Shown: positions 1-30,156 of the stretch, one piece after another
How positions within the stretch are numbered: the first letter of the stretch is position 1
Layout of the letters: each line of letters begins with the position of its first letter
IMG/VR virus record: IMGVR_UViG_3300043409_000702
Span: 1-30,156 of that record
DNA from: a virus
Length of the DNA: 30,156 nucleotides
Strand: one strand, 5' to 3'
Program-made: the position numbers and the translations under genes
Notes under the pieces: model-generated
Database searches by the model: none
Seen by the model: only the letters and a program-made list of their open reading frames with translations
Told to the model about the DNA's origin: nothing

Positions 1-8
1 CGCGGTTA

Positions 9-638
9 ATGGCTAGGACTGTTGGGAATATTGACGCTCTGTTAAAGAATGTTGACACGTTCACATTGGCTGCGGCAAAGATACTTGGATCACGCCGCGA
101 CGGTGATCAGATAGGGCCATTGATTGCGGGCGCGTATAGCCTGACATCTAACCGGGTGATAAGTAAGGATGAGGCAGAGAAGTGGATGCAGTCTCAGAAT
201 TGGGACTGGCATCGCGCGGCCAAGGATATTGGCGATGCTGAAAAGCTGATGCAAACTATTATGACTGCTCGGGTTAGGTATGACGACGGCGGCATGGGTC
301 GTGAGAGTTCGATTGGCGAGTTGGTATCTAGGGCGGCGATAACTAACGGGGTAGGGTTTGACGCGGCGGTCAAGGGGTTGTCGGGTTATGGAATTAAGAT
401 CAAGGACGGCGAGTTATTGATTGCGAACAATAGCCCGCCATTGCGCCGAGTATTGCAGGATACGCCTTGGGCGGTTTGGAGTAGAACGTTGGGTGATTAC
501 CCGGGCGCGAACAACGCGGGCAACCGTGCGACATATTTCGGTCCGGGTTGGAATAGCAAGGTAACGGCAGTTCCGTTGGGTGGTGTTATTGAGGTTGCAG
601 CGGCGGTAAGCGTTGAAGAGGATATAGGTTTTGAATGA
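9..638 (+). CDS. Unknown phage protein, 209 aa
   Basis: The ATG overlaps the TAA of a preceding frame that enters from the window edge (CGC GGT TAA at 1-9), so the start is coupled to an unseen upstream gene. The protein is soluble, with no signal peptide or membrane segment. I do not recognise the family. The C-terminal third contains Trp- and Gly-rich patches (PWAVWSRTLGDYPGA, then YFGPGW) that look like a folded domain. It sits immediately before, and overlaps by 8 nt, the SF2 helicase gene, so a role in replication or recombination is inferred from position only. It could also be the distal part of a split primase/ATPase module, but no NTPase motif is present here. Confidence 0.75.
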   Translation: MARTVGNIDALLKNVDTFTLAAAKILGSRRDGDQIGPLIAGAYSLTSNRVISKDEAEKWMQSQNWDWHRAAKDIGDAEKLMQTIMTARVRYDDGGMGRESSIGELVSRAAITNGVGFDAAVKGLSGYGIKIKDGELLIANNSPPLRRVLQDTPWAVWSRTLGDYPGANNAGNRATYFGPGWNSKVTAVPLGGVIEVAAAVSVEEDIGFE

Positions 639-2034
639 CATCAAGTTATTCCCGGATCAATCGGAGTTGATTGAACGGGTGCGGGGAAGTATGCGCCGAG
701 TTAAGTCAACACTGCTACAGGCCAGCACTGGCAGCGGCAAGACGATCATGGGAAGTTATATGATACAATCGGCAGTTGCGAAGGGAAGCCGCTGCGTGTT
801 TATGGTTCCTAGGCGTGAGTTGTTGAAACAAACGGCCAAGACGATGGATAACTACGGCATACCATACGGATATGTTGCGGCTGGATATCCTAGCAATCCG
901 TTCGCGAGTGTTCACTTGGCAACGAGTGGCACGTTATCAAGGCGGCTGGATAATGCACCGCGCGCTGATATTTTGTTTGTTGATGAATGCCACTTCGGGG
1001 GCGATGAGATTGACCGTGTTATAAGTGCGTATCGGGCGGCGGGTACTTGGGTAGTGGGGTTATCCGCAACGCCACTGAAAACGAACGGCAAGCCAATGGG
1101 CGATTGGTTTGAAGATATGGTTTGCGGTCCAAGTGTTAAGTGGTTGATTGATAATAAGCGTTTGAGTGATTACGAGTTATATCAGCCGAACATTCCCGAC
1201 TTGAGTGGAATACGAACGTCTGGCGGAGATTATAACAAGTCACAGCTTGATGATTATATGACGCAAGACAAGGTATTGGTCGGGAGTGCGATTAAGCATT
1301 ATAAGGACTTGGCGCATGGGATGCTTAATATATCGTTCTGCACATCGATAAAACATGCGGAATTGACTGCGGAAGCATTTAGGGGTTCGGGTGTTAACGC
1401 GGCGCATGTTAGCGGTTCAATGGATGATAAAGAGATTGCGCGAAGGATTAAGGCGTTTGCGCGGCGTGAAATAACTGTTTTAGCTAATTGCGATTTGATG
1501 ACCTTTGGTTTTGACTTGGCGAGTGCTGCTAATATAGACGTTACTATTGAGTGCATGAGTGATTTAAGGCCGACTAAAAGCCTGCCTCTTCAATTGCAAA
1601 AATGGGGCAGGGTTTTAAGATATAAGAATAGACCTGCAATTATTTTGGATCACGCTGGAAATAGTAAGCCTGATTTTCATGGCTTGCCTGACAGTAATCG
1701 GGATTGGAGTTTGGCTGGAAAGGATAAGAAAAACGGCGGTGAAAAGACTGAACCGACAAGGCAGTGCGGAGAGTGTTATTTTGTGCATAGGCCATCGCCG
1801 GAGTGTCCGCACTGCGGGTTTGTTTATCCTGTTATGGGAAGGATGATTGAGGAGGTAGACGGGGAATTGATCAAGGTTAGCAGGGAAGAAGCTGCGGCGG
1901 CTGCTAAGGTTGTAAGGCAAGACCAAGGCCGCGCAAAAACACTTGCCGAATTGATTGCGCAAGGTAAGGCTAGGGGCATGAAAAATCCGCACGGTTGGGC
2001 ATCGCATGTATTCAAGGCGCGGGCCAATGCTTAA
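631..2034 (+). CDS. SF2 DEAD/DEAH-box helicase, UvsW/SSL2-like, with C-terminal zinc ribbon
   Basis: ATP-dependent nucleic-acid helicase, 467 aa. Motifs seen: Walker A ASTGSGKT (31-38), motif II DECH (118-121), motif III SATP (145-148) and motif VI QKWGRVLR (323-330). A four-cysteine zinc ribbon follows (C379, C382, C392, C395). The start is TTG at 631: the Q-motif-like segment LFPDQ just after it belongs to the fold, the next ATG (position 691) would remove it, and AGAGGATATAGG precedes it. The gene overlaps the previous one by 8 nt and the next by 8 nt. In phages such enzymes remodel replication forks and recombination intermediates, which fits the neighbouring VRR-NUC, YqaJ-type and SSB genes. 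The helicase class is well supported; the specific substrate is not known. Confidence 0.93.
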   Translation: MNDIKLFPDQSELIERVRGSMRRVKSTLLQASTGSGKTIMGSYMIQSAVAKGSRCVFMVPRRELLKQTAKTMDNYGIPYGYVAAGYPSNPFASVHLATSGTLSRRLDNAPRADILFVDECHFGGDEIDRVISAYRAAGTWVVGLSATPLKTNGKPMGDWFEDMVCGPSVKWLIDNKRLSDYELYQPNIPDLSGIRTSGGDYNKSQLDDYMTQDKVLVGSAIKHYKDLAHGMLNISFCTSIKHAELTAEAFRGSGVNAAHVSGSMDDKEIARRIKAFARREITVLANCDLMTFGFDLASAANIDVTIECMSDLRPTKSLPLQLQKWGRVLRYKNRPAIILDHAGNSKPDFHGLPDSNRDWSLAGKDKKNGGEKTEPTRQCGECYFVHRPSPECPHCGFVYPVMGRMIEEVDGELIKVSREEAAAAAKVVRQDQGRAKTLAELIAQGKARGMKNPHGWASHVFKARANA

Positions 2035-2179
2035 GCCCGGCCAGATAGTTGCGGTTTGCAGCGATACGACTGACGATTGCGTCAAGATGATTAGGGATTG
2101 GTGCCGTGATAATGGCTACACGAAAGACACGGTTAGGATATTGAAGCGCGACGGTCAAACAATAGCGGAGTTGAAATGA
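2027..2179 (+). CDS. Small unknown protein, 50 aa
   Basis: A 50-codon ORF begins at ATG 2027 inside the end of the helicase gene and ends with a TGA that shares ATGA with the nuclease start at 2176. Overlap at both ends fits the translational coupling seen across this operon and is the main reason to call it. The protein starts MLKPGQIVAV, contains DDCVKMIRDWC and ends TIAELK. It has three cysteines, no membrane segment and no family I recognise. It fills the only gap between helicase and nuclease. Confidence 0.7.
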   Translation: MLKPGQIVAVCSDTTDDCVKMIRDWCRDNGYTKDTVRILKRDGQTIAELK

Positions 2180-2505
2180 TGGCTAGAAGTGAAGGCAATG
2201 TGTTGAACGAATGTATGATCGGTTTATCCGAGGCTGGTTGTTTGGCATGGCGGAATAACTGCGGGGCCTTGCCTGATAGAACGGGATCGGGCAGGGTTAT
2301 CCGTTTTGGAGTTGGCGGCAAGGGTGGATCGGACATTATCGGTGTTGCGCCTGATGGTTGCTTTTATGCGGTTGAATGTAAGACGTCAACGGGTCGTGCT
2401 ACGCCTGATCAGTTGAATTTTCATAGGGTTATCGTTGCGCATGGCGGTCGCGCTGGTGTTGCAAGAAACGCGCAACAAGCTGTTGCAATCGCGTTGGGTA
2501 AGTGA
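2176..2505 (+). CDS. VRR-NUC domain nuclease
   Basis: A 109-aa stand-alone VRR-NUC (PD-(D/E)XK superfamily) nuclease. Visible active-site residues are E11, D53 in GGSDIIG, E67-x-K69 in VECKT, and Q79 in the following helix. The length is typical of phage stand-alone VRR-NUC proteins. The family cleaves branched DNA such as Holliday junctions or flaps in a metal-dependent way; here it would process intermediates made by the neighbouring helicase and YqaJ-type exonuclease. The start overlaps the previous stop as ATGA; a second ATG follows at once, so the exact first residue is ambiguous by one. Confidence 0.92.
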   Translation: MMARSEGNVLNECMIGLSEAGCLAWRNNCGALPDRTGSGRVIRFGVGGKGGSDIIGVAPDGCFYAVECKTSTGRATPDQLNFHRVIVAHGGRAGVARNAQQAVAIALGK

Positions 2506-2535
2506 TAGACATTTATCATAGAATGGAGGTTCTAA

Positions 2536-3222
2536 ATGATTAAAATTCACGAAGTAGAACAAGGCACTTATGAATGGCACGAGGCACGTTGCGGACTTTT
2601 GACCGCAAGCGAAGTTAAGTTAATCTTGACGCCAACACTAAAGATCTCGGATAACGACAAGACACGAACGCACGTTTACGAATTGGCGGCGCAACGGATT
2701 ACGGGTTACACTGAACCTACATATATTGGCGACGATATGTTGCGCGGCATGGACGACGAGATTGACGCGCGGATTGCGTATTCTAAACATCGTGAACCCG
2801 TGCAAGAATGCGGGTTTACGACGAATGACGAATGGGGGTTTACGATTGGTTACTCGCCGGATGGATTAGTTGGCGATGACGGATTGATTGAGGTTAAATC
2901 GCGCCGTCAAAAGTATCAGGTTCAAACGATTTCCGAACATGTATTGACGGGCGATTGTAGTATCCCTGTTGATTACGTGCTGCAATGTCAGACTGGTCTA
3001 TTGGTGACTGGCCGAAAGTGGTTGGATTTTATTAGTTATTGCGGCGGTATGCCGATGGTTATTATTCGGGTTTTTCCTGATCCTGTCATTCAGGCGGCGA
3101 TTGTTGACGCGGCGACTAAGTTTGAAAGTAAGGTTGACGCGGTTGTAAGTGGTGTTAGTAAGTGGGCTATGGGTGACGTGATCCAGACTGAACGTAAAAC
3201 ATATGAGGATATTGAAGTATGA
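2536..3222 (+). CDS. YqaJ-like viral recombinase / lambda-type exonuclease
   Basis: A 228-aa protein of the YqaJ/lambda exonuclease fold. Signature residues: TYEWHEARCGLLTASE near the N-terminus (11-26), E75 in the central helix, D109 in GYSPDG, E119-x-K121 in IEVKS, and Q150 in the LQCQTGL helix. Enzymes of this family resect duplex DNA 5' to 3' so that an annealing protein can pair the 3' strand. A strong ribosome site (GGAGG, 8 nt before ATG) marks a fresh translation start after a 30-nt gap. The next gene overlaps by 4 nt and is probably its partner. Confidence 0.92.
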   Translation: MIKIHEVEQGTYEWHEARCGLLTASEVKLILTPTLKISDNDKTRTHVYELAAQRITGYTEPTYIGDDMLRGMDDEIDARIAYSKHREPVQECGFTTNDEWGFTIGYSPDGLVGDDGLIEVKSRRQKYQVQTISEHVLTGDCSIPVDYVLQCQTGLLVTGRKWLDFISYCGGMPMVIIRVFPDPVIQAAIVDAATKFESKVDAVVSGVSKWAMGDVIQTERKTYEDIEV

Positions 3223-3839
3223 CCGACCTAAGCGCAACGATTGACCCAAAGTCACACCAAATGAATGCCGACGATCTAATCGGCGGACCTAAGACAATCA
3301 CGATCACGCGCGTTAGCGCTAACCAGTCCAGCACTGAACAACCGATTGCGATTTCGTATCAAGGCGACAATGGAAAGCCATACTATCCATGCAAGTCGAT
3401 GCGGCGCGTTCTTGTGAGTGTTTGGGGTAAGGACGGTGCGGCATATGCTGGCCGCAGTTTGACGCTATACCGCGACCCTACAGTGACTTGGGGCGGGCTA
3501 GCTGTTGGCGGTATTCGTATCAGCCATATGAGTGGAATGGACGCGGATATGACAATGGCGTTGACGGCTACCAAGCAAAGCCGCAAGCCATACACTGTGA
3601 AGCGGCTAAAGGATGCGCCCAAGCCTGTTGATGCACCATTACCAGAACCCGCACCAGAGTTTGACGCTATGCCACAAGCGCGCGCGGCGGCGTCAAAAGG
3701 CAAGGCATCGTTTACTGCATGGTGGAATGGCGACGGTAAACCATATCGTGATCAGGTTAAGCCGAACATGGCGGAATTGACTGAGTTGGCGGCAAAGGCT
3801 GATGCGCCGCCTGATGATGATATGGATATGCCTATGTAA
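3219..3839 (+). CDS. Conserved phage protein of the recombination module, possible ssDNA-binding/annealing partner
   Basis: 206 aa, start coupled to the exonuclease by ATGA. The core between residues 55 and 130 has the pattern KSMRRVLVSVWGKD, YAGRSLTLYRDP and GGIRISHMS, then a Lys/Arg-rich segment. From memory this is a widespread conserved phage family found beside YqaJ-type exonucleases, without an experimentally defined function that I can name. The acidic tail (DAPPDDDMDMPM) resembles the acidic tips used by single-strand DNA-binding proteins to contact partners. No RecT, Erf or Rad52 homologue is otherwise visible, so a role as annealing or ssDNA-binding partner is a reasonable inference from context, not proven. 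Confidence 0.8.
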   Translation: MTDLSATIDPKSHQMNADDLIGGPKTITITRVSANQSSTEQPIAISYQGDNGKPYYPCKSMRRVLVSVWGKDGAAYAGRSLTLYRDPTVTWGGLAVGGIRISHMSGMDADMTMALTATKQSRKPYTVKRLKDAPKPVDAPLPEPAPEFDAMPQARAAASKGKASFTAWWNGDGKPYRDQVKPNMAELTELAAKADAPPDDDMDMPM

Positions 3840-3840
3840 T

Positions 3841-3869
3841 TTGACACTGCAACCAAGACCCGCCATAGT
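3841..3869 (+). promoter_or_regulatory. Sigma70-type promoter before ssb
   Basis: TTGACA at 3841-3846, 17-nt spacer, then CATAGT at 3864-3869 (4 of 6 to TATAAT). It begins 2 nt after the previous stop codon. The expected transcript start near 3876 gives a leader of about 23 nt with GGAGG before ssb. It matches the 8963 promoter at 21 of 29 positions. The -10 lies exactly in the loop of the hairpin at 3855-3878. Confidence 0.6.
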
Positions 3870-3878
3870 GCGGGTCTT
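3855..3878 (+). terminator. Hairpin between recombination gene and ssb; weak terminator or attenuator
   Basis: Perfect 9-bp stem AAGACCCGC / GCGGGTCTT with a 6-nt loop CATAGT. A good U-tract is missing (TTATCC follows), so termination may be partial. Transcripts from the overlapping promoter would start within the right arm and could not form it. Confidence 0.5.
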
Positions 3879-3898
3879 ATCCATTGGAGGGATACAAA

Positions 3899-4342
3899 AT
3901 GGCAGGCGTAAATAAAGCTATTATCGTTGGCAACCTTGGGCGTGATCCAGAGGTTAAATCGTTTCCGAATGGCGGCAAGTTTGTTAGTTTGAATATCGCC
4001 ACAAGTGAGACTTGGAAAGACAAATCCACTGGCGAAAAGAAAGAACGCACTGAATGGCATCGCGTTTCAATTTTCAACGAGGCTTTGGGAAAGATTGCCG
4101 AGCAATACCTTAAGAAAGGATCGACTGTTTTTGTTTCAGGGCAGATTGAAACGCGAAAGTGGCAGGATCAATCTGGCGCGGATAAATACACCACTGAGAT
4201 TGTCTTGCGACCGTTTAGCGGCGAGTTGACGCTTCTAGGTGGCGGCGGCGGATCGCGTGACAGTGGTAGCCAGTCGGATGGTGTTGACCGATCTGGAAAC
4301 GGCACTGCGCGATATGATGACGGGGATGAGATTCCGTTCTGA
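3899..4342 (+). CDS. ssb: Single-stranded DNA-binding protein
   Basis: 147 aa, bacterial-type SSB. The OB fold starts [18 protein letters not shown] and continues through [22 protein letters not shown] and [16 protein letters not shown] Gly/Ser-rich linker follows, and the protein ends with the acidic tip DDGDEIPF, the tail that recruits repair and replication partners. The open frame extends to a TTG at 3884, but the ATG at 3899 is preceded by GGAGG with 8 nt spacing and gives the canonical N-terminus. It coats single-stranded DNA during replication and during YqaJ-type resection. Confidence 0.96.
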
Positions 4343-4352
4343 TGTAAAGAAA

Positions 4353-4379
4353 AACCCGCGCTTTTGAATGGCGCGGGTT
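4353..4379 (-). terminator. Leftward intrinsic terminator
   Basis: 9-bp GC-rich stem AACCCGCGC / GCGCGGGTT, 9-nt loop. Only on the minus strand is it followed by a T-rich run (TTTTTCTTT), so it ends transcripts of the 45-aa gene and anything reading through from the methyltransferase. Confidence 0.75.
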
Positions 4380-4408
4380 AGACCATATTACTGATGTCGG
4401 TAAAATGG

Positions 4409-4546
4409 TTATTCCATACTGGCCAACTTTGATTGTGCGAACAAAAGTGTTGCCTTTGCAAAGCTCATATCTGATTTGGGTGAAGCAAATGCGATTGCGT
4501 TGCGGGCTGTTTCAATCTTATGCTCAAGATATTCGCGGGTCATCAT
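4409..4546 (-). CDS. Small unknown protein, 45 aa
   Basis: ATG ATG at 4546, with AAGGA 5 and 8 nt upstream of the two start codons. The product begins MMTREYLEHKIETARNAI and ends LFAQSKLASME: a soluble, mostly helical and amphipathic small protein. The gene lies between two leftward terminators, downstream of the methyltransferase, and stops 30 nt before the second one. The rightward frame over the same bases has no ribosome site and crosses the terminator at 4595-4628. It may be an accessory of the helicase/methyltransferase pair or an independent small gene; function unknown. Confidence 0.65.
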   Translation of the reverse strand: MMTREYLEHKIETARNAIAFASPKSDMSFAKATLLFAQSKLASME

Positions 4547-4594
4547 CTCATTCCTTCATTTGCGTTTTCTTACACACACATAACCACATAAAAA

Positions 4595-4628
4595 CACCCC
4601 GCGCAACAACTAAATGATGCGCGGGGTG
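4595..4628 (-). terminator. Leftward intrinsic terminator after methyltransferase
   Basis: 10-bp stem CACCCCGCGC / GCGCGGGGTG with a 14-nt loop, 8 nt beyond the methyltransferase stop. On the minus strand it is followed by TTTTAT. On the plus strand GATTATTTT follows, so weak bidirectional use is possible. Confidence 0.8.
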
Positions 4629-4635
4629 GATTATT

Positions 4636-5619
4636 TTAGATCAACCTTCCTGCGCTACGTTCTGCCTCGTCAAGATTGCGGCCAGCTTGTGCAGCGTATT
4701 CAGCCTTTAGTTCAAACCCGACATACCGACGAAGTTGTTTCAATGCCTGATATCCAGTCGAACCAATACCGTTGAACGGGTCAAGAACCACGTCGCCCGG
4801 CTTAGAATATAGGCGCAAGCAATTGTCGATTGTATCAAGCTGTAAAGGGCAAACATGGCGTTCGTCGTTTTCACCCTTTGCCGCGCGATAACCGTTTAAC
4901 ACATTGCCTTGATTGATATTCATCCATACAGGGCTTGCAAGTTTCTGCCATTCGTAAACGTCAAACTCGGCATGTGTGATCAATTCACGCAGCAATTCAT
5001 CATCAGGAACAGACGCACATAGACCTTCGCGTCGCATATGATTTAGCCATTTACGCGCAATTGGCAACGCGTCAACACTACCCGGCGCAGCATGTTCAAT
5101 CCGGTCTGGGTTATCTCCATCCTTGCGGAAAAACAACATATAGTCCGGCATCCCGACGCGGTTCATAGAGCTGTCTTTGCGGATTTGCTTATAGAGCAAT
5201 CCTAGCGCCTTTGTGCGCTGCATTTCGACTACAGGATCTTTCCAGATCGTAGTGCGCCCATGGTATATCATGCCCGCGTCAGTGTGGGCCTTGATTAGAT
5301 CCCCGCTGAAGTCCTGCAGTCCGATTGCACCATCACGGCCTTTGCGCATTGGCAGGTCTGTGCAGTGGACGCAAGCAATGCGCCCCGGCTTCATAACACG
5401 TTCAAGTGCAGATGCAAAAAACTTATATTGGTTTAGGAATTTTTGCCCTGTGCCCGCGTTTCCTAGATCGCGTTCAGAGTTCGAATACACAAAAAGATCG
5501 CCGAAAGGAGGAGAAAAGATTGACAGATCGACACTATCGGGCGGCATTGCCGCCATGCCTTCAATGCAGTCTGAATTATGCAGAACCCATCCTGCGCCAG
5601 AATATTCGGGTTGTTTCAT
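4636..5619 (-). CDS. DNA methyltransferase, beta class (N4-cytosine or N6-adenine)
   Basis: 327 aa from ATG 5619, which overlaps the helicase stop as ATGA and has GAGGTGAT upstream; the longer TTG-initiated frame (to 5643) is therefore not preferred. The catalytic motif IV SPPF (36-39) is near the N-terminus and the AdoMet-binding motif I (LDPFNGIGSTG) near the C-terminus, the order of beta-class amino-methyltransferases. SPPF rather than DPPY leans to N4-cytosine, but family members with this motif also make N6-adenine. It is translated directly after the SNF2-like helicase, as one leftward pair. Likely roles are modification of phage DNA against host restriction, or a regulatory mark. No cognate endonuclease is seen, so it looks like an orphan enzyme. 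Confidence 0.93.
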   Translation of the reverse strand: MKQPEYSGAGWVLHNSDCIEGMAAMPPDSVDLSIFSPPFGDLFVYSNSERDLGNAGTGQKFLNQYKFFASALERVMKPGRIACVHCTDLPMRKGRDGAIGLQDFSGDLIKAHTDAGMIYHGRTTIWKDPVVEMQRTKALGLLYKQIRKDSSMNRVGMPDYMLFFRKDGDNPDRIEHAAPGSVDALPIARKWLNHMRREGLCASVPDDELLRELITHAEFDVYEWQKLASPVWMNINQGNVLNGYRAAKGENDERHVCPLQLDTIDNCLRLYSKPGDVVLDPFNGIGSTGYQALKQLRRYVGFELKAEYAAQAGRNLDEAERSAGRLI

Positions 5620-7007
5620 GCCATCACCTCGCTTTTTACCCAATCAGGAAACCACAAGTCTAGTGGCCGATTATACACAACGCGCGTTTCTGCGGTTGAT
5701 TGTGCTTGTTTCATTGCAGTTGCCATCCTTCTTTTCATTTCGTCGTGTTTGTTTGACTTTACGTTGATCACGTCCCAAATTGCCTTTTCAGTATCCGCGA
5801 CAACAATATCGTTGCGCACTTGTTCTGTCTGCCCAAACCGATGCGAACGACGCACGGCCTGATAGTGTTGCTCATAGCTGTAGCTGATAGAAGCGAATAC
5901 GGCATGGGCACAGTGTTGCCAGTTTACGCCAAAACCTGCAAGTTTAGGCTTAGTGACAATGACCCTAAACTTACCGTCAACAAATCCAAGAAGCAAGTCT
6001 TCTTTTTGATCTGGCGTCATTGATCCTGTAAGTTCGCGGGCGTCCGGGATAAGTTTTGCGAGTGATGCGCTTTCCTCGTTACTTTCACACCATACAGTGA
6101 CGGGCTTACCATGTGTTGCAAGTTCCGCCGCGAGTGCTACCCTGTCGCGCATGGTTAGGCGTTTTTCGGCATGAAACGAAGTTGCGGATAGTTCAGGAAT
6201 ACGGAATAGCATTCCATCGGTTCCGGTTGATCGGTCAGCATCGACAGTGTGTAGTGTGCGAATAATTTCTGGCAGAATGTATCCTGTATCGTCGCCACCA
6301 AGATCGGAAGGTAGTGTCGCGCAACGTGACCAAGACGCTACCCATTGCCAGAAGTCCTCAACAGCATGGCCTTTCAGTCGCCAATCTTGGGAAGCTGTTG
6401 ATGTATCGTTAATGAACCATTTAGAAAGCATCTCTTGTTGACGCATGACGCCTAGAAATTCGGCATGATTGCCAAGTTCCATATGGTCGTTTGGCGACGG
6501 TGTAGCAGTTGCGGCCATGCGGTATGGCGTATCAATAAACATGTCCATAAGCGTCTTGCGCGTCTTACCGCCAAACGACTTCAAGATCGAGGATTCATCC
6601 AAAATAATCGCGCCAAACTTAGAAGGATCAAGCTTGCCAACTCGGTCATAGTTCATGACCATAACACCATCGCCGACTTCTTCAGGCTCTTTGATCTGGC
6701 GCGCGTCAATACCGAATTTATTACCTTCGCGCACCATCTGGCCCGCAACTGCGAGTGGCGTTAGGATTAGTGACGGCAAGCCAGTTTCTTCGGCGCACTG
6801 TCGGGCAAACTCTAACTCAATGAACGATTTTCCTAGGCCTGTATCGAGGAACATTGCCGACTTGCCTTTGTTCAAGGCATATTCCAGCGCGTTTACCTGA
6901 TGCACCTTAGCGCGGGAATTGATAGGCTTAGGTGCAAACCCACTGGGTTCAGTTGTTGTGGCGCGTGACGCAATAAACCGCCTATATTCTTGAATGTCGA
7001 TTGTCAT
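5616..7007 (-). CDS. SNF2-type SF2 helicase paired with the methyltransferase
   Basis: 463 aa. Motifs: Walker A DTGLGKS (55-61), motif II DESS (137-140), ATATPSPND (166-174) followed by a long conserved helix region, and motif VI QAVRRSHRFGQ in the C-terminal RecA lobe. The Arg-rich RSHRFGQ signature is typical of SNF2-family translocases. The ATG at 7007 has GAGGG upstream and a TTGACA promoter behind it. The gene overlaps the methyltransferase by 4 nt. SNF2 helicase plus methyltransferase pairs are known in phages and in defence systems such as DISARM; here there is no nuclease or PLD partner, so a DNA-modification or anti-restriction role is inferred only. Confidence 0.92.
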   Translation of the reverse strand: MTIDIQEYRRFIASRATTTEPSGFAPKPINSRAKVHQVNALEYALNKGKSAMFLDTGLGKSFIELEFARQCAEETGLPSLILTPLAVAGQMVREGNKFGIDARQIKEPEEVGDGVMVMNYDRVGKLDPSKFGAIILDESSILKSFGGKTRKTLMDMFIDTPYRMAATATPSPNDHMELGNHAEFLGVMRQQEMLSKWFINDTSTASQDWRLKGHAVEDFWQWVASWSRCATLPSDLGGDDTGYILPEIIRTLHTVDADRSTGTDGMLFRIPELSATSFHAEKRLTMRDRVALAAELATHGKPVTVWCESNEESASLAKLIPDARELTGSMTPDQKEDLLLGFVDGKFRVIVTKPKLAGFGVNWQHCAHAVFASISYSYEQHYQAVRRSHRFGQTEQVRNDIVVADTEKAIWDVINVKSNKHDEMKRRMATAMKQAQSTAETRVVYNRPLDLWFPDWVKSEVMA

Positions 7008-7030
7008 GTGTATCCCTCTTGTGTCCCTAA

Positions 7031-7059
7031 CCCATAAACGAACGAAAACCCCGTGTCAA
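7031..7059 (-). promoter_or_regulatory. Leftward sigma70-type promoter for helicase/methyltransferase
   Basis: Minus strand TTGACA (7059-7054), 17-nt spacer, TATGGG (7036-7031). The -35 is perfect; the -10 keeps TAT only. The helicase start codon is 24 nt beyond the -10. Confidence 0.6.
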
Positions 7060-7102
7060 CTGATAAATAGTTGTTGCATGACGGTTTGTGATGGTGTATC
7101 AG
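7057..7102 (+). promoter_or_regulatory. Candidate rightward promoter with adjoining palindrome
   Basis: TTGCAT (7074-7079), 17 nt, TATCAG (7097-7102) is a weak promoter for the repeat-protein gene at 7137. An inverted repeat CAACT-7 nt-AGTTG (7057-7073) lies between this -35 and the leftward -35 and overlaps the latter, a plausible operator position. This is pattern evidence only. Confidence 0.35.
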
Positions 7103-7136
7103 GGTGGGATAGCAACAAAAAACAAGGAAACATACA

Positions 7137-8129
7137 ATGACACATATCGTAGCTTACAAAGGATTTAATGCTGATTGGACTTGCCTTGACTTTCAATATG
7201 AGGTTGGCAAGACTTACAAACATGACGGCGATGCTGTAGCCTGTAAATCAGGTTTTCATGCTTGCGAAAACCCGTTGCATGTGCTTGGTTACTATCCGCC
7301 AACTGGAAAGTTTGCAGAAGTTCATATGTCAGGTGCTATCAGCCGTGAAGAAAACGGCGACTCTAAAGTTGCATCGGCTGAAATTCACATAAAAGTTGAG
7401 TTGTCTTTGCATGATTTCATTGGTAGGGCTGTTAAATGGTTGACCGATAATGCAAAAGAAAAAGGGCAAAATGCCACGGGCGACCAATCCGCAGCAAGCG
7501 CCACGGGCTACCAATCCGCAGCAAGCGCCACGGGCGACCAATCCGCAGCAAGCGCCACGGGCGACCGATCCGCAGCAAGCGCCACGGGCGACCGATCCGC
7601 AGCAAGCGCCACGGGCTACCAATCCGCAGCAAGCGCCACGGGCGACCGATCCGCAGCAAGCGCCACTGGCTACCGATCCGCAGCAAGCGCCACGGGCGAC
7701 CAATCCGCAGCAAGCGCCACGGGCTACCAATCCGCAGCAAGCGCCACGGGCGACCGATCCGCAGCAAGCGCCACGGGCACCCAATCCGCAGCAAGCGCCA
7801 CGGGCGACCAATCCGCAGCAAGCGCCACTGGCTACCAATCCGCAGCAAGCGCCACTGGCTACCAATCCGCAGCAAGCGCCACGGGCGACCAATCCGCAGC
7901 AAGCGCCACGGGCGACCGATCCGCAGCAAGCGCCACTGGCTACCGATCCGCAGCAATGGGGTCTGGTTATGATAACGAAGCGATGGGGAAAAATGGTTGC
8001 GCAATTTTCCTAGTTGAACGTGATAATAGTTACAATATCATCAATGCGCGTGGATTTGTAGTTGGACGCGATTGCAAGTCAGACCAATGGTATAAACTCG
8101 TTAACAATGAACTTGTAGAGGTTAAATAA
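7137..8129 (+). CDS. DUF7666-like protein with 18 tandem 9-residue repeats
   Basis: 330 aa. The N-terminal domain (1-112) opens MTHIVAYKGFNADWTC and includes KSGFHACENPLHVLGYY, as in the DUF7666 family of phage and bacterial proteins. Residues 113-274 are 18 perfect-length copies of ATGxxSAAS, in which only positions 4 (D, Y or T) and 5 (Q or R) vary; the last copy ends in M. A degenerate copy GSGYDNEAM follows, then a closing segment GCAIFLVERD and KSDQWYKLVNNELVEVK. The short periodic Ala/Gly/Ser units suggest a beta-roll or beta-helix stack. AAGGA precedes the ATG with a spacing of 8 nt. Function unknown; the family assignment is from recall of the N-terminal and closing motifs. Confidence 0.85.
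   Translation: MTHIVAYKGFNADWTCLDFQYEVGKTYKHDGDAVACKSGFHACENPLHVLGYYPPTGKFAEVHMSGAISREENGDSKVASAEIHIKVELSLHDFIGRAVKWLTDNAKEKGQNATGDQSAASATGYQSAASATGDQSAASATGDRSAASATGDRSAASATGYQSAASATGDRSAASATGYRSAASATGDQSAASATGYQSAASATGDRSAASATGTQSAASATGDQSAASATGYQSAASATGYQSAASATGDQSAASATGDRSAASATGYRSAAMGSGYDNEAMGKNGCAIFLVERDNSYNIINARGFVVGRDCKSDQWYKLVNNELVEVK
7473..7958 (+). repeat. 18 x 27-bp coding tandem repeat
   Basis: Eighteen in-frame 27-bp units, beginning GCCACGGGCGACCAATCC. Differences are confined to codon 4 (GAC, TAC, ACC), codon 5 (CAA, CGA) and a synonymous ACG/ACT change, apart from the AGC to ATG end of the last unit. Because 27 is a multiple of 3 and no unit carries a stop in other frames, long false ORFs appear on both strands. 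Confidence 0.97.
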
Positions 8130-8356
8130 TGCCACGCCATACCGAAGATCGCACGTTCACCGTTGAAGTTACAGTACATGCCCGCGCTTTCATGTCGCAC
8201 GGTGGATCATCGGCGCATGACAGCGACGAGCCGCCATGGTCTGAAATTGATGATATCGAGATTGACTACATCGAGATTTTCGGCCACAAGATCGTGGGAC
8301 TAACTGGAGAAACCAAGTCGGCACTTATTGATGCCGCATATGAGGAGTTTGAATAA
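8129..8356 (+). CDS. Unknown protein, 75 aa
   Basis: Start coupled by TAATG to the repeat-protein stop. An acidic small protein (EIDDIEIDYIEIFG in the middle) with FTVEVTVHARAFMSHGG at the N-terminal side, compatible with a small beta-sandwich. No family recognised and no membrane segment. First of four small rightward genes joined by overlaps or direct abutment. Confidence 0.75.
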   Translation: MPRHTEDRTFTVEVTVHARAFMSHGGSSAHDSDEPPWSEIDDIEIDYIEIFGHKIVGLTGETKSALIDAAYEEFE

Positions 8357-8515
8357 ATGACCCCGCTACCCTACGACTACGCGAGATGCGCAACTCCATG
8401 CGTACTTGCCGTTAAGTGCCGCCGAACAACACCGGGCAATGCTACATATCAAGCCTATTCGTTTTATCCCGGCGGCGAAGATTGCCACGGTTTTTATCCA
8501 GAGGTAAATAAATGA
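8357..8515 (+). CDS. Small Cys-containing protein, 52 aa
   Basis: The ATG follows the previous TAA directly, and the TGA overlaps the next ATG as ATGA, so both junctions fit the operon. The product begins MTPLPYDYARCATPCVLAVK. Cysteines at 11, 15, 21 and 43 plus His44 could hold a metal, but the spacing matches no finger I know. GAGG lies in the end of the preceding gene at suitable distance. Function unknown. Confidence 0.65.
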   Translation: MTPLPYDYARCATPCVLAVKCRRTTPGNATYQAYSFYPGGEDCHGFYPEVNK

Positions 8516-8757
8516 TCAGCATCATCACACACAAAGAAAAGTCACGCGCGTTTAAAAATGCGGTGATGGGTATTGACGGCATTCGACAAAACCCGCGCGG
8601 CACTGTGATTGAATATCACCAAGGCGATTGGGCTGATTTGATCGGATGCACCAAGATCGGCAAGCAAGCGTGGGCCTATCACGAGTTGGGCCTGATTGTG
8701 CTTTGTCAGGCGCGCATTGATGGCGGGAAGTTTAGCTATCGGGGGGTTGTGCTGTGA
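8512..8757 (+). CDS. Unknown protein, 81 aa
   Basis: ATGA-coupled start. Small mixed alpha/beta protein (GTVIEYHQGDWADLIG, then KQAWAYHELGLIVLCQAR). No recognised domain, signal or membrane segment. The stop TGA overlaps the GTG start of the next gene. Confidence 0.75.
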   Translation: MISIITHKEKSRAFKNAVMGIDGIRQNPRGTVIEYHQGDWADLIGCTKIGKQAWAYHELGLIVLCQARIDGGKFSYRGVVL

Positions 8758-8966
8758 CTTGGCAACCGATTGAAACTATGAATTGGCAACCGATTGAAAC
8801 CGCGCCACGGGATGATACTCAGATATTATTATGTGATACTGAAGAAGTCGTGATACTTAACGCATTTATTTCCTCAAGCGATGGGCGCACAACTTATTGG
8901 TGCCACAACAATGTGGCGTATAAATTAACCACAGAGATGCCGCTTCCCCCACCGCCCACAGATTGA
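8754..8966 (+). CDS. DUF551-like small protein with duplicated N-terminus, 70 aa
   Basis: The motif WQPIETAPRDDTQILL is typical of DUF551-like small phage proteins that start 'W.PIETAP.DGT.ILL'. The motif is doubled: MTWQPIETMNWQPIETAPRD. Two starts are possible, GTG at 8754 (overlapping the previous stop as GTGA) or ATG at 8778 in the second copy; the GTG is given because of the coupling. The end is Pro-rich (PLPPPPTD). Its TGA lies within the -35 box of the promoter at 8963. Function unknown. Confidence 0.75.
   Translation: MTWQPIETMNWQPIETAPRDDTQILLCDTEEVVILNAFISSSDGRTTYWCHNNVAYKLTTEMPLPPPPTD
8759..8800 (+). repeat. 24-bp-period tandem duplication at a gene start
   Basis: An identical 18-nt block (TTGGCAACCGATTGAAAC) occurs at 8759-8776 and 8783-8800, in frame, each copy preceded by a possible start codon (GTG ACT and ATG AAT). 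Confidence 0.9.
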
Positions 8967-8991
8967 CACCGCCAACAAAACACTACATAAT
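8963..8991 (+). promoter_or_regulatory. Strong sigma70-type promoter for mazG-nrdJ
   Basis: TTGACA (8963-8968), 17-nt spacer, CATAAT (8986-8991, 5 of 6). This is the best promoter in the window. The transcript would start near 8998, about 21 nt before the MazG-like ATG. The -35 overlaps the previous stop codon. Confidence 0.8.
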
Positions 8992-9018
8992 GACAATTCA
9001 CCCCAATATGGACACTAT

Positions 9019-9414
9019 ATGATGCAGAATATTACGTTTGAAGAGCAAATGGCGCTTCAGGGTTTGAGGTATGCGCAGGCCCTTGCGCATAAAACCGCAA
9101 CTGATGCTGGGTGGTATACTGACCCCCAAACTGGCAAAACTATTACTCGAAACTTTGGTGAGGTTGTAGCGTTGATGCACTCTGAGCTATCAGAGGCTCT
9201 AGAGGCTGACAGAAAATCACTGATGGACGACAAGCTAACCCATAGAAGTGGCGTAGAGGTAGAGTTTGCGGATTGCATCATTCGCATCTTGGATACGGCG
9301 GCGGCGATGGGCCTTGACGTTGCATCTGCGCTGATTGAAAAGAACCGATACAATAAAGATCGATCCGATCATAAACTTGCAAATCGCGTGGAAAATGGGG
9401 GTAAGAAATACTAA
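9019..9414 (+). CDS. MazG-like nucleotide pyrophosphohydrolase
   Basis: 131 aa. The all-alpha NTP-PPase signature is visible: LMHSELSEALEADR (about 57-70) supplies the ExxE metal ligands and VEFADCIIRILD (about 85-96) the second E/D set. Family members hydrolyse (d)NTPs to monophosphates; phage versions cleanse or rebalance nucleotide pools or degrade host signals. It is first in a transcription unit with nrdJ, coupled by TAATG, so a role in dNTP supply fits. Two adjacent ATGs at 9019 and 9022 leave the first residue uncertain by one. Confidence 0.9.
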   Translation: MMQNITFEEQMALQGLRYAQALAHKTATDAGWYTDPQTGKTITRNFGEVVALMHSELSEALEADRKSLMDDKLTHRSGVEVEFADCIIRILDTAAAMGLDVASALIEKNRYNKDRSDHKLANRVENGGKKY

Positions 9415-11195
9415 TGACACGTATCGCAAACTCTACGCCATTCAAAAATCCAATGGCGGAACAAATCTGGGATATGAAATACCGCCTAAAAGAACAAGAC
9501 GGAACGCCAATCGACAACACCGTGCAAGACACTTGGCGACGTGTTGCGTGGGCATTGGCAGAACCTGAAACCGACCGCTCATTGTGGGCGGATAAGTTTT
9601 ATTCAGTATTGGAGCGTTTTCAGTTTATCCCGGCGGGCCGTATTAATGCGGGCGCGGGTACTGATCGGAACGTGACGCTTTTCAACTGTTTTGTCATGGG
9701 TACGGTTCAAGATAGTTTGTCCGGCATTATGGACGCGCTGAAAGAAGCCGCTATGACCATGCAAGCTGGCGGTGGCATTGGTTATGACTTTAGCACGTTG
9801 CGGCCTGTTGATGCGCCTGTAAAGGGTGTCGCGGCAACCGCTAGCGGGCCTCTGTCGTTTATGGACGTATGGGATGCAATGTGCAAAACCATCATGTCTG
9901 CGGGCGTTAGACGTGGCGCTATGATGGCAACCATGCGAGTTGATCACCCCGACATTTTCAAGTTTATTGACGCCAAGCGAGACCCTAACCGACTGCGCAT
10001 GTTTAACTTGTCGGTATTGGTTACTGATGATTTCATGCAGGCCGTCAAGGATAACGCGCAGTTTGATCTTGTGTTTGGCGGCAAGGTTTATCGCACTGTT
10101 TCGGCGCGCGGCTTGTGGGATCATATCACGCAAGCGACATATGCTTATGCAGAACCCGGCGTGATCTTTATTGACCGGATTAATAAGGCAAATAACCTGT
10201 CATATTGCGAAACCATTGCGGCGACTAATCCGTGCGGTGAGCAACCATTGCCGCCATATGGGGCTTGCTTGCTTGGCAGCATGAACATTCCGGCATTTTT
10301 GAATGATGATTTTTCAATCAATTATGAGATGCTAGGCAATGCTATTTGGACTGCCGTTCGAATGATGGATAACGTCGTTGACGTGTCGCGGTTTCCATTG
10401 CCCGAGCAGGAAGCCGAGGCTAAGGCAAAGCGGCGCATTGGACTAGGGGTAACGGGCGTTGCGGACGCAATGGCGCTTGGCGGCGTTGTTTATGGGTCAG
10501 ATGATGGAGTGGTGTGGGTTGACGAGTTAATGGCGTTTGTTGCAAGATCAGCGTATATTGCAAGCGTTGACTTGTCGATTGAAAAAGGCGCGTTTCCGTT
10601 GTTTGATGCTGATGCGTTTTTAGCAAGCGGTAACATGATCGGCATGGATCAAGACATTCGAGACTTGATTAAGACTTGTGGTATTCGTAACGCTTTGCTG
10701 ACTTCGATTGCGCCTACTGGGACGATCTCGCTTTACGCTGGCAACGTATCCAGCGGCATTGAACCCATTTTCGCACTTGAATATGATCGCAAGGTTTTGC
10801 AGAAAGACGGCTCAAAGATCGTTGAAACCGTGCGCGATTATGCGGTTGATAAATGGAAACGAGCAAGACCGGGTGAACCATTGCCCGCTAGTTTCGTGAC
10901 CGCGCAGACACTCAAGCCGATTGATCATGTGCGTATGCAGGCGGCGGCGCAACGTTGGGTGGATAGTTCCATTAGCAAAACGATCAACTGCCCCGAGGAT
11001 ATTTCATTCGATGACTTTAAGAATGTGTATTTGCAGGCGTGGGAGTTGGGTTGCAAGGGTTGCACGACATACCGCCCTAATGACGTGACGGGATCGGTGT
11101 TAAGCGTTAAGGAACCGGAACCAGAGCATGATTACGGCGCATGTGAGATGCGCGTTGATCCTGAAACCGGGCAGTTGATCAGGTCTTGCGAGTAA
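9414..11195 (+). CDS. nrdJ: Adenosylcobalamin-dependent (class II) ribonucleotide reductase
   Basis: 593 aa single-chain reductase that makes deoxynucleotides from ribonucleotides. Seen: the redox cysteine in LFNCFVMG (C92), the conserved glycine loop AGGGIGYDFS, the radical site NPCGEQPLP (N272, C274, E276), SIAPTGTIS, and the second redox cysteine near SKTINCPEDI (about C526). The C-terminal tail has further cysteines (GACEM and the final RSCE) able to re-reduce the active site. No NrdB-like small subunit or NrdD activase is nearby, which agrees with class II. The length is short but complete for the family. It depends on host vitamin B12. It is co-transcribed with the MazG-like gene and ends just before a terminator. 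Confidence 0.94.
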   Translation: MTRIANSTPFKNPMAEQIWDMKYRLKEQDGTPIDNTVQDTWRRVAWALAEPETDRSLWADKFYSVLERFQFIPAGRINAGAGTDRNVTLFNCFVMGTVQDSLSGIMDALKEAAMTMQAGGGIGYDFSTLRPVDAPVKGVAATASGPLSFMDVWDAMCKTIMSAGVRRGAMMATMRVDHPDIFKFIDAKRDPNRLRMFNLSVLVTDDFMQAVKDNAQFDLVFGGKVYRTVSARGLWDHITQATYAYAEPGVIFIDRINKANNLSYCETIAATNPCGEQPLPPYGACLLGSMNIPAFLNDDFSINYEMLGNAIWTAVRMMDNVVDVSRFPLPEQEAEAKAKRRIGLGVTGVADAMALGGVVYGSDDGVVWVDELMAFVARSAYIASVDLSIEKGAFPLFDADAFLASGNMIGMDQDIRDLIKTCGIRNALLTSIAPTGTISLYAGNVSSGIEPIFALEYDRKVLQKDGSKIVETVRDYAVDKWKRARPGEPLPASFVTAQTLKPIDHVRMQAAAQRWVDSSISKTINCPEDISFDDFKNVYLQAWELGCKGCTTYRPNDVTGSVLSVKEPEPEHDYGACEMRVDPETGQLIRSCE

Positions 11196-11199
11196 CCAC

Positions 11200-11228
11200 T
11201 TGACAACCTACCTAGCCTGCCTTAGAAA
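11200..11228 (+). promoter_or_regulatory. Sigma70-type promoter embedded in terminator
   Basis: TTGACA (11200-11205), 17-nt spacer, TAGAAA (11223-11228, 4 of 6). The -10 is in the loop of the terminator at 11214-11239. The predicted start near 11235 leaves a leader of about 23 nt before the GTG at 11258. Confidence 0.55.
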
Positions 11229-11246
11229 TATGGCAGGCTTTTTTAT
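11214..11246 (+). terminator. Intrinsic terminator after nrdJ
   Basis: 8-bp stem AGCCTGCC / GGCAGGCT (11214-11221 and 11232-11239) with a 10-nt loop, followed by TTTTTATT. It begins 18 nt after the nrdJ stop. Confidence 0.85.
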
Positions 11247-11257
11247 TGGAGATAGAA

Positions 11258-11473
11258 GTGAAACATGAAAAGTACAAACGCATAAGCAACACATGCCGAG
11301 GTGATCGGATTGGATTTTTGACCCCGTATCATTTCACTAGAAACCCAAATGGAGGCTGGCGAATTGGTTACGGAATTAGCAACTATCTTGTTGCATATGG
11401 GTCGGCTTGGTCTATAAAGGATGGCATGGCAATGTTTGATATACTGAAAAAACAATACTGGAGAAAAACATGA
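11258..11473 (+). CDS. Unknown protein, 71 aa
   Basis: GTG start at 11258, with GGAG 6 nt before it; the open frame reaches TTG 11246, but that codon overlaps the ribosome site. The distance from the upstream -10 (30 nt) equals that at ssb. The product reads MKHEKYKRISNTCRG, then a Gly/Tyr-rich stretch (GGWRIGYGISNYLVAYG). It has no recognised domain and no clear membrane segment. It is followed by an ATGA overlap. Confidence 0.7.
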   Translation: MKHEKYKRISNTCRGDRIGFLTPYHFTRNPNGGWRIGYGISNYLVAYGSAWSIKDGMAMFDILKKQYWRKT

Positions 11474-11856
11474 TCACAACACTAACCCTATCCCGCGACA
11501 CTGGCGACGGCTGGATTGGAACACTGCCAGATCAGTCGGAATGCTACATTCCATACGGTGCAATTCACAACCGCGAAGGAACTGAATTTACGGCTGTAGT
11601 TACGGAAAACCGCCGATCATATCCGAAGTGGTTTGCGGTACGTCTTAGACCATCATCGCAGATCAAGCCCGAGGACATTAAACCGCCACTTGGCGTATTT
11701 CATGGATATTCGGACGTTTGTGAGATGGCCTATGCGGCTGGATTGTGCGACAAACTAACTGCATATTCAAACGGCAAAGTTGTTGACAACGGCGATGGTG
11801 TTTGGTATGTGTCGGACGTGAAAAACATTTATGTAGAGGAATACGACAATGAATAA
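11470..11856 (+). CDS. Unknown protein, 128 aa
   Basis: ATGA-coupled. The N-terminal half (1-60) is beta-rich (TLTLSRDTGDGWIGTLPDQS, then FTAVVTENRRSYPKWFAVRL). The C-terminal half has GVWYVSDVKNIYVEEYDNE. Three cysteines, no signal peptide. I do not recognise the family. Confidence 0.75.
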   Translation: MITTLTLSRDTGDGWIGTLPDQSECYIPYGAIHNREGTEFTAVVTENRRSYPKWFAVRLRPSSQIKPEDIKPPLGVFHGYSDVCEMAYAAGLCDKLTAYSNGKVVDNGDGVWYVSDVKNIYVEEYDNE

Positions 11857-12310
11857 GATGACAGATGATCGTTATGAAACCCGCCGCCGTGACCATGGCG
11901 AACAGGCCAGCTATGAACGTAAGGTTCTGCTATGGTTTGGCGCATTGGTTCTAGTTGGTTTCGGGATTGGGCAGGCATTAGCAACGCCTTGGACCGATGA
12001 TCAGGGCAACCCTAATCCAGAGTGCTACAGCGAGAAGTGCCATGAGACAGGCATTCCAGACGCGCCACATGATCCTAAAGAACCCCGTGACCCTTCCACT
12101 CCCACGAAAGAGGTGCATAATGGATTTATCTGCCGAGTTGATGGCGTTGTTCGTTATCATGCTGCCGCCCGTTTGGTTATGACGCAGGAACATTACGCCG
12201 CGGCAAAGGCCGAAGCTGATGCGAAAGTTAAGTCCGGCGCATTGATTAAGGATTGCCCCGCTAATTTGAAAGCGCGGATTATCGCTGCGGATGATTGGGT
12301 TCATGAATGA
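11849..12310 (+). CDS. Membrane-anchored protein, 153 aa
   Basis: One hydrophobic segment at about residues 26-44 (VLLWFGALVLVGFGIGQAL) follows a charged N-terminus (MTDDRYETRRRDHGEQ), so the long C-terminal part should face the periplasm. That part has a Pro/Asp-rich linker with two cysteines (PECYSEKC) and an Ala/Lys-rich helix. The hydrophobic stretch could instead be a signal peptide with cleavage after QALA. It lies far from the lysis genes, among small coupled genes that may act on the host early. Function unknown. Confidence 0.72.
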   Translation: MNKMTDDRYETRRRDHGEQASYERKVLLWFGALVLVGFGIGQALATPWTDDQGNPNPECYSEKCHETGIPDAPHDPKEPRDPSTPTKEVHNGFICRVDGVVRYHAAARLVMTQEHYAAAKAEADAKVKSGALIKDCPANLKARIIAADDWVHE

Positions 12311-12519
12311 GTGCGCCGGATAAGATTTATATCGACCGTGGCCCGAATGGCGGATGGATGCACCGTCATAAGCGCATGTCAGATACCGTTGCGGAATACG
12401 TCCGCCTTGACCCCAACACCCGCATCGTGACGGTGGATCAGTTGGAACGGTGGGAGGGTCAATTGTGCAACTGGACATGTCAGGACGAAATCCGCGCAAT
12501 CATTGATGAGGTGAAGTGA
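12307..12519 (+). CDS. Unknown protein, 70 aa
   Basis: ATGA-coupled start; the stop shares TGATG with the next gene. The sequence YIDRGPNGGWMHRHKR then DTVAEYVRLDPN resembles short phage proteins of the type '...EYVRLD...' often annotated as hypothetical. C-terminal helix with WTCQDEIRAIIDEV. No function assigned. Confidence 0.72.
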   Translation: MSAPDKIYIDRGPNGGWMHRHKRMSDTVAEYVRLDPNTRIVTVDQLERWEGQLCNWTCQDEIRAIIDEVK

Positions 12520-12638
12520 TGTCAAAAGAAGAACTATGTGCACGATATGAAATGGCGTTACGTGCGATCATAACGCTTGGCTATGCAGGACCGTCTGCTA
12601 TCGCTCGAACTGCTTTGATTTTGCCGGAGGTAAAGTGA
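12519..12638 (+). CDS. Very small protein, 39 aa
   Basis: Coupled to the previous gene by TGATG. MSKEELCARYEMALRAIITL then GPSAIARTALILPEVK is a helical, moderately hydrophobic peptide. Its last codons carry GGAGG, which serves the next start. Called mainly on coupling and protein-like composition. Confidence 0.55.
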   Translation: MSKEELCARYEMALRAIITLGYAGPSAIARTALILPEVK

Positions 12639-12640
12639 TT

Positions 12641-12745
12641 ATGAAGGACATTGCATATGCTATGTTTTTTGGGACCATCATATACACATTATTTACTATC
12701 GTAGCTGTACTTGCAGCGCATTTTTTGGAATGGGTATTCCTATGA
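12641..12745 (+). CDS. Small single-span membrane protein, 34 aa
   Basis: ATG at 12641, about 11 nt after GGAGG; the TGA overlaps the next ATG as ATGA. Residues 7-28 (AMFFGTIIYTLFTIVAVLAAHF) form one transmembrane helix, leaving very short tails. Probable inner-membrane micropeptide; whether it acts in lysis, exclusion or otherwise cannot be told from sequence. Confidence 0.6.
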   Translation: MKDIAYAMFFGTIIYTLFTIVAVLAAHFLEWVFL

Positions 12746-13269
12746 ACATCGACATCTCACCAGAAGAGCCTGTTAAACTAGACGACACAGACGATCAACT
12801 GTGGCGGTTCTGGTCGGACAAGGCGCGCGCCCTATCCGCCGCGCTAAAAGACAAGCAAGACGATACCTATCTTCGCGGGTTCGCTGCCGGACAACTGTCG
12901 CTAAAAAATGCTGGTGAGTTTACGGTGATTGACAGCCCAGAGTTGGCTGATCTTCGCGCCGCCCTAACGGAAGCGGCAACCAATATTGATCGGAAAGCGG
13001 ATTTTATTGAAAAGACGCTCAACGATATGGCGGCAATGTCACAAGAGAACTATGAGTTGAAGATCGCGCTAACAGCATCCCAAGCTGAAACGGCTGCGGC
13101 TTATGAGGTGGCTGCTACATGCACTGAATGGACAGCATGGGGTGAACGACACAATTTAACCGACGCCAGCCGCAGAGCCATCCGCGCACTCACCCCCGCC
13201 GACAGCAAGGCCGCGCTTGATCGGATGATTGCGCTAGCCGCTATCCCGAAAGGAACGTACCATGAGTGA
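12742..13269 (+). CDS. Unknown helical/coiled-coil protein, 175 aa
   Basis: ATG at 12742 is chosen because it overlaps the membrane peptide's stop (ATGA); the longer frame from 12730 adds four residues within that gene. The middle (70-125) is a long charged helix rich in Ala, Glu and Lys that could form a coiled coil. The C-terminus has RRAIRALTPADSKAALDRMI, a segment type common in phage hypothetical proteins. No catalytic motif. Confidence 0.72.
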   Translation: MNIDISPEEPVKLDDTDDQLWRFWSDKARALSAALKDKQDDTYLRGFAAGQLSLKNAGEFTVIDSPELADLRAALTEAATNIDRKADFIEKTLNDMAAMSQENYELKIALTASQAETAAAYEVAATCTEWTAWGERHNLTDASRRAIRALTPADSKAALDRMIALAAIPKGTYHE

Positions 13270-13705
13270 ATGCAATTATCCGACCTGTGGCTGTCAGAAC
13301 TTGACTAGCGGGCCTCGTTGCAAGGCGACAGTGCGCCCGTCGACAACATGGACCGTGTTCCAACCAGCCGCCGCCATAGCCGCGCTGGTTATGCGTGAAC
13401 GGGCTGCTGCGATGATTGAGACGCATGTTTTGGAAACACAATATGACGGCAGTCGAGTTGTTGTGCCTAGCAATCTCGCAAAAGAGGATCAACACCATCG
13501 GTCACTCGCAAATGCAATACGCGCCCTGCCCACCACATTCACCGATGCAGAACTGCTTGCCGCCGCGATGCAGTTGCCAGAGGTGCGGGCGTTGATTGAT
13601 GCGGCGAGAGAGCAATCAGAATACCTGTCGTTGTGCGGTGAAGATGGCGACCTATTGCGCAACACTCTCGCCGCCCTCGCCCCATTAACGAAAGGCGGTG
13701 AATGA
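13262..13705 (+). CDS. Unknown protein with Cys-rich N-terminus, 147 aa
   Basis: The ATG at 13262 overlaps the previous gene by 8 nt. Cysteines at 4, 9, 11 and 20 (MSECNYPTCGCQN...RC) could bind a metal. The remainder is helical, with LPEVRALIDAAREQ and LRNTLAALAPL, resembling the C-terminal part of the preceding protein in style. Function unknown. Confidence 0.7.
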   Translation: MSECNYPTCGCQNLTSGPRCKATVRPSTTWTVFQPAAAIAALVMRERAAAMIETHVLETQYDGSRVVVPSNLAKEDQHHRSLANAIRALPTTFTDAELLAAAMQLPEVRALIDAAREQSEYLSLCGEDGDLLRNTLAALAPLTKGGE

Positions 13706-13824
13706 TGACCGCCCGTAAAATAATCGAGGCACGTCTTGGTCGTCCACTTGGGCCTCTGGCAATTATGCCGCGTGACCTTCGCCGGGCGCTGTACTTACTC
13801 TCATTGATGTTGGTGAATAAATGA
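13702..13824 (+). CDS. Small basic protein, 40 aa
   Basis: Starts ATG ATG at 13702, overlapping the previous stop; AAAGGCGG is the ribosome site. The stop overlaps the thyX start as ATGA. Very basic N-terminal half (MMTARKIIEARLGRPLG) and a hydrophobic C-terminal helix (RRALYLLSLMLVNK). Might contact nucleic acid or membrane; unproven. Confidence 0.55.
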   Translation: MMTARKIIEARLGRPLGPLAIMPRDLRRALYLLSLMLVNK

Positions 13825-14594
13825 TAACCGCAAAACTAGTTGACGTGATGGGCAATGACCTGGAAGTGGTCAAGGCCGCAAAGGTATCGTTTGACAATGA
13901 CGAAGACGTTGAACCTCAAGGATGGTATGATGTTGATCTTGAATGCGTATTACGAGAACAACCGATCTTAACTGATGCACAAAAAAACCTGATCAAGTAC
14001 CTTGTGCGAGGCATGACCAAGGCGGAATATCTGTATATTCTAAATAATCCGACACCAGCTAATCTGTGGAAGTGGCGAACCGCTGCACCACACGCCGCGC
14101 CGTTTGGTCATTGCTTCTTGTCGTTTGTGATTGAGGCCCCTGTTTTTGTTGCGCGTCAAATGGTCAAACACGAATATCTTCGCATGTCAGAGGTTAGCCG
14201 CCGCTACATCAAAGGCGAACCTGTATATTTTAAACCGGAAAAGTGGAGTGGCATTGCGGATAATGTGAAGCAGGGCGCGGGTGGATATCTAGACGATTGG
14301 GGGCAAGACGCCGCCAATTTAGCATGGTTTGAAGCTGTCCACGGCGCTGGGGATCAATATCACGATCTATTGCAGTTTGTAGCACCAGAAGAGGCGCGCA
14401 TGGTATTGCCGTTGTGTCATATGACCCGGTGGCGTTGGTCCGGTAGTTTGGACGCATTCATGAATATGCTAAAGATGCGACTTGATGCGCACACACAATC
14501 ACAAACGCGCTTGCTTGCTGGATTGATTGCTGATAAGGTCAAGCAAGCGTTTCCAGTGAGTTACGCGACATATGTAGAAGGGGATATTTTGTGA
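13821..14594 (+). CDS. thyX: Flavin-dependent thymidylate synthase
   Basis: 257 aa. ThyX converts dUMP to dTMP with FAD, NADPH and methylene-tetrahydrofolate. The signature region reads FVARQMVKHEYLRMSEVSRR at 109-128: the usual RHR is KHE here, while the S-x-x-S-R-R-Y end is kept. A preceding HAAPFGH replaces the common H-x-SPFEH. A C-terminal LKMRLDAHTQSQTRLLA helix matches the conserved Arg/Gln helix of the family. Divergent motifs of this kind occur in phage-type ThyX. It works with nrdJ and the MazG-like protein in dNTP supply, and is ATGA- or GTGA-coupled on both sides. Confidence 0.9.
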   Translation: MITAKLVDVMGNDLEVVKAAKVSFDNDEDVEPQGWYDVDLECVLREQPILTDAQKNLIKYLVRGMTKAEYLYILNNPTPANLWKWRTAAPHAAPFGHCFLSFVIEAPVFVARQMVKHEYLRMSEVSRRYIKGEPVYFKPEKWSGIADNVKQGAGGYLDDWGQDAANLAWFEAVHGAGDQYHDLLQFVAPEEARMVLPLCHMTRWRWSGSLDAFMNMLKMRLDAHTQSQTRLLAGLIADKVKQAFPVSYATYVEGDIL

Positions 14595-14794
14595 ACGTAA
14601 ACCTACACGAATTGATCAATCAACCGGGCGCAGGTAAAGCTGAAAAAATAATGCGCAAACAAGGCTATTGGAAACTAACACCAGTCGAAATCCTTTACAG
14701 TGTGCCGGATGATCAACTATCCAGTAAAAACAACGGTCTAATTGACCAAGCCATAAATGCCTTAGAACTCATGGAGTACCAAGAATGCAACTAA
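14591..14794 (+). CDS. Unknown protein, 67 aa
   Basis: GTG start overlapping the thyX stop (GTGA). Sequence ELINQPGAGKAEKIMRKQGYWKL then LIDQAINALELMEYQECN suggests two helices. Its end overlaps the dnaN start by 10 nt, tying it to the clamp gene. No family recognised. Confidence 0.72.
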   Translation: MNVNLHELINQPGAGKAEKIMRKQGYWKLTPVEILYSVPDDQLSSKNNGLIDQAINALELMEYQECN

Positions 14795-15870
14795 CCACAG
14801 AACGCCAAGACCTGCTAAACCTACTGGCTAAACTAATTCCAGTAGTCAACCGCAAGAACACCATTCCAATTCTTGCGAATATCGTACTTTCAGCAGATGA
14901 ATACCTGAAAGCCCGCGCGACTGATCTTGATATCGAAGTCACTGGATCATGCGCTGCAACGGTACTGCAACCGGGTGAAACAACCGTTAATGCGGCAATG
15001 CTATTTGATATCGTGAAGTCCCTACCATCTGGCGCGTTGATTGATATGACGTTGTTTGATAACAAGCTGACAATTAAGGCAGGTCGGTTTAAAACGAACC
15101 TAGCAACGCTAGATGTACAAGATTACCCTGTCATGGCGTCAAACGAATACGAAAGCGAGTTTGACATTCCATCCGCTGAATTTAAGCGCCTATTCGATAA
15201 AACCAAGTTTGCAATGTCCACAGATGAAACGCGATACTACCTGCAAGGCGTTTACCTGCACAACGCGGGCGGCAAAATGAAGGCCGTAGCAACAGACGGG
15301 TTTCGCTTGGCATTGGCGGACTATGAGGGTCATAGCGATGCGTTTGCGGGCGTGATTGTTCCGACTAAAACCGTCATGCTTATTAGCGGGCTATCAGATA
15401 TTGGCGATGTTTCATTGTCGATCAGCGAAACCAAGATCAGGTTTCAGCATGGTAGCACGACTGTTGTGTCTAAGGTTATCGAAGGCGTTTTCCCTGACTA
15501 TACCCGCGTTATTCCACAGAACAACCGCAACGTATTGATTGCCAGTGCGACTGTTATGAAGTCGGCGGCTAACCGCGTCGCATTGGTATCCGATGAACGC
15601 GCGCGGGCGGTTACTTTGACGGCGAGTGACGCACAGATTGCTATGACGGTTAAAGGTGCAAACGGCAACGATGCGGAAGAGTTTGTTGACGCTGAATACA
15701 CGGGAGATTCGTTGGTTATTGGTGTTAACTCGAAGTACCTTGCCGAGTGCTTGACGCTTTGTAATGGCGATGACGTTACGCTGAAAATGGGCGGGAACAT
15801 GGACCCGATCATCATTATTCCTAGTGATGATGCGGGTGTTTTGTTTGTAGTCATGCCGTCGCGTATCTAA
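14785..15870 (+). CDS. dnaN: DNA polymerase III beta subunit (sliding clamp)
   Basis: 361 aa, close to the full bacterial length of about 370. N-terminal domain: LLNLLAKLIPVVNRKNTIPILANI, matching the conserved 'RRNTIPIL' segment of DnaN. Middle: YYLQGVYLHN and VATDGFRLALADYEG, the typical second-domain motif. C-terminus ends VVMPSRI, the usual MPxR ending. Three domains of similar length can be traced. A phage-borne clamp would tether a host or phage polymerase during replication; no polymerase gene lies in the window. It is the last gene of the rightward operon, before a bidirectional terminator. Confidence 0.95.
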   Translation: MQLTTERQDLLNLLAKLIPVVNRKNTIPILANIVLSADEYLKARATDLDIEVTGSCAATVLQPGETTVNAAMLFDIVKSLPSGALIDMTLFDNKLTIKAGRFKTNLATLDVQDYPVMASNEYESEFDIPSAEFKRLFDKTKFAMSTDETRYYLQGVYLHNAGGKMKAVATDGFRLALADYEGHSDAFAGVIVPTKTVMLISGLSDIGDVSLSISETKIRFQHGSTTVVSKVIEGVFPDYTRVIPQNNRNVLIASATVMKSAANRVALVSDERARAVTLTASDAQIAMTVKGANGNDAEEFVDAEYTGDSLVIGVNSKYLAECLTLCNGDDVTLKMGGNMDPIIIIPSDDAGVLFVVMPSRI

Positions 15871-15876
15871 AATAAC

Positions 15877-15915
15877 AAAAACCCCGGACAACTCGCAAAA
15901 CTGTCCGGGGTTTTC
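15877..15915. terminator. Bidirectional intrinsic terminator between convergent operons
   Basis: 13-bp stem AAAACCCCGGACA / TGTCCGGGGTTTT with an 11-nt loop. A T-run follows the stem on both strands. It separates dnaN from the leftward genes ending at 15952. Confidence 0.93.
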
Positions 15916-15951
15916 TAACAACTAATAGCAAATACTAGCGACAACTAGCGT

Positions 15952-16320
15952 TTATTTGAATTGCGGATCATCTAGCAGTTTTAGCAATTCCTCGCGCATT
16001 GCATCCTTACCCGCAATCATTCCTAGCAACCTCAACCCACTATAGATGATCTTGCGCGCGTCGTATGCGTCGGTTGTGCCAGCCTTGACGCCGAAACGGC
16101 AGATAGCCTTGCCAATGTCTTTTAGGTGTAGGGCATAACCATGCCATTGCGTCTTAGCCTTGTATTCCATGAAGTCATTGAACGTCACCCATCCCGGCTG
16201 GAAGTCATAGTATGATGACGGGCCACCGTCGCTTGCAACTGGGGAGATAGTATCGTCTTCGCAGGGCATGTTGAATACAGCCATTGCCTCCATATCAGAA
16301 ATATATCGCCACTTAGCCAT
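15952..16320 (-). CDS. Unknown conserved-looking protein, 122 aa
   Basis: ATG at 16320 with GAGGTGAA upstream, overlapping the previous stop as TAATG. Begins MAKWRYISDMEAMAVFNMPC; the middle has WVTFNDFMEYKAKTQWHGYA and then ICRFGVKAGTTDAYDARKII. The spacing of Trp, His, Lys and Arg faintly recalls small phage MazG/DUF3310-like helical proteins, but essential acidic motifs are not clear, so no function is assigned. Last gene of the leftward operon. Confidence 0.72.
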   Translation of the reverse strand: MAKWRYISDMEAMAVFNMPCEDDTISPVASDGGPSSYYDFQPGWVTFNDFMEYKAKTQWHGYALHLKDIGKAICRFGVKAGTTDAYDARKIIYSGLRLLGMIAGKDAMREELLKLLDDPQFK

Positions 16321-16448
16321 TACTTCACCTCTTTCAATACCTTACACATTGCCAAAATCATATCGGGGAAGTCGTCGCGCTTGAACAATGCCACTCGCTC
16401 ATAACCGCGCATGACGTGAATTTCATTGTTGATTAGGTGCCATGTCAT
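16320..16448 (-). CDS. Small unknown protein, 42 aa
   Basis: The ATG at 16448 overlaps the phosphoesterase stop (ATGA) and the TAA overlaps the next ATG (TAATG). MTWHLINNEIHVMRGYERVA then LFKRDDFPDMILAMCKVL is a compact alpha/beta-like peptide; the final codons carry the ribosome site of the next gene. It fills the 125-nt gap exactly, which is the strongest argument for it. Confidence 0.65.
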   Translation of the reverse strand: MTWHLINNEIHVMRGYERVALFKRDDFPDMILAMCKVLKEVK

Positions 16449-17536
16449 CGCTTGATTGCCTCATGCCCGGTTAGAATTAACCCCTTCTTATCGTCAAACG
16501 TGTAAGCCGTCAAAGCGCGGCGGCTGGAAAACTGAGAACCGTATTCATCAGGCGGGCAGAACGCGCGCAAGGAATGCCACTTAATCCCGCCTAGGTCTTT
16601 GGTGCTATCGTGGTGAATATGCCCTGTCAGAACGTGCCTATCGCGCGTATCCGACCAGAACGGGCAAACGTCCGCGATATGACTTACAAGACGTTGTGGT
16701 GGTGATTTATCGCCATGATGCGCGGCAAGTAACACAGTGCCGTGCTGGATCATGAATAGGTCTTTTGGGTTTTTTTCAATCTCGATGTTTTCAGCCAACC
16801 TATATCGTTCAGCAATGGCGAAAATCAATACAAGATGCGAGTGAATGTCATGATTTCCTCGCAAAACTCGAATTGTAATGCGTCGATGTTTTTCGGCCAT
16901 TCTGTCGATTGTTTCGCAGATAACCTTGATTGCGGTATCAATGACTTTGAAGTGCCGACCATCAACATCTAGCTTGTGCTTTGATTGTGGCGTTTCTGAA
17001 CGTGTATCATCTGCATGTAGCGTATCACCACCAAGGATTAGAACGGCGTGATCACTGGCCGGGGTAATGGCGTCTAGACCATCGAAAGCCGCGCGCATAT
17101 CCGACACGGAATATGATAGATCATAATCATCCGCCCCGGTTTCTTTACCCCATGCCGCCATGCCGATGTGCCAATCCATTACAGGATAGACGGTCATTAG
17201 GTTTTGATTGCGCGCGGCAATTGGATTGGGCCGATACGCTGGAATATCGGTAAACGCATCCTTGACCAATTCAAGCACGTTAGCCGCATCAGCAACCGAT
17301 GGCCTGAGCAGAACACTATAACCCGGCTGTGTCTTATCCCAAACGACGCTAGGAACCATGTTAGTGCCGATAGCTGACATTGCGCGGGTTATTGCTGGAT
17401 CGACTGTAGCGCGGGCTTTGGCGCGTTTCCGCTTGGACCATGCGGCTTGCACTGTAATACCATGATGCGCGGCGTATTCGTTAACGTTGAATGACTTCTT
17501 TGGACTTGTTAGGTATTCTTCATTGTAATCAGTCAT
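16445..17536 (-). CDS. Calcineurin-like metallophosphoesterase with N-terminal HTH-like segment
   Basis: 363 aa. All five metal-binding blocks are present: D121-x-H123 (DWHIG), GGD (169-171), GNHD (227-230), H273 (AHHGD) and GHIH (305-308). Residues 17-42 (NVNEYAAHHGITVQ then AAWSKRKRAKAR) look like a helix-turn-helix with a basic arm. Mre11/SbcD-type nucleases share this catalytic fold, and phage relatives are thought to act on nucleic acid; here the DNA-binding-like N-terminus supports that, but no SbcC/Rad50 partner is present. ATGA overlaps on both sides place it in one operon with its neighbours. Confidence 0.92.
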   Translation of the reverse strand: MTDYNEEYLTSPKKSFNVNEYAAHHGITVQAAWSKRKRAKARATVDPAITRAMSAIGTNMVPSVVWDKTQPGYSVLLRPSVADAANVLELVKDAFTDIPAYRPNPIAARNQNLMTVYPVMDWHIGMAAWGKETGADDYDLSYSVSDMRAAFDGLDAITPASDHAVLILGGDTLHADDTRSETPQSKHKLDVDGRHFKVIDTAIKVICETIDRMAEKHRRITIRVLRGNHDIHSHLVLIFAIAERYRLAENIEIEKNPKDLFMIQHGTVLLAAHHGDKSPPQRLVSHIADVCPFWSDTRDRHVLTGHIHHDSTKDLGGIKWHSLRAFCPPDEYGSQFSSRRALTAYTFDDKKGLILTGHEAIKR

Positions 17537-17757
17537 TTGTAATCATCCTTACCAGAGATTAGTCCATTCTCTAGCAGGAACCTACGCCCTGTGCTATTCA
17601 TCCAGTCATTGCGCCACTCGTTTGGTGTAGTTACTCCAATATTACCCGCGCGATAACCTTCCTCAAACGCCAATCGCATGAAGTACTGGAATTGTTGGAA
17701 TACTGGATCATTTGCGTAATTGATTGGCGGGGCTGTCAGTACATCATCTGCGTTCAT
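17533..17757 (-). CDS. Unknown protein, 74 aa
   Basis: ATGA-coupled upstream and downstream. The pattern FQQFQYFMRLAFEEGYRAG then NEWRNDWMNSTGRRFLLENG resembles small phage proteins described only as hypothetical. Helical, soluble. Next to the phosphoesterase, but a link is not shown. Confidence 0.75.
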   Translation of the reverse strand: MNADDVLTAPPINYANDPVFQQFQYFMRLAFEEGYRAGNIGVTTPNEWRNDWMNSTGRRFLLENGLISGKDDYK

Positions 17758-18017
17758 ACCGGATCACCCAACGCGCGAAACTGCCAGTCAAGACCTGCAC
17801 CTACTAGACAAGACTGCCCGTCATGCGTGTCAACAATCGTAATCCACCCTTCTGTTTGATGCACCCAAACGACCATTGTCGCGGCTTCTGCATCGCCAAT
17901 GAATACAGGCTCATATCCTTTGGCGTCTAGGTGTTCGTATGCGTCGGCGCGTGGCATACAGTCCAGCGCATAAGCGGGCGCGGCAATGATGGTTAATAGT
18001 GCGGCGATTTTAAGCAT
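17754..18017 (-). CDS. Small exported protein, 87 aa
   Basis: Strong GGAGGG before ATG 18017. The N-terminus MLKIAALLTIIAAPAYALDC is a clear Sec signal peptide with likely cleavage after AYA. The LDC does not meet the lipobox rule (Asp before Cys), so a lipoprotein is unlikely. The mature protein is about 70 aa, with two cysteines that could form a disulfide, and WITIVDTHDGQSC. First gene of the leftward operon ending at 15952. Acts in the periplasm or outside; function unknown. Confidence 0.78.
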   Translation of the reverse strand: MLKIAALLTIIAAPAYALDCMPRADAYEHLDAKGYEPVFIGDAEAATMVVWVHQTEGWITIVDTHDGQSCLVGAGLDWQFRALGDPV

Positions 18018-18152
18018 TTAACCCTCCATAGGTTGCAATGCTTCCACCTAATCACATTTTATCAAGGTTGTAAAGGTTCCGATTGTCTTCGCCGTAGGAG
18101 GTATAGGCAGCGGGATACAATCGGGAAAACCGCATGTGCATTGTAACATGAA

Positions 18153-18178
18153 AAACCCCGCCTAAAAAGACGGGGTTT
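18153..18178 (-). terminator. Leftward terminator after the tRNA region
   Basis: Stem AAACCCCG / CGGGGTTT with a 10-nt loop, 6 nt beyond the tRNA-Trp CCA. On the minus strand a TTTTTC run follows, so it ends the tRNA transcript. The 135 nt from here to 18017 hold an AT-rich TAAAAT box (18059-18064, minus strand) that could be a -10 for the exported-protein operon, without a good -35. Confidence 0.8.
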
Positions 18179-18184
18179 AATAAT

Positions 18185-18258
18185 TGGCGAGGGTGCTAGG
18201 AATCGAACATAGGCTTTCAGTTTTGGAGACTGATGTGATACCACTTCACTACACCGAC
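18185..18258 (-). tRNA. tRNA-Trp (CCA), imperfect acceptor stem
   Basis: 74 nt including an encoded CCA. D stem GTGA/TCAC with loop AGTGGTA; anticodon arm TCAGT-CTCCAAA-ACTGA gives anticodon CCA (Trp); T loop TTCGATT. The acceptor GTCGGTG / CACCCTC has adjacent T-T and C-C mismatches at 2:71 and 3:70, and the T stem has one mismatch (52:62). The fold is otherwise canonical. It may be a diverged or decaying tRNA. Confidence 0.8.
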
Positions 18259-18413
18259 TTAATTAAATACCGTTAGCCTTTGATACCCCAGATAGCGATT
18301 TAGCGTGTCGCCCCTAGACTTATATCCCGCGACGGATCAAGCGCGGTAGAAACGCAACTCAGGTTTTTCACCTATACCACAATACAGGTATTGCCAAGAC
18401 ACTTGCGCTTTTG

Positions 18414-18512
18414 TGTCCCCGCATTTGTGGTGGATTACATTTCCCGCCATTTTGGCTTAAATCGGGGTTAGCGATCTTAGGTCTAATGTAACCCGCCACA
18501 AATGCGGGGATT
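18414..18512. repeat. Long inverted repeat between tRNA elements
   Basis: Arms 18417-18441 and 18485-18509 (25 nt each) pair at 23 positions; one mismatch is a G-U in RNA on one strand. The core CCCCGCATTTGTGG is perfect. The loop is 43 nt. The surrounding 18259-18513 has no convincing gene; it also contains shorter hairpins (GTCGC/GCGAC at 18307-18333; GACAC/GTGTC near 18397-18416), so a structured RNA is possible. Confidence 0.85.
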
Positions 18513-18517
18513 TAGTT

Positions 18518-18602
18518 GACTGCGGGCAGGACTCGAACCTGCATCAAGGAATACCCGCAATGGGGCTGGCTTACCATTCACCAATTACATCACACCGCAG
18601 TC
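18518..18602 (-). ncRNA. tRNA-like element without a readable anticodon arm
   Basis: The ends pair as GACTGCGG / CCGCAGTC and a canonical T arm is present (GCAGG-TTCGAGT-CCTGC directly before the 3' acceptor strand). The 52 nt between acceptor and T arm do not form a normal D arm plus anticodon arm with T33 and purine 37; instead they fold as a long imperfect hairpin with GCCC/GGGT inside. CCA is not encoded. The length of about 84 nt would suit a class II tRNA, but I could not assign an anticodon. It could be a decayed tRNA, a tRNA mimic or a tRNA with an unusual core. Confidence 0.45.
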
Positions 18603-18629
18603 ATAGTTGACCGTCTTTCCGGTCTGTCA

Positions 18630-18697
18630 TCGGTTTGCAGGATATTCGAACTTCCTGCCAACGCCTACCCGGCGCATCATATGGGCCGCCCAACCGA
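18630..18697 (-). ncRNA. Second, weaker tRNA-like fold
   Basis: Ends TCGGTT / AACCGA pair over 6 bp; a T-arm-like hairpin GCAGGA...TCCTGC contains TTCGAA; a GCGCC/GGCGT hairpin sits at the anticodon-arm position. The loop sizes are not canonical. A 5-bp hairpin GACCG/CGGTC (18609-18624) separates it from the previous element. Reported as a possible tRNA remnant only. Confidence 0.2.
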
Positions 18698-18789
18698 AAG
18701 CCACGCTAGTAACCCGAAACGGTGCGCATTATTAAGAGGCGGAACGGGTATTGATTTCTTTGCGCGTTACAGTCGCGCCCCTGTTTAGT

Positions 18790-18852
18790 TTAAAGTACGC
18801 CGTTATGAACGAGGCCGAAAAGGAAAACTACGAGAACACCAACGATAGCCAT
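18790..18852 (-). CDS. 20-aa hydrophobic micropeptide
   Basis: ATG at 18852 is preceded by GGAGGG with 8 nt spacing, as strong as any ribosome site here, and by a TTGACA promoter. The product MAIVGVLVVFLFGLVHNGVL is almost entirely one transmembrane helix. It is read before the tRNA-like region on the same predicted transcript. It might be a leader peptide controlling the RNAs behind it, or a membrane-active peptide next to the lysis genes. Too short for homology. Confidence 0.5.
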   Translation of the reverse strand: MAIVGVLVVFLFGLVHNGVL

Positions 18853-18892
18853 GATTTAAACCCTCCAAGGTTTTGTTTGTTTCAGTACGGTA

Positions 18893-18921
18893 TATTTAGC
18901 ACTACCTGCGCAACCTGTCAA
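18893..18921 (-). promoter_or_regulatory. Leftward promoter for micropeptide and tRNA region
   Basis: Minus strand TTGACA (18921-18916, inside the last codons of the holin-like gene), 17-nt spacer, TAAATA (18898-18893, 3 of 6). Predicted start near 18886. The -10 is weak. Confidence 0.45.
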
Positions 18922-19255
18922 CAGATGATTGTAAAAAAATAAAACCCACGACAATCATCCCCAGATTTTCCAGACTTGGCGACAATCCATCCGTGACGCC
19001 TAGCCCTAAAACCTTATCCCAAATCACCAATTTACCGTAGTAAATCAAGAACATAACAGCAAACGCCGCCTGAACTGGCGCAATCCATCGCCCGCCAGCA
19101 ATCACCGCAGCTTGCCTTGCCTGTAGTTGCGCAATTGTCACATCTGCCGCAATCCGCGCCTCATCGGTCTGCGCATTGGCCTTTGCCGTGTAAGCATCTG
19201 CCAGCTTTCCCGCCAATCCCCCTAGGACGTTAAACCAAATCACCGTCCACCCCAC
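18902..19255 (-). CDS. Holin-like two-span membrane protein, 117 aa
   Basis: N-terminal helix with an Ala/Gln/Thr-rich charged segment (YTAKANAQTDEARIAADVTI, about 22-41), then two hydrophobic spans at about 56-80 (RWIAPVQAAFAVMFLIYYG) and 95-111 (ENLGMIVVGFIFLQ). This layout is familiar from phage lysis regions, where such proteins are called putative holins. It lies last in the endolysin cluster and overlaps the previous gene by 26 nt. Likely role: inner-membrane hole formation or regulation of lysis timing; inferred from topology and location. Confidence 0.7.
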   Translation of the reverse strand: MGWTVIWFNVLGGLAGKLADAYTAKANAQTDEARIAADVTIAQLQARQAAVIAGGRWIAPVQAAFAVMFLIYYGKLVIWDKVLGLGVTDGLSPSLENLGMIVVGFIFLQSSVDRLRR

Positions 19256-19466
19256 TCATTCTAACGTGTTGCCGCCTCAGTTGTTCCGACATATGCGCGT
19301 AGGCCATTGGGGATACCTCATAAACGGCCTGCACTTTCCAGCCGCTACCGTCCGGGATTTCTGCCCATACCACGTAGGCGTCGCCATCCTTTCCGATATA
19401 TAGCCCCTCGGCATAATCAGGACCGGGCCATGCGACTGGGAATAGGACTGGGGTTAGGCGTCGCAT
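19230..19466 (-). CDS. Unknown protein, 78 aa, lysis cluster
   Basis: The ATG at 19466 has GGGAGG upstream and lies within the last codons of the 51-aa gene. Soluble; contains KDGDAYVVWAEIPDGSGWKV, compatible with a small beta-sheet protein, and ends beyond the start of the holin-like gene. No signal peptide or span. Function unknown. Confidence 0.72.
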   Translation of the reverse strand: MRRLTPVLFPVAWPGPDYAEGLYIGKDGDAYVVWAEIPDGSGWKVQAVYEVSPMAYAHMSEQLRRQHVRMSGVDGDLV

Positions 19467-19609
19467 TTGTTAGCCTCCCTTCGAAAACGCCGCCGATATT
19501 GGCGTTTGATATTAGCTGAAATGCCTGCGCGTCGCGTGTAGCACAATAACTTTCGCCAGCAGCTAAACACGTCATATTCAGCGCCGCCTCGGAGCGGGAT
19601 GCGTTTCAT
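19454..19609 (-). CDS. Small very basic protein, 51 aa
   Basis: The ATG at 19609 overlaps the stop of the 58-aa gene (ATGA). It begins MKRIPLRGGAEYDVFSCWRK and ends in a run of arginines and lysines (NIKRQYRRRFRREANK). I recognise this pattern (MKR.PL..G.EYD....WR ... RRR.RR) as a recurring short phage protein near lysis or structural genes, without known function. The basic C-terminus may bind nucleic acid. Missed by a simple length cut-off. Confidence 0.75.
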   Translation of the reverse strand: MKRIPLRGGAEYDVFSCWRKLLCYTRRAGISANIKRQYRRRFRREANKCDA

Positions 19610-19782
19610 GGTTTGCCAACTGGCGTAGTCGTCACCATCCGCAGCGCCATGTTAGACATAGCAAGCCCCAGCGTGAAGTATGGCAAGTATTGATCGGGAA
19701 TGATCGAAGTCCACTCTTGCAACTCGGCAATGGTGACGACGATTGAAAGCCCGTTTACAAGTAGAGTTTTCCAGCCCTTCAT
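19606..19782 (-). CDS. Small protein of lysis cluster, 58 aa
   Basis: The ATG at 19782 overlaps the endolysin stop (ATGA). MKGWKTLLVNGLSIVVTIAE then IIPDQYLPYFTLGLAMSNMA: two moderately hydrophobic segments (about 6-19 and 34-47) that may be membrane-associated. It recalls small proteins that accompany phage lysozymes and may tune the holin. Coupled genes on both sides support it. Confidence 0.75.
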   Translation of the reverse strand: MKGWKTLLVNGLSIVVTIAELQEWTSIIPDQYLPYFTLGLAMSNMALRMVTTTPVGKP

Positions 19783-20327
19783 TTCTTACCCCCAAACATG
19801 CGGAGAATAGCCGCGATAATCACCGCAAGCCAGTTGTTACCGGGTGGCGGCTTAGGTAGTGGCGCGGATGGTGCAAACGACTTAACAGGCGTTAGGAATA
19901 GCAGACGCTCATCTGCACGACGATTGCTAAGACCTTTGAGAACCTTGCCGCCAGCTTTATTCCATAGCAGGAACGCATCAGCCGCTTCTTTCTTATCGCC
20001 GCTATTGAATAGCCGCAACACACTAGACCGCTTAAATGCCGTCGGTCCGATATTGTAAGCCAAGGAAACCATAGCGCCGAACTCGTTTTCGTTAGCTAGG
20101 CCAGTTATTGACTTAGAAATGTTAGCCGCAAACTTGGTCACAGTGGCGTTAAGATACCCCAACGCCTGCGCTTCTGTGATACACATTCCCGGCCTAGGAT
20201 CAATGCCCACGCCCGCGTTTACAGTCGTGCCATAACCGATAGTCCAAACACCAACACTGTCTTGATAAGCCTTGGCGCGGAACCCTTCCCACTTCTTGAT
20301 TAGATTTAGCGATGCGTCATTTAGCAT
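19779..20327 (-). CDS. Endolysin, GH24 lysozyme with C-terminal membrane anchor
   Basis: 182 aa muramidase that cuts peptidoglycan at lysis. The T4-lysozyme catalytic triad spacing is kept: E14 (KKWEGF), D23 (YQDSVG) and T29 in VWTIGYGTT. Conserved MVSLAYNIG and the C-terminal lobe RRADERLLFL are present. After a Pro-rich linker (about 152-162) a hydrophobic stretch NNWLAVIIAAILRMF (164-178) followed by GGKK looks like a tail anchor, instead of the more familiar N-terminal SAR signal. No N-terminal signal is present, so export would rely on a holin or on that anchor. Confidence 0.93.
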   Translation of the reverse strand: MLNDASLNLIKKWEGFRAKAYQDSVGVWTIGYGTTVNAGVGIDPRPGMCITEAQALGYLNATVTKFAANISKSITGLANENEFGAMVSLAYNIGPTAFKRSSVLRLFNSGDKKEAADAFLLWNKAGGKVLKGLSNRRADERLLFLTPVKSFAPSAPLPKPPPGNNWLAVIIAAILRMFGGKK

Positions 20328-20535
20328 CTAACTTCCCCTCGATCTTGGCAACTCGCTCCCTTACATCCTGCACGTTAGTTGATAGGCTGTCAATTTTGGT
20401 GATCAATTCGCGCGCCACGTCTTGTTTGGTGTCAATCTTCTCCATTGATTTCCACAAGACAAAAACCGCCAAAGCGGCGGACAGTCCGTATGTGCTAATA
20501 AACCATCTTGCAAAGTCACCGTCAATAATTGGCAT
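20317..20535 (-). CDS. Single-span protein with coiled coil, 72 aa
   Basis: ATG at 20535 is preferred: AAGGT lies upstream, and the longer frame (to 20634) runs back into the previous gene. One span at about 15-32 (STYGLSAALAVFVLWKSM) is followed by a charged coiled coil (TKIDSLSTNVQDVRERVAKI). The layout is like an inner-membrane spanin or an XhlA-type holin partner turned around. It overlaps the endolysin by 11 nt. A lysis role is inferred. Confidence 0.75.
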   Translation of the reverse strand: MPIIDGDFARWFISTYGLSAALAVFVLWKSMEKIDTKQDVARELITKIDSLSTNVQDVRERVAKIEGKLDAK

Positions 20536-20537
20536 AT

Positions 20538-20954
20538 TTAGTACCTTGCCGATTCGTATAGGATTTTGGAGTGCAGCAATACTAGACAGATTGAATAGAT
20601 GCCTATTCCGTAATCGCCTTGATGTAGGATGCACGACGTTGCGATTGCGCCGAATTGCAGGACTTGGAAACTAGCACCGACTGCAACCATTTTAGACTTG
20701 ATCGGTTTTAGCAATCCTAGAATTGTTATCATGGCGGCTAGTGCATTAAATGCGCCCCAAAACGCGGCGGGCATTTCATGGGCAAGATTACCCCACGTTG
20801 ACGCCTGAAAAACACCCGGTTGCGCGCGTCCTGCCGTGTAGAAGAATAACCCCACGGCGAATAGCGCGTATTGAACCTGTAGCAACAAAGGCCGATGCCT
20901 GTCGATGTAATTAACCCGCGCGCCTAGTTGATAAGACAGTTCAGCGGCGGTCAA
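20538..20954 (-). CDS. Four-span membrane protein, 138 aa
   Basis: TTG start at 20954, inside the end of the preceding gene; no other start lies before the first span. Hydrophobic segments at about 24-42, 62-81, 88-107 and 112-131. No enzyme motif. Located between membrane proteins of the lysis region, so a holin/antiholin function is possible but unproven. Confidence 0.7.
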   Translation of the reverse strand: MTAAELSYQLGARVNYIDRHRPLLLQVQYALFAVGLFFYTAGRAQPGVFQASTWGNLAHEMPAAFWGAFNALAAMITILGLLKPIKSKMVAVGASFQVLQFGAIATSCILHQGDYGIGIYSICLVLLHSKILYESARY

Positions 20955-21237
20955 GATAGATCATCCATGTAAAACCCAAACCAGCAATGAACGGCAAGAA
21001 GTACTCCCATTGAAACAAGAATACACCAATGGCCCAGAAAGTTAGATCAGCCCAGTAATCGGCCCGCAGCGCGCCTTTGCGCTTAAGTTGCCACGCTTCC
21101 CACCCGATAATCACAACGCCCGCCCAGTAGCCCAGAAATAGCGCCAATGCGCCACCTAGTACGGCATGGGCCATTTGATTAAGCCCGCCTGTGTAGGGGT
21201 CTGATGCGAAGTCGTCGGGGGTGATTAGATCAATCAT
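20941..21237 (-). CDS. Three-span membrane protein, 98 aa
   Basis: Starts MIDLITPDDFASDPYTGGLN, then spans at about 24-45 (AVLGGALALFLGYWAGVVII), 63-78 and 80-94. A basic loop WQLKRKGALRADYW lies between the first two. ATGA overlap with the upstream tail gene. Membrane location is clear; role unknown, holin-like by context. Confidence 0.72.
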   Translation of the reverse strand: MIDLITPDDFASDPYTGGLNQMAHAVLGGALALFLGYWAGVVIIGWEAWQLKRKGALRADYWADLTFWAIGVFLFQWEYFLPFIAGLGFTWMIYLDRR

Positions 21238-21548
21238 GCCGACATTGCCGCGACAAATAGATCATCAATTTCAGTCGGTGTAAATGAAGCCGATCCTAGC
21301 GCGTCAATAAATGGAGAGTTACGAATGATTTGCGTTGCGTATTCCCATAGGATTTTAGCTTCTGGATCACTGTCAGCGATTGCCTGCACTGTGGCGAGAA
21401 GTCCGGCGCGATGTAGTGTCAGACGCATTTGCGCGGGGGTACATTGGAGTGTTGCGCGCCATGCTACGATATCGAAAGGGGGGTCTGTATATTCCCGCGT
21501 TGTTACTTCGCCCGTTGTGGCGTCGATGATGATTTCAGTTCCCATCAT
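21234..21548 (-). CDS. Tail-fibre-associated / assembly protein, 104 aa
   Basis: MMGTEIIIDATTGEVTTREY at the N-terminus is a typical beta hairpin of small phage proteins found directly after tail-fibre genes, and WRATLQCTPAQMRLTLHRAG is a recurrent segment of that group. It is coupled to the fibre-like gene by ATGA. Probably a fibre chaperone or a minor tail component; this is from context and motif recall. Confidence 0.65.
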   Translation of the reverse strand: MMGTEIIIDATTGEVTTREYTDPPFDIVAWRATLQCTPAQMRLTLHRAGLLATVQAIADSDPEAKILWEYATQIIRNSPFIDALGSASFTPTEIDDLFVAAMSA

Positions 21549-22063
21549 TGCACCCCATAAACGCGGATTGATCCAGCGGTGAAATTGTTTCCACTTGAAA
21601 CGCTAACCGAAGTCGATGCCGTTGTGAGTGACGTTCTGATGCCGTAAATGCTTCCCGATAGACCGCCCGGATTTGAATTGTTTAAAGACGTAGAAGAAGA
21701 TCCAGTTCCATTGAAAAGATCAATCTCAACTGTCCCCCAAGCCCTGTCGGCGGATATAGGTAACGAAAACACCGTTGCTCCACCTATATTAACGTTATTA
21801 GATGATGCGCCAACTCCAACTCCATTAATAACGCACTTCAAAAACCGATAAGGCGTCAAAACCAAGCCAGACAACGTGACTGTCGTTCCGCTAGTTGTGG
21901 TCAAAGTGCCTAGCAACCTATGGCCGATCTGATAAGCAGCGGGGACTGTGGTATCGCTCTCAGCAATCGCCAAAGCATTATCCCGCAACTGATACATAAG
22001 TAGCGACGTTAGCGGCGCATCAGGGTCTAATTGCGTGTCAAGGATTGGAACATAAGTTGACAT
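21545..22063 (-). CDS. Probable tail fibre / tip protein, 172 aa
   Basis: N-terminal helix LTSLLMYQLRDNALAIAE, then a Ser/Thr/Gly-rich beta domain (TTTSGTTVTLSGL, SSSTSLNNSNPGG, STSVSVSSGNN), which is the composition of phage receptor-binding or tip domains. Abuts the tail hub gene. Host recognition is inferred from position and composition. Confidence 0.65.
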   Translation of the reverse strand: MSTYVPILDTQLDPDAPLTSLLMYQLRDNALAIAESDTTVPAAYQIGHRLLGTLTTTSGTTVTLSGLVLTPYRFLKCVINGVGVGASSNNVNIGGATVFSLPISADRAWGTVEIDLFNGTGSSSTSLNNSNPGGLSGSIYGIRTSLTTASTSVSVSSGNNFTAGSIRVYGVQ

Positions 22064-23823
22064 CAGATAAACCTATACGCGCCGAGGAAGTCACCGAATA
22101 CCAAGCTAGGCCCTACCATATATGCGCCCCTATTTTTCTGCGCCGTGCTACTTGACGTATAAACAGGCCGCGAGTTCTCTGTAATATAGCCGTAACGCTG
22201 ATCAAACGCAAATGACTGGGCTGTCAGTTTAACATGATGCCCGTTGATAACTTCCTCGCGTTTAATAACCTGCATTAACTGCGCACGACCACCACCATCA
22301 TCTGCGGTCAGAACATAAGAAGTCGTGTTGATAATCTCAGTCAATTCCGTATCGTCGTTAATATCGACTGTAATCTCATAGCGCACAGGTTGCTTATTAA
22401 ACCTATTTAACAAACGCTTTGACATAATCTTAACTAACGCATCGTCGCCGTGGTTTAACCATCGGCAATGAATGGTCTTGATTTTAGTATCGCCATAACT
22501 ATTCGGTGATTTAGCGTCCGCATCAATTAGCTTTGCGCCTGAATAGTAGTTCTTTTCGTCGGTTGTCGATTGCGTTGGATTAATCACGCGGGTGTAGAAA
22601 ACAACCTCAGTCAAGCGGTCCTCGTCGCGGTCCTCTTGCGAGATTGAAACGATGTTGTTCCGGTCAGTGATTTCCTTCACAACGTCAGTGTCAGGCGGCC
22701 TGTTGATCTTTAGGCCGATTTCTTGCGATACATCGTCCCACCAAATGCTAATCCCAAGAACAGCAAGTTCACCAATTAGCTTGCTAACCCCCTCAGGCTT
22801 TAGAATGTCGGTCGAAACCATCAAAGTTGGTGCCCACCGCTCAACCTCTGCCGCCCAAGTCGCCGTCGGTACAAACGCCGGATTAACCCCCGCATAGTTG
22901 ATCAACAGATCGGCAATCGCTAGATCAATCCTAACACGTCGCGGCGAATATGTTTGCTGGAATGCGTCATTGATACCGTGAACCGCTGCCACAGTGCCGT
23001 TAACGCCTCGTTCTGTTAGCGTTACCACGTCCCCAGACCGAGTGAACGCCACCAACTCAGACCCGATAGTCGCAAAACCGCTGGCCGCATATTCCGAACC
23101 AATGCCCGCCGGGTTAAGCGTAAACACCTGCCCATCAGCCGCAGTTACCGCCGTTAGCATAATACCCCGGCTAGTCTTAGGCGCGACTGCCTTGTCGTTA
23201 TCAGCCAAGAAAAGAATATCCTTGCCTTTAATATCGACTGACCCGTTATCGTCCGGCCCGACGATCTCGCTAATTACAAAATGCCGAGTTGATACAATCG
23301 TGACAACGCCGTCAACAATGTAACCGCTAATCCTACGCATAGGACGGCCCGCATAGTTAGGATTGCGCGCCTTGAATTTAGTCCAGAACGTGCCTCTTTC
23401 GTTCGGGTTATACCCCACGCCACCAAGTACCGCCGCCCCTGTAACGCGATCTCTTGCGTACTTATCCATAAACCTGTCATGGTAAGGGTGATCGCTGAAC
23501 GTTGCCGATACAGTACCGCGTGACCCAAGTGCATCAAGTTTATCATCGCTGCCCGCAATGTTGACAGTCGCACTAGCCCCAGACACTGACACCAAGTAAG
23601 GAAAGACCGTTCCGCCCTTGGGATAGCTAGGAGTTGGCGTTATAAATTTATACGTCAATACGGTCTTGCTGAAGTTCGCCAAGTCTTTACACGTCGCAAA
23701 CGTATTGAAACACTTGCGAGTAACAACACCCCCCAATGCAGCCGTGCAAGGTGCAACACCGAACGTGCGGCTGCAATAGTCCATATCGAGTTCGATTAGG
23801 TCAAAAGGTTCACGTATCGACAA
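22063..23823 (-). CDS. Tail tip/hub protein with four N-terminal cysteines
   Basis: 586 aa. TTG start at 23823 is supported by GGAGGT about 8 nt upstream; the first ATG (23784) has no ribosome site. Cysteines 17, 26, 38 and 45 (DYCSRTFGVAPCTA and RKCFNTFATCKDL) form a compact cluster that recalls the Fe-S-binding tail protein L of lambda and the BR0599/DUF2163 group. The rest is beta-rich, with VVTLTERGVNGTVAA and a C-terminal domain (QVIKREEVINGHHVKLTAQS). Located between tape measure and fibre genes, as expected for a baseplate hub. The metal cluster is inference. Confidence 0.78.
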   Translation of the reverse strand: MSIREPFDLIELDMDYCSRTFGVAPCTAALGGVVTRKCFNTFATCKDLANFSKTVLTYKFITPTPSYPKGGTVFPYLVSVSGASATVNIAGSDDKLDALGSRGTVSATFSDHPYHDRFMDKYARDRVTGAAVLGGVGYNPNERGTFWTKFKARNPNYAGRPMRRISGYIVDGVVTIVSTRHFVISEIVGPDDNGSVDIKGKDILFLADNDKAVAPKTSRGIMLTAVTAADGQVFTLNPAGIGSEYAASGFATIGSELVAFTRSGDVVTLTERGVNGTVAAVHGINDAFQQTYSPRRVRIDLAIADLLINYAGVNPAFVPTATWAAEVERWAPTLMVSTDILKPEGVSKLIGELAVLGISIWWDDVSQEIGLKINRPPDTDVVKEITDRNNIVSISQEDRDEDRLTEVVFYTRVINPTQSTTDEKNYYSGAKLIDADAKSPNSYGDTKIKTIHCRWLNHGDDALVKIMSKRLLNRFNKQPVRYEITVDINDDTELTEIINTTSYVLTADDGGGRAQLMQVIKREEVINGHHVKLTAQSFAFDQRYGYITENSRPVYTSSSTAQKNRGAYMVGPSLVFGDFLGAYRFI

Positions 23824-24604
23824 ACGCGCTTACCTCCATAGATAGGTCCATCAATGCGCCGCCCTCTTGGTATGACGGGGATATATCGCCCGCAGCTTCT
23901 GGACGCCAGCAAAGCGCCATGTCTTTCGGGTAGTTCAATGGCGAACCTGCGTAGAAGAAGATCTTCCCCGCGTTGTAATGGTCCTTAAACTCTTGGAAAG
24001 CACCATCACCGAAAGACGTTGCAACTAAACCAAAGTCGATCTTGCCCTCGATGCCCATGCGGGTGATACGGTTGTTTCTGTGGTGCCCTGAAACAGTCGT
24101 CGTATTCATTAGCTTAGATTTCTTGGCGTTATGCATTGAGGTATGACCCGTCAACACGCCAGCCGGAAATTGCAATCTTTGGCCTAGGATAATCACGCCG
24201 ATGTCACAAATTGCAATGTCAACTAATACCCTCCAGTACCGCGCCGATATGGGGGGAAATGCAATAAAGATCGCAGAATTATCAGGCGGCAGGTATTGTA
24301 TAACGTCGCTCCAAGTTGACCCATTAGAAGAGTACTGAAGGTCAATACGTGATCCATCAGTTGCAGCGTCGTGAGAAGCTATCCCAAGCCCATCACACGT
24401 GCGCGAGAAACCTAAATCAACCTGAATAAACGCTCCAAAAGTACTACCCGACCAATAGTCCCACGTTTCGCCGCTTAGTGCGTTCTCAATGGGACTTCCC
24501 GGCAGTTCTAGTGCCCCGGTTAGCGTCCCCTCAAGGAATAGGTTGCGATATAGCAGGTTAGCCCCGCTTGTACCTTGCGCACCTGATACAATGACTATGC
24601 TCAT
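23810..24604 (-). CDS. Tail tip protein with discoidin (F5/8 C)-like domain
   Basis: 264 aa. Residues about 10-145 have the discoidin pattern: WDYWSGSTFGAFIQVDLGF, CDGLGIASHDAATDGSRIDL, YSSNGSTWSDVI and ARYWRVLVDIA. This jelly-roll fold often binds carbohydrate or lipid. The C-terminal part (160-264) contains MGIEGKIDFGLVATSFGD and MALCWRPEAAGD, typical of a tail protein located between tape measure and hub. ATGA-coupled to the tape measure. Probable distal tail protein, possibly touching the cell surface. Confidence 0.78.
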   Translation of the reverse strand: MSIVIVSGAQGTSGANLLYRNLFLEGTLTGALELPGSPIENALSGETWDYWSGSTFGAFIQVDLGFSRTCDGLGIASHDAATDGSRIDLQYSSNGSTWSDVIQYLPPDNSAIFIAFPPISARYWRVLVDIAICDIGVIILGQRLQFPAGVLTGHTSMHNAKKSKLMNTTTVSGHHRNNRITRMGIEGKIDFGLVATSFGDGAFQEFKDHYNAGKIFFYAGSPLNYPKDMALCWRPEAAGDISPSYQEGGALMDLSMEVSAFVDT

Positions 24605-26550
24605 GCTTTTATCAACACCCTACCATTGCCGCTAGCCTCATACATCTGCGACATAACACTTTCAGCGATTGCGACCATGAACGGATCGCCTTGGAAACTA
24701 ACCGTTGTTGTGCGTGTAGGTTCAGCCGCTGCCCCACCCACTGATGTAGGGGCTTTGCTTGACCCGCCGCCACTTGCACCCTTGCCACCAGATAGCGCCG
24801 ACTTAAGCCCGGCAAACGCAGCTAGTGTTCTGCCAATGGCGAAACCTTTAGCAAGGAATGGAATTGACGCATCCCCCCAAATTGCCGACAACGCCTTAAC
24901 CTGATCAATCGCCAATTGCGCCGCCGCAAATGCTTTTTGCGCGCGGATAAGTCCGTCAAAACCACCACCAGCAATGGAGTTTAGTTCACCGAAATAAGTT
25001 GACATTCCTGTCAAACTCATAGATGCGCTGTCGTCTTTGATCTTCGACAACTTCTCATGATATTGCCGTTCAAGGTCAAGCATGGCCTCTTTATGACCAG
25101 CAGCGCCCAGCAACTCCATTGCCCGACGGTCGTTTAGAATGACCTCGTTGTCAGCATACCACTTTTCGACAGTTTCGCGCTCAGTCATTAGCGACGACAT
25201 AAGCCGATCAAGATTAGCTTGATATGGGTCTGACCCACCGCCGCCGCCGCCACTCGCACCACTGGAAGTGTCATAGTACCCCATGCCGTCAAGAACGTTA
25301 CCCGTTCCGCCGTATAGCGCGCTTGCGTCACGGTTTAGCTTTTCACCCGATGTTCTGCCCGCGCCGTATTGCCCGTATTGAGACGCAAGATCGCCCATTT
25401 TAACGTTGCGCAATCCATCCGAAACCGCCTTAGCTTTTGTCAGCTTGCCAATCAGCATGTTGGTTTCGCTGATTGCCGACGCCATCCATCCCGCGCCCGG
25501 TGCCGATGCTGTTAGATCAATAGCCGCGTTTTCAGCCTTGCGAGTTGATTGTTCGAGAATGCGCATCTGGCTTTCAGCGTCTACTAGCTTCCTAAACATG
25601 GCCGCTTGCTCGGCAGTCATATCAGTGAATCCGTCAGTTGCCCGTGACAGGTTTTCACGCATGATTGCAAGCGCGTCTGCCTGCTCTTGGAATGTTTTCA
25701 TGTCCTTAATAGATGACATATATTGCAGCAGCAACGATGCGCCCGTGCTAGTTGTTTCAAACAACTCTGCCACTTCGCCATTTGCAGTAGTTAGCCAGCC
25801 AGACCCTAATTCGCCACTCATTGACGCCAATACTGATTGCAGCTTTCTTGATGCCTCATCTAGTGCCAATATGCGCTGATTGTCGATCAACTCCATGATT
25901 TCAGAGTTTAGAGTGCCGTACTTTTCTTTCAGCTTGGCAAGGCCATCCTCTGAATACATGTTAGTTACATCGTTCAGATTGCCGATTGCGCTTTCTAGTT
26001 CGTCTAGGTTTTCCTTGAACGTCTTGGCGCCCGACCCCGCCGATGTGAAATAATTCATCAAAGCCGCGCCGCCAGCAATGACGCCAATGGTGACTAGGTT
26101 CAATGGGTTTAGCAATGACATAAACGCGCCGCGCAGTACAGCGCCAACGGCACCGATCTTGCCGCCCATCTGCCCCCATACTTGGTTAAGTTGCGTGCCT
26201 TGCTGCAATGCCAACTGTAACGGGTTTTGCCCCGCCGCCATCATCATGCCGATATCGTTCAACTGCGCGAATACGTTGGCAGTGTGCATTCCGTAGTTTT
26301 TCATCTCAGCGCCAGCGCCGCGCACGATTGGCGACGACTTACCTATCGCCATAGAAAACGCGGGCAATGTCGATCCAGCCGACTGCCATGCGGTGTAGTT
26401 ATCCCTAGCCGCTTTCTGCGATGCCGCCGAAAACCGACCCGTTGCCGCCTCCGCTACGCCAGCGCTTTTAGCAAGACCCAATAGCGCACTATCGACCTTT
26501 GAAACACCTGTTTCCGTTGCCGATACACTAAGAGACGCTACATCAGTCAT
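24601..26550 (-). CDS. Tail tape measure protein
   Basis: 649 aa. N-terminal region VFAQLNDIGMMMAAGQNPLQ then LALQQGTQLNQVWGQMGG is the signature of lambda-H-type tape measure proteins; a hydrophobic stretch (about 143-168) follows, then long helical segments with Ala/Lys/Glu and a Gly-rich stretch (SGASGGGGGG). Sets tail length and enters the cell envelope during DNA injection. 649 aa predicts a tail of roughly 100 nm by the usual 1.5 angstrom per residue rule. Preceded, as usual, by the frameshifted chaperone pair. Confidence 0.93.
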   Translation of the reverse strand: MTDVASLSVSATETGVSKVDSALLGLAKSAGVAEAATGRFSAASQKAARDNYTAWQSAGSTLPAFSMAIGKSSPIVRGAGAEMKNYGMHTANVFAQLNDIGMMMAAGQNPLQLALQQGTQLNQVWGQMGGKIGAVGAVLRGAFMSLLNPLNLVTIGVIAGGAALMNYFTSAGSGAKTFKENLDELESAIGNLNDVTNMYSEDGLAKLKEKYGTLNSEIMELIDNQRILALDEASRKLQSVLASMSGELGSGWLTTANGEVAELFETTSTGASLLLQYMSSIKDMKTFQEQADALAIMRENLSRATDGFTDMTAEQAAMFRKLVDAESQMRILEQSTRKAENAAIDLTASAPGAGWMASAISETNMLIGKLTKAKAVSDGLRNVKMGDLASQYGQYGAGRTSGEKLNRDASALYGGTGNVLDGMGYYDTSSGASGGGGGGSDPYQANLDRLMSSLMTERETVEKWYADNEVILNDRRAMELLGAAGHKEAMLDLERQYHEKLSKIKDDSASMSLTGMSTYFGELNSIAGGGFDGLIRAQKAFAAAQLAIDQVKALSAIWGDASIPFLAKGFAIGRTLAAFAGLKSALSGGKGASGGGSSKAPTSVGGAAAEPTRTTTVSFQGDPFMVAIAESVMSQMYEASGNGRVLIKA

Positions 26551-26924
26551 TTATCACGCCTCTTTTGTTCGTTAGCCGCAACCGTTGCCGCCATGCCTTT
26601 GCGGAATGCCAAATCCATTGCTAGGATTATATCACATTCTTCTCGGCTTGGGTATTTATCGGGCAACCATTTAGGAACGCAATCAGGCGTTAATGGCGTG
26701 TAATTATCCGCAACGTATGACCGCAAGTCCCAGAACCACTCAATCAAATAGTGATACTCAATATCAACGTGATTATCTGGTATCTTGTCAGCCATTCCAG
26801 CGAGTGTTCTTAGTTCTCGCTGCGTCATACCTTCGGGCTTGTTACCATATGCCACCCCGTCCGATATATCGTACTTGGTGTAAACGGTTACGTAGTTAAC
26901 GCATTGCCGCGTTATTTCTGCGTA
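26547..26924 (-). CDS. Tail assembly chaperone, -1 frameshift extension (gpT-like part of GT)
   Basis: This frame is open from 26936 and lacks a convincing start: the first candidate (GTG 26855) has only a poor ribosome site. A -1 shift at AAATTTT joins 132 codons of the upstream chaperone to 125 codons here, giving a 257-aa fusion. The extension reads KFYAEITRQCVNYVTVYTKY and later YHYLIEWFWDLRSYV, a pattern typical of gpT-like segments that contact the tape measure. It overlaps the tape measure start as ATGA. Confidence 0.85.
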   Translation of the reverse strand, partial: YAEITRQCVNYVTVYTKYDISDGVAYGNKPEGMTQRELRTLAGMADKIPDNHVDIEYHYLIEWFWDLRSYVADNYTPLTPDCVPKWLPDKYPSREECDIILAMDLAFRKGMAATVAANEQKRRDK

Positions 26925-26930
26925 AAATTT
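26898..26930 (-). promoter_or_regulatory. Programmed -1 ribosomal frameshift site
   Basis: Minus strand heptamer A AAT TTT (26930-26924) in the chaperone frame is an exact X XXY YYZ slippery sequence. Ten nt downstream a hairpin AACGC/GCGTT (26913-26898) can act as stimulator. The zero-frame TAA lies at 26914-26912. Confidence 0.85.
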
Positions 26931-27319
26931 CCGATGTTAGCCGCCCCGGCATAGAGCAAATCAACAATCCAGCCTGAATTTTCATGATCAACAATAGCCG
27001 CAACATTTTCAGGAGTAAATGCGGGGTCTTTGCCTAGATCGCCAAACGAATTGCCATTCCATTCCCACCGCGACAACGTGGCCATAATCTTTGACCGCTC
27101 GATCGTTTCCACGGCGTCAAGGTCGGTCGATGCCAAGCCCTTATCGCCGCGTGAGTTCTTCATAACCAGTAGTTTGTTGCGCTCATCACGTTCAATCTTT
27201 TGGATATTCTTAGACTGCAAAGACGTGACATAAAACACCACGCCTTTGTCATCCCCACTAGGCGGAACGATAACGACGGGAAACTCAGCGTCATAAACAA
27301 CGCGCTTAGACAAGTCCAT
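26912..27319 (-). CDS. Tail assembly chaperone (gpG-like), zero-frame product
   Basis: 135 aa. GGAGGG before the ATG at 27319. An N-terminal beta domain (VVYDAEFPVVIVPPSGDD) is followed by FYVTSLQSKNIQKIERDERN and a helical C-terminus ending GNFTQK. Lies between the major tail protein and tape measure, the fixed place of the lambda gpG equivalent. Coats the tape measure protein during tail assembly and is absent from the virion. Some ribosomes shift at the AAATTTT site to make the longer fusion. Confidence 0.88.
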   Translation of the reverse strand: MDLSKRVVYDAEFPVVIVPPSGDDKGVVFYVTSLQSKNIQKIERDERNKLLVMKNSRGDKGLASTDLDAVETIERSKIMATLSRWEWNGNSFGDLGKDPAFTPENVAAIVDHENSGWIVDLLYAGAANIGNFTQK

Positions 27320-27366
27320 TTAATAGCCCTCCAGCTATGTTTATCGATTATCGCCCATCAGTGATA

Positions 27367-27834
27367 TTAGGCTACTACGTAGATCGGCTTTTGATTGAAC
27401 GCCATCGTGTATTTAGGCGCGTTGATATCGTCCACACCGCCGCCTTCGTCGCCCATAGACACGACAACGCAACGTGAATAGACGGTTTCAGTGAGGAACG
27501 CGCCCGCCGTGTTAGTCGTGGCGCGAGTGGCCTTGTACGCCCGCTCAACAGCCGTGCCAGCCATTGCTTTCATGATAACCTGCCCAGCGTCGTCGGGAAT
27601 GTTACCGCACACAAGATCGCCGCCCTTTACTTTACCAGAACCGGGCTTAGTTTGGGTTAGTCCGGTCAGGTATGTTTGATCGACTGGGTTGTAGTCGATG
27701 CCAAGACCGGGTTGCGTGACGACTGGTTTGATTTCAATCCAAGTCAGGGCTTCGAAACCAGCTTGCAGCAGGTCAGCGCCTTGGGTTGTGCTGGAAACGT
27801 AAACTCTGCCGCCTGCGTAGGTATCGTGTGCCAT
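27367..27834 (-). CDS. Major tail (tube) protein
   Basis: 155 aa. AAAGG before the ATG at 27834. Sequence GADLLQAGFEALTWIEIKPV, LTGLTQTKPGSGKVKGGDLV and YTMAFNQKPIYVV fit siphovirus tail tube proteins: a beta barrel with a long loop that stacks as hexamer rings. Directly upstream of the G/GT chaperone. Expected to be strongly expressed. Confidence 0.85.
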   Translation of the reverse strand: MAHDTYAGGRVYVSSTTQGADLLQAGFEALTWIEIKPVVTQPGLGIDYNPVDQTYLTGLTQTKPGSGKVKGGDLVCGNIPDDAGQVIMKAMAGTAVERAYKATRATTNTAGAFLTETVYSRCVVVSMGDEGGGVDDINAPKYTMAFNQKPIYVVA

Positions 27835-27879
27835 ATTGCTAGCCTTTGTTTAGCCCGCAATGGGGCGTGAAAATAACTG

Positions 27880-27908
27880 TTGACAGTATAGCGCGTATGG
27901 TGTAACGA
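27880..27908 (+). promoter_or_regulatory. Rightward promoter for the isolated plus-strand gene
   Basis: TTGACA (27880-27885) and TAACGA (27903-27908) at 17 nt; the alternative TGTAAC at 15 nt matches 4 of 6. The -35 is perfect, the -10 poor. It stands in the only intergenic gap of the tail block. Confidence 0.5.
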
Positions 27909-27941
27909 TGCAAAATAGGCGCAAACAATGGAGTGCGGGAT

Positions 27942-28268
27942 ATGGGATTTAAAGTAGGCGATAGGGTTGTAAACGTAAGAAGCGGGTATGTTAGACTTAA
28001 TGGCTCACCAGTAACTAATGGGGTTATAACTGAGGTGAACAATGGAGATTTCTGTAGGGTTCGCTTTGATGGACTGAACCGTTCATATCATTGTGCAACC
28101 GGTGACGTGGAATTGTTACCCACACCCCCCCGAAAAATGCACCCCGATGATTTTGTAAACGCGATTAGTGAGTTTGCAGAGGATAATGGTTACGGTATTA
28201 CGAAACTAGAGTTCCACGGTACAGAATTTATCGGAGGTACATTGCCTCGCCACTCTTACTCAGTCTAA
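27942..28268 (+). CDS. Isolated rightward gene in tail operon, unknown 108-aa protein (moron-like)
   Basis: ATG at 27942 with GGAG 8 nt upstream; the frame extends to GTG 27933, but that codon overlaps the ribosome site. The N-terminal part GFKVGDRVVNVRSGYVRLNG then GVITEVNNGDFCRVRFDG resembles a small SH3-like (KOW-type) beta barrel. The C-terminus FVNAISEFAEDNGYGI is helical. It is transcribed against the tail genes and its end overlaps the tail terminator gene end by 4 nt. Isolated genes with their own promoter inside a structural operon are called morons; lysogenic conversion or host-takeover roles are possible. Function unknown. Confidence 0.78.
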   Translation: MGFKVGDRVVNVRSGYVRLNGSPVTNGVITEVNNGDFCRVRFDGLNRSYHCATGDVELLPTPPRKMHPDDFVNAISEFAEDNGYGITKLEFHGTEFIGGTLPRHSYSV

Positions 28269-28669
28269 CCCACAGCCCGCCAATTAACCGCAACGGGCAA
28301 TCGCATAAACCCGCCGTCACGATATGCAACAGTGACGGCGGGTGTTTTTTCAATCCTAACCAAATCACCCAAGACTAAATCCTTCGTAAACCATGCGCGA
28401 ATATCACCCGCAACGCCTAGCAATTGCGTATGCGTCCAACTAATCGGCACCATAGCGTCAAGCATAAAGTCGCCAGTGTGCCAATCGTCCGCATCCGAAC
28501 CAAGATAGCGCCGATCATTGCCAAAATGAACGTCCGTCACTAGGATAAACGGAACTGTCACGTTTGTCGGGTAAACCTGCCCCGGATACACAATCGCATA
28601 ACCACCCGGCATTGATGCAATTCGCGCGCGTAAAGCTTCGTAAATCTTAGCGTCAATATCTGTTATCAT
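28265..28669 (-). CDS. Tail terminator (tail completion) protein
   Basis: 134 aa. MITDIDAKIYEALRARIASM at the N-terminus, then VPFILVTDVHFGNDRRYLG and AWFTKDLVLGDLVRI, matches the DUF4128/lambda gpU-like fold. Position between the gp10-like gene and tail tube gene fits. It caps the tail tube and forms the joint to the head. ATGA overlap upstream. Confidence 0.8.
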   Translation of the reverse strand: MITDIDAKIYEALRARIASMPGGYAIVYPGQVYPTNVTVPFILVTDVHFGNDRRYLGSDADDWHTGDFMLDAMVPISWTHTQLLGVAGDIRAWFTKDLVLGDLVRIEKTPAVTVAYRDGGFMRLPVAVNWRAVG

Positions 28670-29127
28670 GACTTATTCCTAACTCTAGTTGCAGCGGCCC
28701 GCATGATTGAAACAAACCGCTTGGACGTTGCTTTAATCCAAAAACGTCCCTGCTGATTGTAATGACGCCCCAAGCTATCAATGCCCGTGAAACCGTACTC
28801 AAGCCGCCTAGCGTATGGCGCGCGGTAAACGAATGAAACCCTGTCACCATCGCCCGCCGCGTTGATTATCGCGTTACTTGACGCCACGTTGTATTGTGAC
28901 CCGTATTCCTTGTATGGTCCGGCTTTGATCTCGCCCGCGTTGCTTGTTTGCAGCGATGCGCGCAAGTTTCCAGTGTCGATAGGTGTCGCTGCAAGCAACG
29001 CGTCCCGGAAGTCTTTCAAGCCTTCGTGATAAGCCTCTTGCCGTGCCGACTGCGCCTTCTTGACAAACGCATTCACCTGATTACTAAACCCGCGAGTGGT
29101 TCCTACGTTACCGTTTACGCGCGCCAA
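28666..29127 (-). CDS. HK97 gp10-like / minor tail or connector protein
   Basis: 153 aa. TTG start at 29127, with AAGGGG 8 nt upstream, overlapping the MuF gene by 13 nt. LLAATPIDTGNLRASL is the hallmark 'TPVDTGxLR' motif of HK97 gp10/lambda gpZ-type proteins. Then YRAPYARRLEYGFTG and FWIKATSKRFVSIM. Helps join tail to head. Confidence 0.87.
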   Translation of the reverse strand: MARVNGNVGTTRGFSNQVNAFVKKAQSARQEAYHEGLKDFRDALLAATPIDTGNLRASLQTSNAGEIKAGPYKEYGSQYNVASSNAIINAAGDGDRVSFVYRAPYARRLEYGFTGIDSLGRHYNQQGRFWIKATSKRFVSIMRAAATRVRNKS

Positions 29128-30101
29128 GATGCAATCCCCTTCCGATCAATCGAGTAATCCGCAAGGCAATCGCAGTTAATCACATGATTTGGCCCCGCGC
29201 CATAAGTCGTGTCGTGCGGGGTCAACATCGCCGTGCCGTCATTCAGCACAAACGGAAACGTCAATCCTCGAATACTTGTGCCATGCATCGCAACATGCGA
29301 CGGCCTGTCTTTAACGCCGCGCCCGCGATGGTTCCACGTGCGAATAACGAATTGTTCTGGAATGCCAGTTTTTTCTAAAGCCTGTTTCCACGCCTCATAC
29401 TTGCCTTCCTCGACTGCCTTTGCCGCCTCAGTTCTGGCAATCGTCAAACCGCGTGATTTTAACAGCTTGTCAGAATACTGCGCGGCTATCCGATCAATCT
29501 GCGCCAATGACAGTGGTTTGCCATCCCGCGCCGCTTTCTTGATAACCGTGTCAAACCGCATATCCCGCTTAGTATAGTCCAGCGCCTTGATAGGGTCTGA
29601 CATTAACACCGCGCGCATATTGCCGACCCATTGGCGCTGTTGCTCTGAAATACCAATCACGCCGCCTATCCGCTTGCCGTCTTGCAATCGCCCGATTAAG
29701 TCCGTTGCAATCCTATTGCGACTGCGCCCCAATGCGTAACCGTCCGCGATGGTATTGCGCACGTTGCCGATGGTTTCCTCAGTGATATTCTGAATTAGCC
29801 CGCCAATACGTTCCCGCGCGTATGTTTCAACACGTGGCGAAAGTGTATTCCATCGCACAACAGCCCGCGCGCCGTTTGGATAACGCCACGTTTGACCGGC
29901 GATTGTATCGATCCCGCTATTGCCATATACCTGCAATAATTCCGCCCGAAACTCGTTAAAAGCCGTCGCGTCGATATTCATGATGCGAATGACTTCTTCC
30001 GGCCCGAATTGCATAGCGCGTTCAATCTCGGCAAGCCTAGCGTTATCCGCGATGTCCGATGTACCGTTTAGGAATGACTTGACTAGCTTTTTTAGGTCCA
30101 T
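29115..30101 (-). CDS. Phage head morphogenesis protein (MuF/SPP1 gp7-like)
   Basis: 328 aa from ATG 30101. RTEAAKAVEEGKYEAW followed by RTWNHRGRGVKDRPSHVAMH and GAGPNHVINCDCLADY is the MuF C-terminal pattern (conserved Arg, His and terminal Cys-x-Cys). These are minor head proteins carried in few copies near the portal and can be injected. Long N-terminal helical part. No earlier in-frame start codon is visible up to the window edge, so the true start could be upstream. Another frame ends at a TAG (30103-30105) just before the ATG and may be the tail of the preceding portal-like gene; this cannot be confirmed. Confidence 0.87.
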   Translation of the reverse strand: MDLKKLVKSFLNGTSDIADNARLAEIERAMQFGPEEVIRIMNIDATAFNEFRAELLQVYGNSGIDTIAGQTWRYPNGARAVVRWNTLSPRVETYARERIGGLIQNITEETIGNVRNTIADGYALGRSRNRIATDLIGRLQDGKRIGGVIGISEQQRQWVGNMRAVLMSDPIKALDYTKRDMRFDTVIKKAARDGKPLSLAQIDRIAAQYSDKLLKSRGLTIARTEAAKAVEEGKYEAWKQALEKTGIPEQFVIRTWNHRGRGVKDRPSHVAMHGTSIRGLTFPFVLNDGTAMLTPHDTTYGAGPNHVINCDCLADYSIDRKGIASWRA

Positions 30102-30156
30102 GCTAGGCCCTAACGATAAATCGCCAAGCTGCGATAATACCAGCGCCGGGGATCTT

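Follow-up and report, generated by a model that had tools for sequence, protein, structure and literature searches.

tRNA-like elements as possible domains of a large modular non-coding RNA in a phage of uncultivated bacteria

Introduction

Several kinds of structured phage RNA are associated with tRNA genes. Phage tRNAs are sometimes found in the linker of GOLLD, and ROOL, a large ornate phage RNA, is often encoded near tRNA islands (PMC12286853); a pseudo-tRNA has been described inside a mycobacterial GOLLD gene (PMC6582537). Theta ribozymes, which are HDV-like, are pseudoknotted RNAs that also occur near phage tRNAs (PMC10879173).

Here we describe a non-coding locus in a 30,156-base virus record, the whole of which is referred to below as the window, from a phage of uncultivated bacteria. 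Like GOLLD (PMC12286853, PMC6582537), the locus would specify a large, structured RNA encoded close to phage tRNA genes, with a conserved 3' domain, a variable 5' part and tRNAs or pseudo-tRNAs inside. It differs in that it matches no GOLLD or other large-RNA model of Rfam 15, even in permissive mode, and in that its conserved domain is a short pseudoknot. GOLLD itself forms homo-oligomeric RNA nanocages. The likeness to ROOL is that of a large ornate phage RNA near tRNAs, again without an Rfam match. Combining a conserved domain with a tRNA-containing variable part in the vicinity of phage tRNAs, the array is GOLLD-like in concept, the nearest one available, and is not a member of the GOLLD family as defined by Rfam.

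Results

Organization of the array

The window encodes phage structural, replication and lysis proteins, with genes oriented inward from both ends. All features of interest belong to the minus strand and are flanked by an endolysin gene upstream (19779-20327) and an exonuclease gene downstream (16445-17536); here, positions 18153-18784 form a collinear array of structured modules that includes one ordinary tRNA-Trp gene. The features, listed in the direction of the minus strand, are as follows.

18790-18852, minus strand: short hydrophobic open reading frame of 20 amino acids, just upstream of the array
18762-18781, minus strand: first array module, hairpin GGGGCGCG…CGCGC, conserved in L006, L008, L009 and L011 and recognisable in L055
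18712-18749, minus strand: hairpin module ACCCG…CGGGT around TTCCGCCTCT/GCACCGTTT, present in L050 with AGCCG…CGGCT
18630-18697, minus strand: second, weaker tRNA-like fold (fold A), identified by its fold and a homologue in L010
18609-18629, minus strand: UGACA followed by the hairpin GACCG-GAAAGA-CGGTC, with compensatory changes
18604-18611, minus strand: upstream copy of GTCAACTA, the GTC of which is part of a neighbouring, separate hairpin
18517-18603, minus strand: tRNA-like element B (tRNA-like part 18518-18602), identified by Rfam, a mechanical search and homologues in L008, L010 and L011
18513-18520, minus strand: downstream copy of GTCAACTA, the GTC of which is part of the acceptor strand
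18416-18510, minus strand: long hairpin module, an inverted repeat with 26-nt arms and a variable loop
18261-18347, minus strand: pseudoknot domain, identified with a model built here and by covariation
18185-18258, minus strand: tRNA-Trp with a CCA anticodon and an encoded CCA end, called by ARAGORN and scoring 50.7 bits with the Rfam tRNA model
18153-18178, minus strand: intrinsic terminator that closes the array

The exonuclease adjoining the array is 72% identical to those of Sulfitobacter phages over 125 bases, and related contigs (denoted L with a number) were reached through this gene. The order of modules is common to the relatives, namely, the first hairpin, the tRNA-like elements (where present), the long hairpin and further hairpins, after which the array continues with the pseudoknot domain and/or tRNAs and, in several contigs, a terminator. 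The array in the window is predicted to fold more stably than dinucleotide shuffles (z −4.7), compared with z values of −1.1 to +1.8 for five control stretches of equal length on the same strand. Among the relatives, z ranges from −0.6 to −4.9, and the weak values of L009 (−0.6), L010 (−1.1), L051 (−1.4) and L008 (−1.6) count against the reading of the array as a large RNA.

At the place of the 20-amino-acid reading frame, the relatives encode hydrophobic peptides of about 33-35 amino acids. L026, a contig with a related exonuclease, has a different, unrelated-looking non-coding stretch in the same place (5700-6500), with a terminator-like hairpin at its end.

The pseudoknot domain

The pseudoknot domain consists of a hairpin, CCGCG[CUUGAUCCGU]CGCGG, the loop of which pairs with a downstream ACGGAUC. 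It was detected at 15 loci in viral contigs with E-values of 5e-5 or better, 12 of which were the set from which the model was built. In the first helix, three pairs are changed on both sides, and the covariation score was reached by none of 500 shuffles. The second helix is shortened in the window and in L010; in the window, four CCGU/ACGG pairs and a G-U pair are kept and two pairs are lost, so that the domain may be weakened there.

A theta ribozyme is defined by a nested double pseudoknot with P3 and a catalytic C in J4/2 (PMC10879173). The domain found here lacks P3/L3 between the P2 5' strand and the P1 3' strand; P3 is absent in 15 of the 15 pseudoknot sequences and there is no Rfam ribozyme match, so this candidate was rejected. 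A group I intron was likewise rejected, no convincing core being apparent by eye.

The domain is absent from Rfam 15, and a permissive search of that database (E up to 1-5) with the window and 19 relatives yielded only tRNAs and sub-threshold chance matches. Comparison of the domain and the arrays with 50,697 phage records and 72,556 plasmids produced no match beyond a tRNA-Met part and a 29-base chance match, and no matches came from a scan of bacterial genomes with the exonuclease alignment and the pseudoknot pattern. A search with the pattern TTTGTGGCGGGTTNCAT returned the known loci plus chance matches, and the matches to the pattern CGCGCTTGATCCGTCGCGG in L046, L047, L049 and L054, which are GC-rich and apparently coding, were set aside by context.

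The genomic contexts of the domain bear on one explanation of the whole locus. With its position behind the endolysin-side genes, on their strand, and a terminator at its end, the array might consist of cis-acting structures for processing or regulation within the 3' region of the lysis operon, in which case the hairpins and tRNA shapes would do no more than protect the end of the mRNA or have it cleaved. The pseudoknot domain is not confined to this setting: besides tRNA-bearing contigs (L028, L050, L051, L055 and L057), it is found in L045, L052, L053, L056 and L058, which have no called tRNA, just upstream of a small gene that resembles the terminase small subunit (named by eye from its translation). 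The array can further be argued to be more elaborate than such a role needs, and we consider this explanation highly improbable.

The tRNA-Trp gene and neighbouring modules

The tRNA-Trp gene forms a cloverleaf with a CCA anticodon and G73, with two mismatches in the acceptor stem and one in the T stem. The acceptor GTCGGTG/CACCCTC contains U·U at 2:71 and C·C at 3:70, in agreement with the original prediction of two adjacent acceptor mismatches in this tRNA. Its homologue in L008 is 85% identical (blastn) and has both acceptor mismatches, which are thus not fresh damage, although a comparison of two sequences is too small to prove selection for them. The window alone has a broken T-stem pair, 52:62, which is intact in L008. 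Because three pairs (13:22, 27:43 and 49:65) differ between the two sequences by compensatory changes on both sides, the gene evolves under selection for its fold.

Comparable changes are seen in the neighbouring modules. The UGACA-GAAAGA hairpin covaries among four contigs (the window, L010, L028 and L055); homologues of the long hairpin occur in eight relatives, and over 10 sequences four of its pairs have changed in both partners. Fold A, which had been proposed as a third, weaker fold, does fold as described, with an outer stem TCGGTT/AACCGA and a T-arm-like GCAGGA-GTTCGAAT-TCCTGC at 18637-18658, and its homologue in L010 keeps the T-arm-like stem via one compensatory pair.

Unusual tRNA genes are also present in the relatives. 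A tRNA-Tyr-like gene at L008:4268-4360 and about 860-951 of L027, not called by ARAGORN, has an acceptor GGAAGCC…GGCTTCC followed by ACCA, an anticodon arm with GTA, a CCCCAC/GTGGGG helix around the anticodon arm in place of the D arm, and a T-arm-like stem (AAGG/CCTT in L008, GAGG/CCTC in L027). The tRNA-Leu genes (TAG, TAA) at L008:4366-4525, L027:696-854 and L051:2073-2149 are 77-78 nt long, with a short variable region and no long class II arm. Genes for tRNA-Met are found at L050:2903-2976 and L055:9195-9268; in the former, acceptor pairs 1:72 and 2:71 are mismatched, which recalls initiator tRNA.

Element B: acceptor and T arm without a decoding part

Element B combines a perfect acceptor helix with a T arm (18526-18542) that has a TTCRA loop, and lacks both the D stem and the anticodon arm, as had been claimed for positions 18518-18602. 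Its closing stem, TGACTGCGG/CCGCAGTCA, comprises 9 bp and is thus longer than a tRNA acceptor; CCA is not encoded at the 3' end. ARAGORN makes no call, and the Rfam tRNA model gives 23.9 bits, short of its gathering score (29), aligning the acceptor and T arm alone and skipping the core, so that even a permissive covariance model finds no ordinary cloverleaf with an anticodon arm here. In a mechanical search for a 5-bp T stem, a TTCRA loop and a 7-bp acceptor, element B was the sole match in the window, compared with a chance rate of 0.05 matches per 60 kb of first-order random sequence.

Element B probably derives from a tRNA-Leu, judging from its D loop and core. Phage tRNA-Leu gives the best match to the D-loop stretch TGTGATGTAATTGG and the core length (z 4.8 and 4.2); most other tRNAs tested match less well, with the tRNA-Asn of L057 close at 4.1. 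The 52-nt core is of a length that fits class II tRNAs, and this, together with the D-loop match, is the ground for a tRNA origin. Element B shares with phage tRNA-Leu the D-loop signature TGTGATG(T/G)AATTGG and the class II core length, and differs from it in having no D stem, anticodon arm or CCA and an extended acceptor helix.

The tRNA-like domain of tmRNA has an acceptor and a T arm and a D loop without a D stem, and has no anticodon arm; element B shares all these traits. Nevertheless, tmRNA itself was rejected: there is no ARAGORN or Rfam call and no CCA end, and the 52-nt core has no room for a tag reading frame.

The direct copies reported to flank the element are indeed present, as GTCAACTA at 18513-18520 and 18604-18611, but the 8-bp repeat is partly a coincidence because the GTC in each copy belongs to a different structure; of this repeat, the relatives conserve AACTA only. 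A mobile cassette with a target-site duplication was rejected, the empty site in L006 not being an exact excision between the repeats.

Conservation of element B among relatives

Close copies of element B number four: that of the window and its positional homologues in L011 (4873-4955), L010 (2169-2250) and L008 (3948-4070); the element is absent from L006 and L009. Of the 31 arm positions, T-loop position 59 (G, A or T), which varies in ordinary tRNAs, is the single one at which any of the three homologues departs from the window. Against L010, one of the 31 arm positions differs, compared with 14 of the 52 core positions (Fisher p 0.007); against L011, the differences are 1/31 and 3/52, with no contrast between arms and core (p 1.0). 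In L008, the core has been replaced and is 40 nt longer.

These observations bear on the possibility, raised at the outset, that the locus is a decaying tRNA cluster, in which functionless pseudogenes would have been shuffled by recombination between phages. The resemblance of element B to tRNA-Leu, the gain and loss of modules among the relatives, the T-stem pair of tRNA-Trp broken in the window and the shortened second pseudoknot helix in the window and L010 all speak for decay. Yet the arms are kept in three homologues, with change confined to a naturally variable T-loop base, while the core mutates or is replaced, which disfavours decay in its simple form. The comparison with relatives further turned up the compensatory changes that had been suggested as a check, in tRNA-Trp, the neighbouring modules and the basal stem described below, with the arms of element B near-invariant. 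On both grounds, we regard decay as unlikely.

A basal stem with exchangeable cargo

L027 and L028 contain comparable elements with closing stems of 11-12 bp and class II-like D arms; the T stem of the L027 element shows compensatory differences. Closing stems that look like one and the same stem are found as TGACTGCGG…CCGCAGTCAACT in the window group, TGAGCGCGG…CCGCGCTCAACT in L028 and TGAGTGTGG…CCACACTCAACT in L050 and L051. This homologous-looking basal stem, TGANNGYGG…CCRCNNTCAACT, covaries over nine distinct sequences: 97.5% of the cells of the alignment are paired and nine cells are changed on both sides, compared with 2.9 in shuffles, values reached by none of 500 shuffles, with the qualification that the L050, L051 and L055 stems were collected by patterns that partly impose pairing. 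The contrast of the window group with L027 and L028 (positions 4:15 and 5:14) is free of this bias. The cargo within the stem is tRNA-like in the window group, L027 and L028, and is non-tRNA, with no T arm, in L050 (two copies) and L051.

In L028:2655-2880, two mutually exclusive stems are possible, in which the strand TGAGCGCGGTAG pairs with an upstream hairpin arm (TACCGC) or with a downstream CTACCGCGCTCA; L051 has a similar arrangement.

The original prediction also envisaged tRNA mimics with a charging or processing end and no decoding arm. Under such a scenario, host RNase P/Z would excise element B as a small, free tRNA-shaped RNA, for example, a decoy for tRNA-binding enzymes or nucleases. 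The shape is right, in that the decoding part has gone but the acceptor helix, the T loop TTCGA(N)TC and the GG of the D loop persist; the array also contains a genuine tRNA-Trp, and the L027 element, at 31.4 bits, even exceeds the threshold of the Rfam tRNA model. The charging end, however, is unsupported; judged by sequence, RNase P may still process the element. The helix extends beyond pair 1:72, and the tRNA-like elements of the window group and relatives encode no CCA, whereas all ordinary tRNAs examined in the array-bearing L008, L027, L028, L050 and L051 do (the more distant L057 has a tRNA-Asp without it). Given also the non-tRNA cargo enclosed elsewhere by the homologous-looking stem, a free mimic seems doubtful.

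Discussion

The modules, their conservation, covariation and interchangeability are observed directly; that they belong to a single RNA, expressed late and with a function of its own, is what we infer from them. The interpretation that we favour, with somewhat more confidence than doubt, is that tRNA-derived domains, probably from tRNA-Leu, have become part of a large, modular non-coding RNA of the phage, with tRNA-Trp and a terminator at its end. Positions 18153-18784 of the minus strand would be transcribed as one large structured RNA, and element B would be a former tRNA retained as an internal domain. Its coaxial stack of acceptor and T arm, with the elbow formed by the T loop and the D-loop GG, could serve as a rigid structural module, the anticodon part having turned into free, replaceable cargo; fold A probably represents another domain of this kind. 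If GOLLD is a guide, these domains might contribute to the assembly or filling of an RNA particle late in infection.

A free mimic or a dying gene fits less well than an internal structural domain of a larger RNA because the elbow and the closing stem are kept, the decoding part is free to change, CCA is missing, the helix is over-long and the cargo is exchanged for non-tRNA sequence. Arm conservation, covariation in the basal stem and the neighbouring modules, collinearity, the folding z and the pseudoknot loci support the domain reading. The small number of close copies of element B (four) and the lack of an arm/core contrast between the window and L011 count against it, as does the fact that RNase P likewise recognises the acceptor and T loop that are conserved here.

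More tentatively, the array could represent a new class of large phage RNA made of interchangeable modules, in which tRNAs minus the decoding arm act as structural joints of a particle or scaffold. If the domain reading is correct, the arrays would form a family that is compact, unrelated to the giant phage RNAs and built around a simple conserved domain, and in which steps from tRNA to non-tRNA cargo can be seen; it would make possible direct tests of whether RNAs like the giant ones carry, hide or use tRNAs, and would document tRNA genes becoming structural RNA domains within viruses.
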